Below the pieces are notes generated by a model that saw only the letters and a program-made list of their open reading frames with translations, had not been told where the DNA came from and made no database searches. From Halorubrum depositum (lineage in GTDB: Archaea; Halobacteriota; Halobacteria; Halobacteriales; Haloferacaceae): a stretch of DNA of 64,000 nt. Positions 1-64,000 of the stretch are shown here, piece by piece. The stretch lies in the NCBI RefSeq assembly GCF_007671725.1, contig NZ_VCNM01000003.1, forward strand, positions 62,001 through 126,000, in the 5' to 3' direction. The number at the start of each line of letters is the position of its first letter. Positions within the stretch are counted from its first letter, which is position 1. Made by a program: the position numbers and the translations under genes.

Positions 1-370
1 GTCCGAACTGACGCCATGCGGTCGCTGTCGACGGGTCGAGTGCCGTCTGTAGCCGCTCGCGTCGACGGCTCGTCTGACCGCGCCTGGTTCACTGCGCCGT
101 GAATCCCGGAGAGGAGCCGAACCGCTGTTGAACCCGCAGCGACTACTCGTAAGAGCGTCGAATGCGGGCTCGAAATGCGGCACACGAGGCTTGTCAGTTG
201 TCGATGGAGGCCGCGGAGTCGCCCGATCGATCCGGTCCGTGCCTCGCAGGTGGCTCGTCAACGGAAAGCGCCGCGTCGAGTGCGGTTCGTCGAGCGCCGA
301 GCGGAGGAGGGGCGGTGGTCGGCAGACGGACACCCGTTTCGGCGGTGCGGGTCACTCGGTCACGTCGGCG
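1..370. other. Left edge without a confident gene
   Basis: One plus-strand frame is open from the first base to a TGA at 100-102 (33 codons). It could be the C-terminal end of a gene lying outside the window, but its third-position bias is weak and I recognise no family. From 103 to 370 I see no convincing coding region, tRNA or repeat. The stretch is the downstream flank of the minus-strand nucleotidyltransferase gene that ends at 371. Confidence 0.3.
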
Positions 371-1552
371 TCACTTGTCGTGCGCCACGATCTCGCCGGG
401 GGTGGTTCGAGCGCCCTCCGACAGTGTCACACCGGCGTTGAGACCGGTGTTGATGCCGGTCTTCACGCCGTCACCCACGACGACGCCGAACTTCTTGCGG
501 CCCGTCGAGACGCGCTCGCCTTTGACCGTGAGTTCGACGTCCTCGTCGTCGTGGCGGAGGTTCGCGACGTTGGTGCCGGCACCGAAGTTCGCGTTCCGGC
601 CGACGACGCTGTCGCCGACGTACGAGAGGTGCCCGACGTTCGTGTTCTCCAGGACGACGCTGTTTTTGATCTCGACGGCGTGGCCGATGTGGACGTCGGG
701 GGCGATGAACGTGCTCCCCCGGACGTAGGCGTTCGGTCCGACGGACGCCCCCTTCGAGACGTACGCCGGTCCCTCGATGACGCTGCCGCCGCGAACGGTC
801 GCGCCGTCCTCGACGACGACGGACCCCTGAATCGTCGCGTCGTCGCTCACCTCGCCGTCGACGCGGCGGTCGAACGTTCCGAGCTTCCACTCGTTCGCTT
901 CGAGTAGCTCCCACGGCCGGCCGACGTCCATCCAGCGGTCGAGGGTGACGGGTGAGACGGTGTACTCCGAGATGACTCGGTCGAGCACGTCGGTGAGTTC
1001 GCGTTCGCCGCGCTCGCTCGGCGACACGTCGAGCATGTCGCGTGCTTCCTCGGGGAAGACGTACGCGCCGGCGTTCACGAGGTCGTTTTGCGGAGCGTCG
1101 GGCTTCTCCACGATGTTCGTCACCGCGCCGTCGGAGACGTTCAGGACGCCGTAGTTCGAGGGGTTCGGGACCCGAATCGAGGCGATACTCGGCGCGGCGT
1201 CGAACAGCCTGTCGATCCCCTCGGGGTCGTAGAGGTTGTCGCCGTAGAGCACCGAGAAGGGGCCGTCGATGTGTTCTTTGGTGGCGTGGACGGCGTCGGC
1301 GGTTCCCTGCTGTTCGTCTTGGACGACGTACGAGACGGGGACGCCGCGATACGACGATCCGAAGTAGTCTCGGACGATCTCTTCGCCGTATCCGACGACG
1401 AACACGAGTTCGTCGGCACCGGCCTCGACCGCCGCCTCGGCGGTGTGGGCGGTGATCGGTTGGCCGGCGACCGACAGCATCGGTTTGGGGACCTCGTTCG
1501 ACAACGGCCGCATTCGAGTGCCTTTGCCCGCCGCGAGAACGATCGCTTGCAT
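371..1552 (-). CDS. GlmU-like sugar-1-phosphate nucleotidylyltransferase with left-handed beta-helix domain
   Basis: Predicted cytoplasmic enzyme of 393 aa that activates a sugar-1-phosphate with an NTP to give a nucleotide sugar. In the archaeal GlmU-like family this may be UDP-GlcNAc, made with a second acetyltransferase activity. The N-terminal half is a nucleotidyltransferase with the signature LAAGKGTRMRPL at about residues 6-17, followed by KPML and YGDNLYD. The C-terminal half (about 245-393) is made of hexapeptide-type repeats (VSKGASVGPNAYV, VGRNANFGAGTNVANLRHDD), as in GlmU acyltransferase domains. The start at 1552 is chosen because the signature begins right after it and a TATA-like element lies about 30 bp upstream; an in-frame ATG at 1591 would sit inside or beyond that promoter. 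A phosphohexomutase gene (3227-4552) that could supply the sugar-1-phosphate lies two genes upstream. Exact sugar and nucleotide cannot be read from sequence. Confidence 0.9.
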   Translation of the reverse strand: MQAIVLAAGKGTRMRPLSNEVPKPMLSVAGQPITAHTAEAAVEAGADELVFVVGYGEEIVRDYFGSSYRGVPVSYVVQDEQQGTADAVHATKEHIDGPFSVLYGDNLYDPEGIDRLFDAAPSIASIRVPNPSNYGVLNVSDGAVTNIVEKPDAPQNDLVNAGAYVFPEEARDMLDVSPSERGERELTDVLDRVISEYTVSPVTLDRWMDVGRPWELLEANEWKLGTFDRRVDGEVSDDATIQGSVVVEDGATVRGGSVIEGPAYVSKGASVGPNAYVRGSTFIAPDVHIGHAVEIKNSVVLENTNVGHLSYVGDSVVGRNANFGAGTNVANLRHDDEDVELTVKGERVSTGRKKFGVVVGDGVKTGINTGLNAGVTLSEGARTTPGEIVAHDK

Positions 1553-1577
1553 GCCCAAGCGTAGTCGAATGATGCGG

Positions 1578-1587
1578 TTTATTATAC
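1578..1587 (-). promoter_or_regulatory. TATA-like promoter element of the nucleotidyltransferase gene
   Basis: Read on the minus strand the A/T-rich core is GTATAATAAA. It is centred about 31 bp upstream of the ATG at 1552, the spacing expected for a leaderless haloarchaeal transcript. It supports the downstream ATG as the real start. Confidence 0.5.
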
Positions 1588-1655
1588 GCAAAATAAGCGT
1601 CTATCGGGGCCGAAACGTCAGTTGCGGGAGCGTTTAGTACTGTGGTAGCGACGGC

Positions 1656-3023
1656 TCACCCGAACAGGAAGCCGTGCTGCCAGAGCAACGCTTCCGCGGC
1701 GGCGGTTCCCCACACCACCTGGTCCTCGATGTAGGTCCCTTTGCGCGTCGTCTCGACGAGGTATCCGGGGAGATGCAGGTCACCGTACACCTTGTGGATG
1801 AGGAGCGGTCGCGACCCGTCGAGCGAGTTCCCGCAGTCGAAGTCGTAGTACGACGGGTACTCCGAGAGGTCGACGTAGTGGTCGTCGACCCGGGCGCACG
1901 CGTCCACGGCGTTTTCCGGCGTGGCACGAGTCGGGAAGACGGCCTGTCCGACCTTCCCGTCGTGCTTGTAGATCCCGCTCGAACTGTGGAGGTCGACGAC
2001 GACGTCCGGGTCGTGCGCGACGAGCTCCGACCAGAGCGCTCGGGCCAGTTTACTCTCCGGGGTCGACCCGGTGGGGAACTGTCGGTTCAGGTCTCCGTCC
2101 TCTGTGTGCCGGGCGTGCCGTTCGATGGCCCGCCGGTTCGCCTCGGGGACGACGACGAGTTTGCCGCCCGTCGGGCGAAGGCGCGTCATCTCCCCGGCGC
2201 TGATGTACCCTTGCGGCTCGTCCCCGTGGACCCCACCGACGACGAACGCCGTCGGACCGGGTTTCCCCGAGTCGATGACGTGCACCGGCGTCTCATCCTT
2301 GGTCCCCGGACGGAGCGAGTGGGTGCGGACGCTCCCCTCGTTGACTCTGTCGAGGCGCGTGCGAATCCAGCCCAGGATGTCGGCGTAGTTGCCGTGCTTG
2401 TGGTCGCGGAGGAGGCGGACCCGCGGGACGTCAGAGATGCCGTATCGGACGGCCTCGTCGGTCGCAGAGCGCACGAGACCGTCATAACGGTCCTCGTAGG
2501 CGCGGTTGGCGATCTTCATCGTGTTTCGGACGCCGCCGAGGCCCATGTACGACTCCAACCGGGCGTGCGTGTACGTCTTGGTCGTATAGTTCCAGTACAT
2601 GAACTCGAAGAACTCCCAGAAGTTCTCCGGTTCGACCAGCCAGACGCCGTGTGCGGCGCGGGCGGCGCGGGCCTCGCCCTCGTCGTCCCCGACGAGGTAC
2701 GTGTCGACGGCGTCGGGGCGGTACGAGAGGAACCGAAGTTCGACGTTGAGGAGGCCCGGCCGGACGTACTCGCGAACGATCTTCTCGAGGTTGTGCTGGA
2801 CGAAGTACTGCGAGGCGTCGGAGAGGAAGTTGACGTACACGGTCAGCGTGGGGTTCGTCTCGTCGGTTCCCATCGTGGGGTAGAGCCGATCAGGGAGATA
2901 CGGTGCCGTCCCGACCTCGCCCGGGACGAACGCCGCTTCAGCGGATGACGTGGCTGCCGCACCGACCAGAGAGGATCCTATCGTAGCGCCAAGAAAATGA
3001 CGACGAGTGAGTTGGGTATCCAT
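1656..3023 (-). CDS. Tat-exported fusion: degenerate DsbA/thioredoxin-fold domain plus M14 (AstE/AspA-type) zinc carboxypeptidase-like domain
   Basis: Protein of 455 aa with a twin-arginine signal at its start (TRRHFLGATIG then a hydrophobic stretch ending near ATSSAEAA), so probably exported folded. Residues about 55-215 look like a DsbA/thioredoxin-fold domain, but where the catalytic CxxC would lie the sequence reads NFLSDASQYF, so it is unlikely to be redox active. Residues about 240-455 resemble the succinylglutamate desuccinylase/aspartoacylase branch of M14. Candidate zinc ligands are in GGVHGDEPQG (HxxE) and VDLHSSSG (H), and a conserved DLNRQFP motif lies between them. It probably hydrolyses an amide or peptide bond outside the membrane; the substrate is unknown. 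It lies between the GlmU-like and mutase genes on the same strand, with gaps of about 100-200 bp, so co-transcription is uncertain. Confidence 0.8.
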   Translation of the reverse strand: MDTQLTRRHFLGATIGSSLVGAAATSSAEAAFVPGEVGTAPYLPDRLYPTMGTDETNPTLTVYVNFLSDASQYFVQHNLEKIVREYVRPGLLNVELRFLSYRPDAVDTYLVGDDEGEARAARAAHGVWLVEPENFWEFFEFMYWNYTTKTYTHARLESYMGLGGVRNTMKIANRAYEDRYDGLVRSATDEAVRYGISDVPRVRLLRDHKHGNYADILGWIRTRLDRVNEGSVRTHSLRPGTKDETPVHVIDSGKPGPTAFVVGGVHGDEPQGYISAGEMTRLRPTGGKLVVVPEANRRAIERHARHTEDGDLNRQFPTGSTPESKLARALWSELVAHDPDVVVDLHSSSGIYKHDGKVGQAVFPTRATPENAVDACARVDDHYVDLSEYPSYYDFDCGNSLDGSRPLLIHKVYGDLHLPGYLVETTRKGTYIEDQVVWGTAAAEALLWQHGFLFG

Positions 3024-3226
3024 TATCTTCTGGATCTGATGACGTTCTCGAAACCCAGAATGTTCTCACTTCATATCGACAGCATTCAAGTACTCGTGTG
3101 AACTGTGAACGAGAGACTCACGCTCGGTCTCTGCCGTCGACCCGGAGAAAAATCAGCGACGCCGGAGCGCCGATCCGGCGCTTCGACTACCGCCGACGCC
3201 GCTGCCGCCCGCGCTTCGACTACCCC

Positions 3227-4552
3227 CTACGCTTCGACTATCGCCCGGGCCGCCTCGACGCGGTCGATCGCGTCGTCGAACAGCCCGTCCGCGTTCGCCT
3301 CGGTCCGCGCCTCTGCCGTGACTCTGACGAGCGGCTGTGTCCCGCTCGCGCGGACGAGGAACCAGCCGTCGTCTGTGGCGACGCGGACGCCGTCGCGGTC
3401 GTCGATGTCGTCGTACTCGTCCCGAACGCTCGCTTCGACTCGTTCGAGGACGCGAGCCTTGTCGTTCACCTCGATGCTCTCTCGGCGGAGCGGGTAGGTG
3501 TCGGTCGCGGCGACGAGTTCGGACAGCGGCCCGCGCTTCGAGACGAGTTCGACGAGTTTGCACGCCGCGAGCGGACCGTCGGGGCAGGGCGTCTCATCGC
3601 CCCAGATCCACGCTCCAGACGGTTCGCCGCCGAAGACGACGGCCGGCTCGGCGCACGCTTCGGCGACGTACACGTCGCCGACGCGCGTTCGAACGACGTC
3701 GGCGCCGACAGAGTTGACGGCGTCGTCGACGGCGAGGCTCGTGTTCACCGGGACCGCGATCAGTTCGCCTTCGGCAGCGGCTTCGCGACCGAACAGCGCG
3801 AGGAGGGAGTCCCCCTCGACGAACTCCCCGTCGTCGTCGACGGCCATCATCCGGTCGGCGTCGCCGTCGTGCGCGATCCCGAGGTCGGCGTCGGTTTCGG
3901 CGACGTGCGTTTCGAGCGCGTGACAGGTCGCCTCCGTCGGCTCGCTCGGCCGCCCCGGGAACCGGCCGTCGCGTTGGCCGTTCAGCGTCGAGACCGTACA
4001 CCCGAGATCGGTGAGCACGTCCGCCGTGATCCGGCCCGTGCCGTTCCCGACGTCGACGACGACCGAACACGGCTCCGAGAGGTCGACGCTCTCGCGGAGC
4101 GCCTCCCGGTGTCGGTCTCCGATAGCGCGCTGTCGCTGGCCGCCGACCTCGTCCCACGCGGCGAGGTCGTAGTCGCCTTGCTCGACCCGTCGGGCGACGG
4201 CGTCTCGCTCGTCGGCACCGAAGGCGCGTCCGGATTCGGTCCACAGCTTGAGACCGTTGTCCGACGACGGGTTGTGCGAGGCGGTCACGACGACGCTCGC
4301 GTCGGCATCGAACCACCCTGCGGCGCGGGCGACCGTCGGCGTGGGGTGGGTTCCGACGCGGACGACATCTGCTCCGGTCTCTCGAAGGCCCGCCGTGAGC
4401 GCCTGTTCGAGCATCGGTCCGCTCTCCCGAACGTCACGTCCAACGACGACCGTGTCGTACCCTTCGCTCCCGAGTGCGCGGCCGACGGAGAGGGCCAGAG
4501 ACGCTGTAACGTCGTCACCGACCGCTCCACGGACCCCGCTGGTTCCGAACAT
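3227..4552 (-). CDS. glmM: Phosphoglucosamine mutase / phosphomannomutase family (GlmM-like)
   Basis: Phosphohexomutase of 441 aa, the usual length. It interconverts hexose- or hexosamine-6-phosphate and 1-phosphate through a phosphoserine. The N-terminus is MFGTSGVRG, the active-site serine loop is TASHNPSSDNG (about residues 91-101), the metal-binding loop is DGDADRM, and the sugar-specificity loop is GGEPSGAWI. A C-terminal phosphate-binding loop is visible as RASGTQPLVRVTAEA. The start at 4552 is preferred because the family begins MFGTSG and an A/T-rich element lies about 27 bp upstream; an in-frame extension to 4660 lacks family similarity. It may supply GlcN-1-P or another hexose-1-P to the nearby nucleotidyltransferase. 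The choice between GlmM and ManB is inferred from the short form and that neighbour. Confidence 0.88.
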   Translation of the reverse strand: MFGTSGVRGAVGDDVTASLALSVGRALGSEGYDTVVVGRDVRESGPMLEQALTAGLRETGADVVRVGTHPTPTVARAAGWFDADASVVVTASHNPSSDNGLKLWTESGRAFGADERDAVARRVEQGDYDLAAWDEVGGQRQRAIGDRHREALRESVDLSEPCSVVVDVGNGTGRITADVLTDLGCTVSTLNGQRDGRFPGRPSEPTEATCHALETHVAETDADLGIAHDGDADRMMAVDDDGEFVEGDSLLALFGREAAAEGELIAVPVNTSLAVDDAVNSVGADVVRTRVGDVYVAEACAEPAVVFGGEPSGAWIWGDETPCPDGPLAACKLVELVSKRGPLSELVAATDTYPLRRESIEVNDKARVLERVEASVRDEYDDIDDRDGVRVATDDGWFLVRASGTQPLVRVTAEARTEANADGLFDDAIDRVEAARAIVEA

Positions 4553-4862
4553 GGTCTCGACCACGCCCGCGCCGGGCATTACTATGGTATCAGTAACAGA
4601 AGAGAGGGAGCGGACTGGCCGCCCCTCAACTGCACCCGCGCGGTGGTGGCCCATACCCAAGCAGACCGACAGTACAGGCCGTCACTTTCCGAGGGAGGAC
4701 GGAACGAGACGGCCCGTATCGACCCTCGGCCCGTTCCCACATTACTATCCAGTTGGTAGCACGGCCGGCGACGGGAATCCCGATCGTTTCACGGTACTAG
4801 GGTCTCTTTAGCGAGACAACGGTCTGGGTGGTTCATGTAGGGAGGCGGAGTGTACCCGACGT

Positions 4863-5150
4863 ATGGACGTACACGAACTGACGGCGATCCAACGTGACTT
4901 GCTCTTCGTCGTGAGTGGCATGTCCGACTCGTCGGGAACGGCTATCAAGTCAGAGCTCGAAAGCACCCAAGACCGAACCCTCGTCAAGGGACGGGTGTAT
5001 ACGAACCTAGACGAGCTCGCCGACGACGACCTCATTGACAAGGGGAGCAAGAACGGGCGAGCGAACGAGTACTCGCTGACGGAAGCGGGCCGCGAGGCGG
5101 TCCGAAACCGGCGTCGCTGGGAGCAGAGCTACGTGAAACAGACCGCCTGA
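4863..5150 (+). CDS. Small PadR-like winged-helix transcriptional regulator
   Basis: A 95 aa protein consisting of one winged helix-turn-helix. The order LTAIQRDLLFVVSGM, then SGTAIKSELE, GRVYTNLDELADDDLI and NEYSLTEAGREAV matches the PadR/MarR-like wHTH plan, with helices, a recognition helix near residues 40-55, and a wing ending in YSLTEAG. It has no ligand domain and probably works as a dimer. No partner gene is obvious. It lies between the divergent mutase gene and the rhodanese lipoprotein gene on the same strand 116 bp downstream, and might regulate itself or that gene. The DNA target is unknown. Confidence 0.8.
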   Translation: MDVHELTAIQRDLLFVVSGMSDSSGTAIKSELESTQDRTLVKGRVYTNLDELADDDLIDKGSKNGRANEYSLTEAGREAVRNRRRWEQSYVKQTA

Positions 5151-5228
5151 CTCAGCGCTTCCGTCGGCGAAGCGCATAGCCCGCCGAGCCGGGCGAACTG
5201 CAGATCTCGGGGGTGAGGGCCTTACTTT

Positions 5229-5240
5229 GTATATAATAAA
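5229..5240 (+). promoter_or_regulatory. TATA-like promoter of the rhodanese lipoprotein gene
   Basis: The sequence GTATATAATAAA stands out in GC-rich surroundings and ends about 27 bp before the ATG at 5267, as expected for a leaderless transcript. This decides the ATG at 5267 over the TTG immediately before it. Confidence 0.6.
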
Positions 5241-5266
5241 CACCTGAAGGGCGCAATGCCTCGTTG

Positions 5267-6298
5267 ATGACAGACCGACAGTCCAATCGTAGACGGTTCC
5301 TCCACGCGACCGGTGCGGCAGCGCTCGTCGGACTCGCCGGTTGTTCGGGCGGGTCAGAGTCCGAGAACACGACGGCACCCGCCTCGAACAACACGACGAC
5401 GACCAACCAGTCGTCGACCGACACGCCGGAAAACCAGATCCGCGGCCCTCGCGAGGGCGACGACCTGCCGGAACTCACGGAGCCGTCGAACGGATACCCG
5501 CCGGAGTTCGACGCCGTGCCGGAGGAGCGGGACATCGACACGAGCGCCTACGACACGCTGACGCGAGACGTCAACGGCGAGACCGCCGAAGTGCCGCTCG
5601 TTCCCGTCGAGGACGCGTACTATTGGTACGCACGTCAGGAGGCGCGCTTCGCCGACGCTCGCAGTGAGACCGGGTACGAAGTCTCGCACATCTTCGGATC
5701 GGTCCTCAGTCCCGCACCCGACGGCCGACGGTTGGACCCCACCGCCGACTGGGACAAGTCAGACCGGGTCGTGACGTACTGCCACTGCCCCCACCACCTG
5801 TCGTCGCTCCGTGCGGCGTCGCTGCTGGAAGCCGGGTTCGAGAACGTGTACGCCATCGACGAGGGGTACCAGGGATGGCTCGACCGGAACTACCCGCTCG
5901 CCGGCTCCGACACGAATCGCGACTACACGGTCCGGACGATCGAGGGGGAGACCAGTCGATTCGACGCCGGCGAGACGGCGTGGGCGTTCCACCCCGAGAC
6001 CGATCAGGTCGAGGCGACCGAGATCGGATCCGACGGCTCCTACACGCTCGAACTCAAGTTCGTGCAGGTCGAGGAACAGAGCACGATTCAGGTCGAGACG
6101 CCGAGTTACGCCATCCAGGCACCGCTGGGCGACCTGACCAGCGGGACGGTCACCGCCGAGAGCGGGTCTCCGGCGACGAAGGAGACGTCCACGAACTCGA
6201 CGAACTCGACGAACTCGACGACCACCGCGTCGAACGGCACGGTCACCAACTCCACGAACGCGACGGACGATTCGTATTCGTGGCAGTGGAACTTCTAG
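5267..6298 (+). CDS. Exported lipoprotein with rhodanese-like domain
   Basis: Secreted protein of 343 aa with a twin-arginine signal (RRRFLHATGAAALVGLAG) and a lipobox-like LAGC, so probably Tat-exported and lipid-anchored. A Thr/Asn-rich linker follows (about residues 28-55). Residues about 95-215 form a rhodanese-like domain whose loop YCHCPHHLSSLRAASLL supplies the candidate catalytic cysteine (near residue 170). Such domains transfer sulfane sulfur or bind thiol or selenol ligands; the true substrate is unknown. About 100 further residues may form a beta-rich domain. The tail repeats Asn-Ser-Thr, encoded by a short tandem DNA repeat near 6190-6220, and offers several N-glycosylation sequons. 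It ends SYSWQWNF. Confidence 0.85.
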   Translation: MTDRQSNRRRFLHATGAAALVGLAGCSGGSESENTTAPASNNTTTTNQSSTDTPENQIRGPREGDDLPELTEPSNGYPPEFDAVPEERDIDTSAYDTLTRDVNGETAEVPLVPVEDAYYWYARQEARFADARSETGYEVSHIFGSVLSPAPDGRRLDPTADWDKSDRVVTYCHCPHHLSSLRAASLLEAGFENVYAIDEGYQGWLDRNYPLAGSDTNRDYTVRTIEGETSRFDAGETAWAFHPETDQVEATEIGSDGSYTLELKFVQVEEQSTIQVETPSYAIQAPLGDLTSGTVTAESGSPATKETSTNSTNSTNSTTTASNGTVTNSTNATDDSYSWQWNF

Positions 6299-6523
6299 CG
6301 CGTCCGTGAGGACGGGGTCGTACCGACGGGCCTCCCTCCCCGCTCTCCGTCGGAAACGCGGGGCCGCGACGCTCGAATGGCTCCCGGTGGGCCTCCGAGA
6401 ACCGACGATTCGGTCGAGCCGCGCCGCTGTCGAACGCGCGCTCGGAGCGGTCCGAAAGATGCGGAATGCGGGGCGGGCGGTCGCGGCGGTCGGCGGCGCC
6501 TCGAGCGAGAGACGCGACGGCGA

Positions 6524-9226
6524 CTACCGGAACCGACCGAGCAGGCGGTAGTCGCGGTCGGGCTCGTACCGCCGGAACAGCAGGCTGTTCGTCAGCACGC
6601 TCACGCTGGAGAGCGCCATCGCCCCCGCGGCCAGCGCGGGCTGGAGCAGGCCGAGCGAGGCGAGCGGGATCATCAGCGTGTTGTAACCGAGCGCCCAGAC
6701 GAGGTTCTGCTTGATCTTCTGGAGGGTCGCGTCCGAGACGCGGATCGCCTTCACCACGTCGAGCGGGTCGTCGCGCATCAGCGTCACGTCCGCGGCCTCG
6801 ATCGCCACGTCGGTGCCGCTCCCGATGGCGGTGCCGACGTACGCGACCGCGAGCGCCGGCGCGTCGTTGACGCCGTCGCCGACCATCATCGCCTGTCGGC
6901 CCTCGTCCTGAATCGCCTCGACGGCGTCGGACTTGTCCTCCGGCAGGACGCTCGCCCGGACGTTCTCGGGGTCGATACCCACCTGCTCGGCGACGGCGCG
7001 GGCGGTGCGCTCGTTGTCGCCGGTGATCATCATCACGTCGATACCGCGGTCGCGGAGGGCCGTCACGGCGTCCGCCGCGCTCTCCTTGACCGTGTCGGCG
7101 TCGGCGACGACGCCGATCAGATCGCCGGCGTTCGTGCCAGCGGGCACGCGAGCGACGAGCATCGCCGTCTTCCCCTCGCCTTCGAGCCGCTCCATGGTCT
7201 CGACCGCGGGCGAGGCGTCGATCCCCTCGTTGTCTAGCAGCTTGCGGTTGCCGACGAGGACCTCGTCGCCCTCGACCGTCGCGCGGACCCCCTGGCCGGG
7301 GACGTTCTCGAACTCGTCCGGCTCGGGGACCTCCAGGCCGCGTTCGCGGGCGCCCTCGACGATGGCGCGGGCGAGGGGGTGTTCGCTGCCGCGCTCGGCG
7401 ATGGCGGCGAGCCGGAGCACCTCGTCTTCGGCGTCGCGGTCGGCGTCCGGGGCCGCGGAGTCGGCGTCCGGGGCCGGATCCGAGGAGTCGCCGTCGTCGG
7501 ACTCCAACGGCCGCGCCGCCCCGCCGTCGGTGACGGGCTCCCCGTCGCGGTCGAACGCGACCACGTCGGTCAGCTCCATCTCGCCCTCGGTGAGCGTCCC
7601 CGTCTTGTCGAAGACGACGGTGTCGACGTCCTTGGCGCGTTCGAGCACGTCGCCGCCCTTGAACAGGACGCCGTGGCCCGCGCCGATGGTGGTGCCGACC
7701 ATCGTCGCGGCCGGCGTCGCCAGCCCCAGCGCGCAGGGGCAGGCGATGAGCACGGACGAGGCGAACACGACGATCGCGAACTCGGCGACGGAGACCGCGC
7801 CGCCGGCGACCGCGGGGCCGCCCGCGACGAGCCCCCACAGCGGGAGCGCGTTCACGAACCCGGCGAGCGCCTGCGGGAAGAGGTACCAGACGGTCCCCCA
7901 CAGCAGGGCGTTGACGATGACCGCCGGGACGAAGTACGCGGAGATGCGGTCGGCGAGGTTCTGGATGTCGGGCTGGCGCGACTGCGCCTCCTTGACGGTC
8001 CGGACGATCCCCTGCAGGGCGGTGTCGGCGCCGACCTTGGTCGCCTCGACGACGAGCACGCCGTTCTCGTTTATCGTCGAGCCGATCACCTCGTCGCCCT
8101 CGCCCTTCTCGACCGGGACGGACTCGCCGGTCACCATCGACTCGTCGACCGCGCTCTGCCCGTCGACGACGACGCCGTCGGTCGGGACCTTCTCGCCCGG
8201 TCGGACCTTCATCCGGTCGCCGACCTCGACCTCGTCGACGGGGACCTCCTCCTCGTTCCCCTCCTCGTCGACGAGGGTGGCCCGATCGGCCTCCATCTCT
8301 AGGAGCTTCCGGAGCGCCTCGCCGGCCCGGCCCTTCGAGCGGGCCTCGAGGTAGTTGCCGAGCGTGATGAACACGAGGATGAGCGCCGCCGTGTCGAAGT
8401 AGAGGCTGCCGGCGACGACCCCGGCGAGGACCGCGACCGAGTAGGCGTACGCGGTCGTGGAGCCGAGCGCGATCAGCACGTCCATGTTGGCGCGCCCGTT
8501 CCTCACCAGCGCCTTGTAGGAGTTCTCGTAGAACGGGCGCCCCAAGACGAGTTGGACGGGCGTCGCGAGCAGGAACTGCACCCACCCGACCGAGACGCCG
8601 AAGACGGTCTCCGGGAACAGCGCCCCGTCGAGCAGGAGGTGGTCGGCCATGAACAGCAGCAGCGGCGCCGCGAGGGCCGCCCCGAAGAGGGTCAGGCGGA
8701 GCTGTTTGCGGATCTCCTCCTCACGGGCCGCGTCGCGGGCGTCCTGCCCGGCGTCGCGCGTTCCCGCGCTCTCGTCGGAGTCGTCGCCGTCGTCGCCGCC
8801 GCCCCCCTCCCGAACCGGGGAGTAGCCCGCCGACTCGATCGCGTCGTAGAGGTCGGACCGGGAGGCGTCCGCGGGGTTGTACCGCACCTGCGCCTCGTCG
8901 GTCGCGTAGTTCACGTCGGCCTCGATCACGCCCGGCGTCGACTCGAGGGCCTCGGCGTTGGTCTCCGCGCAGTTCGCGCAGGACATGTCCGTGATCGCGA
9001 CGGTGACGGTCTCGCTGACCGCGCCGTATCCCGCGGACTCGATCGCGTCGAATATCTCGCCGAGCGATACCTCCTCGGGGTCGTACTCGACGGACCCCTC
9101 GTCGGTGGCGTAGTTGGCGTTCGCCGAGACCACCCCGTCGAGGTCCGCGAGGGCGTCCTCGATCGTCGCCGAGCAGTTGGCACAGGACATGCCCGTGACG
9201 TTCAGATGAGCTGTTCGCGTTGGCAT
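6524..9226 (-). CDS. copA: Copper-transporting P1B-type ATPase with two N-terminal metal-binding domains
   Basis: Membrane copper-export ATPase of 900 aa. Two heavy-metal-associated domains lie at about residues 3-68 (GMSCANC) and 71-140 (DMSCANC). They are followed by an acidic linker and the ATPase core, with actuator motif MVTGESVPV (about 364), transmembrane metal site CPCALG (about 495), phosphorylation motif DKTGTLTEG (about 538) and hinge [10 protein letters not shown] (about 782). The CPC pair indicates Cu(I)/Ag(I) specificity. The nucleotide domain carries an unusual acidic insertion rich in Asp, Ser and Ala (around residues 570-600), which I take to be halophilic adaptation. The ATG at 9226 directly precedes the first metal domain; the longer frame upstream encodes nothing recognisable and runs into a repeat element. 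The regulator and CopZ genes lie upstream. Confidence 0.95.
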
Positions 9227-9391
9227 GTCTACTACTACGTGCCCCTCCCTTAGGCGGTTTTCTGCTTCGCGATCGGGGGTTTGGACCGGTCGAAATCTTC
9301 GATGCCAAAGGCGCTGTCGCGGGCGGGAGATGCAGAGAGGGGAGATTAAACAGGAAAAACCAGACCGATCGGCGAGGTTGTATGCAAATAG

Positions 9392-9583
9392 GAGGCGGTG
9401 GCGCGCGCCTTCGAGCGCCCGCTGGGCGCGGAGGCGACGCAAGCACCGCAGGGAGTTAGCGAAGCGAACGACTGAGGAGCGCAGCGAGCGTGCGCGCCCC
9501 TCACGGCTGGGGCTTTGGAGGTGGTCACCGCAGAGACATCACTCGCGTAAAGCCGATCGGCCGGAGCTTTGGAGGCGTTCGCC
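9392..9583 (+). repeat. Dispersed GC-rich intergenic repeat, copy A, with extra partial 3' end
   Basis: Begins GAGGCGGTGGCGCGCGCC at 9392 after an A/T-rich stretch (TATGCAAATAG) and ends CTGGGGCTTTGGAGGTGGTC then ACCGC at 9531. The body holds self-complementary GC blocks such as CGAGCGCCCGCTGGGCGC. A second, degraded 3' end reads GGAGCTTTGGAGGCGTTCGC near 9560-9580. The terminal GCGGTG and CACCGC are complementary, so the element could be closed by a stem. It fills the gap between copA and the copper regulator gene on the opposite strand. Copies B, C and D are at 18607, 35735 and 46236. Confidence 0.7.
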
Positions 9584-9615
9584 GACACTCCGCGGTCGAC
9601 TGCGTAATCACCCGA

Positions 9616-10215
9616 TTATATCCCTTCCTCCAGCCGCTGGTATCGCTCCCGGAACCGCGACAGGCAGGACGGACAGCAGAAGTGGTAGACGTCGCCGTCG
9701 ATCCGCGCCGTCTCACCTTCGCTATCAACAGTATTCGAACACTCCGCGCAGGTCAGCGCGAACTCCACGCCCTCGATGGAGGGCGTCCACTCGAACTCGT
9801 CGACCAGCGTGACCGCGTACTCCTCGACGGCGACCCCCTCGAACAGCCCCTGCACCCACTCCCGAACGTTCCGCCCCTCGACCCGGCCGTACACGCGGAG
9901 GTCGCCCTCGGCCGTGACGAACACGTGCTCGACGGCGTCGGCGTCCCGCGTCCGGTCCCGCGCCGCGCCGAGCGCCTCCGGGCGGCTCGGCGGCAGTTCC
10001 ACGTCGACCAGCACGGGGACGCCCGCTCGGAGCTTGGTGCGGTCGACGTCGACCGTGAACCCCTCGATGACGCCGGTCTCCTCCAGTCGGGTGACGCGGT
10101 CGGAGACCGCCGGCCCCGACAGCTCCACGCGCTCGCCGATCTCGCTGAACGGGCGCCGGGCGTCTTCGGCCAGCAGCGACAGGATCTCCAGGTCCGTCTC
10201 GTCGAGGTCGCGCAT
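9616..10215 (-). CDS. Lrp/AsnC-type regulator with C-terminal TRASH metal-binding domain (copper-responsive)
   Basis: A 199 aa DNA-binding protein. Residues 1-60 are an AsnC-type helix-turn-helix (LDETDLEILSLLAEDARRPF, then SGPAVSDRVTRLEETGVIEGF). Residues about 65-140 form the RAM-like regulatory region. The C-terminus (about 155-199) is a TRASH-type metal site with CAEC and HFCCPSC cysteines. Archaeal regulators with this layout sense copper and control copper ATPase genes, which fits the flanking copA and copZ. The start at 10215 is the first residue of the conserved HTH; the longer open frame upstream overlaps the divergent copZ promoter. Whether it activates or represses is not visible. 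Confidence 0.9.
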   Translation of the reverse strand: MRDLDETDLEILSLLAEDARRPFSEIGERVELSGPAVSDRVTRLEETGVIEGFTVDVDRTKLRAGVPVLVDVELPPSRPEALGAARDRTRDADAVEHVFVTAEGDLRVYGRVEGRNVREWVQGLFEGVAVEEYAVTLVDEFEWTPSIEGVEFALTCAECSNTVDSEGETARIDGDVYHFCCPSCLSRFRERYQRLEEGI

Positions 10216-10347
10216 GCCCCACACGACGACCTCGCGACACAAGACCGTTGCCCCGTTCAGCTTCGGATTCCAAAGTCGAACGGTCGATTCAGCCCCAGTC
10301 GAGAAGCGACAAGCGAAAAACGTCCCCCACACGTACGATCGGGTGCC
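10216..10347. promoter_or_regulatory. Divergent regulator/copZ intergenic region
   Basis: 132 bp separate the regulator start (10215, minus) from the copZ start (10348, plus), so both promoters and probably a regulator-binding site lie here. An A/T-rich run GCGAAAAACG lies about 40 bp before copZ. I see no long perfect palindrome, only short dyads such as TTCGGATTCCAAAGTCGAA near 10262-10280, whose four-base outer arms TTCG/CGAA could be part of an operator. Confidence 0.4.
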
Positions 10348-10545
10348 ATGAGCCGAACGCTCACCGTCGAGGGGATGTCGTGTGACCACTGCGAGCAGAG
10401 CGTCGAGGAGGCATTAGAGGGCGTCGCGGGCGTCGAGCGCGCGACCGCCGACCGCGAGAGCGAGTCCGCGACCGTCGAGGGCGACGCCGACCCGGACGCG
10501 CTCGTGGCCGCGGTGGACGAAGCGGGCTACGACGCGTCCGCGTAG
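10348..10545 (+). CDS. copZ: Copper chaperone, heavy-metal-associated domain protein
   Basis: A single heavy-metal-associated domain of 65 aa that binds Cu(I) through the two cysteines of GMSCDHC (about residues 9-15) and presumably hands it to CopA. The fold order TLTVEGMSCDHCEQSVEEAL, GVAGVERATAD, ALVAAVDEAGYDA is typical for the family. It lies divergently from the TRASH-domain regulator, so it is probably controlled with it. The ATG at 10348 begins immediately before the first strand; upstream frame extension overlaps the regulator gene. Confidence 0.93.
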   Translation: MSRTLTVEGMSCDHCEQSVEEALEGVAGVERATADRESESATVEGDADPDALVAAVDEAGYDASA

Positions 10546-10575
10546 GGAAACCGAGCGAGCGCGAGCGACGAGCGG

Positions 10576-12003
10576 CTACCGGTTCAGCGTGTGGATCGCC
10601 TGCCCGCGGGCGTTCTCCGCGGCCTCCATCACCGCCTCCGCGAGCGTGGGGTGCGTGTGGACCGTCGCCGCCACGTCCTCCAGCGTCGCGCCCATCTCGA
10701 TCGCGAGCGCGATCTCGGCGACCAGCTCGGAGGCCTCCGGCCCGACGATCTGCCCGCCGAGCACGAAGCCGGTCTCCTCGTCGGCGACGAGCCGGACGAA
10801 CCCCTCGGTGTGGCCCGTCGTCATCGCGCGGCCGGAGGCGTTGAACGGCATCTCGCCGACGACCGGGTCGAACCCCTCCGCCTCGGCCTCCGCCTCGGTC
10901 AGCCCCACCGTCCCGATCTCGGGGTCGGTGAAGACGGCCGCGGGGATCGCCTGCTGGTCGAGCGCCGCGGGCTCGCCCGCGATCACCTCGGCGGCGACGA
11001 TCCCCTCGTTCGAGGCCGCGTGCGCGAGCATCGGCTCACCGGCGACGTCGCCGACGGCGTGAATGTGCTCGACCGCGGTGCGGGTTCGGTCGTCCGTCTC
11101 GATGAAGCCGCGGTCGTCCGTCTCGATCCCGGCGTTCTCCGGATCGAGCCCGTCCGTGACCGGCTGGCGGCCGACCGCGACGAGGATTTTATCGACGCCG
11201 TACGTCGACTCCTCGCCGTCCTCGGTCTCGGTGTGGAGGAGGTAGCCGCCGTCGGCGGCCTCGGACCACTCGCTCGCGCCCTCGCCGAAGTGGAACTCCA
11301 CGCCGAGCTCCTCGGCGCGCTTGCGGACGATCCGCTTCACGTCGTCCTCGTACGGCTGGAGGATGTCGTCGAGCATCTCGACGACGGTCACCTCGGCGCC
11401 GAGCTTGGCGTACGTCGTCGCCAGCTCCATCCCGATGTAGCCGCCGCCGACGATCCCGATCCGGTCCGGGACCGTGTCGGCGTCGAGCGCCTCGGCGGAG
11501 CTCCAGACGTGGTCCTCGGCGAAGTCGAAGCCGGGGATCTGGATCGGGCGGGAGCCCGTGGCGACGACCGCGTGTTCGAACTCGATCGACTCGGAGCCCT
11601 GCCCCTCGCCGCCGTGGGCGACGCGAGCGGTGTGCTCGTCGACGAAGGAGGCGGTCCCGGGGACGAGGTTGACGCCGTTCGCCTTACAGAGCTTCTCGAC
11701 GCCGCTGGTCAACTGGTCGACCACGCCGTCCTTCCACTCGACCATCTTCCCCATGTCGACGGCGGGGTCGGCGTGAACGCCCATGAACTCGGCGTTGCCC
11801 GCCTCGTGGGCGAGCCCGCTCCCCGTGATCAGCGCCTTCGAGGGGATGCAGCCGCGGTTCAGACAGGCGCCGCCGTAGGCGTCCCGCTCGACGAGGGTCG
11901 TGTCGAGCCCCTCCTGTGCGGCGCGGATGGCGGCGACGTAGCCGCCCGGTCCGCCGCCGATCACCAGTACCTCCGTTCCGGTTGCGATGTCTCCGACGAC
12001 CAT
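10576..12003 (-). CDS. lpdA: Dihydrolipoamide dehydrogenase (E3)
   Basis: FAD-dependent E3 subunit of 475 aa that reoxidises dihydrolipoyl groups of E2 with NAD+. The FAD-binding GGGPGGYVAAIRAA starts near residue 17. The redox-active disulfide motif is CLNRGCIPSK (about 47-52), the NAD-binding motif is GIVGGGYIGMELA, and the C-terminal active-site base lies in HTHPTLAEAVMEAA. Its start overlaps the stop of the E2 gene by one base, so the two are translationally linked. It is the last gene of a four-gene complex operon read from 15800 down to 10576. Confidence 0.96.
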   Translation of the reverse strand: MVVGDIATGTEVLVIGGGPGGYVAAIRAAQEGLDTTLVERDAYGGACLNRGCIPSKALITGSGLAHEAGNAEFMGVHADPAVDMGKMVEWKDGVVDQLTSGVEKLCKANGVNLVPGTASFVDEHTARVAHGGEGQGSESIEFEHAVVATGSRPIQIPGFDFAEDHVWSSAEALDADTVPDRIGIVGGGYIGMELATTYAKLGAEVTVVEMLDDILQPYEDDVKRIVRKRAEELGVEFHFGEGASEWSEAADGGYLLHTETEDGEESTYGVDKILVAVGRQPVTDGLDPENAGIETDDRGFIETDDRTRTAVEHIHAVGDVAGEPMLAHAASNEGIVAAEVIAGEPAALDQQAIPAAVFTDPEIGTVGLTEAEAEAEGFDPVVGEMPFNASGRAMTTGHTEGFVRLVADEETGFVLGGQIVGPEASELVAEIALAIEMGATLEDVAATVHTHPTLAEAVMEAAENARGQAIHTLNR

Positions 12004-13649
12004 TATCGAGTCAACAGTAGCAGCGGGTGTTCAAGGTGTTCCATTACGGTGTTCGCGAATCGGGCGGCGACCGCGCCGTCGACGACGCGGTGGTCGATCG
12101 ACAGCGACAGCGGGAGGGTCGGCGCCGGGACGACCTCGCCGTCTCGGACGACGGGGCGCTCCTCGATGGCGCCGAGGCCCATGATGGCCGTCTCGGGGTA
12201 GTTGATGATCGGCGTGGCGAACTCCCCGCCGATGGCGCCGAAGTTGGTGACGGTGAACGTGCTCCCCTTCATCTCGGCCGGCTTGAGCGACCGGTCCCGG
12301 GCGCGCGTCGCGAGGTCGCGCACCTCCGCGGCCAGCTCGAAGAGCCCCTTCTCGTCGACGTCGTCGACGACGGGCACCATCAGCCCGGCGTCGGTCGCGA
12401 CCGCGATCCCGAGGTTGTACTCCTTCCTCAGCACGATCTCCTCGTCGTCCTCGCGCAGCTCGCTGTTGAGGTACGGGTGCTCTTTCAGCCCCGCGACGAT
12501 CGCCTTCATCACGAACGGCATGTAGGTGAGGTTCACCCCCCGCTCCTCGGCCCTCGGCTTCAGCTCCTCGCGCGCCTCGACGAGGGCGTCGACCTCGGCG
12601 GTGTCGTGGTGGGTGACGTGCGGAGCGGTGAACTTCGACCGCTCCATCTGCTTCCCGATGGTGCGGCGCACCCCGCGGTAGGGGACGGTCTCGTCGCCGG
12701 CGGTCGTCTCCCCGCCGGCGGCAGACGCGCTCGCCGTCGACGTGTCACCAGCGGTCGCGTCGGCGGTCGCGGCCGCCGTCTCGTCCACGTCGACCGGCTC
12801 CGGTTCGGGCGCCGACTCGGCCGTCGCCGACTCCAGCGCGTCCGCGTACGCCCGCACGTCCTCGTCCGTGACGAACGCCTCGCCGTCGCGGGTCTCGTCG
12901 GTCGGCACGTCGTCGATGTCGACGCCGAGGTCGCGGGCGAGCTTCCGCGTCGCCGGCGTCGCGAGCGTCGTGTCGCGGCCGGCCGGTTCGGGCGACGACC
13001 CCGAATCGATGGTCGGCGAGGGCTCTGCGGCACCGTCGTCGCCGCGCGCGTCCACGACCGACTGCCGGTCGTCGAAGTCGACGTCGGCCGGGGTCGGCGC
13101 GGGCGACTCGTCGGATTCGGCGTCGCCCGCGTCGGCGGCTCCGGCGTCTCCGTTCGCGTGCGCCCGCACGTCGGCCTCGGTGACGCGACCGCCGGGACCG
13201 CTCCCGTCGACGGCCGCGACGTCGACGCCGAGCTCGCGAGCGAGCCGCCGGGCCGACGGCGGTGCGAAGGTTCGGCCGGACGAGGTCGCCGGCTCCGACT
13301 CGGCGGCGTCGTCCGACTCGGCCGATTCCGGTTCGCCCGCGTCGGGACTCGTCTCGTCGACGTCCCCTTCGTCGGCGGAGCCGGAGTCGTCCGCCTCCGC
13401 CCCGTCCTCGTCGACGCGGAACGAGATGATCACGTCGCCGACCGGGACCATCTCCCCCTCCTCGACGAACAGCTCTTCGACGGTCCCGTCGTAGCTCGAC
13501 GGGACCTCGACGAGCGCCTTGTCGGTCTCGACCTCCGCGACCGGCTGGTCCTCCTCGACGCGGTCGCCGGGCGCAACGAGCCACGAGACCAGCTCGCCCT
13601 CCGCGACGCCCTCGCCGACGTCCGGCAGCCTGAACTCCTCGACGGTCAT
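12003..13649 (-). CDS. pdhC: 2-oxoacid dehydrogenase E2, dihydrolipoyl acyltransferase, with two subunit-binding domains
   Basis: Core acyltransferase of 548 aa. The lipoyl domain is residues 1-80, with the lipoylated lysine in ETDKALVEVPS (K44). Acidic Ala/Ser/Asp linkers separate it from a peripheral subunit-binding domain at about 128-165 (PPSARRLARELGVD then GRVTEADVRAHA) and a second one at about 232-270 (TPATRKLARDLGVD then FVTDEDVRAYA). The catalytic domain is about 320-548, with active-site DHRVVDG near residue 519. Most E2 chains carry one subunit-binding domain, so two are noteworthy. The E1 beta gene lies 49 bp upstream and E3 follows with a one-base overlap. The acyl substrate (pyruvate or branched chain) is not certain from sequence. 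Confidence 0.94.
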   Translation of the reverse strand: MTVEEFRLPDVGEGVAEGELVSWLVAPGDRVEEDQPVAEVETDKALVEVPSSYDGTVEELFVEEGEMVPVGDVIISFRVDEDGAEADDSGSADEGDVDETSPDAGEPESAESDDAAESEPATSSGRTFAPPSARRLARELGVDVAAVDGSGPGGRVTEADVRAHANGDAGAADAGDAESDESPAPTPADVDFDDRQSVVDARGDDGAAEPSPTIDSGSSPEPAGRDTTLATPATRKLARDLGVDIDDVPTDETRDGEAFVTDEDVRAYADALESATAESAPEPEPVDVDETAAATADATAGDTSTASASAAGGETTAGDETVPYRGVRRTIGKQMERSKFTAPHVTHHDTAEVDALVEAREELKPRAEERGVNLTYMPFVMKAIVAGLKEHPYLNSELREDDEEIVLRKEYNLGIAVATDAGLMVPVVDDVDEKGLFELAAEVRDLATRARDRSLKPAEMKGSTFTVTNFGAIGGEFATPIINYPETAIMGLGAIEERPVVRDGEVVPAPTLPLSLSIDHRVVDGAVAARFANTVMEHLEHPLLLLTR

Positions 13650-13697
13650 GCCTCGACCTCCGCGACTGTCATGGGGTGGATCTCCGCGGGAGCCATC

Positions 13698-14684
13698 TTA
13701 AAACTCGACCGCCTCCAGGATTCCATCTTCGATGCGCGCCGCGGTCGGGAGGTAGTAGTCCTCCAGCGCGTACAGCGGGTACGGCACGTCGAAGCCGGTG
13801 ACGCGCTTCACGGGCGCCTCCTGGTACAGCAGCGCCTCCTCCTGGATGATCGCCGTGATCTCCCCGGCGAGCCCGCCCGTCTTCGGCGCCTCGTGGACGA
13901 CGACCGCGCGACCGGTGCGCTCGAAGGCGTCGACGATCGCCTCGCGGTCGAGCGGGGAGACGGTGCGGAGGTCGACGACCTCGCACTCGATCCCCTCCTC
14001 GGCGAGGTTCTCCGCGGCCTCCAGCGTCGGGCGCGTCATGGCGCCGTAGGTGAACACGGCCACGTCGTCGCCCTCGCGGCGGGTCGCGGCCTCGCCGATC
14101 GGGACCGTATACGGCTCCTCGGGGACCTCCTCGCGGAAGGCTCGGTAGATGAGCTTCGGTTCGAGGAAGATCACCGGGTCGGGGTCGCGGATCGACGCCG
14201 CGAGGAGGCCCTTCGCGTCGTACGGCGTCGAGGGGATGACGACCTTGAGGCCGGCCTCGTGCGCGTAGAACGCCTCCTTCGACTCGGAGTGGTGCTCGGG
14301 CGCGCGGATCCCCCCGCCGTAGGGGGCGCGCAGCGTCATGGGGAGCGAAAAGCGGCTCCGGCTCCGGGCGCGGAACCGGGCCATGTGGGAGACGATCTGG
14401 TCGAAGCCGGGGTACATGAACCCGGAGAACTGGATCTCGGGAACGGGGCGGAGCCCCATCGCGGCCATGCCGACCGCGGCGCCGACGATGCCGGACTCCG
14501 CCAGCGGGGTGTCGACGACGCGGTCGCCGCCGAACTCGTCGTAGAGCCCCTCTGTCGCCCGGAAGACGCCGCCGTTCTTCCCGACGTCCTGGCCGAGCAC
14601 GAGGACGTCGTCGTCCTCGCGCATCTCGCTGTACAACCCGTCACGTACCGCCTGTACGACGGTGAGGTTCTGTGTATCGCTCAT
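13698..14684 (-). CDS. pdhB: 2-oxoacid dehydrogenase E1 component, beta subunit
   Basis: Transketolase-type beta subunit of 328 aa that forms the E1 heterotetramer with the alpha subunit and decarboxylates the 2-oxoacid. It begins LTVVQAVRDGLYSEMREDDDVLVLGQDVG and contains GGVFRATEGL, the potassium-site/pyrimidine-domain motif TPLAESGIVGAAVGMA and the C-terminal VVDLRTVSPLD. It directly abuts pdhA (TAA of alpha followed at once by ATG of beta), showing tight coupling. The length and lack of insertions match archaeal and Gram-positive complexes. Confidence 0.95.
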   Translation of the reverse strand: MSDTQNLTVVQAVRDGLYSEMREDDDVLVLGQDVGKNGGVFRATEGLYDEFGGDRVVDTPLAESGIVGAAVGMAAMGLRPVPEIQFSGFMYPGFDQIVSHMARFRARSRSRFSLPMTLRAPYGGGIRAPEHHSESKEAFYAHEAGLKVVIPSTPYDAKGLLAASIRDPDPVIFLEPKLIYRAFREEVPEEPYTVPIGEAATRREGDDVAVFTYGAMTRPTLEAAENLAEEGIECEVVDLRTVSPLDREAIVDAFERTGRAVVVHEAPKTGGLAGEITAIIQEEALLYQEAPVKRVTGFDVPYPLYALEDYYLPTAARIEDGILEAVEF

Positions 14685-15800
14685 TTACTCCTCCAGGAAC
14701 GCCTCGTCGCCGCGCGTCTCGCGGAGCGCGGCGAACTCCTCGCGCTGCCGCCGTAGCTCGGGCGGGATCTCCGCGTACGCGTGTTCGAACAGCTCGCTCG
14801 GCTCCGGCCGCGCGACCGCCTCCGCCGCGTCGATCGCGTCGGCGACCCGCTCCTCGACCGCGGTCTCGATCTCCGCGACCCGCTCGTCGTCGAGGACCCC
14901 CTCCGAGCGGAGGTAGGTCTCCAGCCGCGGGATCGGGTCCTTCGCCTTCCAGCGCTCGACCTCGTCGTCGTCGCGGTAGACGGTGGGGTCGTCGGCGGTC
15001 GTGTGCGCGCCGAACCGGTACTGTATCGCCTCGATCAGCGTCGGGCGCGGCCGGTCGGGCTCCGGGTCGCGCGCCTTCTCAAGGGCGGCCGCCGTGACGG
15101 CGTACACCGCGAGCGGGTCCATCCCGTCGACCTGCACCCCGTCGATCCCGTACGCCTCGGCCTTCTGGGCCAGCGTCGCGCTCCGGGTTTGCCGCTCGCG
15201 GGGCACGGAGATCGCCCACTGGTTGTTGTTACAGAAGAAGACGGTCGGCGTGTCGAAGACGCCGGCGAAGTTGACCCCCTCGTGGAAGTCGCCCTCGCTC
15301 GTCGCGCCGTCGCCGAAGTAACAGAGGAACGCCTCGTCGGTGCCGCGGAGCTTCGCGGCCCACGACGCCCCCGTGGCGTGCGGCACCTGCGAGGCGATGG
15401 GGACGGCGACCGGGAAGACGTTGACGTCCTCGGGCGCCTTGTTGCCGGCCTCGTGACCCATCCAGTAGAGGAGCGTCTGTTTCAGCGGGAGCCCGTGGAC
15501 CAGCGCCGCGCCGTGCTCGCGGTACGAGGGGACCATCCAGTCGCCCTCGGCGAGCGCCGTCGCGGAGCCGATCTGCGCGCCTTCCTGTCCCGACAGCGGC
15601 GGGTACGTCCCCATCCGCCCCTGCCGCTGGAGGCTCACCGCGCGGCCGTCGAAGTGTCGGACGAGCCGCATGTGCCGGTACATGTCGACGAGCTCCTCGT
15701 CACCGAGGTCGGGGACGTCGCCGACGACCTCGCCGTCCTCGTCGAGCACGCGGACCGGATCGTCGTACGCCCTGTCGAATACGCTCACGGTCGGACCCAC
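14685..15800 (-). CDS. pdhA: 2-oxoacid (pyruvate-type) dehydrogenase E1 component, alpha subunit
   Basis: Thiamine-diphosphate-dependent alpha subunit of 371 aa, and first gene of the complex operon. The ThDP-binding stretch GDGATSEGDFHEGVNFAG followed by FFCNNNQWAISVP lies around residues 160-190. RQGRMGTYPPLSGQEGAQIG and SYREHGAALVHG are typical of this family. No in-frame ATG precedes the conserved region, so translation probably begins with GTG at 15800 (or GTG at 15788). An A/T-rich element GATATTAC about 30 bp upstream of 15800 favours a leaderless GTG start. Haloarchaeal complexes of this type are genetically well known, yet pyruvate oxidation also uses ferredoxin oxidoreductase, so physiological substrate is open. 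Confidence 0.93.
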   Translation of the reverse strand: MGPTVSVFDRAYDDPVRVLDEDGEVVGDVPDLGDEELVDMYRHMRLVRHFDGRAVSLQRQGRMGTYPPLSGQEGAQIGSATALAEGDWMVPSYREHGAALVHGLPLKQTLLYWMGHEAGNKAPEDVNVFPVAVPIASQVPHATGASWAAKLRGTDEAFLCYFGDGATSEGDFHEGVNFAGVFDTPTVFFCNNNQWAISVPRERQTRSATLAQKAEAYGIDGVQVDGMDPLAVYAVTAAALEKARDPEPDRPRPTLIEAIQYRFGAHTTADDPTVYRDDDEVERWKAKDPIPRLETYLRSEGVLDDERVAEIETAVEERVADAIDAAEAVARPEPSELFEHAYAEIPPELRRQREEFAALRETRGDEAFLEE

Positions 15801-16141
15801 CTGTTCATGCCCGAACGGTTCGGCGCCCGGGTAATATCGTTTTCGTAAATAGTTTATTATAATCAGAAATCAGTGGGGACGCTGAGAAACTGTCCATCAG
15901 ATTCGGGGAGAACCGGACGTTTTCGAACAACTCGCGCCGAGTCCGGCAATATTTTCGCCAACTCGGCGGTTTCCGCGAACAGTAACGGACAAACGGGAAG
16001 GTTTCCCGAGCATCGAATCCGCGGCGGAGGCGGAGTCGCGGCTCGACGGGAGGTGGAGTCGCGGCTCGGCGGAACAGATCGGGGAGAGTCGCGGCTCGGC
16101 GGAACAGATCGGGACGGAACCGCGGCCGTCGAGGCGTGCGA
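15801..16141. repeat. Intergenic region with approximately 30-bp tandem repeat
   Basis: No gene is evident here. A/T-rich promoter material for the dehydrogenase operon occupies about 15830-15865. At 16056-16083 and 16086-16113 the same 28-nt unit (beginning GAGTCGCGGCTCGGCGGAAC) occurs twice with a 30-bp period. A shorter relative lies at 16033-16050 with GAGTCGCGGCTCGACGGG. The repeat lies between the stop of the ribbon-helix-helix gene and the dehydrogenase promoter, where it could be a protein-binding array or a transcription-stop region. Confidence 0.6.
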
Positions 16142-16564
16142 TTACCCAAGCCGGAAGGAGGGCTCGTCGCGCTCGCCGCGGTCGTCGCGCTCGTCGTCGA
16201 GGTCCTCTAACTGGATCACGTCCTCCTCGTCGTCGTCGAGCTGCTCGCGGAGGTGATTGACGTACCGCTTGTACTCGTCCAGCTGCTCGCGGAGGTGGTC
16301 GGCCTCCAGCTCCAGCCGCTCGTGCTCGCGGATGAAGCTCTTCGGGACCTCGACGCGCGGGGGGAACGACTCGCCCGGCTCGCCCATGCTCTCGAGCTCC
16401 GCCTCCGGGACGGCGCGGACCTGTCCGTCGTGGGCAACGAGCGTGTCCACGTAGTCCCGGAACACCGCCGACAGCGAGATGTCCCGCTCCTCGGCGATGT
16501 CGCGGAGCGCCTCGAACGCGTCCTCGTTGACGCGGAACGAGATCGTCTTGTTCTTGTTGCCCAT
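16142..16564 (-). CDS. Ribbon-helix-helix DNA-binding protein with C-terminal coiled coil
   Basis: A 140 aa protein. Residues about 5-50 (NKTISFRVNEDAFEALRDIAEERDISLSAVFRDYVDTLV in pieces: strand KTISFRV, two helices) form a ribbon-helix-helix fold of the CopG/MetJ type, which binds DNA as a dimer. Residues about 80-125 are heptad-like (FIREHERLELEADHLREQLD, then YVNHLREQLDDDEEDV) and should make a coiled coil. The tail is very acidic. The start at 16564 directly precedes the beta strand; the longer frame adds nothing recognisable. It is a single gene between the Rpa3 operon and the dehydrogenase operon. Its targets are unknown. Confidence 0.85.
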   Translation of the reverse strand: MGNKNKTISFRVNEDAFEALRDIAEERDISLSAVFRDYVDTLVAHDGQVRAVPEAELESMGEPGESFPPRVEVPKSFIREHERLELEADHLREQLDEYKRYVNHLREQLDDDEEDVIQLEDLDDERDDRGERDEPSFRLG

Positions 16565-16690
16565 TACCGGAACGGTGGTCGGGCTATCCACTTAAGCGTT
16601 TGTCAGACGGTGGCAGACGAAGGGGGAATACCGAGTGTTTCGGGCGTGAGACGCCCGATCTAGACGAGGGTCGGTCGCCGTCGCCGCCGC

Positions 16691-17359
16691 TCAGGGCTCC
16701 GGCGTCCCGGCCGGATCCGTCGCGTCACCGGCGGCGTCGCCGTCGGCAAGGTCCTCGTCCGCGGCGTCGCCGGCGAGCTCGTCGCCGTCGCCCTCGTCGA
16801 GGTCCTCCAGCGCCGACAGCGCGGCGGCCTTGTACGTCTCGGGGTCGAGGTCGTACTCCTCACGGGCCATCCGCGCGTACTCGTTCCCGTCGTCGTCGAA
16901 CGCGGCGACGCGCTCGATCGTCCGAGTGGCCGTCTCGGCGACCCAGCGGTCGCGGGTGGCGGCGTCGACCTCGGTGATCGACTCGGGGCGGACGGAGACC
17001 CGGACGGTGCCGTCGTCGGTCTCGTACGTCCGGGGCTTCCCCACGACTGCGACGTAGGCGGGCGGCTCCAGGTCGCGGAGCTTGGAGGCGGCCTCGGGCT
17101 GGTACTGGCCGGCGTACACGAAGAACGTGCCCGTCGGGTCGACGATGCGGCCGCGCCAGTACTCGCTGTCCTCGCCGACGTCCTCCTTCTCCGTGAGGGT
17201 GCCGACGAAGAACACGCGGTTCGAGGACTCGCCCGTCGGTAACAGCGCGTAGACGGGGGCGCGCTCGTCGTCGGACTCGGTGAACGTGTAGCCGGCGTCG
17301 TTGAACTCGCTCGCGAACACGCGCCGGGCGACCTCTCGGGTGGGTGCGGATTGACTCAT
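16691..17359 (-). CDS. rpap3: Rpa-associated protein (RPAP3-like, COG3390 type)
   Basis: A 222 aa OB-fold protein that partners the single-strand DNA-binding protein encoded just upstream. The N-terminus reads TREVARRVFASEFNDAGYTF and the OB region includes NRVFFVGTLTEKEDVG, WRGRIVDPTGTFFVYAGQYQPEA and PAYVAVVGKPRTYE, followed by an acidic Asp/Glu/Ala tail. The gene starts immediately after the rpa3 TAA stop, so the two are co-translated. In Haloferax such rpa-rpap pairs are operonic and the products interact. I chose the Rpa3 set over Rpa1 because the partner has a single OB fold and no phosphoesterase gene follows. Confidence 0.87.
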   Translation of the reverse strand: MSQSAPTREVARRVFASEFNDAGYTFTESDDERAPVYALLPTGESSNRVFFVGTLTEKEDVGEDSEYWRGRIVDPTGTFFVYAGQYQPEAASKLRDLEPPAYVAVVGKPRTYETDDGTVRVSVRPESITEVDAATRDRWVAETATRTIERVAAFDDDGNEYARMAREEYDLDPETYKAAALSALEDLDEGDGDELAGDAADEDLADGDAAGDATDPAGTPEP

Positions 17360-18286
17360 TTAAATCGACCTCGCTTCGATCAGCGCGCTTTCAACGTCGA
17401 CGGCGCCGGGGTCTTCCATCTCGTCGACCAGGACGTACCGGCCGAAGGTGGGCCCGGTGACGCGGTAGTAGCGCCCGAGCACGTCGTCGGCCATCTCCTC
17501 GGCGACGACGGTGGTGTCGAGCGCGTCCATCGCCATGTCCTTGGCCTCTTCGAGGCCCATCCCGGTGAGCTCCTCGGTGGCCTCGCGGTCGAAGATGACC
17601 TCGGTGACGGTCTCGCCGTCGTCGAGGACGCCCTTGATCCGGAGGTCGAACTCGCCCTCGACCTGACCGTGCTCGGAGCAGCGCCCGTTCTGGAGGACGC
17701 GCGTGCAGTCGTCCTCGGGGCAGCGCTTGATCAGCCCGGAGCCGGACTGGATGTCCACGAGGGCGCCCTCGACGGTGTCGGCGTTGTCGCCGACCTCGAT
17801 CTCCTCGTCGATCTCGGTGATGCCGGTGGTCCGGTTGAGCTTCACCGAGTAGCTGCCCTCGTACTCGTCGGTGACGACGTTCGAGAGCTCGTACGCCTGC
17901 CCCTCCGTCAGCTCGGGGAGATCGGAGGTCTCGAAGGCGACGAACTTGATCGTGCCCGACTCGTCGCCGAGGAGGCCCACCTGCGAGATCGAGTCGCTGC
18001 GGGGCTCCCAGAGGTCGACGAGCTTCACGCGTAAGTCGACCCACTGCTCGTCCTCGTCGATCTCGTCGACCAAGACGGACTCGCTGCCGCCGCGGCCGAG
18101 CTCGTCGCGCTCCATCCCGGCGTCTTCGAGGTAGCTGTTGGTGACGCTCCGGCGCGCCTCCTCAAGGGGGACGCGGTACTCGTTGACGAGGTTCTCCAGC
18201 CGCTCCTCGACCTCGTCGGCGTCCACGTCTAGGTGGTCCGAGAACTGTTCCGCTATCGCTTCCGCTTCCTGTCGCAGTTCGCTCAT
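17360..18286 (-). CDS. rpa3: Single-strand DNA-binding protein, replication factor A (Rpa3-like)
   Basis: Replication protein A homologue of 308 aa. An N-terminal helical segment (MSELRQEAEAIAEQFSDHLD) precedes a zinc finger-containing OB-fold region. The visible parts are VDLRVKLVDLWEPRSDSISQVGLLGDESG, IKFVAFETSDLPEL and a cysteine/histidine cluster CPEDDCTRVLQNGRCSEHG (about residues 207-225) that looks like the Rpa zinc site. It should coat single-stranded DNA in replication, repair and recombination. The ATG at 18286 is preferred over one ten codons upstream because the family starts MSELR. An A/T-rich TTTTTAATACC lies about 60 bp upstream. The rpap3 gene is coupled downstream. Confidence 0.9.
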   Translation of the reverse strand: MSELRQEAEAIAEQFSDHLDVDADEVEERLENLVNEYRVPLEEARRSVTNSYLEDAGMERDELGRGGSESVLVDEIDEDEQWVDLRVKLVDLWEPRSDSISQVGLLGDESGTIKFVAFETSDLPELTEGQAYELSNVVTDEYEGSYSVKLNRTTGITEIDEEIEVGDNADTVEGALVDIQSGSGLIKRCPEDDCTRVLQNGRCSEHGQVEGEFDLRIKGVLDDGETVTEVIFDREATEELTGMGLEEAKDMAMDALDTTVVAEEMADDVLGRYYRVTGPTFGRYVLVDEMEDPGAVDVESALIEARSI

Positions 18287-18606
18287 GGGGTGTCTCCGCC
18301 TCCGGTCGTGTTTCAATGGGAGGCGTACGACGGTTGGTTCCTCACGGTATTAAAAATCCCGCAACCGCGGTGAAAGTGGTCGTCTCCGACGTGCTGACGG
18401 GCCTCTTCCGGCGGTTTGTCCGCATCTACATCCGCCCGCGTCAGACGACCGTCAGCCGTGCGCGGGCGCCGTTTCAAGTGGAACGATACCGCGTGAAGCG
18501 TCCGCACGTGTCGAGGTCGGATTCCGTTGGGAACCCGTCACGGATCGACACAACAGCGTCTATTCAAATAGCCACGGCTGACTGCGGCGCTCATTTATAA
18601 ATAAAC

Positions 18607-18866
18607 GAGGCAGTGGCGCGCCGGTGAGCGCCCGTGAGGGCGCGAACCGAGCGCGAGGGAGTCAGTCGCCGGAGCGAAGCGACGGCGACTGACGAGGCTG
18701 GGGAGGCGTGAGGCTGCGGTGCGGTTGCGGGGCGGGGCTCAAAGGGGCAGTCGCGAGGCGGGCGCAGGTGACGCAAGGACCGCAGGGAACGAGCGGAGCG
18801 AGTGACCGAGGACCGCAGCGAACGTGCGCCCGCCTCGCGACTGGGGCTTTGGAGGCCGTCACCGCC
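18607..18866 (+). repeat. Dispersed GC-rich intergenic repeat, copy B (most complete)
   Basis: Preceded by an A/T-rich TTTATAAATAAAC (18594-18606). It begins GAGGCAGTGGCGCGCC and ends GACTGGGGCTTTGGAGGCCG then TCACCGCC at 18866. Internally it has strong self-complementary blocks (GAGCGCCCGTGAGGGCGC; CAGTCGCCGGAGCGAAGCGA paired with CGGCGACTG) and an internal partial copy of the end motif, GACGAGGCTGGGGAGGCGTG near 18693-18712. No protein-coding signal fits. It lies between the divergently transcribed rpa3 gene and the 19026 gene. Confidence 0.75.
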
Positions 18867-19025
18867 GGTCGGTTATCGACCGCGTATAACCGATCAGGTG
18901 GGCCGTCTACGGAGCCTACCGCGACGGCGACGAGTGACGAACCCCTCACGACGGGTCCGCCGCCCGCGGACCGAGTAACCCCGTATCGCCAACGGACCTA
19001 TATTCCGCGCGCCGGTACGGCCCCC

Positions 19026-19328
19026 ATGGACGACCGACTCGAACGCGTCATCCGCCAGCAGCTCCGCAAGGCGGGCAAGCAGTTCGAGGAGGCGAAGCGG
19101 GCGTACTCCGAGGGGAGGGACGACCCCGACGGCGACGCCAGCGGGGCGGAGCGGTACGACCTCCCGACCGACGGGGACGGGCGCGCCCGGATCGTCTGCC
19201 GGCGGCACGCGGAGCGGCGGTCGGTCGCGGTCGACGCCGAGGGACGCCCCTCGTGTTTCGACGCCGACCACCCCGACTGCGAGGGCTGCGCCGAAGACGT
19301 GCGCGACGGGTTCGTGGAGACCTGGTGA
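19026..19328 (+). CDS. Conserved haloarchaeal protein with Cys/His cluster, function unknown
   Basis: A 100 aa protein that I cannot assign to a function. The N-terminal half is helical and charged (LERVIRQQLRKAGKQFEEAK). The C-terminal half has VCRRHAERRSVAVDAEG followed by CFDADHPDCEGCAEDV. The Cys and His residues (C, H, then C, C, C) could bind one zinc ion. The ATG at 19026 follows an A/T-rich ACCTATATTCCG about 25 bp upstream, fitting a leaderless transcript. It is the first plus-strand gene after the Rpa3 operon and repeat copy B; the next gene starts 84 bp later. Confidence 0.75.
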   Translation: MDDRLERVIRQQLRKAGKQFEEAKRAYSEGRDDPDGDASGAERYDLPTDGDGRARIVCRRHAERRSVAVDAEGRPSCFDADHPDCEGCAEDVRDGFVETW

Positions 19329-19412
19329 GGCCGGTCGCGGCCGGTGCGGGGGAGCACGAACCGCGCCGGCCCCACCCGAAGGCGTTTTTAGACGGGTCCC
19401 CTCGGGCCGGGC

Positions 19413-20612
19413 ATGAAGCGGACGACGGTCGTCGTCGGGCTCCTCGTCGTGGTCGCGGTCGGGCTGGCGCTATCCGGCGTCTTCGGCGTCTTCTCCGGGC
19501 CGCCCGCGGAGGAGCCGGCGGCGACGGTCCCCGAGGAGTCGCTCATCGCGGTCGACGGCGACTACCGGCTGTGGCCGTACACGAGCCGGAGCCCGTCCGT
19601 CTCGGGGCGGACGCTCGCGATCAACGTCCTGTTCCACGCCGACGCGGAGACGACGCGCGCGGCGATCGAGGGGGGACCAGAGACCGACTGGGAGGAGACC
19701 GAGGGCGTCGAGTCGGAGACGACCGCCGACACCGAGCGGGTGCGGGAGTTCGTCGAGCGCGACTGGGCCGACGCGCGCAGCTCGACGCGGTACAGCTACG
19801 TCGAGGGGCCCGACGGCGGGGTCTGGCTGACGGAGACGTTCGAGCTCCACGACGGGGCGTATCTCGGCGTGCGCGACCACGTCCGCGCGTACGAGTCCCC
19901 CGACGGGGAGTACACCGCGATACAGGCCCACGAGGAGTACTACGACTGGTTCCGGCTCCGCCACACGGTTCCCGGGATCGACGACCCGGCGGTCCGGCTG
20001 GAGGACGAGTTCATCCACGGCGAGGTCGACGCCGAGGTGCGCCGCGAGTACCGCGGGATCGAAGGCGGCTGGAGCGACGGCTGGGTCTCGGTGATCGAGC
20101 TGGCGTCGCTCGTGACCGTCGCCGGCGCCCTGCTCCGGCGCCGGACCCGGGCGGCCGCCGTCGATCTGGCGCGGCGGAGCCGCCGAGAGGCGGCGAGACA
20201 CGCCGACGCCGCGGTGCTCGGGGTCGCGCTCGCCGCCGTCGTCGTCGGCGTTCGGACCGGCGGAGTCGCGCTGGAGCTCTCGTATCCGAGCCTTCCGCCG
20301 AAGGCGATCGCCGGCCCGCTGTACCTCGTCCTCGCCGTCGGCCTGCCGGGGCTCGTCGTCGCCCGGTCGCGCGAGTGCGATCCGGCGGCGGCCGCGCTCG
20401 GCGGCGTCGTCGGACTCGGGGCGGGGTTCGTCCTCGACTTCGCCGCGCTCGGCGTCGCGGTGCCGCCCGCCCTCATCGTTCACCGAATGGCGCTGCTCGC
20501 GGCGCTCGGCGTGGTCGCGATCGGACGTGCGGCGGACGACCGCCCCGTTCTCGCCGCGGGGCTCCTCGCGTGGGCGGTCGGGCTGGCGCTCCCGCTCGCG
20601 GACGTGATCTGA
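19413..20612 (+). CDS. Membrane protein with large exported domain, possibly LssY-C-like
   Basis: A 399 aa protein. Residues about 5-28 are an N-terminal signal anchor (TTVVVGLLVVVAVGLALSGV). An exported domain spans about 30-225, with LAINVLFHADAETTRAAI and AIQAHEEYYDWFRLRHTVPG. Several C-terminal hydrophobic segments follow (about 255-399, four to six helices). The exported part resembles the LssY C-terminal domain found beside PAP2-type phosphatases, and a PAP2 gene lies two genes downstream, but I hold that link only weakly. No catalytic motif is evident. Codon use matches its neighbours. Confidence 0.65.
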   Translation: MKRTTVVVGLLVVVAVGLALSGVFGVFSGPPAEEPAATVPEESLIAVDGDYRLWPYTSRSPSVSGRTLAINVLFHADAETTRAAIEGGPETDWEETEGVESETTADTERVREFVERDWADARSSTRYSYVEGPDGGVWLTETFELHDGAYLGVRDHVRAYESPDGEYTAIQAHEEYYDWFRLRHTVPGIDDPAVRLEDEFIHGEVDAEVRREYRGIEGGWSDGWVSVIELASLVTVAGALLRRRTRAAAVDLARRSRREAARHADAAVLGVALAAVVVGVRTGGVALELSYPSLPPKAIAGPLYLVLAVGLPGLVVARSRECDPAAAALGGVVGLGAGFVLDFAALGVAVPPALIVHRMALLAALGVVAIGRAADDRPVLAAGLLAWAVGLALPLADVI

Positions 20613-20718
20613 GGCGATCGGAGCCGGAATCGGGGTCGAGACCCCCGGTCGACCGGACGGTGCGGCGCGAGGCCACCACAGAAGAGATATACATCGGCGC
20701 CGAAACAGCAAGGGACGA

Positions 20719-22602
20719 ATGAACGGGCACGTCAGCCGGCGGGAGGCGCTCGCGGGGATCGGTCTGGGGGCCCTGAGCGCCGGCTGTCTCGGTCGGACCC
20801 GTAACCTCGCGGGCCGCAACAGGCCCGGGCAGCTCACGCTGCAGATCGACTCGGCGCCGGCCGACAGGGATCCGAACGCGATCCGGATCGCGAGGCACCT
20901 CGCCGAGAACCTGAACGCCGTGGGGATCGACGCCCGGATCAACACCCTGAGCCGGACCGACCTCTGGCGGAAGGTGCTCATCAACCAGGACTTCGACGTC
21001 TACGTCGGCCAGTTCCTGGAGTCGGACCCGTTCGACCCGGACGCGATGTACGCGTTCGCCCACTCGCAGTTCGTCGCCGAGGCCGGCCGCCAGAACCCGT
21101 TCGGATTCGCCGACGTCAACGGCGTCGACGAACAGCTCGAACGCCAGCGGCGGGTGACGGAAGAGCGGCCCGAGGTCGTGGCCGAGCTCCAGCGCTCGCT
21201 GTGCGAGCTGCAGCCGTTCACCGTCGTCGCGTTTCCCGACCCCCTCACCGCGGTCCGCGAGGAGCGGTTCTCGGGGTGGACGAACCGACAGCCGCTTTCG
21301 GTCGGCGCCCTGCTGGACCTGGAGTACGCGGGGGCGACCGACGGGTCGGCGGCGACGAACGCGACCGCGGACGACGGCGAGGCGGGGGCCACCGAGAACG
21401 CCACCGCGGACGGGGAGACCGCCGACGGCGACGCCACGCTCCGGCTCGTCACGACGGACGACCAGATCACGGAGAACTGGAACCCGATCGCGGCCGAGTA
21501 CCGGCGCGAGGGGACGTTCACGGCGCTGTTGTACGACCAACTCGCGCTCGTCGACCACGGAGAGGCCATCCCGTGGCTCGCGTCGGGGTGGGAACGGACC
21601 GACGACGAGACGCTCGTCGTCGACCTCCGAGACGCCCGGTGGCACGACGGCGAACCGGTGACCGCGGGCGACGTGGCGTTCACCTACGAGTTCCTCCGCG
21701 ACACCTCGTTGGGATCCCTCGATACGGAGGTACCGACGCCGCGGTTCCGCGGCCGGAGCTCCGTCGTCCGGTCGGCGAGCGTCGTCGGCGACGGGCGGGT
21801 CGAGCTCGCGCTCGACGGCGTGAACGACGCGGTCGCGGTCCGGGCGCTGCAGGTCCCGATCCTCCCGGAACACGTCTGGTCGGAGCGGACCGACGTCGCG
21901 ACGATCGCCGGCTTCGAGTTCGACGTGGAGACGACCGAGGCGGTGGTGTCGAACAACGAGGACCCGGTCGGGAGCGGTCCGATACGGTTCGTCGAGGCGA
22001 CGGCGGAGGAGTCGGTCGTCTTCGATCGGAACCCGGACCACTTCCTCGCCCGCGCGGACTCGACGGAGGGGGGGACCGACCCCGCGGCGGAGGTCCCGGA
22101 GCGGTTCCGCGGGAAGCCGGCCTTCGATCGGCTGCGGATCGAGGTGTCGCCCTCGGACATCGCCGCGGTGGCGGCGGTCGGCGACGGGCTCGCGGACGCG
22201 ACGGTCTCGAACCTCGGTCCGGACGCGGTGCCTCGGATCGGACGCCAGGCCGACACGCGTCTCGTGACCGGGCGCTCGGGCGGGTTCTACCACGTCGGGT
22301 ACAACGCGCGGCGGGCGCCGCTGTCGAACCCGCGCTTCCGGGCCGTGCTCGCCTCGCTGATCGACAAGGAGACGCTCGTCCGCGAGGCGTTCAGCGGGTA
22401 CGCCGAGCCGGCGGCGTCGCCGCTGGCGGCCTCGCCCGAGTGGGTGCCACCGGACCTGGAGTGGGACGACCGGGAGACGGACCCGGTGTACCCGTTCGTC
22501 GGGGAGTCGGGATCGCTCGACGACGACGAGGCGAAGGAGCTGTTCCGCGACGCGGGGTATCGGTTCGACGAGGAGGGACGGCTGCTGTCGCGGGGAGAAT
22601 GA
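20719..22602 (+). CDS. Tat lipoprotein, family 5 solute-binding protein with apparently permuted lobes
   Basis: A 627 aa exported lipoprotein: twin-arginine-like SRREALAGIGLGALSAGC with the lipobox cysteine. Residues about 35-205 (LTLQIDSAPADRDPNAIRIA, HLAENLNAVGIDARINTLSR, LINQDFDVYVGQFLESDPFD, ELQRSLCELQPFTVVAFPD) look like the lobe that normally ends oligopeptide-binding proteins. An Ala/Thr/Asp linker leads to residues about 240-627, which start like a normal mature N-terminus (LRLVTTDDQITENWNPIAAE, ARWHDGEPVTAGDVAFTYEF) and stop at the usual lobe junction (DDDEAKELFRDAGYRFDEEG). It should bind a peptide or other solute, yet no permease or ATPase gene is adjacent. Its stop overlaps the PAP2 start (ATGA). 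Confidence 0.82.
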   Translation: MNGHVSRREALAGIGLGALSAGCLGRTRNLAGRNRPGQLTLQIDSAPADRDPNAIRIARHLAENLNAVGIDARINTLSRTDLWRKVLINQDFDVYVGQFLESDPFDPDAMYAFAHSQFVAEAGRQNPFGFADVNGVDEQLERQRRVTEERPEVVAELQRSLCELQPFTVVAFPDPLTAVREERFSGWTNRQPLSVGALLDLEYAGATDGSAATNATADDGEAGATENATADGETADGDATLRLVTTDDQITENWNPIAAEYRREGTFTALLYDQLALVDHGEAIPWLASGWERTDDETLVVDLRDARWHDGEPVTAGDVAFTYEFLRDTSLGSLDTEVPTPRFRGRSSVVRSASVVGDGRVELALDGVNDAVAVRALQVPILPEHVWSERTDVATIAGFEFDVETTEAVVSNNEDPVGSGPIRFVEATAEESVVFDRNPDHFLARADSTEGGTDPAAEVPERFRGKPAFDRLRIEVSPSDIAAVAAVGDGLADATVSNLGPDAVPRIGRQADTRLVTGRSGGFYHVGYNARRAPLSNPRFRAVLASLIDKETLVREAFSGYAEPAASPLAASPEWVPPDLEWDDRETDPVYPFVGESGSLDDDEAKELFRDAGYRFDEEGRLLSRGE

Positions 22603-23435
22603 ACTGGCTCCTGTCGGTCCTCGGCTCGCTCGTCCTGTGGGTCGGCGGGGGGACGCTCGTCGCCGCGGCGGTGATAATCGGCCCGCGTCGGCTTCGGGGG
22701 CTCCGCGCCGACGCCGCCTCGCGCCTGCGAGACGCGCGGCGGGAACTCGCCGCGCTCGGCGCGGTCCTGCTCGCGAGCGCGGTCGGCCGGGGGTCGCTCC
22801 AGACGGTCTCGGAGCTGTTCGGTCTGCGGTTGACGGGCCTGATCTACGCGGTCGAGGGCGACTTCATCGAGTGGATACAGCAGACGTACGCCACGCCCGA
22901 GCTGACGATGTACTTCTCGTCGGTGTACGTGTACGGGTACGCGTTCCTGCTCTCGTTCCCCATCCTCGCGTACCTGGCGCTCCCGCGGACGAGGACGCTG
23001 CGGCGGCTGCTCGTCGCGTACGCGCTCAACTACTCGATCGGGCTCGCGATATACACGGTCGTGTTCGCGCACGGACCGCGGAACCTGGACGTCGGGCGGT
23101 CCCTGCTTTTCACGTACAACCCCGAGTTCACGGCGCTGACGAGCGAGGTGAACGAGGCCGCGAACGTCTTCCCCTCGCTGCACACGTCGCTGTCGGTGAC
23201 CGTCGCGGCGTTCGCCGTCCTGACGCGCGATGAGTACCCGCGGTGGACGCCGGTCGCGCTGTGGATCTCGACGTCGGTGGTGATCGCGACGATGTACCTC
23301 GGGATCCACTGGCTCACCGACGTGATCGGCGGGATCGCGCTCGCGCTCGGCGCCGTCTACCTCTCGTGCCGGCTCGTCGACGAGGAGGAAGAGAGCGAGG
23401 GCAGAACCGACGGCGACGCCACGGTCGGGACCTAG
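22599..23435 (+). CDS. PAP2-superfamily membrane phosphatase / phosphotransferase
   Basis: A 278 aa integral membrane protein with about six hydrophobic segments. The catalytic motifs of PAP2 enzymes are visible as FPSLHTSLS (second motif, His in SxH) and YLGIHWLTDVIGG (third motif, nucleophilic His and Asp). The first motif is less clear but probably lies in HGPRNLDVGR. The active site would face outside, acting on a lipid phosphate, polyprenyl phosphate or inositol-type headgroup. It starts with ATG at 22599 inside the stop of the preceding lipoprotein gene, implying coupled translation. Its substrate cannot be named. Confidence 0.88.
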   Translation: MNWLLSVLGSLVLWVGGGTLVAAAVIIGPRRLRGLRADAASRLRDARRELAALGAVLLASAVGRGSLQTVSELFGLRLTGLIYAVEGDFIEWIQQTYATPELTMYFSSVYVYGYAFLLSFPILAYLALPRTRTLRRLLVAYALNYSIGLAIYTVVFAHGPRNLDVGRSLLFTYNPEFTALTSEVNEAANVFPSLHTSLSVTVAAFAVLTRDEYPRWTPVALWISTSVVIATMYLGIHWLTDVIGGIALALGAVYLSCRLVDEEEESEGRTDGDATVGT

Positions 23436-23440
23436 CCGGC

Positions 23441-24112
23441 TCAGGCGCCCTCAACGAGCCGTTCGAGCTGCTCCGGCGGCACCGCGCCGCGGGCGGCGTG
23501 GCCGTCGAAGGCGAACGTCGGCACGCCGGTGACCCCCCGCTGCCGCGCCGCGTCGAACATCGCCGTCACGCGCTCGCGGAGGTCGTCGTCGCCGAGCGCG
23601 GCGTCGACCACGTCGGCGTCGAGCCCCTCGACGTCTTCCGCGACGTCGACGAGCACCTCGCGGTCACCGATGTCGCGCCCCTCCCGCCACAGCGCCGCGA
23701 ACAACGCGTCGTCGAAGGCGGGCCACGCCTCGGGGGCGGTCTCTTTCACGTGCACGGAGACGAGCTGGGCGGGCAGCGAGTCGACGTCGGTCGCGATCTC
23801 CTGGACCATCTCGACGTCGTACTGCTCTTGGAGCCGGCGGACGTTCTCGCGGGCCTGCGCGTAGTAGTCCTCGCCCTTCCCGTCGTCGACCTCGTGGTCG
23901 ATCGTGCCGTCCGGATTGCGCTTGCCCGCCCGGAGGTCGAACGGGTGCCAGTCGACCGCGAGCGGCTCCTCGCGCGTCTCCCGGTACTCGGCGAGCGACT
24001 GTCGCCCGAGGTAGCAGAACGGACAGACGTAGTCCGAGTAGACGGTGATCGACTCGGTCGCGTCGTCGGCCGGATCGCCGTCGGCCGCGTCGTCGGAGTG
24101 AGCGTTCGACAT
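23441..24112 (-). CDS. FrnE-like DsbA-family thiol oxidoreductase
   Basis: A 223 aa cytoplasmic protein: no signal peptide is visible, and the acidic N-terminus is typical of haloarchaea. The thioredoxin-fold active site is VYSDYVCPFCYLGRQSL (CPFC near residues 30-33). It is followed by the helical insertion of the DsbA/2-hydroxychromene isomerase group and the cis-proline loop GVTGVPTFAFDGHAARGAVP. Such proteins catalyse thiol-disulfide exchange or glutathione-type isomerisation; partners are unknown. It is convergent with the PAP2 gene (stops five bases apart) and divergent from thiD. Confidence 0.9.
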   Translation of the reverse strand: MSNAHSDDAADGDPADDATESITVYSDYVCPFCYLGRQSLAEYRETREEPLAVDWHPFDLRAGKRNPDGTIDHEVDDGKGEDYYAQARENVRRLQEQYDVEMVQEIATDVDSLPAQLVSVHVKETAPEAWPAFDDALFAALWREGRDIGDREVLVDVAEDVEGLDADVVDAALGDDDLRERVTAMFDAARQRGVTGVPTFAFDGHAARGAVPPEQLERLVEGA

Positions 24113-24169
24113 ACCCCGGGTTCGACGGCGAGCGTCAAAGGCCGTTCGGCGGCGGCGATCGCCACGACT

Positions 24170-24193
24170 TAGTATAATCTAGTGGTACCACTA
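24170..24193 (+). promoter_or_regulatory. thiD promoter with overlapping perfect 14-bp palindrome
   Basis: A TATA-like TTAGTATAATC ends about 18 bp before the thiD ATG (24198). Immediately after it, 24180-24193 reads TAGTGGTACCACTA, a perfect palindrome lying between the TATA element and the start codon, that is, across the expected transcription start. Such placement suits a repressor site. The regulator is not identified in this window. Confidence 0.6.
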
Positions 24194-24197
24194 ATGC

Positions 24198-25037
24198 ATG
24201 ACCCGAGACCGCGACCCCGTCTCGCCGCCGGTCGCGCTGACGATCGCCGGCAGCGACAGCGGCGGCGGGGCGGGGATCCAGGCGGACCTGAAGGCGATGA
24301 CGGCCCACGGCGTCTTCGGGACCGCGGTCGTGACGGCGACGACGGCGCAGAACACGCGGGGCGTCGAGGACGTCCACGCGGTCCCGGCCGACCACGTCGC
24401 GAGCCAGTACGACGCCGTGGTCGAGGACTTCGACGTCGGGGCGGTGAAGACCGGGATGCTGGCCACGGCGCCGATCGTCGAGACCGCGGCCGGGCTGCTC
24501 GCCCGCCGTCCGGCCCCGGTCGTCGTCGACCCGGTGATGGTCGCGGCGACGGGCGACCGGCTGCTCTCCCCCGCGGCCGAGGCGGCCTACGAGGGGCTGA
24601 TCGAGCGCGCGACGCTCGTCACCCCCAACGCCGACGAGGCGGCGGTCCTCGTCGACGAGCCGGTCGAGACGCCGGCGGACGCCGCGGCCGCCGGGCGGGA
24701 GCTCGTCGCCCGCGGCGCCGGCGCGGCCCTCGTGAAGGGCGGCCACCTCGACGGGGACGCGGAGAGCGTCGTCGACACGCTCGTGATCGGGGACGAGGAG
24801 GCCGCCGCCGACCCGACCGTCCGCCGCTTCGAGAACCCCCGCGTGGCGACCGACGCGACGCACGGCTCCGGCTGCGCGTTATCGAGCGCGATCGCGGCCC
24901 GGCTGGCGCGCGGCGAGCACCTGACCGACGCCGTCGCGGGCGCGATCGACGGGATGGAGGCGGTGATCCGACGCGGCTACGACGTTGGCGAGGGGCCGGG
25001 GGCGGTGAACCCCGCGGCGTTCGACGGCGGGGCGTGA
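24198..25037 (+). CDS. thiD: Hydroxymethylpyrimidine/phosphomethylpyrimidine kinase
   Basis: Thiamine-biosynthesis kinase of 279 aa that phosphorylates HMP and HMP-P. It has ribokinase-fold signatures [20 protein letters not shown] (about residues 15-34), [24 protein letters not shown] and the anion hole/catalytic [15 protein letters not shown] (about 220-234). It ends soon after the kinase domain, so it lacks the ThiN extension found in many archaeal ThiD proteins. No other thiamine gene is adjacent. The promoter carries a palindrome that suggests control by a dedicated repressor. Confidence 0.94.
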
Positions 25038-25075
25038 GGGGCGACGCCACGCGGGCGCGCGACGACGGCGGGATC

Positions 25076-25873
25076 TCAGACGAACGCGAGCGGCGTCATC
25101 AGCGCGACGCCGGCCGCGATCCCGGCGACGAGCACGGGCTTCCCGCCGCGGGGGAGCGCGGCGCCGGCGTCGAGCGCCTCCGGGACGAACTCGGTGGCGA
25201 CGAGGTAGATCATCGCGCCGGCGGCGAATCCGAAGCCGTACGGGAGGAACTCGCGGGCGTACCGGACGAACGCGAAGGCGAGGACCGCCCCGATCGGCTG
25301 CGGGAGGCTGGAGAACACCGCCCACCAGACCATCTTCCACCGCGAGACGCCCATCGCCCGCAGCGGGATCGAGATCGCGGTCCCCTCCGGGACGTTGTGG
25401 ATCGAGATCGCGATCGTCATGAACACCGCGAGCAGCGGGACGGTGAAGCCGAACAGCTCGGTCCCGCCCGCCAGCCCGAGGTCCGCGAACGAGACGCCGA
25501 CGGCGACCCCCTCGGGGAAGCTGTGGACGGTCAGCACGCCGAGGATCAACACGAGCTTCTTGAAGTCCGCCTCCTCGTACTCTTTCGGGTCGATCTCGGC
25601 GTCGAGGAGCACGTCGTGCGCGATAACGACCAGGACGACGCCCGCGGCCAGCCCGATCCCGATCTCGACGGGCGTCCCCTCGGCGAGCCCCTCTCGGACG
25701 AGCCCGAACAGCGACGCGGAGACCATGATCCCCGAGGAGAACCCCCACAGCGCCACGTTCCCGCGGTCGCTGATCGAGTCGAACAGGAAGAAGGGCAGCG
25801 CGCCGATCCCGGTCGCGAGCGCCGTGAGCAGGCCGGCGACGAAGACGAACGCGAACGCGTCGAACGCGACCAT
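25076..25873 (-). CDS. ZIP-family divalent metal transporter
   Basis: A 265 aa membrane protein with about eight hydrophobic segments. The ZIP metal-binding helices are seen as HSFPEGVAVG and HNVPEGTAIS, both with the His-x-x-Pro-Glu-Gly core, and a charged loop sits at about residues 88-105 (LLDAEIDPKEYEEADFKK). It is likely to import or export zinc, iron or manganese; direction and metal cannot be told. It is convergent with thiD and shows no neighbour with a metal-related role. Confidence 0.92.
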   Translation of the reverse strand: MVAFDAFAFVFVAGLLTALATGIGALPFFLFDSISDRGNVALWGFSSGIMVSASLFGLVREGLAEGTPVEIGIGLAAGVVLVVIAHDVLLDAEIDPKEYEEADFKKLVLILGVLTVHSFPEGVAVGVSFADLGLAGGTELFGFTVPLLAVFMTIAISIHNVPEGTAISIPLRAMGVSRWKMVWWAVFSSLPQPIGAVLAFAFVRYAREFLPYGFGFAAGAMIYLVATEFVPEALDAGAALPRGGKPVLVAGIAAGVALMTPLAFV

Positions 25874-26013
25874 CGCTTACCCGGACGTTCGGCGACCCCG
25901 CGTATAACTGCGACGGGCGGGCCCGGATCGCGAGAACGCGCCGGCGACTCCGGCCCGTCACGTGAGTTCCGTGCCTCGGTTCGGGACGGCGCGAGTCCGG
26001 ACTCCGAACGGCC

Positions 26014-26181
26014 TCAACCGATCCCGCGAAGGAGCCCGAACGCGAGCAGGAGGAGCAGCAGCGCGGTCGACAGCAGCAGGACCATGAGCTTCGTTCCGGG
26101 GCGGGAACGCCCGCCTGAGTGAGCGACGGCCCCGCTCCGGCGGGTGCGGCCTCGGGGGGGCGGTAGCGGAGTCACGGTCAC
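26014..26181 (-). CDS. Small single-pass membrane protein at the end of the SipW operon
   Basis: A 55 aa candidate gene beginning with GTG at 26181, where GTGA overlaps the TGA stop of the preceding gene. Its first half is basic and proline-rich ([20 protein letters not shown]). Its second half is one strong transmembrane helix (LMVLLLSTALLLLLLAFGLL) ending RGIG. Overlap and same-strand order suggest translational coupling with the SipW operon. An alternative is a very short product starting at the internal ATG. No function can be assigned, and no homology was checked. Confidence 0.45.
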   Translation of the reverse strand: MTVTPLPPPRGRTRRSGAVAHSGGRSRPGTKLMVLLLSTALLLLLLAFGLLRGIG

Positions 26182-26819
26182 GCTTCGTCGGACGGCGACT
26201 CGGGGGACTCCCCGTCGGGGTCGTCGCCGTCGGCGTCGTCGCTGTCGGAGTCGTCGACGTCATCGCCTTCGCCGGACGCGGCGTCGGGGTCGTCTCCGCC
26301 GTCGGCGGTCGATTCGGTTCCCGTTTCGGTGCTCCCGCCGGCGTCGGTCTCCTCATCGCCGTCAGACGCTTCGGTCTCCTCCCCGTCGGCCGACGGTTCG
26401 GCCGCCGGATCGCCGTCGGGTTCGCTCTCCGTGTCGCCGAGGTCGGTGGGTGCAGATTCGTTGCTTCCGTTGTTGACGGGGTCAGTCGGTCCCCGTTCGT
26501 CGGCGTCGGGATCGCCGTCGGATTCGTTCAGCCCGCTCGACTCGTCGACTCCTCCCGAGCCGTTGACCTCGCTCGACTCGTTCAGCCCGTCCGACTCGTC
26601 GCCGTCGGCCGCGACGTCCGAGCCGCCGACGGCGGTGACGGCCGTCGGTCCGGCCGGGGCGAGGCGCTCGTCCGACACGAAGCTCTCGTTCGTCTCGAAG
26701 CCCACGCTCACCTCCGCGGAGGAGGTGAACACGGCGACGGTGTAGCCGCCGCCGAAGGCGACGGCCCACACCACCAGCGCGGCGACGACCATCGCGGCGA
26801 GGGGGCGCTCGGCGCTCAT
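26178..26819 (-). CDS. Membrane-anchored acidic low-complexity exported protein
   Basis: A 213 aa protein with an N-terminal hydrophobic segment (LAAMVVAALVVWAVAFGGGYTV) followed by AVFTSSAEVSVGFETNES, which resembles the short post-signal segment of SipW-type substrates. From about residue 65 on it is almost wholly Asp, Glu, Ser, Gly and Thr, with several Asn-Glu-Ser sequons (NES) that could be glycosylated. It is probably a flexible surface stalk. Its ATG overlaps the stop of the signal peptidase gene. It has no recognisable catalytic domain. Confidence 0.75.
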   Translation of the reverse strand: MSAERPLAAMVVAALVVWAVAFGGGYTVAVFTSSAEVSVGFETNESFVSDERLAPAGPTAVTAVGGSDVAADGDESDGLNESSEVNGSGGVDESSGLNESDGDPDADERGPTDPVNNGSNESAPTDLGDTESEPDGDPAAEPSADGEETEASDGDEETDAGGSTETGTESTADGGDDPDAASGEGDDVDDSDSDDADGDDPDGESPESPSDEA

Positions 26820-27748
26820 CAGTCCCCCTCCCCCGCGCCGTCGACCGGCGCGGCGACGTCCTCCGGGCGGGGAGCCGACGCGTGCGAGGCGTCCGCTCTG
26901 GCGTCGTCGTCGGTCGATTTTCGGTCGAGCACACCGCTCGCCGGGACCCAGACCGCGAGCGCGCCGAGCAGCAGCGTCGTCACCGCGACCGCGACCGCGA
27001 TCGAGGCCGCGGTCCGGAGCTGGAACGCGACGTACGCGGCGTACGGCGCGAATCCGACCAACACGGCGGTCGCTCCGCCGACGGACGCGACCGACACGCC
27101 GCCGGAACCGGTCCCGGCGGCGGATTCGTCGGACGAGGGCTCGGCCGCGACGGCCGGAGCGCCCTCGGCGCCCGCTTCCGCGGCGTCCGCCGGCGCGGCG
27201 GTCACCGCCGACGACTCGGGCGACGCATCTCGGTCGGCTTCGCGGACGATCGACCACAGCTCGCCGGCCGCGAGGAGCCCGAACGGGAGCACCACGAGCG
27301 CGACGAACCCGGCCCGGGTGCCGGCGAACTGGATCACGTACCCGATGTACGGGATCGCGAACACCACCTCGCCGATGAGGTTGGTCCCCGGCACGAGCCC
27401 CGGATCGGGTCCCTCGTTGGCGTCGCCCATCGTCTCGAAGGCGACGCCGCCGTCGGCCGCGACGACGTCGATCACCCGGTGCGTCACGGGCACGTCGCTC
27501 GTGCCGCGTGAGAAGGTGATCACGTCGCCGGCGGCGATCGCGGCCGGGTCGCGCTCGGCGACGATCACGACGTCGCCCGGGGCGATCGCGGGCGTCATGC
27601 TCGCCGTGAGCACGACGAAGCTCTCGTCGGCGCCGACGACCTCGGGGGCCGCGAACACCGCGAACGGCGCCACGAGGGCGATCAACACGACGATACCGAG
27701 CACGTTTGCCGCTTTTTTGACGTTTGGTGATGTGAGTGGGTTGTTCAT
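26819..27748 (-). CDS. SipW-type archaeal signal peptidase I
   Basis: A 309 aa membrane protease. An N-terminal transmembrane segment (about residues 15-38) precedes the catalytic serine in VVLTASMTPAIAPGDVV (Ser near 50), then the GDVITFSRG motif and the catalytic histidine in VTHRVIDV (H90). The ER/archaeal-type Ser-His arrangement replaces the bacterial Ser-Lys pair. A C-terminal membrane region and acidic tail follow (two or three helices, about 225-275). In SipW/TasA systems this enzyme matures camelysin-like proteins. Here genes for likely substrates lie on both sides in overlapping frames. Confidence 0.92.
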   Translation of the reverse strand: MNNPLTSPNVKKAANVLGIVVLIALVAPFAVFAAPEVVGADESFVVLTASMTPAIAPGDVVIVAERDPAAIAAGDVITFSRGTSDVPVTHRVIDVVAADGGVAFETMGDANEGPDPGLVPGTNLIGEVVFAIPYIGYVIQFAGTRAGFVALVVLPFGLLAAGELWSIVREADRDASPESSAVTAAPADAAEAGAEGAPAVAAEPSSDESAAGTGSGGVSVASVGGATAVLVGFAPYAAYVAFQLRTAASIAVAVAVTTLLLGALAVWVPASGVLDRKSTDDDARADASHASAPRPEDVAAPVDGAGEGD

Positions 27749-28824
27749 CAGATATCCTCCTCGCCGTCGCCGCCCTCGCCGTTGTTGCGGCCGTTCCGGC
27801 CGCCGTTCCCGCCCGCATCGCCGTCGGCGGCACAGACGAAGACGACGATGTGGCTGATCCCGTAGTTTCCGTCCTTTCCGTCCCGCTCGGGCGCGAACAG
27901 GGCCTCTCCCGTGTCGGGTCCGGCGGGATCGATCTCGTACCGCACGGTCTCCTGACCGCCCTTGATTTCGACCGCACAGAGGTTCGGGCCGGGGTTCCCG
28001 TCCGCGTCGATCAGCGCGAACGCGGCGCCGACCGCCTCGCCGTCTTCCTTCGTCTCGACCGCGGTGATCTCGATCGAGTGCGGTTCCGTGCCGTCGGGGA
28101 GCTCGACGAGCGGGAGGACGTCGCCGACCGCGAGCGCGGCCTCGACGTCGTCCGCCTTGCCGAACTCGACGCACGCCGGGCAGTCGTCCCCGGGCTCGTC
28201 GCACGTCAGGCCCGCGAAGGGGTTCGACGCGGCGGCGTCCGCCTCCGAGACGTGACGGCACTGCTCCGCGTAGAGGCGGAACGCGAGCGCGGCGTCGGTC
28301 CCCGCGAGCGCGTCGACCGCGTCGCCCGGGAGCCGCCAGCCGACCGCCACGTCGAGGGCGTCTCCGGGGTCGAGGCAGCCGACGTCGATCCGCTCCCCGT
28401 CGGCGAGTGCGCGCCGGACGTCCGCGATGGTCCCCTGACCACCGGGGACGGGGGTCCCATCGACGCGGACGTCGACCTCGAGCGCGTCCGCCAAGGCGTC
28501 GTCCGGGTCGGGACAGTCGGCGGCGAGCCAGACCCGAACGGGATTCGTCCGCACGCCGACGGCGAACCGCTCGGTGCCCGCGTCCCCGGGCTCGATGCCG
28601 GAGACGCCGAGCTCCACGGCGCCGTCGGTGACGTCGCCGTCCACCGTCAGCTCGACCCCGCCCGCGCCGAGGGCGTTGCCGCCGAAGGTCGCGCGGTCGG
28701 AGAGGTAGGCGCCGGTGCCGAGCCCGCTGGCCATGCCGACGGCGCCGACCCCGCCGATCCCGGTGAGCAGCTGGCGACGGCTCAGGCCGCTCGGGCGGCG
28801 CCCGCCGTCGCGTCCGGGGGTCAC
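27748..28824 (-). CDS. Tat-type exported SipW-substrate-like protein, cysteine-containing
   Basis: A 358 aa protein starting with GTG at 28824 inside the stop of the previous gene (GTGA). The signal is twin-arginine-like: GLSRRQLLTGIGGVGAVGMA, then GTGAYLSDRATFGGNALGAGGVELTVDG, matching the N-terminal pattern of TasA/camelysin proteins. The body is beta-rich, with paired cysteines (CPDPDDAL, CLDPGDAL, CRHVSE, CDEPGDDCPAC). The tail is Gly/Asn-rich and acidic. Its role may be as a fibre or surface-matrix subunit. The signal peptidase gene follows immediately and overlaps its stop. Confidence 0.78.
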   Translation of the reverse strand: MTPGRDGGRRPSGLSRRQLLTGIGGVGAVGMASGLGTGAYLSDRATFGGNALGAGGVELTVDGDVTDGAVELGVSGIEPGDAGTERFAVGVRTNPVRVWLAADCPDPDDALADALEVDVRVDGTPVPGGQGTIADVRRALADGERIDVGCLDPGDALDVAVGWRLPGDAVDALAGTDAALAFRLYAEQCRHVSEADAAASNPFAGLTCDEPGDDCPACVEFGKADDVEAALAVGDVLPLVELPDGTEPHSIEITAVETKEDGEAVGAAFALIDADGNPGPNLCAVEIKGGQETVRYEIDPAGPDTGEALFAPERDGKDGNYGISHIVVFVCAADGDAGGNGGRNGRNNGEGGDGEEDI

Positions 28825-29579
28825 GACTGCCCCCCGTCGTCGCCGGGCGCCGTCAGGAAGGGGTTCTCCTCGTCGCCGCACGCGACCGCGGCGAACGAGA
28901 GGTCGAAGTCGACGGTGCCGCCCTGTCCGGCGTTGCCGCCGTCGGCGTCGAACGCCCAGGAGAAGGCGAGACAGCGCCGTTCGTCGGGCGCGAGGCACCC
29001 GTCTCCGAAGCCGCCGGGAGTCAGCTCGACGCCCGACGCGAGGGCGCTCCCGTCGAACGACGCGAGGGGGCCGGCGGCGATCCGCTCGCCGTAGGCCGCG
29101 AAGCCGCTCTCGGCACCGGCGCAGCCGCCGATGCCTAAGACGCCGGTGTCGTACCGAAGGTCGAGCGAGACGCGCTCGGCGAGCGCGGCGCTCGCCGGAT
29201 CGCTCCCGACGCGCGGGACGAGCCTGAGCCACACGCGGACGCCGTCGGGGACGAGCCCCGCGGGGTCGTCGAGCCGGAGCCCGACGCTCGCGGTCCCGCT
29301 GTCGCCGGGGAGCGCGTTGTTCAGGTCGACGAGCCGGACGCCGGCCTCGACGTCCGCGACGGCGTCGGTCGGGCTCGCGTCGACGACCGAGCCGTTCTCG
29401 GTCCGGCGCCAGCCGACCACGACGTTCCACGGCGTGTCTGACTGCGCGTACGTGTAGTCGGAGTACTCGTTCCAGCTGCCCGTCGACCGGCCGCCGGCGG
29501 CGCCGAGGGTCGCGAAGCCGACGGCTCCGATGCCCGCGAGCGCCTCCCGCCGCGTGAATTGTGTCTCTTTTCGTGTCAT
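28821..29579 (-). CDS. Tat-type exported SipW-substrate-like protein
   Basis: A 252 aa exported protein and first gene of the five-gene operon read from 29579 to 26014. It begins with a twin-arginine signal FTRREALAGIGAVGFATLGA. The mature part is acidic and beta-rich (VEAGVRLVDLNNALPGDSGT, LRLDDPAGLVPDGVRVWLRL) and has cysteines in GIGGCAGAES, DGCLAPDERRCLAFSWAF and VACGDEENPF. The phrase DSGTASVGLRLDD parallels the GDSGEITFSLHLCDNP motif of the downstream surface proteins, which indicates common descent. No enzyme motif is present. Confidence 0.77.
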   Translation of the reverse strand: MTRKETQFTRREALAGIGAVGFATLGAAGGRSTGSWNEYSDYTYAQSDTPWNVVVGWRRTENGSVVDASPTDAVADVEAGVRLVDLNNALPGDSGTASVGLRLDDPAGLVPDGVRVWLRLVPRVGSDPASAALAERVSLDLRYDTGVLGIGGCAGAESGFAAYGERIAAGPLASFDGSALASGVELTPGGFGDGCLAPDERRCLAFSWAFDADGGNAGQGGTVDFDLSFAAVACGDEENPFLTAPGDDGGQS

Positions 29580-29678
29580 ACTGTGTGTTCGCGGCTCCGA
29601 ACGGCCGTTCGTCGATGTGCTTCGTCACGCGTCCGGCGAGTGTATGTATGCGCGACCTACTCGTCTGCCCGGACGAGA

Positions 29679-29722
29679 TACCCGTCCGGTCCGCGGGGCC
29701 TACCCGTCCGGTCCGCGGAGCC
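29679..29722. repeat. Two-unit 22-bp tandem repeat
   Basis: The unit TACCCGTCCGGTCCGCGG plus GGCC or AGCC occurs at 29679-29700 and 29701-29722. It lies in the 223-bp gap between the first gene of the SipW operon and the stop of the vWA protein gene. Each unit holds CCGG and CCGCGG cores. It may be a transcription-stop or binding array; nothing else is evident in the gap. Confidence 0.5.
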
Positions 29723-29802
29723 TACCCTCGCCGTCGACCGGCGAGGCGACCGGTCGCCGATCCCGACCGGCGTCGATCGGGTCGGCCCGGAGTTCGCCCG
29801 TA

Positions 29803-31533
29803 TCAGGCGGACTGCTCCGGTCCGGCGCCGTCGTTGTGGCGCGCCTGTTCGGTGTAGAAGCCGAGGTCGAAGCCGAGCGTGTCGCCCTGGGCCTCGTTGC
29901 CCACGTCGATCGGGAGCTCCCACGAGAGCGCGACGCAGTGCATCACGCCGTCACCGCGGAACGCGTCGCGGGCCGGGTCGTCGGGGTCGTCGCCGAGCTC
30001 GTCGTACGGCGTCGCGCGGTTGCCGTCGAGCGGAACGCCGTTCCCGTCCGCGAGCGCCGCGAGGACGTTGCCGAGGGAGTCGTCCATGATGACCTTCTCC
30101 TGTGCGGTCTGGGCCGCGAGGCTGCCGAACACCGTCGGGATGTTGAGCGGGTCGTCGACGTCGCTGAAGAACGTCGGGTCGCCGCCCGATCCGCCGGCCG
30201 GACCGGCCATCGACTGGAGCACGCCGTCGTTCGCGCTGCCGACCGAGATCGTGTAGACGTCGGTGGCGGGGGCCGGCGCGGCCGCCCGGGCGTCGTCCGC
30301 GGCGCCGGTCGGCGAGGAGAACTGCGTGGTCCCGTCGCCGTTGAACGACTCGCCGTCCGAGAGCACGATATTGCGCTTCTCGGCGTTGGGACGACCGTTC
30401 GTGGCGAGCTCGGACTGCGCGTCGTCGACACCCTCGCCGATGTACGTGCCCGTCGCGATGCCGTTCGCGTTCGAGAACGGGTCGGGGTCGCCGTCGCCGT
30501 CGAAGGGCGCGGTCGGCTTGTCGCTCGCGGTGAATCCGGACCCGGTGACGACGTTCGCGAGCTTCTGGCGGAGGTTCGTCAGCGAGGCGTCGACCGCCGA
30601 GAGGTCGGTGGTGAGCGGCTGGTAGACGCCGGTCCGGGGGAGCGACTCGTCGCTTCCCTCGCCGTCGAAGTACGCGACGCCGACCCGCACGTCCGAGTTC
30701 TGCGACTGCAGGTAGTCGACGAACTGGCGGGTGCCGAGCTCGACGAGGTCGATCTTGGTCGTCTCGTCGTAGGTGGTGCCGCCGACGGTGATGTCGTCGT
30801 CGTTGACGACGCCGCCGTACTGGTCGTACAGCATCGAGCCGGAGAAGTCCAGCGTCAGCATGATGTCGACCGGCTCCGCGCCGTCGTACACGTTGTCGCA
30901 GTCCTCGTCGTACCAGAGCGTCGCCTGGATCGCGTCGCCGAGGTCGCCGAGGTTGTCCGGGTCGACGATTGCCTCCGGTTCGGTGTGAGCGCCGCCGTCC
31001 TCGCTCACGTTGCCCGCCTGCATCCAGATGTAGCCGGGGTTGTCACAGAGGTGCAGCGAGAAGGTGATCTCGCCGGAGTCGCCGGGCTTCACGTCGGAGA
31101 ACTGCGCGAGCGTCTCCATCGCCTCGCCCGTGACGGGGTCGGTGCCGAAGTCCGCCTCCGACAGCGGCGGGATGGTCTCGCAGTCCAGGACCGGGAGATT
31201 CGCCCCGTTGCTGTCCTCGTCGTCCTCGTCCGGGAAGTCGCTGTACGTGAACACCTCGCCGTCGATCTCGACGGACTGCTCGCCGTCGCCGTCGTGGTCG
31301 GGGTGCGCGCTGACGAAGGTGTGGCCGTCGCCGAAGTCGTACGTCTGCTGCCAGTCGACGAGGAGGTCGAGCTGGCCGGCGGTGAGCGTGTTGCCGTCGA
31401 ACGACTCGGTGTCGTTGAAGTACGCCGTGGTGCCTAAGCCAGCGCCCGCCGACGCCAGCCCGACCGCGCCGAGGCCGGCCAGGATCGTGCGCCGCGAGAG
31501 TCCGATCGTGTCGATGTTGTCGTTGTCTGTCAT
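29803..31533 (-). CDS. Tat/SipW-type exported surface protein with von Willebrand A domain (paralogue 1)
   Basis: A 576 aa exported protein. The N-terminus is LSRRTILAGLGAVGLASAGAG, then GTTAYFNDTESFDGNTLTAG, combining a twin-arginine motif with the camelysin/TasA mature start. Residues about 135-190 carry DVKPGDSGEITFSLHLCDNP. A vWA domain (about 222-460) is inserted next, with the metal-ion-dependent adhesion motif DFSGS (near 228) and IVLSDGES. The camelysin-like C-terminus returns as LSWELPIDVGNEAQGDTLGF and ends in FYTEQARHNDG. The vWA domain probably mediates protein-protein adhesion at the cell surface. It shares the same framework as the 31668 and 33164 genes; a dyad motif lies 9 bp upstream of its ATG. 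Confidence 0.87.
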   Translation of the reverse strand: MTDNDNIDTIGLSRRTILAGLGAVGLASAGAGLGTTAYFNDTESFDGNTLTAGQLDLLVDWQQTYDFGDGHTFVSAHPDHDGDGEQSVEIDGEVFTYSDFPDEDDEDSNGANLPVLDCETIPPLSEADFGTDPVTGEAMETLAQFSDVKPGDSGEITFSLHLCDNPGYIWMQAGNVSEDGGAHTEPEAIVDPDNLGDLGDAIQATLWYDEDCDNVYDGAEPVDIMLTLDFSGSMLYDQYGGVVNDDDITVGGTTYDETTKIDLVELGTRQFVDYLQSQNSDVRVGVAYFDGEGSDESLPRTGVYQPLTTDLSAVDASLTNLRQKLANVVTGSGFTASDKPTAPFDGDGDPDPFSNANGIATGTYIGEGVDDAQSELATNGRPNAEKRNIVLSDGESFNGDGTTQFSSPTGAADDARAAAPAPATDVYTISVGSANDGVLQSMAGPAGGSGGDPTFFSDVDDPLNIPTVFGSLAAQTAQEKVIMDDSLGNVLAALADGNGVPLDGNRATPYDELGDDPDDPARDAFRGDGVMHCVALSWELPIDVGNEAQGDTLGFDLGFYTEQARHNDGAGPEQSA

Positions 31534-31541
31534 GAGTGTGA

Positions 31542-31581
31542 TTCCCCGAGGGGAAGTCCCACCGACGGAGTCGAACCGTCG
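31542..31581 (-). promoter_or_regulatory. Paired dyads upstream of vWA surface gene
   Basis: TTCCCCGAGGGGAA at 31542-31555 (arms of six, two-base centre) lies 9 bp upstream of the ATG. A second dyad with arms CGACGG and CCGTCG lies at 31563-31581. The same two-dyad arrangement, with different arm sequences in the second dyad, occurs upstream of the 33026 start, so it is likely functional as operator or leader structure. Confidence 0.6.
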
Positions 31582-31667
31582 TACGCCAGTGTGGGTAGTT
31601 GCCGTCCGAGCCGCGACCGCGGTCGACGCCCGAGATCGCCCGGGCGATCGACGCGTGGTTGAAGGGT

Positions 31668-33026
31668 TTACTCGACGCTGATGTCGAAGGCCACGCCCTC
31701 CTCGGCGCCAGCGTAGTCGCCCTGCACGTCGACGGTCACGTCGCCGCTGATGGTGAACGTGTTCGCGACGTCGGCCGCGTCGGTGTCGAACACGAGGTAG
31801 GTGACCTCGCGGTCGGGACCGTCGTTGGTCGCCGAGATCGAGTCGGGACCGCTAAGCGCGGTCGGCACGCCATCCAAGTCGAGCGCGAGGTTCGCGACGG
31901 AGACGGTCGCCTCGTCGGCCTTCGTCGTGATCGCGAGTTTCCCGCTCGGAGCGGGGATCGCGCTAGCAACGTTCACGCCGTCAAGGGTGAACGAGGCGGT
32001 GCCGCTGCCGTCGTACGAGTAGCTGAACGGAACGGCGTTGCCGGGCGTCCAGACGTAGTTGTCGGTGTCAGCGCTCCCGACGTCGGGGCCGACGGCGACT
32101 TCCCACGAGCCCGAGGGGCCGTTGTTCCCGTAGCGGCCGCGGGCGAAGGAGGTCTCCTGCTCGGTTTCGAACTCCTGTTGCTTGGCGAAGCCCTCACCCG
32201 TCCGGGTCGTGACGCTGGGGATGCAGGGGTTGTTCGTCCCGTCGTTGTGGCGGGCCTGCTCCGCGTAGAACTCGAAGTCGAACGCGACCGAGTCCGTCTG
32301 GATCTCGTTGCCGACGGTCGTCGGGACGACCCACTCGAAGCAGACGCACTGATCGGAGACGTTGGGCACGTCGTCGACGAACGGTTCCTCGACGCCGTCG
32401 AAGGCGGGGCGGTTCGCGATCGGAGCGTCGGGGTTACCGTCGCCGTACAGCGGGACGCCGGCACTGAGCGCGTTCATCACGTCCGCCAGCGAGCCGGAGA
32501 CGATCTCGTTTCCGCCCTCGCCGTCAGGGGTGCAGTACGAGACGGTCACTTCCATCGCGTCGGCGAGCTCGCCCATGCCCTCGCCGGGGTCACCGCCGGT
32601 CTCGTCGGCGTCCATCTCGGGCTCGCTCTGTCCGTTCTCGTCGTTCGCGGTCAGCTCGCCGCACATCCACATGTACGCGGGGTTGTCGACGATCGAGAAG
32701 CAGAACTCGCCCTCGCCGGAGTCGCCGGGCTTCAGGTCGGAGACCTGGATGCTGAGGGGTTCGCCGTCCTCCTCGCCGCCCACGACGTTGCCGTCGATGA
32801 AGGTACCGTCAGGGGTGGAGTACTGCGCGTAGCTGCCCTGGTCCTCAGAGTAGTCGACGTGGACGAACAGGTCCAGCTCGCCGGCCGTGAGCGTGTTGTT
32901 CTCGAACGACTCGGTGTCGTTGAAATACGCCGTGGTGCCCAGTCCCGCGCCGGCGGAGGCGACGCCGACCGCCCCGAGTCCGACCAGCATCTTGCGCCGC
33001 GATAGTCCGATTGTGTCGTCGTTCAT
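31668..33026 (-). CDS. Tat/SipW-type exported surface protein without vWA domain (paralogue 2)
   Basis: A 452 aa exported protein sharing the N-terminal pattern LSRRKMLVGLGAVGVASAGA and GTTAYFNDTESFENNTLTAG with its neighbours. It continues with SDLKPGDSGEGEFCFSIVDN and, after a short acidic segment, FEWVVPTTVGNEIQTDSVAF and FYAEQARHNDG at about residues 230-260. There is no vWA domain. Instead it has a C-terminal extension of about 190 residues that looks like a beta-sandwich (VTYLVFDTDAADVANTFTIS, GDVTVDVQGDYAG). It is likely a structural or adhesive surface subunit processed by the SipW peptidase. The extension may be a recently added domain. Confidence 0.83.
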   Translation of the reverse strand: MNDDTIGLSRRKMLVGLGAVGVASAGAGLGTTAYFNDTESFENNTLTAGELDLFVHVDYSEDQGSYAQYSTPDGTFIDGNVVGGEEDGEPLSIQVSDLKPGDSGEGEFCFSIVDNPAYMWMCGELTANDENGQSEPEMDADETGGDPGEGMGELADAMEVTVSYCTPDGEGGNEIVSGSLADVMNALSAGVPLYGDGNPDAPIANRPAFDGVEEPFVDDVPNVSDQCVCFEWVVPTTVGNEIQTDSVAFDFEFYAEQARHNDGTNNPCIPSVTTRTGEGFAKQQEFETEQETSFARGRYGNNGPSGSWEVAVGPDVGSADTDNYVWTPGNAVPFSYSYDGSGTASFTLDGVNVASAIPAPSGKLAITTKADEATVSVANLALDLDGVPTALSGPDSISATNDGPDREVTYLVFDTDAADVANTFTISGDVTVDVQGDYAGAEEGVAFDISVE

Positions 33027-33035
33027 TGTGTATCA

Positions 33036-33074
33036 TCCCCAGTGGGGAACTCCCGACGGCGGTCGCGAACCGCC
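33036..33074 (-). promoter_or_regulatory. Paired dyads upstream of second surface gene
   Basis: TCCCCAGTGGGGA at 33036-33048 lies 9 bp upstream of the ATG at 33026. A second dyad with arms GGCGGT and ACCGCC lies at 33058-33074. Position, order and flanking bases match the element upstream of the 31533 start, while the second-dyad arms differ in sequence but remain complementary. Confidence 0.6.
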
Positions 33075-33163
33075 GCGTCGGCCGCCCCGCAGGGCGCCGA
33101 ATCGGGAACCGGGCGAGTGTCGCCCGGGAGTGAGCAGGTGTGCCGCTCGATTTCGTGTTCGAT

Positions 33164-34645
33164 TTACGATACGTTGGTGCTGTTGCTGTCGACGTCCGTC
33201 CCGTTGAACGAGACGTCCGGGTTGTCGTTGTGCCGCGACTGCTCAGCGTAGACGGCGATGTCGAAGCCGACGGAGTCGGTCTGGATCTCGTTGCCGACGT
33301 CGGCGGGGAGCGTCCATTCGAAGCCGATGCACTGGGTCGTCGCGCCGGGGTACGGCTGGCGGTCCTCGTCCTGACGGTTGCCGTCAAGCGCGAACCCCTC
33401 GGAGAGCTGCGCGAAGACATCGGTCATCGAACCGGAGATGATCTTCTGTTCGCCCTCCAAGACGATCTGCGCGATCTCGGCGTAGACGGTGTCGAGGTCG
33501 GCCGGGTCGGGCGCGAGGAACGCGTCGTCGGGCGACGAGGAGATGTCCTCGACGAGGTCCTCGTCGACGTTGTTGCCGAGGCCGATACCGAAGACCCGGA
33601 TGCCGGCGTCCTTGGCCTGCTGGGCCTCGGTACGGGCGTCGCCGATGTTCTCGAAGCCGTCGGTGAGAACGATCATCACCTTCGAGGCGCCGGCAGTGGC
33701 GTTGGTCCCGTTGATGAGTTCCTCCTGGGCGACGTCGATGCCGCCCGCGACGTTGGTCTGGCCGCCCGCGGTGTAGTTGTTGATCGCGTTCTGCACCGCG
33801 GTGTAGTTCGTCGTCAGCTCCTGGTCCAGCGAGGTGCTGCTGCTGAACGAGATCGCGGCGGCCTCGTCCGGCGCGGAGAGGTTGCCGACGAAGCTGGTCG
33901 CAGCCGCCTTCAGCGCCGAGAGGTTCGAGCCGCTCATCGAGCCGGAGGTGTCGCTGACGAGCGCGACTTCGAGCTCCTGTTGCTGGCCTGTGCCGGTGGG
34001 CTCGTACACGTTGTCGCAGTCCTCGTCGTACCAGACGCAGACCTCGATGGCGTCGGCGAGCTCGCCGATCCCGTCGGCGTCCTCGCCCTCGGCTGCCAGT
34101 TCGGGCTCGGACTGACCGTTCTCCGCGTTCTCGGTCAGCTCGCCCGCGAGGTAGAGGTACGCGGGGTTGTCACAGATGTGGATGCTGATCGTCACTTCGC
34201 CGGAGTCGCCGGGCTTCACGTCTTCGAGCGTGAACACCGGGATCCCGTCGCCGTTGACGAGGAACTCGTCGGCCTCGGGCGAACAGAAGTCGAACTGCTC
34301 GCCCATAACGAGGTCTTCCCACGCCTGCATGTCCGCGGGGCTGGGCGCCTGTCCGAGCAGGTACCGGCCGCCACCGAGATCTTGCGCGAGCGTCTCGTCG
34401 TTCGGGCCGTACCCCATCGCCCGGATGTCGTCCAGACGGCCGGGGCCGCCGAGGTACGTCGACTTGTAGTCGAGCTTGAGATCGAGCTCGCCCGCGGTGA
34501 GCGTGTTGCCCTCGAACGTCTCCGTGTCGTTGAAGTACGCCGTGGTACCGAGTCCCGCGCCCGCGGAGGCCACGCCGACGGCCCCGAGGCCGGCGAGCAG
34601 CTTGCGCCGCGAGAGTCCGATCGTGTCGTTGGTGTCCGGGTTCAT
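33164..34645 (-). CDS. Tat/SipW-type exported surface protein with von Willebrand A domain (paralogue 3)
   Basis: A 493 aa protein. The signal is LSRRKLLAGLGAVGVASAGA, then GTTAYFNDTETFEGNTLTAG. The camelysin-type segment EDVKPGDSGEVTISIHICDN is followed by a vWA domain with intact DTSGS near residue 230 and IVLTDGFENIGDARTEAQQA. It ends IGFEWTLPADVGNEIQTDSV, VYAEQSRHND, and a Asn/Ser-rich tail with sequons. The ATG at 34645 is chosen because the longer frame (to 34960) has no signal-like sequence and lies across the promoter dyad. It is clearly paralogous to the 29803 gene; the vWA domains differ enough to suggest an old duplication. Confidence 0.87.
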   Translation of the reverse strand: MNPDTNDTIGLSRRKLLAGLGAVGVASAGAGLGTTAYFNDTETFEGNTLTAGELDLKLDYKSTYLGGPGRLDDIRAMGYGPNDETLAQDLGGGRYLLGQAPSPADMQAWEDLVMGEQFDFCSPEADEFLVNGDGIPVFTLEDVKPGDSGEVTISIHICDNPAYLYLAGELTENAENGQSEPELAAEGEDADGIGELADAIEVCVWYDEDCDNVYEPTGTGQQQELEVALVSDTSGSMSGSNLSALKAAATSFVGNLSAPDEAAAISFSSSTSLDQELTTNYTAVQNAINNYTAGGQTNVAGGIDVAQEELINGTNATAGASKVMIVLTDGFENIGDARTEAQQAKDAGIRVFGIGLGNNVDEDLVEDISSSPDDAFLAPDPADLDTVYAEIAQIVLEGEQKIISGSMTDVFAQLSEGFALDGNRQDEDRQPYPGATTQCIGFEWTLPADVGNEIQTDSVGFDIAVYAEQSRHNDNPDVSFNGTDVDSNSTNVS

Positions 34646-34695
34646 GGTTCTCGCCGACTCGCCCTCCGACCGCGTCGAGTAGCCGAATCGGTTAC

Positions 34696-34711
34696 TTCCC
34701 CCTCCGAGGGA
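34696..34711 (-). promoter_or_regulatory. Weaker copy of the TCCC/GGGA dyad
   Basis: TTCCCCCTCCGAGGGA contains CCCT-CCG-AGGG arms and lies about 50 bp upstream of the 34645 start. It resembles the stronger dyads at 31542 and 33036 but is farther from the start and lacks the second dyad. Confidence 0.4.
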
Positions 34712-35050
34712 TACCCACCTAGTTACGCGCAGCCACGTCACCGTCGAACGATCGGTTCGATTCGGTGGAGCGAGCAGTTCGATCCGGTGGAACGGACGGT
34801 TCGCGCGGTCAAACGCCGCGTTCGATCGGCGGTTCGGTGATCCTACTTCGGGCAAAATCGACGACATGAACCCCATACTTCGACCGCGGCGGGCGGTACG
34901 GGACGCGTGCCGCTTCGGACGTGAGATCGGGGGCGATCGGAGCGAGAGGGCGGCGTCCACGGGGGCGCGGGCTATCGGTTTCGAGGCGTCGAATATCGGG
35001 TCGAGGTACCACGCGACGCGGACCGAACGGGGGTAGCGAGTGCATATCTA
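34712..35050. other. Intergenic region without a gene
   Basis: I see no convincing gene here. It carries an imperfect direct repeat, CGGTTCGATTCGGTGGAGCG followed about 25 bp later by CAGTTCGATCCGGTGGAACG (about 34754-34798). It otherwise serves as the divergent control region between the third surface protein gene and the membrane winged-helix regulator. Confidence 0.5.
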
Positions 35051-35063
35051 TCCCCCCGAGGGA
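35051..35063 (+). promoter_or_regulatory. TCCC/GGGA dyad upstream of the membrane regulator gene
   Basis: TCCCCCCGAGGGA (arms TCCC and GGGA) directly follows an A/T-rich CATATCTA that could be the TATA element. It lies 56 bp before the ATG at 35119. The similarity to dyads at the surface-protein promoters suggests a shared regulator or autoregulation. Confidence 0.4.
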
Positions 35064-35118
35064 AGATGTAGCGCTAACGACCGATCTCCGCGTCGCGCGG
35101 AGCGTCGGACCCGCATCC

Positions 35119-35679
35119 ATGAAACTCCGAAACGACGTCCTTCCGGCAGAGCAGGTGTACGCCATCCTCGCGAACGAGCGCCGTCGGCGCGCCCTCGAGC
35201 AGCTCGAGAGCGTCGGCGGCGTGGTGACGGTCCACGAGCTGTCGACGCTGGTGGCGGGCCGCGAGACGGGCGAGAGCCCGCCGCCGACGCGGTGTCGCGA
35301 GAGCGTGTACACCTCGCTCGTCCAGACGCACCTGCCGAAGCTGGAGGAGCTGGGCGTCATCGAGTACGACCGGGAGACGCAGACGATCGAGCTGTCGCGG
35401 CACGCGCGGGACGTCTCCCTGTACACCGAGATCGTCGCCAAGGGCGGGGTGACGTGGTCGGAGCTGTATCGCGCGCTCGGGGTCGCGTCGCTGACCGTCC
35501 TGCTCGCGGCGCTGCTCGGCGCACCGCTCGTCTCCGCGGTCGATCCGATCCTGCTGACGAGCGTCGCGCTCGCGCTGTTCGCCGCCGCGAGCGCCTATCA
35601 ACTGTGGCTCAACCGCTTCTCCGTGCTCCGGCAGCTCCGGATCGGACGCAACGGCCTGCGCTCGCGGCGCCGAAGCTGA
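35119..35679 (+). CDS. Membrane-anchored winged-helix regulator (DUF7344-like)
   Basis: A 186 aa protein. Residues about 10-105 form a winged helix domain (VYAILANERRRRALEQLESV, then ESVYTSLVQTHLPKLEELGV and VIEYDRETQTIELS). Two transmembrane segments follow (about 125-165: VASLTVLLAALLGAPLVSAV and LLTSVALALFAAASAYQLW). It ends in a basic tail. The same layout is found in the 37314 gene. Haloarchaeal proteins of this type carry a DNA-binding domain on the inner membrane face, but their signals are unknown. A position next to the surface-protein genes and a shared promoter dyad make it a candidate regulator of them. Confidence 0.8.
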   Translation: MKLRNDVLPAEQVYAILANERRRRALEQLESVGGVVTVHELSTLVAGRETGESPPPTRCRESVYTSLVQTHLPKLEELGVIEYDRETQTIELSRHARDVSLYTEIVAKGGVTWSELYRALGVASLTVLLAALLGAPLVSAVDPILLTSVALALFAAASAYQLWLNRFSVLRQLRIGRNGLRSRRRS

Positions 35680-35734
35680 GACGAACGCCGCGTTCCGCGA
35701 TCTGCCGGTCCTATTCTGAGCAGTCTGATGTTTC

Positions 35735-36011
35735 GCGCGCGCCTGCGAGCGGCCGCCTCCGGCGGCCGCGAGTCAGCGCGTGCGAGGTCGCCGGCGGCGT
35801 CGCCGCCGGCTGCCAGAGAGACCGGAGGTCTCTCGCTGGAGTCGGCCGCTCGGAGCGAAGCGAAGAGTGGCCGACGAGGCTGGGGAGGTGTGAGGTGCGG
35901 TCGCTGTGCGGTACAGGGTGAGACTCAAAGTGGCAAGTCGCCGGCGGCAACGCCGCCGGCTGCCAGAGGCGCGAAGCGCCTCGCGGCTGGGGCTTTGGAG
36001 GTGTTCACCGC
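35735..36011 (+). repeat. Dispersed GC-rich intergenic repeat, copy C
   Basis: Starts near CGCGCGCCTGCGAGCGGCCG and ends CGGCTGGGGCTTTGGAGGTG then TTCACCGC at 36011. It has strong hairpin blocks (GGCCGCCTCCGGCGGCC; GCCGGCGGCGTCGCCGCCGGC; GAGACCGGAGGTCTC). The internal end-like motif GACGAGGCTGGGGAGGTGTG and the phrase GACTCAAAGTGGCAAGTCGC also occur, in similar form, in copy B. It lies between the membrane regulator gene and the stop of the convergent 36033 gene, ending 22 bp from that stop. Confidence 0.75.
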
Positions 36012-36032
36012 GGAACGAGTGGTCAGGACGTA

Positions 36033-36971
36033 TTATTCGGCCGCGAGCGACGGCGGCAGGTCCAGCTCGAACAGCCGCGCGTTGCAGGCGGCACAGCGGC
36101 CGGCGATCACGTCGTAGCTCGTACAGCAGGACTCGACGACGCGCTCCTCGAGGCTCACCGGTCCCTCGCAGGCGGGGCACTCCTCGACGAACAGTCGGAG
36201 CGCGCCGAGCACGCCGCTCCGCGCCGCGAGCGGGAGGTCCGTCCAGCCGTCGACGCGGTCGGTCAGCACGCGGTCGGCGGCGGCGTCGGCGAGGAACGCG
36301 GCGCGGGACTCCCAGTGGCCGATACGCTCGCCGTCGGCGAACGCGAAGGCGGTCGCGCCGCGCCAGTCGAGCGAGAGCGACTCGGCGTCGACGCCGGTGA
36401 GCGACGCGAGCGCCGCCAGGTCGACCTCGTCGCCGGGGGTGTCGGTCACGTCGGTCACGTCGATCTCCCCGGGCTCGGCCGCGGCCCCCGCGTCGGCGAC
36501 GACGACGCCCGCGTCGAGGCGCATCCCGTCGACGGCGTCGTGCCACGCGGACGCGAACCACGGAGTGAAGGAGAGGTCGGTCCCGTCCGGCGTCTCGACG
36601 AGGACGTCGGCCGACAGCAGGTACGACTCCGCGTCGACGTCGGCCGGCGGCGCGACCGGCCGGCCCTTTCCGAACAGCCGCAGGACGCGCTCGGGGAGGT
36701 ACCGCTTGGTGAGCTCGGGCGTCCCCGGAACGAGGTAGCCGCGGAGCCAGATCGCCGCGAGGGAGGCGAGGAGGACCGCCGCGCCGACCCCGGCCGTGAG
36801 CAGTCCGCCGACGGCGACGGCGACGACCGCGGCGACAGCGACGTTGACCGCCGTGCAGGGGAGACACCGGTTTTCGCCGGTGTACTCCGGGCGGCGGAAG
36901 CGATCGAGGGAGCTGAGCCCGGCCCGATGCGACGGCGGTTCCGAGACGGTCGTGTCGCGTGGAGTCGTCAT
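36033..36971 (-). CDS. Membrane protein with C-terminal zinc-ribbon-like cysteines, function unknown
   Basis: A 312 aa protein. After a short N-terminal part with two cysteines (NRCLPCTAVNVAV) there are two transmembrane segments (about residues 38-80). A soluble acidic region follows (about 95-260) with no clear family. The C-terminus has CPACEGPVSLEERVVESCCT and CAACNARLFELDLP, that is, two CxxC pairs that could form a zinc ribbon. The ATG at 36971 is used because the longer frame to 37286 is unlike protein and overlaps the promoter of the next gene. It lies between the two membrane regulators, which may bear on its role. Confidence 0.72.
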   Translation of the reverse strand: MTTPRDTTVSEPPSHRAGLSSLDRFRRPEYTGENRCLPCTAVNVAVAAVVAVAVGGLLTAGVGAAVLLASLAAIWLRGYLVPGTPELTKRYLPERVLRLFGKGRPVAPPADVDAESYLLSADVLVETPDGTDLSFTPWFASAWHDAVDGMRLDAGVVVADAGAAAEPGEIDVTDVTDTPGDEVDLAALASLTGVDAESLSLDWRGATAFAFADGERIGHWESRAAFLADAAADRVLTDRVDGWTDLPLAARSGVLGALRLFVEECPACEGPVSLEERVVESCCTSYDVIAGRCAACNARLFELDLPPSLAAE

Positions 36972-37313
36972 TGGTCGATCGTGGCGCCGAACGGTCGTAT
37001 GTATGCGGCTCCTACCGCCGGTGAGCCGGTCAGAGACGGGGCGTCGCCGCGAGGCTGCGGTCGGACATCGTGAAGCCGCGATCGGCGTCTTCGGGCAGAC
37101 CGCGAGAGCACCGGGGCGCCGCAGTCCGTTCGAGCGCAACAAACGTCGAGAGAATGACATTCGCACCGGTGCCGTGGCGATTAAGATGTTGATAACTGGC
37201 GCGTCAAGCCTCCGTGTGCCGTTTTTGGTTGGATATGAAATATAAATATAATGGAAAATTGTATGCTGCTCGGTGTCAATCCACATTCAGAGCAGTTGCC
37301 CCGCAAGAGAGCC

Positions 37314-37865
37314 ATGACACCCCAACTCGCGGTCACAGAAGAGGCACCGAGCGAGGACACCGGGCCCTCGCGCGACGAGATATTCACGGCGTTGAGCAAC
37401 CGGCGGCGACGGAACGTGATCATCTACCTGAAAGAGCACGGGGACGACGCCCGCGTGAGGGACATCGCCGAGCAGCTGGCGGCGTGGGAGAACGAGGTCG
37501 ACCCCGTCGAAGTGACGTACAAACAGCGGAAACGCGTGTACACCGCGCTCCACCAGTCGCACCTCCCGAAGCTGGCCAAGAGCGGCTTCATCGCGTACGA
37601 GCCCGACAGGGGGATCGTCTCCCTGACCGAGGAGAGCCGCCGGCTGGAGGTGTACCTCGAAGTCGTCTCCGAGAACGAGATCCTGTGGAGCGAGTATTAC
37701 GTCGGCCTCGCGGTCGTCTGCGGGCTGCTCGGCGGCGCGGCGTGGATCGGGACCGTCCCGTTCGCGTCCGTCTCCGGGTACGCGTACGCGGTCCTCTTCG
37801 CGGCCCTCTTCGCCGTCTCCGGGGTCGTCCACCGGACGGTGACGCGTCGGAACCGGGTCGGGTAG
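37314..37865 (+). CDS. Membrane-anchored winged-helix regulator (DUF7344-like), second copy
   Basis: A 183 aa protein (or 200-204 aa from ATGs at 37263 or 37251). The winged helix reads IFTALSNRRRRNVIIYLKEH, then KRVYTALHQSHLPKLAKSGF and DRGIVSLTEESRRLEVY. Two membrane segments occupy about residues 125-165. An A/T-rich TATAAATATAAT at 37241-37252 is the likely TATA element, which places transcription start near 37270. I therefore prefer the ATG at 37314, where the family's usual spacing to the winged helix is kept. It is a paralogue of the 35119 gene. Confidence 0.8.
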   Translation: MTPQLAVTEEAPSEDTGPSRDEIFTALSNRRRRNVIIYLKEHGDDARVRDIAEQLAAWENEVDPVEVTYKQRKRVYTALHQSHLPKLAKSGFIAYEPDRGIVSLTEESRRLEVYLEVVSENEILWSEYYVGLAVVCGLLGGAAWIGTVPFASVSGYAYAVLFAALFAVSGVVHRTVTRRNRVG

Positions 37866-37922
37866 GCGCTCGACGGGCCACACCCGTAGGGTTTTACCCG
37901 CCCACGGCGGGAGTACGGGTAT

Positions 37923-40721
37923 ATGCCAACGGGGATCGTCGGGGAGTTCCTCGATCTCAAGGCGGAGACGGACGCGGACGTCCTCGCGATGCAGTGCGGC
38001 GACTTCTACGAGTTCTTCGCGGACGACGCCGAGCTGGTCGCCGACGAGCTCGACCTGACGGTGTCACAGAAGTCCTCGCACGGCTCGTCGTACCCGATGG
38101 CGGGCGTCCCGCTCTCGGAGCTGACGCCCTACGTGAAGGCGCTCGTCGAGCGCGGCTACCGGGTCGCCGTCGCCGACCAGTACGAGACCGACGACGGCCA
38201 CGCCCGCGAGATCACCCGCGTCGTCACGCCGGGCACCCTGCTGGAGACGGCCGACGACGACGCGCGGTATCTCGCGGCGATCGTTCGCGAGGACGACGGA
38301 ACTGACGGCCCCTACGGGCTCGCTCTCGCCGACGTCACCACCGGGCGGTTCCTCGTCACCGAGGTCGACGACGAGAGCGACCTTCGAGCGGAGCTGTACC
38401 GTTTCGACCCCGCGGAGGTGCTCCCCGGCCCCCGCGTCCGCAACGACGACCGGCTGCTCGGCGCGGTCCGGGAGGACCTGTCGGGGTCGGTGTCGCTGTT
38501 CGACGCGGAGGCGTTCGCGCCGGGGCGGGCGACACACGCGGTCCGCGAGCAGTTCGGCCGAGAGACCGCGGACAGCGTCGGGATCGACTCCGACCTCGCG
38601 CTCCGCGCGGCCGGCGCGACCCTCGGCTACGTCGAGGAGACCGGCGCCGGCGTGCTCGCGTCGATGACCCGGCTGACGGCGTACGGCGACGGCGACCACG
38701 TCGACGTCGACGCGACGACCCAGCGCAACCTGGAGCTCACGGAGACGATGCGGGGCGACGGCGAGGGGTCGCTGTTCGAGACGGTCGACCACACCGTCAC
38801 CGCGGCCGGCGGTCGACTGCTCCGCGAGTGGCTCACGCGCCCGCGACGGGACCGGGCCCGGCTCGACCGCCGGCTCGACGCGGTCGAGGCGCTGGCGTCG
38901 GCGGCGCTCGCGCGCGACCGCCTGCGGGAGACGCTCGGAGACGCGTACGACCTCGAGCGGCTGGCCGCGCGAGCGACGAGCGGGAGCGCGGGGGCACGCG
39001 AACTCCTCTCGGTGCGCGACACCCTCGCGCTGGTCCCGGAGATGGTCGACGCCGTCGAGGGGACCGCGCTCGCGGAGTCGCCGGTCGCGGCGGTGCTGGA
39101 GGACCTCGACCGCGAGCGGGCCCGCGCGCTCCACGGCGAGCTCGCCGACGCGCTCGCCGACGACCCCCCGAAGGCGAAGACGCAGGGCGGGCTGCTCCGG
39201 AAGGGGTACGACGACGACCTCGACGAGCTGATCGCGAGCCACGAGGAGGCGACGGAGTGGCTCGACACGCTCGCGGAGCGGGAGAAGCGCCAGTACGGGC
39301 TCAGCCACGTCACGGTCGACCGCAACAAGACGGACGGCTACTACGTCCAGGTCGGCAAGTCGGTCGCCGACCAGGTGCCGGAGCACTACCGCGAGATCAA
39401 GACGCTGAAGAACTCCAAGCGATTCGTCACCGACGAGCTGGCGGAGCGGGAGCGGGAGGTGCTCCGGCTCGAGGAGGCCCGCGGCGAGCTGGAGTACGAG
39501 CTGTTCGAGGAGCTGCGCGAGCGGGTCGCCGCCGACGCCGAGCTGCTGCAGGACGTGGGTCGGGTCGTTGCCGAGGTCGACGCGCTCGCGTCGCTGGCGA
39601 CCCACGCCGCCGGCAACGACTGGACGCGGCCCGAGCTGACCGACGAGCGCCGGCTCGACGTCGAGGCGGGCCGCCACCCCGTCGTCGAGCGGACGACCGA
39701 CTTCGTGCCGAACGACCTCCGGCTCGACGACGAGCGCGGCTTCCTCATCGTCACCGGCCCGAACATGAGCGGGAAGTCGACGTACATGCGGCAGGCCGCC
39801 CTCATTCAGCTGCTCGCGCAGGCGGGGTCGTTCGTCCCCGCCCGCGCCGCCGAGGTCGGGCTCGTCGACGGGATCTACACCCGCGTCGGCGCGCTCGACG
39901 AGCTGGCGCAGGGGCGCTCGACGTTCATGGTCGAGATGCAGGAGCTGTCGAACATCCTCCACTCGGCGACCGCGGACTCCCTCGTCATCCTCGACGAGGT
40001 CGGCCGCGGCACGGCCACCTACGACGGAATCTCGATCGCGTGGGCCGCGACCGAGTACCTCCACAACGAGGTGCGCGCGCGCACCCTCTTCGCCACGCAC
40101 TACCACGAGCTGACGGCGCTGGCGGACCACCTCCCGCGGGTCGCCAACGTCCACGTCGCCGTCGACGAGCGCGACGGCGAGGTGACGTTCCTCCGGACGG
40201 TCCGCGACGGGCCGACGAACCGGTCGTACGGAGTCCACGTCGCCGACCTCGCCGGGGTCCCCAAGCCGGTCGTCGGGCGCGCCGACGAGGTGCTCGACCG
40301 GCTCCGCGAGGAGAAGGCCATCGAAGCGAAAGGGTCGCGGGGCGGGGGCGAGGGAGCCGGAAGCGACGGTACGGGGGACGGAACCGGGAGCGGCGAGGGC
40401 ACGAAGCAGGTCGTCTTCGACCTCTCGTCCGGGTCGTTCGCGGGCGAGGGCGACGCCGGGTCGGCCGGGGCCGACGCCCCCGACACCGGGGGAAACCGGA
40501 ACGGGAGGGGCTCGGCGTCGACGGCGGGCGGGGCGGGCGGAGCGGGCGGGGAGGCGGGCAGAGCTGGCGAGACGGCGGAGACCGCCGAAACCGACCGGAT
40601 CGACCCCGAGATCCGCGCCGTGATCGAGGAGCTGAGCGACGTCGACGTCGCGGCGACCGCGCCGGTGGAGCTGCTCGCGCGAGTCCAGGAGTGGCAGGAG
40701 CGACTCGACGGGGACCGCTGA
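37923..40721 (+). CDS. mutS: DNA mismatch repair protein MutS (MutS1 subtype B-like)
   Basis: A 932 aa mismatch-recognition ATPase. The N-terminal mismatch-binding domain starts TGIVGEFLDLKAETDADVLA and has GDFYEFFADDA, carrying the Phe-x-Glu mismatch-reading pair. Connector, lever and clamp regions follow. The ATPase has Walker A GPNMSGKSTYM (near residue 612), DEVGRGTATYDG and FATHYHELTAL. A glycine/glutamate-rich linker of roughly 90 residues (about 800-890) precedes a short C-terminal helix-turn-helix dimerisation region (RIDPEIRAVIEELSDVDVAA). Haloarchaea usually have MutS1A and MutS1B; the opening QCGDFYEFF resembles the B form as I recall it. No mutL is adjacent. Confidence 0.93.
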   Translation: MPTGIVGEFLDLKAETDADVLAMQCGDFYEFFADDAELVADELDLTVSQKSSHGSSYPMAGVPLSELTPYVKALVERGYRVAVADQYETDDGHAREITRVVTPGTLLETADDDARYLAAIVREDDGTDGPYGLALADVTTGRFLVTEVDDESDLRAELYRFDPAEVLPGPRVRNDDRLLGAVREDLSGSVSLFDAEAFAPGRATHAVREQFGRETADSVGIDSDLALRAAGATLGYVEETGAGVLASMTRLTAYGDGDHVDVDATTQRNLELTETMRGDGEGSLFETVDHTVTAAGGRLLREWLTRPRRDRARLDRRLDAVEALASAALARDRLRETLGDAYDLERLAARATSGSAGARELLSVRDTLALVPEMVDAVEGTALAESPVAAVLEDLDRERARALHGELADALADDPPKAKTQGGLLRKGYDDDLDELIASHEEATEWLDTLAEREKRQYGLSHVTVDRNKTDGYYVQVGKSVADQVPEHYREIKTLKNSKRFVTDELAEREREVLRLEEARGELEYELFEELRERVAADAELLQDVGRVVAEVDALASLATHAAGNDWTRPELTDERRLDVEAGRHPVVERTTDFVPNDLRLDDERGFLIVTGPNMSGKSTYMRQAALIQLLAQAGSFVPARAAEVGLVDGIYTRVGALDELAQGRSTFMVEMQELSNILHSATADSLVILDEVGRGTATYDGISIAWAATEYLHNEVRARTLFATHYHELTALADHLPRVANVHVAVDERDGEVTFLRTVRDGPTNRSYGVHVADLAGVPKPVVGRADEVLDRLREEKAIEAKGSRGGGEGAGSDGTGDGTGSGEGTKQVVFDLSSGSFAGEGDAGSAGADAPDTGGNRNGRGSASTAGGAGGAGGEAGRAGETAETAETDRIDPEIRAVIEELSDVDVAATAPVELLARVQEWQERLDGDR

Positions 40722-40764
40722 CGACCGGTGCGACGAGAGTCGCCGGCGACCGGTGCGACGAGAG
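40722..40764 (+). repeat. Direct repeat upstream of sepF
   Basis: CGACCGGTGCGACGAGAG occurs at 40722-40739 and again at 40747-40764, a 25-bp period. It lies right after the mutS stop and about 65 bp before the sepF start. It could be a regulatory site or a local duplication. Confidence 0.5.
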
Positions 40765-40829
40765 CCGACGACCCGCGCGACGGTGCGTCTGACGTAAGAA
40801 CTAATGTCCGACCTCGTCGTGTGGTGTGT

Positions 40830-41180
40830 ATGGGCATCATGAGCAAGATCCTCGGCGGGGGCGGCAACCGCTCCGTCGACGACTACGTCGAGCTCGACCT
40901 CGACGACTTCGCCGAGGCGCACGCGGACACGGGGATGCAGGTACACATCGCGGAGATCGGGGACCAGAGCGACGTCATCCCGATCAAAGACGCCGTCTAC
41001 GACGGCGACTTCGTCATCGCCGACATCACCCGCCACTCCACGTCGGATCGCACGATCGAACACATCATCGACGAGCTGCGGCAGGTCGCCCAGGAGGTCG
41101 ACGGCGACATCGTCCAGAAGGGCGACGATCAGATCGTTCTCACGCCCACGGGCGTCTCGATCTCGCGGAAGAAGCTGTAG
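40830..41180 (+). CDS. sepF: Archaeal SepF cell-division protein
   Basis: A 116 aa protein. The N-terminus MGIMSKILGGGG is amphipathic, as in the membrane-targeting helix of SepF. Residues about 25-110 form the SepF core (MQVHIAEIGDQSDVIPIKDA, DGDFVIADITRHSTSDRTIE, IIDELRQVAQEVDGDIVQKG, QIVLTPTGVSISRKK). It should link FtsZ filaments to the membrane. The start ATG at 40830 is chosen because the family begins here; a second in-frame ATG lies three codons later. It is a single gene downstream of mutS. Confidence 0.92.
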   Translation: MGIMSKILGGGGNRSVDDYVELDLDDFAEAHADTGMQVHIAEIGDQSDVIPIKDAVYDGDFVIADITRHSTSDRTIEHIIDELRQVAQEVDGDIVQKGDDQIVLTPTGVSISRKKL

Positions 41181-41304
41181 CCGGGGCTCGTCTCGGTCTC
41201 GCGGTCGCCTCGTTTTCGCGCCGCGGACGCGCGTTCGGCCGCGATCGACCGGTGCGTGGCCGAACCGTGTGTTATATGCCCGTCTCCCGCCCACGTACGA
41301 CCGA

Positions 41305-42228
41305 ATGGACGAGCCGGTCCTGCTGACGGGCGCCGGCGGACGGGTGGGGCAGGCCATCCTCCGCGGCATCGGCGACGACTACGAGTGGCGACTCCTCGAC
41401 AGGGAGCCGCTCCCGGCGGCGAAGGTGCCGGACGGGGTCACCGACGCCGACCGGTACGTCGCGGACATCACCGACGAGCGGGGGGTCCGGGAGGCGATGC
41501 GGGGCGTCGGCGCCGTGATCCACCTCGCCGGCGACCCGCGGAAGACGGCGCCGTGGGACTCCGTGCTCCGCAACAACATCGACGGGACGCAGGTCGTGAT
41601 GCGCGCGGCCGTCGACGAGGGCGTCGAGAAATTCGCGTTCGCCTCCTCGAACCACGCCGTCGGCGGCTACGAGACCGACGACCGGACCCCGGACCTGTAC
41701 CGCCCGGGCGACGACTACCGGCTGGACGGGACCGAGCTCCCCCGCCCCGGGAACCTCTACGGCGTCTCGAAGGCGACCGGCGAGGCGCTCGGGCGCCTCT
41801 ACCACGACGAACACGGGATGAGCGTCGTCTGCGTCCGCATCGGGAACCTCACGAAGGACCACCCGCCGCGGGAGTACGAGCGCGGGCAGGCGATGTGGCT
41901 CTCGCACCGCGACTGCGCGCACCTGTTCGACCGGTGTCTGCAGGCCGACTACGGCTACGAGATCGTCTACGGCATCTCGAACAACGACCGCCGCTACTAC
42001 TCGATCGAGCGCGCACGCGAGGCGCTCGGCTACGACCCCGCCGACAACTCCGCGAACTACACCTTCGAGGGCGAGCCGAAGGACGGGGACGCGGACCCGG
42101 ACGGGGGCGACTCCGGCGACGGGATCGACCCCGACGGGGGGATCGACCCCGACGGGGGGATCGATCCCGCAGTCACCGAGGAGCCGAACTTCCCCTCGGA
42201 CCCGGACACCCCGACCGACGGCGCCTGA
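41305..42228 (+). CDS. azf: NAD-dependent glucose-6-phosphate dehydrogenase (Azf-like extended SDR)
   Basis: A 307 aa extended short-chain dehydrogenase. The NAD-binding glycine motif is LLTGAGGRVGQAIL (about residues 6-19). The catalytic serine/tyrosine/lysine are in FASSNHAVG and LYGVSKATGE (YxxxK). The family stretch RIGNLTKDHPPREYERGQAM, then WLSHRDCAHLFDRCLQADYG is diagnostic. In Haloferax this enzyme oxidises glucose-6-phosphate in the archaeal pentose phosphate pathway. The C-terminus adds about 40 acidic residues, including a three-fold repeat GIDPDGGIDPDGGIDP encoded by an 18-bp tandem repeat. That tail is probably disordered. Confidence 0.9.
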   Translation: MDEPVLLTGAGGRVGQAILRGIGDDYEWRLLDREPLPAAKVPDGVTDADRYVADITDERGVREAMRGVGAVIHLAGDPRKTAPWDSVLRNNIDGTQVVMRAAVDEGVEKFAFASSNHAVGGYETDDRTPDLYRPGDDYRLDGTELPRPGNLYGVSKATGEALGRLYHDEHGMSVVCVRIGNLTKDHPPREYERGQAMWLSHRDCAHLFDRCLQADYGYEIVYGISNNDRRYYSIERAREALGYDPADNSANYTFEGEPKDGDADPDGGDSGDGIDPDGGIDPDGGIDPAVTEEPNFPSDPDTPTDGA

Positions 42229-42255
42229 CCGGTCGGCGGCGCCCGAGGCCGGTTT

Positions 42256-42978
42256 TCAAAACAGGTCGTCGACGTCGCGCCGCTTCCGCTCCGCCAGTTC
42301 GACGTGGTCCGCGAGCCGCGCGGCCACCTGCGGGCGGGCGTCGGGCTCGCGGAGGAACGCGAAGAGGAGCTCCGCGAACCGCGTCCGGCCGGTGCCGCGC
42401 TCCTCGCGCGCCAGCGACGCCGCGGTCTCGAACGTCTCCTCGTCGGCGTGGTCGACCGCCTCGGCGAGCGCGGGCGCCGCGAGCAGCGCGGCCGCGAGGT
42501 CAAGATCCTCGAACCCCGGCGCCGCGCCGTCGACGCGGATCGGCGGCGGGCCGGCGCGCTCGACCGTCTCGGGGTCGGCCGCGAGCCGTCGGCACCACTC
42601 CCGGACGGTCGCGACGTCGACGCCGCGAGCCCCCGCGTCGGCGTCGCGAGTCGGCCCCCCGTCGAGACCGCCGAGGTACCGAACCGCGTTGGCGGCGCAC
42701 CCGGTCGCGCCGGACCAGTTCCGCTCGGTCGCGTGGTGAGTCGCCGCCGCGGCCGCGATCAGCCCGTGGAGCAGGCGCTCGTCGTCGCCCTCGTCGAGCG
42801 GGAGCCACGCCGCCTCCCACGGGTCGTGGGCCGCGAGGACGTGCCCCTCGTTGAACAGGGCGGCGCCGGCGGCGACGGCGGCGGAGACCGACGGGGGCCC
42901 CTCGAAGTCGCCGCCGCGGTCGCCTTCCCCGCCGTCGTCGGCCGCGCCGTCGCGGACGCCGGAGTCTCTGTCGGTCAC
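42256..42978 (-). CDS. DUF309 domain protein, function unknown
   Basis: A 240 aa protein beginning with GTG at 42978. Its core (about residues 35-75) has ALFNEGHVLAAHDPWEAAWL, EGDDERLLHGLIAAAAATHH and AANAVRYLGGLDGG, matching the helical DUF309 pattern in which His and Glu/Trp residues line a pocket. The rest is a helical region with RTRFAELLFAFLREPDARPQ. It is an uncharacterised family. It is convergent with azf (28 bp between stops), an order I recall from other haloarchaea. Confidence 0.82.
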   Translation of the reverse strand: MTDRDSGVRDGAADDGGEGDRGGDFEGPPSVSAAVAAGAALFNEGHVLAAHDPWEAAWLPLDEGDDERLLHGLIAAAAATHHATERNWSGATGCAANAVRYLGGLDGGPTRDADAGARGVDVATVREWCRRLAADPETVERAGPPPIRVDGAAPGFEDLDLAAALLAAPALAEAVDHADEETFETAASLAREERGTGRTRFAELLFAFLREPDARPQVAARLADHVELAERKRRDVDDLF

Positions 42979-43099
42979 GTGCGAGCCTCGGCGACGGCGA
43001 CGTAAAAAAGCGAGAGTCGCGACGCGGACCGCGACGGCGAGGCGTCGCCGAGAGTGGGAGGAAAGCGTCAGCGGGGACCCCGGCCGCGATCGACGCGGG

Positions 43100-43384
43100 T
43101 TACCGATCGCCGGCGGCGGACGCCGAGTCGCCGCCGGGGATCGGCAGCGTCCGGTCGACCGCGCCCGGGTACCGGCGCCCGAGCGCCGCGCCGGCGACGA
43201 CGCCGGCGAAGAGGGCCAGTGCGATCGCGGCCGCGACCGGGAAGGAGGCGACCGCGACGATCGCGGCGGGGAGCGCCGCGAAGGCGGCCATGACGCGCGC
43301 CGACGGGAGGGGCGCGGTCGGGTCGGGACCCAGGTACGGATCGGGGTGTGCGGTGCGTCTGGAGCGGGATCGGTCTCGTCTCAT
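43100..43384 (-). CDS. Small membrane protein, function unknown
   Basis: A 94 aa protein. The N-terminus is basic and polar (RRDRSRSRRTAHPDPYLGPD). Two hydrophobic helices follow at about residues 33-50 (MAAFAALPAAIVAVASFPVA) and 50-68 (AAIALALFAGVVAGAALG). A short tail ends SASAAGDR. It lacks any recognised motif. The coding frame has GC-rich third positions and a clean ATG at 43384. Nearby long frames in other phases are antisense artefacts. Confidence 0.6.
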   Translation of the reverse strand: MRRDRSRSRRTAHPDPYLGPDPTAPLPSARVMAAFAALPAAIVAVASFPVAAAIALALFAGVVAGAALGRRYPGAVDRTLPIPGGDSASAAGDR

Positions 43385-43542
43385 GCTGAGTGGGGGTGGG
43401 TGGCGCGAGGGCCTCGCGCCGCGGTCGATTGCTGTTCGTCGGTCGGGGACCGTGTCGGGTGCGTCGCGGTCCGATCGGCGTCCGTGGGCGGTCGCCGCCC
43501 GCGGGCGGTCATCGGTCGCGAACGGTTGTCGCCCGCGAACGG

Positions 43543-43791
43543 TCATCGGTCGCGTCCGGTCGCCGTCCGCTCGCGCGGACGGACCTCCGAGATCCCGACG
43601 ACGTCGGTGAGGTCGGCGACCTCGACGTCCGGCGCGAGCCGGACCGAGGCGTCGACCTCGACCGCGAGGTCGTTGAGGCGGGGGCGGAGGTCGACGACGT
43701 CGACGCGTTCGACGGCGACGCCGTCGCGACCCTCGAGCTTCGATCGGACGCCGGCGTGGAGGTCGCCCGCGGCGTCGCGGGGGACCGCCAC
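43543..43791 (-). CDS. Conserved small haloarchaeal protein, apparently truncated at its 5' end
   Basis: The protein reads VALRVAVPRDAAGDLHAGVR, then VERVDVVDLRPRLNDLAVEV and DVEVADLTDVVGISEVRP, a beta-alpha-beta-like pattern. The frame is open back to a TGA at 43861-43863 but has no ATG, GTG or TTG before the GTG at 43791. Starting there removes what looks like the first strand (TDVALRV). Immediately upstream lies a degenerate tRNA-like sequence at 43839-43895. It may therefore be a pseudogene cut at a tRNA-associated junction, or a gene with an unusual start. Function is unknown. Confidence 0.55.
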   Translation of the reverse strand: MAVPRDAAGDLHAGVRSKLEGRDGVAVERVDVVDLRPRLNDLAVEVDASVRLAPDVEVADLTDVVGISEVRPRERTATGRDR

Positions 43792-43838
43792 CCGGAGCGC
43801 GACGTCGGTCGCGCGGCGGCAGGGTGGGCTGCCATACG

Positions 43839-43895
43839 GACCCGGGAGGGAGTCGATTCCTCACCCCGAGGCTCTGCCGCTTGAGCTACCGGGCC
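43839..43895 (-). other. Degenerate tRNA-like sequence
   Basis: On the minus strand a seven-base stem GGCCCGG (43889-43895) can pair with CCGGGTC (43839-43845), one pair being G.T. Directly after the first arm, a D-arm-like hairpin GCTC-AAGCGGCA-GAGC is intact. Between these lies CTCGGGGTGAGGAATCGACT, which can form a T-arm-like or very short anticodon-like hairpin but no standard seven-base anticodon loop plus T-arm. It is not a canonical tRNA gene as it stands. A remnant, a tRNA mimic or a half-tRNA are all possible. Confidence 0.4.
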
Positions 43896-43902
43896 TACGG
43901 GA

Positions 43903-44291
43903 ACGCGGCTGAAGCGTCGGGAGACGGGAGAGAAGGCGGCGCTCGCCTCGACAGGCGGGGGCCGACCGTCCCCGCGTCGGGGTCACGCGGCGACGGCGTC
44001 GAGACGAGCGACGACCGGCCCGCGGACCCGCTTCCCGACGCTCCGGAGGGGGGCGAACGTCGGAATGGGGTCGCGGACGGTCATGGTGGGGGCGCCCGGC
44101 GGGGGAGTCCGCTCGGGCGTACACTCACGCAGAGGAGGAACCGAGTTAATAGTTGTCCGAGTGTGCGGATCAATGGCGTGATTCGGCGGTCCGGGAGTAT
44201 TCGTTCTGATTATCTCATTCGGAACGGACGACCGCTCCGGCGCGACGCCACCAGTACACTAAGGAGGGCGGCGGGCGTACGAGCGGTAGAC
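43903..44291. other. Intergenic region upstream of antiporter gene
   Basis: There is no convincing larger gene here. A 33-codon minus-strand frame (43983-44084) starts with ATG and ends in TGA, but it cannot be told from chance. The region from 44135 to 44260 is comparatively A/T-rich (GAGTTAATAGTTGTC; TATTCGTTCTGATTATCTCA) and probably holds the promoter of the antiporter gene. Confidence 0.5.
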
Positions 44292-46145
44292 GTGTCCAGC
44301 CTGTTGCCGGTCATCGCGGCGATCCTCGTGTCGGGACTCGTCGTCCAACTGGTCGCTCACCGTCTGAAGGTGCCGAGCGTCATTTTCTACCTTCTCATCG
44401 GAGTCGTGATGGGACCGGAGGTGTTGGGGCTCGTGACCCTCGAGACGTTCGGGGACGGCCTCGAGATCATCGTCGGACTCAGCGTCGCGATCATCGTCTT
44501 CGAAGGGGCGTTCGCCCTGCGGATCGAGCGCATCCGCGGCGCGTCCACGGTGTCGCTCCGACTGGTGACGGTCAGCGCCCTCGTGATGTTCCTCGGGACG
44601 ACGGTCGCGGTCCGGTTCTTCGAGGGGGCGGACTGGGAGATCGCGCTGCTCATCGGGGCGCTGCTCGTGGCGACGGGACCGACCGTGATCACGCCGATAC
44701 TCAACGTCGTCCGCGTCAGGGACCACGTCGCGACCGCGTTGGAGACCGAGGGGATCGTCAACGACGTGACCGCCGCCATCGTCGCCGTCGTGATCTTCGA
44801 GACGCTGCTGCTCGACGACCTCGGGGTCCCGGCGACCCTCCTCTCGTTCGCCGAGCGGCTCGGCGTCGGCGTGGGCGCCGGGGTGCTCGCGACGGTGATC
44901 ATCTACTACCTGCTCGACAGCGAGTTCGTCCCCGAGCGCGACGTGCAGGCGTCGCAGTTCCTCGTGTTGGCGGCGGCGGTCGGAGCGTTCGCGGCCGCCG
45001 AGGCGGTCGCGGCCGAGGCGGGCATCGCGGCGGCCGCGACGAGCGGCATCCTGCTCGGGAACCTCGACATCGACAACAGAGAGGAGATCGAGCGGTTCGC
45101 GGAGAACACGACGCTCGTCGTCCTCTCGTTCGTGTTCATCTCGCTGGCCGCGCTGATCGACATCGAGGCGGTCGCGGCGCTCGGCGTCGGAGCCGTCGGG
45201 CTCGTGCTCGTGGTCATGCTCGTGCTCCGGCCGCTCGGGGCCCTCATCGCCACCGCCGGCGTCGAGCGGTTCACCTGGCCTGAGCGGCTGTTCATCGCCG
45301 GCGTGGGGCCGCGCGGGATCATCCCGGCGAGCGTGGCCACGCTGTTCGCGATCGAGCTGGAGCTGGCGGGGAGCGTGGCGCAGGGCGAGCTGCTGGTCGG
45401 GACGGTGTTCGCCGTCATCTTCGCGACGGTCGCGGTCGAGGCCGGGCTCGCGCGGCAGATCGGCGACGTTCTCGGAGTGTCACCAATGCGCACGATAATC
45501 ATCGGCGGCGGTCGGGTCGGCCGGGCGCTCGCCACACGACTGGAGCGGCGGGGTGAGTACGTCGTCATCGTCGAGATCGACGACGAGGTGGTCGAGCGGG
45601 CGCGCTCGGACGGGTTCACCGTGTACGAGGGCGACGGCAGCGACACGGAGACGCTGCGCGAGGCGGGGGTCGAGGACGCCAAGCGGCTGATCACGGTGAC
45701 CGGCGACGACGACATCAACCTCCTCGCGTGCCAGCTCGCGATCACGAAGTTCGACGTGGAGTCGGTGTACTCGCGGGTGAACGAGCCGGACAACGTCGAC
45801 GCCTTCGACAGCATCGGCGTGAAGGCGATCGACTCGCCGACGGCGACCGCGGTGGCCATCGACGACGAGATCGAGCGGCCGGCGATCACCCACTGGATGA
45901 ACGAGCTCGGCGACAGCCACGACGTCCAAGAGGTAGAGATGACCGCGGAGCACCTCACCGGGAAGACGATCCGCGACCTCAACGCGGAGATCCCCGACGG
46001 CACCTTCGTCGCCGTCGTCAGCCGGAACGGGGAGAACCACGTGCCGTCGGCCGACAGCGTGCTGGAGTACGGCGACCACGTCACCTTCATCGGCGACACG
46101 GACGCGGTCAGGCGCGCGATGGAGCGGTTCCACCCGCACGATTAA
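44292..46145 (+). CDS. Cation/proton antiporter with C-terminal TrkA/RCK regulatory domains
   Basis: A 617 aa membrane protein. Residues about 1-395 form a CPA-type sodium/proton antiporter with about twelve helices (VPSVIFYLLIGVVMGPEVLG, TGPTVITPILNVVRVRDHVA, LETEGIVNDVTAAIVAVVIF with the conserved Asp, GVGPRGIIPASVATLFAIEL). Residues about 399-515 are a TrkA-N/RCK domain with NAD(H)-binding GGGRVGRALATRLERRG, and the end is a TrkA-C-like domain. The fusion suggests gating by nucleotide binding. No ATG suits the beginning, so I use GTG at 44292, where the hydrophobic first helix begins; the open frame reaches back to 43824 but is unlike protein. Repeat copy D follows its stop. Confidence 0.87.
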   Translation: MSSLLPVIAAILVSGLVVQLVAHRLKVPSVIFYLLIGVVMGPEVLGLVTLETFGDGLEIIVGLSVAIIVFEGAFALRIERIRGASTVSLRLVTVSALVMFLGTTVAVRFFEGADWEIALLIGALLVATGPTVITPILNVVRVRDHVATALETEGIVNDVTAAIVAVVIFETLLLDDLGVPATLLSFAERLGVGVGAGVLATVIIYYLLDSEFVPERDVQASQFLVLAAAVGAFAAAEAVAAEAGIAAAATSGILLGNLDIDNREEIERFAENTTLVVLSFVFISLAALIDIEAVAALGVGAVGLVLVVMLVLRPLGALIATAGVERFTWPERLFIAGVGPRGIIPASVATLFAIELELAGSVAQGELLVGTVFAVIFATVAVEAGLARQIGDVLGVSPMRTIIIGGGRVGRALATRLERRGEYVVIVEIDDEVVERARSDGFTVYEGDGSDTETLREAGVEDAKRLITVTGDDDINLLACQLAITKFDVESVYSRVNEPDNVDAFDSIGVKAIDSPTATAVAIDDEIERPAITHWMNELGDSHDVQEVEMTAEHLTGKTIRDLNAEIPDGTFVAVVSRNGENHVPSADSVLEYGDHVTFIGDTDAVRRAMERFHPHD

Positions 46146-46235
46146 GACGCCGACCGAGAGGCACCGTCCGTTCGCGGAGCGAGGGCGAGGAGCGTCGGAG
46201 CTGCGTTCGGTTGTTTATAAATGGTCGATGTTGGT

Positions 46236-46396
46236 GCGGTGAGTAGCTCCAAAGCCCCAGCCTCGTCGCTGGCGCCGTCGGCGCCAGCGACTCCAGCGAG
46301 AATCGAAGATTCTCTGGCAGCCGGCGCGTAGCGCCGGCGACCTCGCGCGTGCTCCTCACGCCCCGTTGGGCGTTCGGAGGCACGCGCCACCGCCCC
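46236..46396 (-). repeat. Dispersed GC-rich intergenic repeat, copy D (shortest, inverted)
   Basis: On the minus strand the copy starts GGGGCGGTGGCGCGTGCC at 46396 and ends CTGGGGCTTTGGAGCTACTC then ACCGC at 46236. Hairpins GGCGCCGACGGCGCC and GAGAATCTTCGATTCTC are present. On its far side lies an A/T-rich ATTTATAAACAACC (46210-46223 on the minus strand). It is about 90 bases downstream of the antiporter gene stop and is shorter than copies B and C. Confidence 0.75.
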
Positions 46397-46474
46397 TTCT
46401 AAATCGCGAATGAATAGGGGTACAGCGTGGAATTCACGCACGGCTCGCGGTGCTCGCCGTTTGTGCATCCGAAA

Positions 46475-46526
46475 ACGTCCTGACGGAGTCTCACGCGAGC
46501 GGAGCGAGCGTGAGGCACGTCAGGAC
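46475..46526. repeat. Hairpin built from the tRNA-Arg 3' end
   Basis: ACGTCCTGACGGAG at 46475-46488 duplicates the 3' end of the tRNA-Arg gene (46571-46584). GTCCTGACG at 46477-46485 pairs with CGTCAGGAC at 46518-46526, and inside it CTCACGC pairs with GCGTGAG. The whole forms a long hairpin immediately downstream of the tRNA gene. Confidence 0.65.
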
Positions 46527-46571
46527 CGAACGCCGCGGCTGCCGAACGAAGTGAGGCAGCCGCAAAGTGAA

Positions 46572-46644
46572 CGTCCTGACGGAGATTTGAACTCCGGTCC
46601 CTGGCTCCGCAAGCCAAGAGGATAGTCCACTACCCTACCAGGAC
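46572..46644 (-). tRNA. tRNA-Arg (anticodon GCG)
   Basis: The sequence folds as a full cloverleaf on the minus strand. The acceptor stem is GTCCTGG paired with TCAGGAC. The D-arm is GGGTAGTGGACTATCCT. The anticodon arm TTGGC-TTGCGGA-GCCAG gives anticodon GCG. The T-arm is CGGAG-TTCAAAT-CTCCG, and the discriminator is G. There is no intron, and CCA is not encoded. The 73-base gene lies alone, with a tRNA-end-derived hairpin and repeat copy D downstream. Confidence 0.93.
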
Positions 46645-46933
46645 TCAAGCAAACGTACCGCGGTGGAACTTAAGACGGTTACGGTCCGGAGGCCGCGTGG
46701 CGGAGGGTCGCACGCGACGCGGTCGGGGGCAGACGACCGCGCCGGATTGCACACCTTTTGTATCGAGGGGACCGATGGACCCGTATGACTGAACTCCGCT
46801 CCGCGACGGCGACGCCGCGGACCCGACCGGCGACCGCGGCCCGAACCGGACCGGCGACGGGCACGCGTTCAGCCGCGAGACCCCGGCAAGGACAACGCTT
46901 ATCCGCGGACTCGACAACCGAGGAGGTACGCGT

Positions 46934-48406
46934 ATGGGAGTGATAGAGGACGTCTACGGGGACCTCGACACCGACGTCGAGTTCGAGGAGTTCGAGGCGG
47001 CCGTCGAGGACAAGGTCGAGCAGATGGGCGGGCTCGCCGACGAGGAGACGGCTGCGATGCTGATCGCCCACGAACTGCGCGACGAGGAGGCCGACACGAT
47101 CGCCGACATCGAGCCGGGGATGAACGACGTGAAGTTCCTCGGGAAGGTGACCTCCATCGGCGAGGTTCGGACCTTCGAGCGCGACGAGGAGGACGCCGAG
47201 GAGGGGCGCGTCTGCAACGTCGACGTCGCGGACGCCTCCGGCTCCGTGCGAGTCGCCCTCTGGGACGACATGGCCGCGGCGGCCGTCGAGGAACTGGAGG
47301 TCGGCCAAGTGCTCCGCGTCATGGGCCGCCCGAAGGAGGGGTACAGCGGGCTGGAAGTGAGCGCCGACAAGGTCGAGCCGGACGAGGACGCCGAGGTCGA
47401 CGTGCAGGTGCTCGACACCTACCGCGTCGAGGACCTCTCGCTCGGCGCCTCCGACGTCGACCTCGTCGGGCAGGTGCTCGACACCGACTCGGTCCGGACG
47501 TTCGACCGCGACGACGGCAGCGAGGGGCGCGTGGCCAACCTCACCGTCGGCGACGAGACGGGCCGCGTGCGCGTCACGCTGTGGGACGACAAGGCCGGCC
47601 TCGCCGACGAGTTCGAGGCCGGCGAGGTCGTCGAGGTCGGCGACGGCTACGTCCGCGAGCGCGACGGCGACTTGGAGCTCCACGTCGGCGACCGCGGCAC
47701 CGTCGAGCGCGTCGACGAGGACGTCGAGTACGTCCCCGAGACGACCGACATCGCCGACCTCGAGATCGGCGAGACGGTCGACGTCGGCGGCGGCGTCATC
47801 GAGACGGACCCGAAGCGCACGTTCGACCGCGACGACGGGTCGGAGGGACAGGTGCGGAACGTCCGGATCAAAGACGAGACCGGCGAGATCCGGGTCGCGC
47901 TGTGGGGCGACAAGGCCGACCGCGAGATCGACCTGGCGGACCGCGTCGTCTTCACCGACGTGGAGATCCAGGACGGCTGGCAGGACGACTTGGAGGCGTC
48001 CGCGAACTGGCGCTCGACGGTCACCGTCCTCGACGAGGGGGCGGAGGCGGCGGACGGGGCGTCCAGCGCCGACAGCGGGAGCGGCGACCGCGGCGCGGAG
48101 GACACGGGGCTCGGCGCCTTCGCCGAGGACGGACAGAAGGCGGCCGCCGAGGCCGTCTCGGGCGAGACCACCGGAGACGGCGGCGGGAGCGCCGGGTCCG
48201 GCGGCGCCGCGGCCGCGACGGCGGAGCGATCGGCCGAGGAGGTCGAGTTCACCGGGACCGTCGTCCAGACCGGCGATCCCGTCGTGCTGGACGACGGCCA
48301 GCGCACGAAGAGCGTCGAGACGGACGCGAGCCTGCGGCTCGGCGAGGAGATCACGGTCCGCGGGACGGAGCGCGACGGAACGATCGACGCCGACGACGTG
48401 TTCTGA
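46934..48406 (+). CDS. rpa2: Single-strand DNA-binding protein, replication factor A (Rpa2-like, multiple OB folds)
   Basis: A 490 aa protein with an N-terminal helical part (GVIEDVYGDLDTDVEFEEFE, IAHELRDEEADTIADIEPGM). It then has three OB-fold domains of similar wording: VKFLGKVTSIGEVRTFERDE with VRVALWDDMA; VDLVGQVLDTDSVRTFDRDD with VRVTLWDDKA; VDVGGGVIETDPKRTFDRDD with IRVALWGDKA. An acidic linker leads to a shorter C-terminal OB-like piece (VEFTGTVVQTGDPVVLDDGQ). No zinc finger is visible, unlike Rpa3. A good ribosome binding site, AGGAGGT at 46921-46927, precedes the ATG. It is followed by the histone and histone deacetylase genes in the same direction. Confidence 0.92.
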   Translation: MGVIEDVYGDLDTDVEFEEFEAAVEDKVEQMGGLADEETAAMLIAHELRDEEADTIADIEPGMNDVKFLGKVTSIGEVRTFERDEEDAEEGRVCNVDVADASGSVRVALWDDMAAAAVEELEVGQVLRVMGRPKEGYSGLEVSADKVEPDEDAEVDVQVLDTYRVEDLSLGASDVDLVGQVLDTDSVRTFDRDDGSEGRVANLTVGDETGRVRVTLWDDKAGLADEFEAGEVVEVGDGYVRERDGDLELHVGDRGTVERVDEDVEYVPETTDIADLEIGETVDVGGGVIETDPKRTFDRDDGSEGQVRNVRIKDETGEIRVALWGDKADREIDLADRVVFTDVEIQDGWQDDLEASANWRSTVTVLDEGAEAADGASSADSGSGDRGAEDTGLGAFAEDGQKAAAEAVSGETTGDGGGSAGSGGAAAATAERSAEEVEFTGTVVQTGDPVVLDDGQRTKSVETDASLRLGEEITVRGTERDGTIDADDVF

Positions 48407-48555
48407 TCGGACGGCGGCGCGACGGGGGGATGGTCGACCGCCGGAGCGGCGGTCGACGACGAGAGCGACGCGCCGAGTAGCCGCGACGCCAGCGCTCGGG
48501 CGCGGAGACGCCGGTAACGGAAAGCGTTATACGGTACACGGACGCGACTGTGTGT

Positions 48556-48987
48556 ATGAGTGTCGAGTTGCCGTTCGCGCCGGTCGACGGGATCATCCGG
48601 CGGAACGCCGGGGAGCTCCGGGTCAGCGCCGACGCCGCCGAGGAGCTGGCGCGCCGCATCCAGTTGCACGGCGCGGAGCTGGCGATCGACGCGGCCGAAC
48701 GGGCAACCGAGGACGGGCGGAAGACGCTGATGGCCGCCGACTTCGGCGTCGAACAGGTGATCGCTCGCGAGGAGCTCACCCTGCCCGTCGCGCCCATCGA
48801 TCGAATCGCGCGGCTCCGGATCGACGACCGATACCGGGTCGGCGTCGACGCGCGGATCGCGCTGGCCGACATCCTCGAGGACTACGCCGACAACGTCGCG
48901 AGCGCGGCCGCGACGCTCGCGCGACACGCCGACCGACGGACCGTACAGGCCGAGGACATCGAGACGTACTTCGCCCTGTTCGAGTAG
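48556..48987 (+). CDS. Archaeal histone, tandem two-fold form
   Basis: A 143 aa protein consisting of two histone folds in tandem. The first is LPFAPVDGIIRRNAGELRVS, then AEELARRIQLHGAELAIDAA and LMAADFGVEQVIARE. The second is LPVAPIDRIARLRIDDRYRV, then ARIALADILEDYADNVASAA and VQAEDIETYFALFE. The fused pair forms an internal dimer, as in haloarchaeal HpyA/HstA; it is acidic compared with other archaeal histones. An element TTATAC at 48527-48532 lies about 25 bp upstream, so the transcript is probably leaderless from the ATG at 48556. The histone deacetylase gene follows with no gap. Confidence 0.94.
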   Translation: MSVELPFAPVDGIIRRNAGELRVSADAAEELARRIQLHGAELAIDAAERATEDGRKTLMAADFGVEQVIAREELTLPVAPIDRIARLRIDDRYRVGVDARIALADILEDYADNVASAAATLARHADRRTVQAEDIETYFALFE

Positions 48988-49992
48988 ATGCGGTTCGGCT
49001 ACAGCGAGCGGTGTCTCGCGCACGACACGGGGGAGCGACACCCGGAGAACCCGGACCGACTGCGCGCGATCCGACGCGGCCTCGCCAAGCGGCACGGCGT
49101 CGAGTACACCGAGGCGGACCCGGCGACCCGCGCGGAGGTCGTCGCCGTTCACGACGCCGAGTACGTGGACGAGCTCAAGGCGTTCGTCGACGACGGGGGC
49201 GGGAGCTGGGACCCCGACACCGTCGCGAGCGGGGGGACGTGGGACGCCGCGCTCACCGCCGCGGGCCTCGCGCAGTGGGCGGCCCAGTCGGCGCTCGACG
49301 GGGCCGACGGCCGCGACACCCCCTTCGCGCTCGGCCGCCCGCCGGGCCACCACGCGGTTCCCGACGACGCGATGGGCTTCTGCTTTTTCAACAACGCCGC
49401 CGTCGCGGCCCAGACCGTCCTCGACGCGGGCGACGCGGACCGGGTCGCGATCTTCGACTGGGACGTCCACCACGGGAACGGCACGCAGGACGTGTTCTAC
49501 GACCGGGGCGACGTGCTCTACTCGTCGATCCACGAGGACGGGCTCTACCCGGACACCGGCGACCTCGAGGAGACCGGCCGCGGCGAGGGGGAGGGGACCA
49601 CGGTGAACCTCCCGCTGGCCGCCGGTGCCGGCGACGGCGACTACCGGTACGCGATCGACGAGGCGATCGCGCCGGCGATCGATCGGTTCGACCCCGATCT
49701 GCTGATCGTCTCCGCGGGGTTCGACGCCCACCGCCACGACCCGATCTCGCGGATGCGCGTCTCCTCGGAGGGGTACGCGATGATGACCGATCGGATCCGG
49801 TCGGTCGCCGACGACGTCGGCGCGGCGGAGGCCTACGTGCTCGAAGGCGGCTACGGGCTCGACACCCTCGCCGAGGGCGTCTCAATGGTTCACGAGACGT
49901 ACGACGGGCGAACCCCGGTCACCGACGACGAGGAGCCGGACGCGAAGACGGAATCGTTAGTGTCGGAGCTGCGGGAGCTGCTCGACCTGTAG
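48988..49992 (+). CDS. Histone deacetylase family protein (class II/AcuC-like)
   Basis: A 334 aa zinc-dependent amidohydrolase. Family signatures in order are HPENPDRLRAIRRGL, VHDAEYVDEL, GRPPGHHAVPDDAMGFCFFN (His-His pair of the active site), VAIFDWDVHHGNGTQDVFYD (zinc Asp and His), LLIVSAGFDAHRHDPIS and YVLEGGYGLDTLAEGV. It probably removes acetyl groups from lysines or polyamines; in Haloferax the neighbouring enzyme is an HdaI-type deacetylase. Its ATG follows the histone stop without a gap, so the histone itself, or a chromatin-linked protein, is an attractive substrate. That link is inference. Confidence 0.93.
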   Translation: MRFGYSERCLAHDTGERHPENPDRLRAIRRGLAKRHGVEYTEADPATRAEVVAVHDAEYVDELKAFVDDGGGSWDPDTVASGGTWDAALTAAGLAQWAAQSALDGADGRDTPFALGRPPGHHAVPDDAMGFCFFNNAAVAAQTVLDAGDADRVAIFDWDVHHGNGTQDVFYDRGDVLYSSIHEDGLYPDTGDLEETGRGEGEGTTVNLPLAAGAGDGDYRYAIDEAIAPAIDRFDPDLLIVSAGFDAHRHDPISRMRVSSEGYAMMTDRIRSVADDVGAAEAYVLEGGYGLDTLAEGVSMVHETYDGRTPVTDDEEPDAKTESLVSELRELLDL

Positions 49993-50369
49993 GCGGGGGT
50001 CGACCGCGACGGTCGTCCGCGGTGAGGGCACGACCGAATCGACGCTCCGACCGCTCCGCTCGTCGATTAGCGACGACAGAAACGCCCGGAGCGGGATTTG
50101 AACCACAGTCGTTCCGCTCGTTTCACTCGCTTCACTCCCTGATTCAAATCCCTCTGTCTGAGTTCGTCGTCGCCGGACTCGCTCGTCGCTTCGCTCCTCG
50201 CTCGTAGTCGGCGACGACAGAAACGCCCGGAGCGGGATTTGAACCGGAATCAGACGTGCTCGCTCACTCCGTTCGCTGCGCGCGACTGATAGGGTTCAAA
50301 TCATCAGGCGCTTCGCTACCGCGGCACTCACTCGTCGCTGTCGCTCCTCGTTCGTTGTTGCGGTAGCGA
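49993..50369. repeat. Region of tRNA-Asp 3'-end copies forming hairpins
   Basis: No gene is evident. A 35-bp direct repeat (starts GCGACGACAGAAACGCCCGG, ends GGATTTGAACC) lies at 50070-50104 and 50211-50245. Its last 22 bases equal the 3' end of the tRNA-Asp gene. Each copy is paired with a later inverted arm: GGGATTTGAA (50093-50102) with TTCAAATCCC (50143-50152), and GATTTGAACC (50236-50245) with GGTTCAAATC (50293-50302). The two hairpins use different stem bases. Short CGCTC/GAGCG-type blocks fill the rest. Confidence 0.75.
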
Positions 50370-50373
50370 AAGA

Positions 50374-50446
50374 CGCCCGGAGCGGGATTTGAACCCGCGT
50401 CACGACCGTGACAGGGTCGTATGATGGGCCACTACACCATCCGGGC
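50374..50446 (-). tRNA. tRNA-Asp (anticodon GTC), first copy
   Basis: A 73-base cloverleaf on the minus strand: acceptor GCCCGGA with TCCGGGC, D-arm with TGGTGTAGTGGCCCATCA, anticodon arm CGACC-CTGTCAC-GGTCG (anticodon GTC), T-arm GCGGG-TTCAAAT-CCCGC, discriminator G. It is identical in sequence to the copy at 50476-50548. Two copies of its 3' end lie further downstream. Confidence 0.95.
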
Positions 50447-50475
50447 AAACAGCGACAAAAGCCCCGAACAGGGGA

Positions 50476-50548
50476 CGCCCGGAGCGGGATTTGAACCCGC
50501 GTCACGACCGTGACAGGGTCGTATGATGGGCCACTACACCATCCGGGC
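50476..50548 (-). tRNA. tRNA-Asp (anticodon GTC), second copy
   Basis: Base-for-base identical to the copy at 50374-50446 and separated from it by 29 bp, so the two are a tandem duplication and probably one transcript. The presumed promoter is at about 50560-50600, where the plus strand has GGCAAATAAGGC. Confidence 0.95.
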
Positions 50549-50811
50549 TTGTCGCAGTCATTGGTACCCCTGTCTGGCAAATAAGGCTTGTCATCGCCGG
50601 CGACGGTGGGGACGGGTGACAGGGGAAAGACGGCCGACCTCGTCGCCGATCGCGGCGGTAGTCTTTTGTACGATACCCGCATGAGTGTGAGTATCGCACG
50701 CCCCCGTCGTCGTGAGCCGCGCGCGGCGGAGTCGGTTGGCAAGTCTTATGCCGCTGGCCCATATAGCGATCTGTAGTATCTCGTGATAGCTTCTTTCAAT
50801 AACCACCACCC

Positions 50812-51039
50812 ATGGTAGACGTAAGCCAACACGAACTCGTCCCGGATCACGTCCTCCTCGACGACGACGAGGTCGACGAGGTTCTGGCGGAGTACGACGT
50901 GAAGCGGACGAACCTACCGAAGATCAAACGCACGGATCCCGCGATCCCCGACGAGGCCGAGGTCGGCGACGTGGTGAAGATCGTTCGAAACTCCCGCACG
51001 ACCGAGGAAGCGGTCGTGTACCGACTAGTCGTCTCATGA
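50812..51039 (+). CDS. rpoH: DNA-directed RNA polymerase subunit H
   Basis: A 75 aa subunit (archaeal RpoH, equivalent to the C-terminal domain of eukaryotic Rpb5) that binds next to the jaw of polymerase. It reads [20 protein letters not shown], then [20 protein letters not shown] and [20 protein letters not shown]. The ATG at 50812 is preceded by A/T-rich sequences (CTTTCAATAACC). Its stop overlaps the rpoB2 start (ATGA), so translation is coupled in the RNA polymerase operon. Confidence 0.97.
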
Positions 51040-52601
51040 ACAGGCAAGACCGACGCGTGGTCTCACGCGAGTACTTCTCGGACGAACGGCTCGCCGAACA
51101 TCACTTCCGCTCGTTCAACAACTTCCTGGACCGCGGCATGCAGGAGGTCGTCGACGAGAAGGAGACGATCGAGACCGACATCGGCGACAAGGAGGGCCAA
51201 GAGCCCGTCTACGTCGAGCTCGGCGACGTGCGGATGGTCACCCCGCGCGTCCGCGAGGCCGACGGCTCCGAGGAGCTGCTGTACCCCCAGGAGGCGCGGC
51301 TCCGGAACATCACCTACTCGGCGCCCGTCTTCATGGAGATGTCCATCGTGCGCGGCGGCGAGGACGAGCCCGAACAGGTCGTCGACACGACCGAGACGAA
51401 GGTCGGTCGAATGCCGATCATGGTCGGCTCTGACAAGTGTAACATGGCCGGCTTCTCCGACGAGGAGCTCATCGACATCGGCGAGGACCCCGTCGACCCC
51501 GGCGGCTACTTCATCGTCAACGGCTCCGAGCGCGTGCTGATGACCTCGGAGGACCTGGCGCCGAACAAGATCCTCGCGGAGTACGACTCGAAGTACGGCG
51601 ACGAGATCCAGGTCGCCAAGACGTTCTCCCAGCGCCGCGGCTACCGCGCGCTGGTGCTGTGCGAGCGCAACCGCGAGGGGCTGCTCGAAGTGTCGTTCCC
51701 GTCCGTCTCGGGCTCGATCGACTTCGTGACCCTCGTCCGCGCGCTCGGACTGGAGTCGGACGAGGAGATCGTCCACCGCGTCTCGGACGACCCCGAGATC
51801 GTGAAGTTCATGTTGGAGAACTTAGAGGAGGCGGAGGTGCAGACGACCGAGGAGGCCATCGAGACCCTCGGCGAGCGCGTCGCCTCCGGCCAGGGGAAGA
51901 ACTACCAGCTCAAGCGGGCGAACTACGTCATCGACCGCTACCTCCTGCCGCACCTCCACGAGGAGGGCGTCGAGGAGGAGGACGTGCGGATCAACAAGGC
52001 GTACTACCTCTGCCGGATGGCCGAGGCGTGCTTCGAGCTCGCCTTGGACCGCCGCGAGTCCGACGACAAGGACCACTACGCCAACAAGCGCCTGAAGGTC
52101 TCCGGCGACCTGATGCGCGACCTGTTCCGGACCGCCCTGAACAAGCTGGCGCGCGACGTGAAGTACCAGCTGGAGCGCGCGAACATGCGGAACCGGCAGC
52201 TCACCGTCAACACGGTCGTCCGCTCGGACGTGCTGACCGAGCGGCTCGAACACCCGATCGCGACGGGCAACTGGGTCGGCGGCCGCTCGGGCGTCTCCCA
52301 GCTCGTCGACCGGACGGACTACATGGGCGTGCTCTCGCACCTGCGGCGCCTGCGCTCGCCGCTGTCGCGGTCGCAGCCGCACTTCGAGGCGCGGGACCTC
52401 CACGCGACCCAGTGGGGTCGCATCTGTCCCTCCGAGACGCCGGAGGGACCGAACTGCGGGCTCGTGAAGAACTTCGCGCAGTCGATGGAGCTGTCGCAGA
52501 CGGTCGAGGACGAACAGGGGCTGAAACGAGAACTGGCGTCGATGGGTGTCGAGGGGATCCCCGGCATCGAGGGCGTCGAACGACAGACGGCGGACGACTA
52601 A
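51036..52601 (+). CDS. rpoB2: DNA-directed RNA polymerase subunit B''
   Basis: A 521 aa N-terminal half of the second-largest polymerase subunit, split as in haloarchaea and methanogens. It starts [20 protein letters not shown]. Family segments [40 protein letters not shown] and [20 protein letters not shown] are present. It ends in [17 protein letters not shown], and the B' gene follows after one base. The split is a normal gene structure, not a frameshift. Confidence 0.97.
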
Positions 52602-52602
52602 C

Positions 52603-54432
52603 ATGGCACAGGCAGAACGCGAAGCGAAGGTGTACGTCAACGGGAGCCTCGTCGGGACCCATCCGGACCCCGAGGCCCTCGCCGAACAGATCCGCGAGGC
52701 GCGCCGCCGAGGCGACGTCTCCGACATGGTGAACGTCTCGGTCAGAGACCGGACCCAGGAAGTGATCGTCAACGCGGACGCGGGGCGGGCCCGCCGACCG
52801 CTGATCGTCGTCGAGAACGGCGAGCCCCTGCTGGGCGACGAGGAGGTCGAGGCGCTCGAGCGCGGCGACGTCGAGTTCGACGACCTCATCGACCGCGGCT
52901 ACGTCGAGTTCATCGACGCCGAGGAGGAGGAGGACATCCTCGTCGCCGTCGACGAGGGGGACGTGACCGAGGACCACACGCACCTCGAGATCGACCCGCA
53001 GCTCGTGTTCGGTATCGGCGCGGGGATGATCCCGTACCCCGAGCACAACGCCAGCCCGCGGATCACGATGGGCGCGGGGATGATGAAGCAGTCGCTCGGG
53101 CTCCCCTCCGCCAACTACCGGATCCGGCCGGACACGCGTCAGCACCTGCTGCACTACCCGCAGCTGGCGATGGTGAAGACGCAGACGTCCGACCAGATCA
53201 GCTTCGACAAGCGGCCGGCGGCGCAGAACTTCGTCGTCGCCGTGATGTCCTACGAGGGGTTCAACATCGAGGACGCGCTGGTGATGAACCAGGGCTCCGT
53301 CGACCGCGCGCTCACCCGCTCGCACTTCTTCCGGACCTACGAGGGCGAGGAGCGCCGGTACCCCGGCGGCCAGGAGGACCGCTTCGAGATCCCCGACCAG
53401 GACGTCCGCGGCGCCCGCGGCGAGGACGCCTACACGCACCTCGACGAGGACGGCCTCGTCAACCCCGAGACGAAGGTTGACGAGTCCTCCGTCCTGCTCG
53501 GCAAGACCAGCCCGCCGCGCTTCTTAGAGGAGCCGGACGACATGGGCGGGCTCTCCCCGCAGAAGCGCCGGGAGACCTCGGTCACGATGCGCTCGGGCGA
53601 GTCGGGCGTCGTCGACACGGTGACGCTGATGGAGGGCGAGGACGGCTCCAAGCTCTCGAAGGTGAAGGTGCGCGACCAGCGCGTCCCCGAGCTGGGCGAC
53701 AAGTTCGCGTCCCGACACGGTCAGAAGGGCGTCGTCGGCCACCTCGCCCCGCAGGAGGACATGCCGTTCACCGAGGAGGGGGTCGTCCCCGACCTCGTGA
53801 TGAACCCGCACGCCCTCCCGTCGCGGATGACGGTCGGCCACGTGCTGGAGATGCTCGGCGGGAAGGTCGGCTCGCTGCGCGGTTCGCGGGTCGACGGCAC
53901 GCCGTTCCAGGGCGAAGACGAGGAGGAGCTCCGGAGCGGACTGGAGGAGCACGGCTTCAAGTCCTCCGGGAAGGAGGTCATGTACTCCGGCGTCACCGGC
54001 GAGAAGATCGACGCGGAGATCTTCGTCGGGACGATCTTCTACCACAAGCTGTACCACATGGTGTCGAACAAGCTCCACGCCCGCTCGCGCGGGCCGGTCC
54101 AGGTGCTCACGCGCCAGCCGACCGAGGGGCGGGCCCGCGAGGGCGGCCTGCGCGTCGGGGAGATGGAGCGCGACACGATCATCGGTCACGGCGCGTCGAT
54201 GGTGCTCAACGAGCGGCTGCTGGAGTCGTCCGACGCCGAGACGGTCCACGTCTCCGCGGAGACGGGGCTCGTCGCCGTCGAGGACCGCGAGCAGCGCCGC
54301 GTGTACGATCCGGTCACGGGCGACGAGGACGACATCCACGAGCTCGAGGTGAGCTACGCGTTCAAGCTCCTCCTCGACGAGATGATCGCCCTGGGAATCC
54401 GACCGAAGCTCGAACTGGAGGACGCTATTTAA
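52603..54432 (+). CDS. rpoB1: DNA-directed RNA polymerase subunit B'
   Basis: A 609 aa C-terminal half of the second-largest subunit, carrying part of the catalytic centre. Diagnostic segments are [100 protein letters not shown] and [20 protein letters not shown]. The ATG at 52603 follows the B'' stop at once. The TAA stop is followed directly by the rpoA1 ATG. Confidence 0.97.
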
Positions 54433-57360
54433 ATGTCAATGCAAACACCGAAAGTGCTCGGCGGCATCGACTTCGGCCTCATGGACCCGGAGACGTACCG
54501 GGACATGTCGGCGACGAAGGTGATCACGGCCGACACGTACGACGACGACGGCTACCCGATCGACATGGGGTTGATGGACCCGCGGCTCGGCGTCATCGAC
54601 CCCGGACTGGAGTGCCGGACCTGCGGCTCCCACTCCGGCTCCTGTAACGGCCACTTCGGCCACATCGAGCTGGCCGCGCCCGTCATCCACGTGGGCTTCA
54701 CGAAGCTCATCCGGCGGCTGCTCCGCTCGACGTGCCGCGAGTGCGGAAAGCTCGCCTTGGACGAGGCGCAGCGCGACGAGTTCCGTGACCGCTACGAGCG
54801 CGCGAAGGAGCTCGGCGACGACGAGCACGACGTGCTGAAGGCCGCCGTCCGGCAGGCCCGGAAGGCGTCGACCTGCCCGTTCTGCGGCGAGCCGCAGGCG
54901 GACATCAAACACGAGAAGCCGACCACGTACTACGAGGTCCAGGACGTGCTCTCGGGCGACTACTCCGAGCGCATCGCAGCCGCGATGCAGCCCGACGAGG
55001 AGGAGGACGATCCGGGCACCTCGCCGCAGGAGCTCGCCGAGGAGACGGACATCGCCCTCGATCGGATCAACGAGATCATGGCCGGGGAGTTCCGCCCGCG
55101 CAAGGAGGACCGCCGCGCCATCGAGAAGGCGCTCGACGTCGACCTCACCGAGGAGGACATGAACAAGCTGATGCCCTCGGACGTCCGCGACTGGTTCGAG
55201 GACATCCCGAACGAGGACTTGGAGGTCCTCGGCATCGACGCGGAGGACTCCCGGCCGGAGTGGATGATCCTGACGGTCCTCCCCGTCCCGCCGGTGACCA
55301 CCCGTCCCTCCATCACGCTCGACAACGGTCAGCGCTCCGAGGACGACCTCACGCACAAGCTGGTCGACATCATCCGGATCAACCAGCGGTTCATGGAGAA
55401 TCGGGAGGCGGGCGCCCCGCAGCTGATCATCGAGGACCTCTGGGAGCTGCTCCAGTACCACGTCACCACGTTCGTCGACAACGAGATCAGCGGGACGCCG
55501 CCGGCGCGGCACCGCTCCGGACGGCCCCTCAAGACCCTCAGCCAGCGACTGAAGGGGAAGGAGGGCCGCTTCCGCGGCTCGCTGTCCGGCAAGCGCGTCA
55601 ACTTCTCCGCCCGGACCGTCATCTCGCCGGACCCGACCCTCTCGCTGAACGAGGTCGGCGTCCCGGACCGCGTCGCCAAGGAGATGACCCAGACGCTCAA
55701 TGTCACCGAGCGCAACGTCGAGGAGGCGCGCCAGTACGTCCGGAACGGACCCGAGGCGCACCCCGGCGCGAACTACGTGCGTCGTCCCGACGGACGTCGC
55801 CTGAAGGTGACCGAGAAGAACTGCGAGGAGCTCGCCGAGAAGGTCGAGGCCGACTGGGAGGTCAACCGCCACCTCGTCGACGGCGACATCGTGATCTTCA
55901 ACCGGCAGCCCTCGCTGCACCGGATGTCCATCATGGCCCACGAGGTCGTGGTGATGCCGTACAAGACGTTCCGACTCAACACCGTCGTCTGCCCGCCGTA
56001 CAACGCCGACTTCGACGGCGACGAGATGAACATGCACGCGCTCCAGAACGAGGAGGCCCGCGCCGAGGCGCGCGTCCTCATGCGCGTCCAAGAGCAGATC
56101 CTGAGCCCCCGCTTCGGCGGGAACATCATCGGCGCGATCCAGGACCACATCTCCGGGACGTACCTGCTCACGCACTCGAACCCCGAGTTCACCGAGACGC
56201 AGGCGCTCGACCTGCTCCGGGCGACCCGAGTGGACGAGCTGCCCGAGGCCGACGGCGTCGACGACGACGGCCGCGACTACTGGACCGGCCGGACGCTGTT
56301 CTCCGAGCTGCTGCCCGACGACCTCACGCTGCACTTCTCGTCGTCGACCGGCGACGACGTCGTCATCGAGAACGGCCAGCTGGTCGAGGGGACGATCGAC
56401 GAGGACGCGGTCGGCGCGTTCGGCGGCGAGGTCGTCGACACCCTCACCAAGGAGTACGGCGAGACGCGCTCGCGCGTGTTCATCAACGAGATCGCGTCGC
56501 TGGCGATGCGCGCGATCATGCACTTCGGCTTCTCGATCGGGATCGACGACGAGTCGATCCCGCCGGAGGCCGAAGAGCAGGTCGACGACGCGATCGAGAG
56601 CGCGTACGACCGCGTCCAGGAGCTCATCGCGACGTACGAGGCCGGCGAGCTGGAGTCGCTGCCGGGCCGCGGCGTCGACGAGACGCTGGAGATGAAGATC
56701 ATGCAGACGCTCGGGAAGGCCCGTGACTCGGCCGGGGAGATCGCCGACCAGCACTTCGGCGACGACAACCCGGCGGTCGTGATGGCCCGCTCCGGTGCCC
56801 GCGGCTCGATGCTGAACCTGACGCAGATGGCCGGCTCCGTCGGCCAGCAGGCGGTTCGGGGCGAGCGCATCAACCGCGGCTACGAGGACCGGACGCTCTC
56901 GCACTACAAGGAGAACGACCTCTCCGCGGAGGCGCACGGCTTCGTGGAGAACTCCTACCGCGGCGGGCTCACGCCCGAGGAGTTCTTCTTCCACGCGATG
57001 GGCGGCCGCGAGGGGCTGGTCGACACGGCGGTCCGGACCTCGAAGTCCGGCTACCTGCAGCGCCGCCTCATCAACGCGCTCTCCGAGCTGGAGGCGCAGT
57101 ACGACGGCACGGTCCGGGACACCTCGGGCCGGATCGTCCAGTTCGAGTTCGGCGAGGACGGCACCTCGCCGGTGAAGGTGTCCTCCGGCGAGGGCGACGG
57201 CATCGACGTCGACGACATCGTCGACCGCGTCGTCGACTCGGAGTTCGACTCCGACGACGAGAAGGAGCGGTTCCTCGGCGAGCGGACGCCGCCGACGAAC
57301 CTCTCGGAACACGCGGGGCCCGGCCTGAACAAGGCCTCGGGGGTGGAGTCGGATGACTGA
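54433..57360 (+). CDS. rpoA1: DNA-directed RNA polymerase subunit A'
   Basis: A 975 aa N-terminal part of the largest subunit, at the usual haloarchaeal length and without an intein. The zinc sites are [17 protein letters not shown] and CRECGKL...CPFCGEPQ. The catalytic magnesium motif is [14 protein letters not shown], and [20 protein letters not shown] precedes it. The trigger and bridge region includes [20 protein letters not shown] and [20 protein letters not shown], with CGYLQRR-like [20 protein letters not shown]. The last eight bases overlap the rpoA2 start. Confidence 0.98.
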
Positions 57361-58567
57361 GTACGACCACGTCACCGACGACATGGAGGCGGTCGTTGAG
57401 GCGACCGAGCTGCCCAGCCGCCTCAAGAGCGAGGTGTACGAGGCGCTCGAGAAGAAGGGCGAGGAGACCGGCGAGATCACCGTCGAGCAGGCCACCGAGG
57501 TCGCGACCGGCGTCGAGAACCGGTACATCGAGACGCGCGTGGACCCGCTCGACCCCGTCGGCACCGTCTCCGCGCAGTCGATCGGCGAGCCCGGGACGCA
57601 GATGACGATGAACACGTTCCACTACGCCGGCGTCGCGGAGATCGACGTCACGCAGGGGCTCCCCCGGCTCATCGAGCTGGTGGACGCCCGGAAGACGCCG
57701 GACACGCCGATGATGACCGTCCACCTCGAGGGCGAGTACGCGACGGACCGCGAGAAGGCCCACGAGGTCGTCTGGTCCATCGAGGCGACGCGCATCCTCG
57801 CGCTCGGTGACGTGTCGACGAACGTCGCCGACATGCTGGTGCGGATCGACCTGAACGACGACACGCTGCTGGAGCGGTGGCCGACCCACTCCGACCCCTC
57901 CGAGGTCGCCGAGATCATCGCCGAGACGATCGAGGACTCGCTCGGCGTCGACGCCCGCCAGTCGGGCACCGTCATCGAGTTCGGTCCGGGAGAGCCGAGC
58001 TACCGCGAGCTGCTCCAGCTCGTCGAGCGGCTCCGCGAGATCGTGTTCAAGGGGATCGAGGAGATCGAACGCGTCGTCATCCGGAAAGAGGAGATCGACG
58101 GCGAGGAGGAGTTCGTGCTCTACACCGAGGGGTCGGCGTTCGGCGACACCCTCGACATCGAGGGCGTCGACGCCTCGCGGACGACGTGTAACAACATCCA
58201 CGAGATCTACCGCAACCTCGGCGTCGAGGCGGCCCGCGAGACGATCATCGACGAGACGAAGAACACGCTCGAAGAGCAGGGGCTCGACGACGTGAACGTC
58301 CGCCACCTAATGCTCGTGGCCGACATCATGACGAACAACGGCGAGATCGAGTCGATCGGCCGTCACGGCATCTCGGGGTCGAAGGACTCCGTGCTCGCGC
58401 GTGCGGCGTTCGAGGTGACGGTCAACCACCTGCTCGACGCCGCGATCCACGGCGAGTACGACGAGCTCGACGGCGTCATCGAGAACGTCATCGCCGGGAA
58501 ACCGATCTCGCTCGGCACCGGCGACGTCGACCTGCGGATGGGGTCGCGCGTCGTGGGCGACGACTGA
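57353..58567 (+). CDS. rpoA2: DNA-directed RNA polymerase subunit A''
   Basis: A 404 aa C-terminal part of the largest subunit. It has [20 protein letters not shown] and [20 protein letters not shown] near the start, [20 protein letters not shown], and [20 protein letters not shown] at the end. It begins eight bases before the A' stop. Its stop overlaps the nusA start (TGATG), indicating translational coupling. Confidence 0.97.
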
Positions 58568-58986
58568 TGTACGTCGAGCTCTCCGACGAGGCGCGGCGCT
58601 ACATCGGTCGCTTCGACGAGCTGACCGGGGTCGCGCCGAAGGACTGCCTCGTGGAGGGCGACCGGCTCGTGTTCCTCGTGCCGGCCGGCGAGATGGCCGC
58701 CGCGATCGGACAGGCGGGCGAGACCGTCGAGGAGGCGGAGCGGCGGCTCGGCAAGTCCGTCGAGCTGGTGGAGGACGCGGACACGCCGGAGGCGTTCGTC
58801 GCGAGCGCGCTCGCGCCCGCGGCGGTCAACGCCGTGACGATTTCGGAGCAGAACGACCGCGTCGCGTACGTCGAGGTGCCGGAGCCGGACCGCGGCGTCG
58901 CCATCGGCGCCGACGGAGTCAACATCGAGACGGCCCGGACGCTGGCGAAGCGTCACCACGACATCGACGACGTGCAGCTGACCTGA
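58567..58986 (+). CDS. nusA: Archaeal NusA-like KH-domain transcription factor
   Basis: A 139 aa protein of two KH-type RNA-binding domains without the bacterial S1 region. Typical pieces are VELSDEARRYIGRFDELTGV, CLVEGDRLVFLVPAGEMAAA with the GxxG-like AIGQAGETVEEAER, and VAIGADGVNIETARTLAKRH. It sits in the RNA polymerase operon, as in most archaea, and probably binds nascent RNA during elongation or termination. Its start overlaps the rpoA2 stop. Confidence 0.95.
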   Translation: MYVELSDEARRYIGRFDELTGVAPKDCLVEGDRLVFLVPAGEMAAAIGQAGETVEEAERRLGKSVELVEDADTPEAFVASALAPAAVNAVTISEQNDRVAYVEVPEPDRGVAIGADGVNIETARTLAKRHHDIDDVQLT

Positions 58987-59030
58987 GCCGGAATCCGCGC
59001 GCTTTTGCCGACGGACTCGCTTTTGAACCC

Positions 59031-59879
59031 ATGAACCGCAGACGCGTCCTCGCGAGTCTCGGAACCGCAGCCGCGGTCGGGATCGCCGGCTGTTCCGGCG
59101 ACGACGGCGGCGACGGCTCCGACAGCTCCGACGGCTCCGACGGCCCCGAGCGCCCGTTCGCCGACGCGGAGTGGCGCGACGGCGACGGGCTCGCACTCGA
59201 CGCGCTCGCCGAGTCGCACACGCAGGCGTTCGTCGACGCGGGCGGCTTCACGCTGTTCTCGACGGCCGAGACGAGCCACGACGGGGACGGGGAGCCGACG
59301 CCGTGGCTCCCGTCACAGGTGTACGAGTCGAGCTACGACCTCGCGAACGGTCGTCAGTACGTGAGACAGGAGCTGACGGAGGCGTCGGAGACGGAGGTCA
59401 CGGAGCTGTACGTCGCCGACGGCGAGCTGCTGTTCCGCCAGCGGGTCGGCGACGAGACGCGGTACGACCGGCAGTCGGTGGACCGCTCCGAGGCCGAACT
59501 GGCGGAGTCGATGCGACAGGAGGCGCTGACGGGGATCCGCGTCGAGGGCGAGACGGAGACCGGCGAGACGCGGTACCAGGGCCTGGGTCAGTGGAATCCG
59601 ACGAGCGACGGGGAAGGCGAGGTCCGCGGCGAGGCGACCGCCCGGTTCGCCGCCGACGAGTTCGACGGCGACCGGAACATCCCCGAGACCGTCGAGACCG
59701 CGTCGGCGACGGCGCACGTGTACGAATCCGGCGTCGTCCCGCGGCTCGAACAGTCGTGGACCGGCGAACACGACGGGGGAGAGGCGACCGTCGACGTCGA
59801 CATCGACTACCGCGATCCGGGGGCGGAGGTCGCCGAACCCGACTGGGTCGCCGACGCCCGCGAGGCGACGGGCGAGTGA
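59031..59879 (+). CDS. Exported lipoprotein of unknown function inside the transcription/translation cluster
   Basis: A 282 aa protein with a twin-arginine-like signal and lipobox (MNRRRVLASLGTAAAVGIAG then C near residue 21), followed by an acidic Gly/Ser/Asp linker. The mature domain has YESSYDLANGRQYVRQELTE, VTELYVADGELLFRQRVGDE and EATARFAADEFDGDRNIPET and resembles haloarchaeal lipoproteins of the LolA/DUF7537 kind, but I only suspect this. It lies 44 bp after nusA on the same strand and 233 bp before rps12, which has its own promoter-like element. Position between informational genes is unusual for an exported protein. Confidence 0.8.
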   Translation: MNRRRVLASLGTAAAVGIAGCSGDDGGDGSDSSDGSDGPERPFADAEWRDGDGLALDALAESHTQAFVDAGGFTLFSTAETSHDGDGEPTPWLPSQVYESSYDLANGRQYVRQELTEASETEVTELYVADGELLFRQRVGDETRYDRQSVDRSEAELAESMRQEALTGIRVEGETETGETRYQGLGQWNPTSDGEGEVRGEATARFAADEFDGDRNIPETVETASATAHVYESGVVPRLEQSWTGEHDGGEATVDVDIDYRDPGAEVAEPDWVADAREATGE

Positions 59880-60078
59880 GGACGGCCGACGGCGACCCAC
59901 GGTCGGTGGCGAGTGCCCGTCCGCGGTCGACGCGAACGACGGGCGCTCGCGCCGGCTTACCGGCTCAGCGGTGACGAGCGGCTGTCGTTTCGGATTTCTT
60001 CTCACGAGAAACACTCTCAGAACGGACGAGAGGTACCGCTCGGACGATCTGAGGCCGTTTCGTCGCGTCGAAAGACGA

Positions 60079-60090
60079 CGCTTAAGTAGC
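60079..60090 (+). promoter_or_regulatory. Promoter element of rps12
   Basis: CGCTTAAGTAGC lies about 27 bp before the ATG at 60113. It is the only A/T-rich candidate TATA box upstream and supports an independent, leaderless transcript for the ribosomal protein pair, apart from the RNA polymerase operon. Confidence 0.5.
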
Positions 60091-60112
60091 TCCGTTCGGA
60101 AGTAGACGTACG

Positions 60113-60541
60113 ATGGCGAACGGCAAATACGCGGCCCGTAAGCTCAAGCAGGACCGGCAGAAGCGCCGCTGGTCCGACTCCGAGTACGCTCGGCGAGAGC
60201 GCGGGCTCAAGAAGAAGTCCGACCCCCTCGAGGGCGCCCCGCAGGCTCGCGGGATCGTCTTGGAGAAGGTCGGGATCGAGGCAAAGCAGCCGAACTCGGC
60301 GATCCGAAAGTGCGTCCGCGTCCAGCTCATCAAGAACGGGAAGCAGGTCACCGCGTTCTGTCCCGGTGACGGCGCCATCTCGTTCATCGACGAGCACGAC
60401 GAGGTCACGATCGCCGGGATCGGCGGGGCCAAGGGTCGCGCGATGGGCGACCTCTCCGGCGTCAACTACAAGGTCGAGAAGGTCAACGGCGTCTCGATGA
60501 TCGAACTGGTTCGCGGCAACGCGGAGAAACCCGTCAGATGA
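60113..60541 (+). CDS. rps12: Small-subunit ribosomal protein uS12
   Basis: A 142 aa archaeal S12 that contributes to decoding accuracy. The order [80 protein letters not shown] and [20 protein letters not shown] is diagnostic. The conserved [10 protein letters not shown] includes the residues at which streptomycin-type resistance arises in other organisms. It is followed by rps7 with a four-base overlap (ATGA). Confidence 0.98.
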
Positions 60542-61191
60542 GCGGGGAGGAAGCCGAGGCGGAGTCCGACGCGGACGTCGCCGCCGACGAGCCGGAGCCG
60601 GACGCGCCCGCCGCCAGCGAGGCCGCCAACGAGAACGCCGAGCTGTTCGGCGTCTGGGACGTCACCGAGATCGCCTACGAGGACCCCTCGACGAAGCGCT
60701 ACATGACCGTGACGCCCATCGCCCACACCATGGGCCGTCACGCGTCCAAGCAGTTCAAGAAGTCCGAGATCTCCCTGGTCGAGCGGCTGATCAACCGCCT
60801 GATGCAGACCGACGAGAACACGGGCAAGAAGCAGCAGGCGACGCGGATCGTCCGCGACGCCTTCGACATCGTCCACGACCGGACCGAGGAGAATCCGGTG
60901 CAGGTCCTCGTGACGGCCGTGGAGAACGCCGCGCCGCGGGAGGAGACCGTCCGCCTGAAGTACGGCGGCATCTCCGTCCCCAAGGCCGTCGACGTCGCGC
61001 CCCAGCGCCGCGTCGACCAGGCGCTGCTGTTCATCTCCGACGGCGTCGCCAGCGCGACGTACAAGTCGAGCACCGCCGCCGCCGAGGCGCTCGCCAACGA
61101 GCTGATCGCCGCGGCCGACTACGACGCCGACCGCTCCTACTCCATCTCGCAGAAGGAGGAGCGCGAGCGCGTCGCCGCCGCGGCCCGCTGA
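60538..61191 (+). CDS. rps7: Small-subunit ribosomal protein uS7
   Basis: A 217 aa archaeal S7, a head-assembly protein. The first 40 residues are a haloarchaeal acidic extension. The core has [60 protein letters not shown] and [20 protein letters not shown]. The elongation factor 2 gene often found after rps7 in haloarchaea is not present here: the next gene is a convergent aconitase. Confidence 0.97.
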
Positions 61192-61371
61192 CGCCGGTTC
61201 GACGAGCGAACCGACGGGTCGCGTTTTTCCGACCGAACCGTCCGCCGAGAGCGACGGCGCCGTCGGTTTCGACGCCGTCCGCGCGAGCGACGGCGCCTCC
61301 GCTCCGCGTCGGTAAACGCGCGAAAGCAGAGAGAAGAACCGAAAGAGAGAGCCGCGGGGCCGCGAGCCGCC

Positions 61372-63357
61372 TCAGTCGTCGGCCGGCGCCGCGCCGGAGC
61401 CGCCGTCCGAGTGCTGCTGTTTGACCCACGAGAGCTTGCCGCCGGCCGCGAGGATGTCGCGCTCGCGCTCGGAGGCGTCGAGGTCGGCGGTGAACTCCCA
61501 CTCGCCGTTGACGCTCACGGTGAACTCCTCCTGCCCGGAGCGGACGCCCGCGGGCACGTCGTCGACGATCGCGAGGTCGTCGCCCTGCTCGATCTTGGCG
61601 TACGTCTCCTCGTCGATCGCCAGCGGGACGATGCCGAAGTTGAACAGGTTCGCCTTGTGGATGCGGGCGAAGCTCTGCGCGAAGACGGCCTCGATACCGA
61701 GGTACATCGGACAGAGGGCGGCGTGCTCGCGCGAGGAGCCCTGCCCGTAGTTCTCGCCGGCGACGAGGACGCCGCCGTCGGCGTCGAGCGAGCGCTGCGC
61801 GAAGGTGTCGTCGACGCGCGAGAGCGTGAACTCGGAGAGCTTCTCGATGTTCGAGCGGAACTTCAGGATGTCCGCCGTCGCCGGGATGATGTGGTCGGTG
61901 GTGATGTTGTCCTCCATCTTGAGGAGCGCCTCGCCGCCGTCCACGTCGATCCCGTCTTTCAGCGGCACGTCGCCGATGTTCGGCCCCTTGACGAGGCCGT
62001 CGTCGATCGCCTCGTCGGGCGAGATGATGTCGGAGTCGGACTCACCCATCCCGGGACCGTACTTCGTCCCCATCTCCAGGCCGGGCGCCTCGAGGTCGCC
62101 GAGGTCGTCCGCGAGGTCACGCGGGTCGACGATTTTGCCGGTGATGGCCGCCGCGGTGGCGACCTCGGGCGAGCAGAGGAAGACGGAGTCGTCCTCGATG
62201 CCCGAGCGGCCCTCGAAGTTGCGGTTGAAGGTGCGCAGCGAGACGGAGTCGGAGGCGGGCACGTGACCGATGCCGATACACGCCCCGCAGGTCGCCTCGG
62301 AGAAGTTGACGCCGGCCGCCATCATCTCCGCGGTCCAGCCCTCGCGGGCCAGCATCTCGGAGGCCTGCTTGGAGCCGGGCGCGACGATCATCTCGGTCTG
62401 CTTGGCGACCTCGCGGCCCTCCAGCATCTTCGCGCTGGGGAGGATGTCCTCGTAGGCGCCGTTAGTACAGGAGCCGATGATGACCTGCTCGACGTCGGTG
62501 CCCTCGTACTCGCTGACGGGGGCGACGTTGTCGGGCATCGACGGGGCGGCCACGAGCGGCTCGAGGTCGGAGAGGTCGACCTCGATCGTCTCCGCGTACT
62601 CCGCGTCGTCGTCGGGCTGGAGGTCGACGTGCTCCTCCTCGCGGTCCTGGCGCGCGAGCCAGTCTTTCGTCTTCTCGTCGGTGGCGAAGATCGAGGAGGT
62701 GGCGCCGAGCTCGGTGCCGAGGTTGGTGATCGTGGTCCGCTCGGGGATCGAGAGGTTCTCGGCGCCGGGGCCGGTGTACTCGAAGATCTTGCCGACGCCG
62801 CCCTTGACCGTCAGCTCGCCGAGGAGGTGCAGCGCGATGTCCTTCGCGGTCGCCCACTCGGGGAGCTCCCCTTCGAGGTGGACGTTGACGACTTCCGGCA
62901 TCTCGACGTAGTAGGGGCCGCCGCCCATGGCGACGGCGATGTCGAGCCCGCCCGCGCCGATCGCGAGCTGGCCGAGCCCGCCGGGAGTCGGCGTGTGCGA
63001 GTCGGAGCCGAGCAGCGTCTTGCCGGGCGCGGCGAAGTTCTCCTTGTGGACCTGGTGGCAGATGCCGTTGCCGGGCCGCGAGAAGTAGGCGCCGTACGTG
63101 CCGGCCGCCGAGCGGAGGAACCGGTGGTCGTCGGTGTTCTTGAAGTCGAACTGGTACGTCTGGTGGTCGCAGTACTGCGCGGCGAGCTCCGTCTGGACCT
63201 CGTCGAGGTCCAGCGCCTCGAACTGGAGCCACACCATCGTCCCAGTCGTGTCCTGGGTCAGCACCTGGTCGATCTCGATGCCGATCTCCTCGCCGGGCGT
63301 CAGCTCGCCCTCGACGAGGTGGTCATCGAGGATCTTCTCCGTAATCGTTTGTCCCAT
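61372..63357 (-). CDS. acn: Aconitate hydratase
   Basis: A 661 aa [4Fe-4S] enzyme that isomerises citrate and isocitrate in the citric acid cycle. The N-terminal TITEKILDDHLVEGELTPGE belongs to the short archaeal/mitochondrial-like group. It has SDSHTPTPGGLGQLAIGAGG, VIIGSCTNGAYEDILPSAKM (first Cys ligand), and SEATCGACIGIGHVPASDSV (other two). The C-terminal swivel contains GVLVAGENYGQGSSREHAAL. The ATG at 63357 is chosen because a TTTTATATCC element on the minus strand lies about 27 bp upstream (63383-63392), and the longer frame has no family similarity. It is convergent with rps7. Confidence 0.95.
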   Translation of the reverse strand: MGQTITEKILDDHLVEGELTPGEEIGIEIDQVLTQDTTGTMVWLQFEALDLDEVQTELAAQYCDHQTYQFDFKNTDDHRFLRSAAGTYGAYFSRPGNGICHQVHKENFAAPGKTLLGSDSHTPTPGGLGQLAIGAGGLDIAVAMGGGPYYVEMPEVVNVHLEGELPEWATAKDIALHLLGELTVKGGVGKIFEYTGPGAENLSIPERTTITNLGTELGATSSIFATDEKTKDWLARQDREEEHVDLQPDDDAEYAETIEVDLSDLEPLVAAPSMPDNVAPVSEYEGTDVEQVIIGSCTNGAYEDILPSAKMLEGREVAKQTEMIVAPGSKQASEMLAREGWTAEMMAAGVNFSEATCGACIGIGHVPASDSVSLRTFNRNFEGRSGIEDDSVFLCSPEVATAAAITGKIVDPRDLADDLGDLEAPGLEMGTKYGPGMGESDSDIISPDEAIDDGLVKGPNIGDVPLKDGIDVDGGEALLKMEDNITTDHIIPATADILKFRSNIEKLSEFTLSRVDDTFAQRSLDADGGVLVAGENYGQGSSREHAALCPMYLGIEAVFAQSFARIHKANLFNFGIVPLAIDEETYAKIEQGDDLAIVDDVPAGVRSGQEEFTVSVNGEWEFTADLDASERERDILAAGGKLSWVKQQHSDGGSGAAPADD

Positions 63358-63623
63358 ATCATCCGCACGTCGCTCTCCCGTGGATATAAAACCCGCGAGT
63401 TTCCCGAAAGATCGACCGTGTAGGATCCGTCTCGCCGGCAATTCTTGGCGGGAGATCGGCGGGGTACCGTTCCCCGTGTGAGCGATACGCGTAACGAGTG
63501 TATAAGGCTCATAAAGGCCGTTATCGGCCGAATTCTCCGGGTCTCCCGCCGGCGGCGAACCGGCGGGTCCGCGCCGCGGCGGCGTGCGACACCGTTTAGT
63601 CTCGCCCGCGGATTCGGTCGGGC

Positions 63624-64000
63624 ATGTTCGACTCGGGAGCGACGGTCGCGGCGGCGCTGGAAGCCGGCGACGCCGACCTCGACGACGCGCAGCGACAGCC
63701 GAACGGCGTCGACCTCACGGTCGGGGAGATATTCGAGCAGACGACCCCCGGACGGATCGGCCGCGACGGGAAGCGCGTCGGCGAGCGCGAGGCGGTGCCG
63801 GTCGAGGACGGCGCGTACCGGCTTGACCCGGGGACGTACGTGGTCCGGTACGGGGAGCCGGTGCGGATCCCCAGCGAGCGGGTCGGGTTCGTGCTCCCGC
63901 GGTCGACGCTGCTCCGGAACTCCTGTACCCTCGACACCGCCGTCTGGGACGCCGGCTACGAGGGTGTCGGCGAGGGGCGCCTCGACGTCGGCCACGCGAT
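63624..64000 (+). CDS. dCTP deaminase / dUTPase family protein (cut by the window end)
   Basis: At least 125 aa are visible; the end lies outside. It begins MFDSGATVAAALEAGDADLD and contains RQPNGVDLTVGEIFEQTTPG, YRLDPGTYVVRYGEPVRIPS, ERVGFVLPRSTLLRNSCTLD and TAVWDAGYEGVGEGRLDV, which match the trimeric deaminase/dUTPase fold, including the PRS loop and the DAGYEG loop. It keeps the pool of dUTP/dCTP balanced; deaminase and diphosphatase activities cannot be told apart here. A TATA-like CGTTTAGTC (63590-63598) lies about 28 bp before the ATG. Confidence 0.9.
   Translation, partial: MFDSGATVAAALEAGDADLDDAQRQPNGVDLTVGEIFEQTTPGRIGRDGKRVGEREAVPVEDGAYRLDPGTYVVRYGEPVRIPSERVGFVLPRSTLLRNSCTLDTAVWDAGYEGVGEGRLDVGHA

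Follow-up and report, generated by a model that had tools for sequence, protein, structure and literature searches.

Tandem hairpin units behind haloarchaeal tRNA genes have arms that follow the host tRNA and a layout like that of RtT repeats

Behind the second of two tandem tRNA-Asp genes in Halorubrum depositum lies an array of hairpin units, and the final 22 bases of the tRNA recur without mismatch at the end of each unit. Units of this type follow about half of the tRNA genes in haloarchaea, and both of their arms follow the sequence of the host tRNA, T-stem bases included. The only other match to this layout found here comes from E. coli, where RtT repeats follow a few of the tRNA genes; the haloarchaeal units are laid out like RtT but are not called RtT here, and sequence homology between the two is not demonstrable. 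We read the array as RtT-like haloarchaeal tRNA tails. They would be transcribed with the tRNA, and recombination at the repeated tRNA ends would drive their turnover; we give this reading an even chance of being correct.

The tRNA-Asp array

Within the window, i.e., the whole stretch of 64,000 nucleotides that was analysed, both units lie 3' of the second tandem tRNA-Asp gene and consist, along the tRNA strand, of an H hairpin, an inverted T-arm, a core hairpin (C) and the 22-base tRNA-end copy (Table 1). The pattern GATTTGAA-N10-40-TTCAAATC occurs once in the window versus 0 times in 100 dinucleotide shuffles. No bacterial-type intrinsic terminator (GC stem followed by a T run) was found within positions 50037-50373. 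The neighbouring genes are, judged by their translations, an acetoin-utilisation/histone-deacetylase-like gene and RNA polymerase subunit genes. Two mechanically called ORFs, 48552-50207 (+) and 50296-50742 (-), cross the array and the tRNAs and are probably spurious. In addition, ARAGORN places doubtful tRNA-Ala calls on the antisense strand of some arrays (L003, 1657-1768; L014, 1898-2855).

An earlier note on this DNA had described a 35-bp direct repeat (50070-50104 and 50211-50245) containing the last 22 bases of tRNA-Asp; the repeat is exact and holds both 22-base copies. The two inverted arms described there were also recovered (GGGATTTGAA at 50093-50102 with TTCAAATCCC at 50143-50152, and GATTTGAACC at 50236-50245 with GGTTCAAATC at 50293-50302). 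The two stems do use different arm bases, as had been claimed, but the proposed compensating shift within the locus did not hold up, because two core families abut the same arm; true covariation of the arms is seen across tRNA species and not between the two stems of the tRNA-Asp locus. The region holds more than had been described, namely H1, H2 and a truncated H3 alternating with the two cores. The suggestion that the hairpins could be tRNA mimics is, in the strict sense, unsupported: Rfam tRNA and other families matched the real tRNAs only, and the array units remained without a match, RtT included.

Table 1. Coordinates of the tRNA-Asp array and of a second kind of unit in the window
Feature	Position	Strand	Details	Basis
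tRNA-Asp (GTC)	50476..50548	-	first of tandem pair	tRNA prediction and Rfam
tRNA-Asp (GTC)	50374..50446	-	second of pair; array follows its 3' end	tRNA prediction and Rfam
Unit 1, H hairpin (H1)	50303..50373	-	stem TTCGCTACCGC / GCGGTAGCGAA	
Unit 1, inverted T-arm	50293..50302	-	GATTTGAACC, reverse complement of tRNA T-loop	
Unit 1, core hairpin (C1)	50246..50292	-	C type 1, CTATCAGTCGCGCGCAGCGAACGGAGTGAGCGAGCACGTCTGATTCC	
Unit 1, tRNA-end copy	50224..50245	-	exact last 22 bases of tRNA-Asp	
Unit 2, H hairpin (H2)	50155..50223	-	stem GTCGTCGCCG / CGGCGACGAC	
Unit 2, inverted T-arm	50143..50152	-	GGGATTTGAA	
Unit 2, core hairpin (C2)	50105..50140	-	C type 2, AGGGAGTGAAGCGAGTGAAACGAGCGGAACGACTGT	
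Unit 2, tRNA-end copy	50083..50104	-	exact last 22 bases of tRNA-Asp	
H-like segment (H3)	50037..50082	-	truncated, at array end	
Second kind of unit, behind tRNA-Arg-GCG	46476..46526	-	hairpin arms CTCCGTCAGGACG (acceptor/T-stem end) and its reverse complement; T-loop replaced by another hairpin	

Occurrence across haloarchaea

The earlier note had proposed a search for similar structures at other tRNA loci, and units were indeed found at most tRNA types. Significant BLAST matches of the array in the same genome lie behind other tRNAs. For three haloarchaeal genomes of different families, the last 22 bases of each tRNA were searched within 600 bp, allowing for at most 6 mismatches and excluding full tRNAs; downstream copies of the own 3' end were detected for 15 of 48, 16 of 30 and 19 of 29 tRNAs, versus 1, 0 and 1 in the upstream control (pooled, 50 of 107 downstream versus 2 upstream).

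Of 393 genomes of the phylum, 57 contain the pattern GGGATTTGAA-N22-52-TTCAAATCCC, and all of the matches listed fall inside the taxonomic order of Halorubrum, Halobacteriales; the pattern read backwards as a control yielded 0 matches in these 393 genomes. In named haloarchaea, nearly all matches to the strict pattern lie 30-400 bp downstream of a tRNA and on its strand, and most run on into the acceptor end of the host tRNA, often with 20/20 bases. The exceptions are located on stretches without a called tRNA, several of them at the end of the stretch. A covariance model of the unit (R1), which was built from 44 units, matched 25 of 26 sampled haloarchaeal genomes, with as many as 30 scored matches in one genome (a lower bound where 30 was reached), and 3 of 132 other genomes, once each and weakly. 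In one genome, 17 of the 17 R1 matches listed lie 32-504 bp behind a tRNA, and non-tRNA loci of the own genome score at most 12.7 bits. No copies of the kind expected for dispersed MITE, REP or SMR repeats were present at non-tRNA sites among the pattern and R1 matches examined.

Plasmids contributed one Natronorubrum match, and phage records none. Viral contigs contain two matches to the TTCAAATCCC pattern, both of them non-tRNA coincidences, and 107 matches to the TTCGAATCC pattern; those examined were almost all bacterial tRNA-Ser-type genes (anticodon stem GGATTCGAAATCC together with the T-arm). One TTCGAATCC match is a haloarchaeal tRNA-Glu locus with one intact and one decayed unit (IMG/VR, L251 13744-14015), and part of this contig is probably host DNA.

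The arms are matched to the host tRNA

The inverted arm fits its own tRNA with a local score of 10.9, versus 8.7 ± 0.18 after permutation, a value that 0 of 5000 permutations reached. Even within one T-loop class, T-stem positions 62-64 gave 353 matches versus 303 ± 7 when permuted (0 of 5000). Examples are the tRNA-Phe unit, with arm CCGATTTGA for TTCAAATCGG, and the tRNA-Val-TAC unit, with arm GGTTCGAA for TTCGAACC. These permutations of own against other tRNAs are less biased than two further measures for which the units were chosen by their arm: the 44-unit alignment, in which the 12-bp arm helix plus two core pairs shows 59 two-sided changes versus 21.9 ± 4.2 in shuffles and far more than in slid versions, and the conservation of the copy across 175 units, which is 97-100% in the T-loop/T-stem part, 93-99% in the acceptor part and 88% at the discriminator. 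Many of the statistics in this work rest on related sequences.

A second kind of unit is located behind tRNA-Arg-GCG in the window (Table 1), next to an H-like hairpin at 46535-46563 (-). Gly, Lys and further Arg tRNAs are also followed by units of the second kind, as Ala tRNAs probably are.

Strand preference and transcription

When folded as RNA, the tRNA-sense strand outperforms the antisense strand for 68 of 92 H modules (p=1.3e-6) and for 44 of 54 C modules (p=2.5e-7), in sets that were deduplicated at 80% similarity and are not phylogenetically independent. With DNA folding parameters, the sense-strand advantage is present for C only. The haloarchaeal core alignment contains the motif C-G-A-R-C-G-N-A-G-Y-G-A, and 93 of 160 cores have the loop motif X-CGNAG-X' on the sense strand, versus 4 of 160 on the antisense strand. 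G-U pairs versus A-C mismatches show no consistent direction (H, 14 versus 21; C, 9 versus 25; inverted arms, 29 versus 13).

The earlier note had proposed to look for processed small RNAs, and an RNA from a locus that appears to be related has been reported. The RNA-seq analysis of Haloferax mediterranei includes HM4_S, an 81-nt RNA on the minus strand between HFX_0329 and the tRNA HFX_0330 (PMC5852579, Table 2), and the next genes are the tRNA HFX_0331 and rpoH, HFX_0332 (PMC5852579). By our count, twelve of the intergenic sRNAs in that table have a flanking tRNA. Judged by gene order, the HM4_S locus appears to be syntenic with the tRNA-Asp array locus; in Hfx. marinum, the tRNA-Asp beside rpoH carries a unit (58.9 bits). 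Transcription of the units is supported by this RNA, which may stem from a unit, in a haloarchaeon other than Halorubrum depositum.

Turnover of the modules

The tRNA-Asp locus differs between relatives. Among 37 orthologous loci of the genus, 6 have no unit, 22 have one, 6 have two and 3 have three, so that none of the units can be essential here. The units are always behind the last tRNA, and a scripted scan of the 37 loci found no insert between the tandem tRNA-Asp genes. About seven H types and three C types can be distinguished, and most of their combinations occur. Where flanks are about 96-97% identical between genomes, the arrays still differ, either by entire units delimited by tRNA-end copies or by a C module that is swapped between arm and copy. 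Some units are decayed. A deletion with its endpoints in two copies, or in two inverted arms, would be enough to generate the observed states, and near-identical units inside one array point to tandem duplication.

Comparison with RtT

Downstream of the E. coli tyrV gene, the last 19 bases of tyrV recur exactly three times with a spacing of 178 bp. In the Rfam structure of RtT, the copy pairs with the upstream arm GGGGAAGGAU to form the outer stem GGGGAAGGAU/AUCCUUCCCC. Behind each of the E. coli K-12 genes lysT, lysW, lysY, lysZ, lysQ and lysV, we found an RtT unit that ends in a copy of tRNA-Lys (L427 2055-3309, L428 6254-6485); inspection by eye of the arms behind lysT and lysW revealed CGTG(A/T)AGGAT with ATCCTGCACG in place of the Tyr arm. 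Bacterial and archaeal units thus obey one rule: the copy of the own tRNA end is paired with an inverted arm specific to that tRNA.

RtT (RF00391; tyrT/tyrV-rttR, lysT operon, lysV) thus resembles the haloarchaeal units in that single or tandem units are located directly behind tRNA genes, in that each unit ends in a copy of the 3' end of its own tRNA (19/19 bases for tyr, 18/19 for lys), in that the outer stem is formed by this copy and a tRNA-specific inverted arm, and in the string GAGCGAAGCGAG, which is common to RtT and the haloarchaeal cores. In contrast to the haloarchaeal units, RtT is bacterial and was seen here at no tRNAs other than those for Tyr and Lys, its copy includes the encoded CCA, its inverted arm spans the T-stem and acceptor instead of the T-loop, and a separate H module was not recognised. 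Covariance models did not demonstrate homology in either direction: the Rfam RtT model scored above its cut-off in 0 of 59 haloarchaeal genomes while the E. coli control was detected, and R1 reached about 10 bits on E. coli RtT (E 0.84). As summarised in PMC4986893, RtT is an RNA liberated from tRNA-operon transcripts and is linked to amino-acid limitation. Among the readings offered by the earlier note, substrates for tRNA-end processing come closest to the one preferred here, since the units are laid out exactly as in E. coli RtT, for which release from a tRNA-operon transcript has been described.

Other tRNA-associated and mobile repeats

The palindrome of Methanopyrus kandleri (PMC5217627) is likewise archaeal and lies 10 bp behind about half of the tRNA genes; unlike the units described here, it has the fixed form CGTTA-N9-TAACG, is not tRNA-specific, lacks a tRNA-end copy and was reported to be species-specific (PMC5217627). 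The small mobile repeats and PATEs of Haloquadratum (PMC3119063) are non-coding repeats of roughly 110 bp with inverted repeats or palindromes, and the short-repeat-mediated deletions described for them would account for the loss of units here. They differ in that their targets are other mobile elements rather than tRNA ends, and in that a host tRNA does not dictate the sequence of their termini. The 3' end of a tRNA is also duplicated downstream of the gene by haloarchaeal elements integrated at tRNA genes (SNJ2-type and other integrases), but these are of kilobase size and carry integrase genes, and the one tested lacked an inverted arm, H and C. Some partial tRNAs that have been ascribed to integrated elements may be tRNA-tail units. 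The open-access literature, as far as it was searched, contains only passing mentions of partial tRNAs beside tRNAs (PMC7921747), which is not proof that the units are undescribed.

Alternative explanations

The main rival to the RtT-like reading is a selfish or neutral DNA repeat without RNA function: small non-coding mobile hairpins of the MITE, REP or SMR type would insert at tRNA 3' ends, duplicate their target and then decay. We consider this rather unlikely. The presence/absence variation, the shuffling of modules and the decayed units would all be expected, and the cores are enriched in d(GCGNAGC)-type loops, which are very stable in DNA. Furthermore, transposase-free repeats are abundant in haloarchaea (PMC3119063). 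Yet copies away from tRNA genes were not seen among the matches examined, no cognate enzyme and no empty site newly occupied by a unit came to light, and the structures are biased towards the tRNA-sense strand. Both arms match the host tRNA, which would not be the case for a mobile element that brings its own ends.

Two further explanations involve integrases. The earlier note had considered old integration scars. In this reading, each copy would be the attachment-site remnant of a virus or plasmid integrated at the tRNA 3' end. Archaeal attachment sites are usually tRNA 3' ends, and integrated elements have partial tRNAs at their flanks (PMC7921747, PMC8371274); in addition, the length of the direct repeats is suitable, and the tRNA 3' end is duplicated. 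A real integrated element is present at tRNA-Arg-TCG of the same genome, with attachment copies about 30.6 kb apart (G000:C2:334951-365595), of which the right-hand copy contains one mismatch (TCCAAATCC) and lies beside a 338-aa protein that we take, from its sequence, to be integrase-like. No H, inverted arm or C was found at the ends of this one element, and no halophage record matched the units, the sole haloarchaeal match among viral contigs being the host-type tRNA-Glu locus. The units are moreover only about 110-150 bp long, tandem, and composed of module families that recur across the whole class, which makes integration scars very unlikely. It is even less probable that the units are decoys, whose extra tRNA ends would draw integrases to the array and spare the tRNA gene. 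Up to three extra attachment-site copies beside the tRNA-Asp gene and the lack of an array at the one element-bearing tRNA tested are compatible with decoys, but the inverted arm, H and the conservation of structure would be left unexplained, and no element was seen inserted in an array copy. The hairpin of inverted arm, core and copy also recalls attC sites of integrons, but this is an analogy only, as the 'cassettes' contain no gene.

Proposed mechanism

In the RtT-like reading, each unit would form a hairpin with a 3' arm that copies the T-arm and acceptor end of its own tRNA and a 5' arm that is the reverse complement of the T-loop and part of the T-stem. The core with its conserved YGARCGNAGYGAR motif would cap this hairpin, and the second hairpin, H, would part neighbouring units. 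As the RNA from the other haloarchaeon and the strand preference suggest, the units would be transcribed as a 3' trailer of the tRNA and would fold on the tRNA-sense strand. By analogy to E. coli RtT, tRNA 3'-end processing may cut this trailer into small RNAs, which is conceivable given that the terminal bases of every unit are those of the tRNA, and we infer that the units would be processed and have a function. The copy is, however, no obvious substrate of tRNase Z, because its acceptor strand is unpaired in units of the tRNA-Asp kind. The variable number of units, the G-U counts without a consistent direction and the low R1 score on RtT also speak against the RtT-like reading. As the comparison of relatives suggests, recombination between tRNA-end copies and between inverted arms would lengthen and shorten the arrays and rearrange their H and C modules, and the same recombination would keep the copies identical to the host tRNA.

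A bolder proposal is that enterobacterial RtT and the haloarchaeal units constitute one class in two domains, in which both arms are rewritten for each tRNA, and the inverted arm may pair with either the downstream copy or the T-arm of the tRNA itself and so act as a folding switch for tRNA maturation. We regard this as quite unlikely.

Significance

So far, RtT has stood apart as a peculiarity of a handful of enterobacterial tRNA operons. With the same layout behind about half of the tRNA genes of a whole archaeal class, and with arms matched to each tRNA, the phenomenon becomes general and open to testing. This raises the questions of how the match between both arms and the tRNA is upheld, whether RNAs arise from tRNA trailers and why repeats build up at tRNA ends. 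The antisense tRNA-Ala calls on arrays are a source of tRNA misannotation in haloarchaea. The arrays may also explain some 'partial tRNA' annotations and may underlie some of the sRNAs that were reported beside Haloferax tRNA genes.
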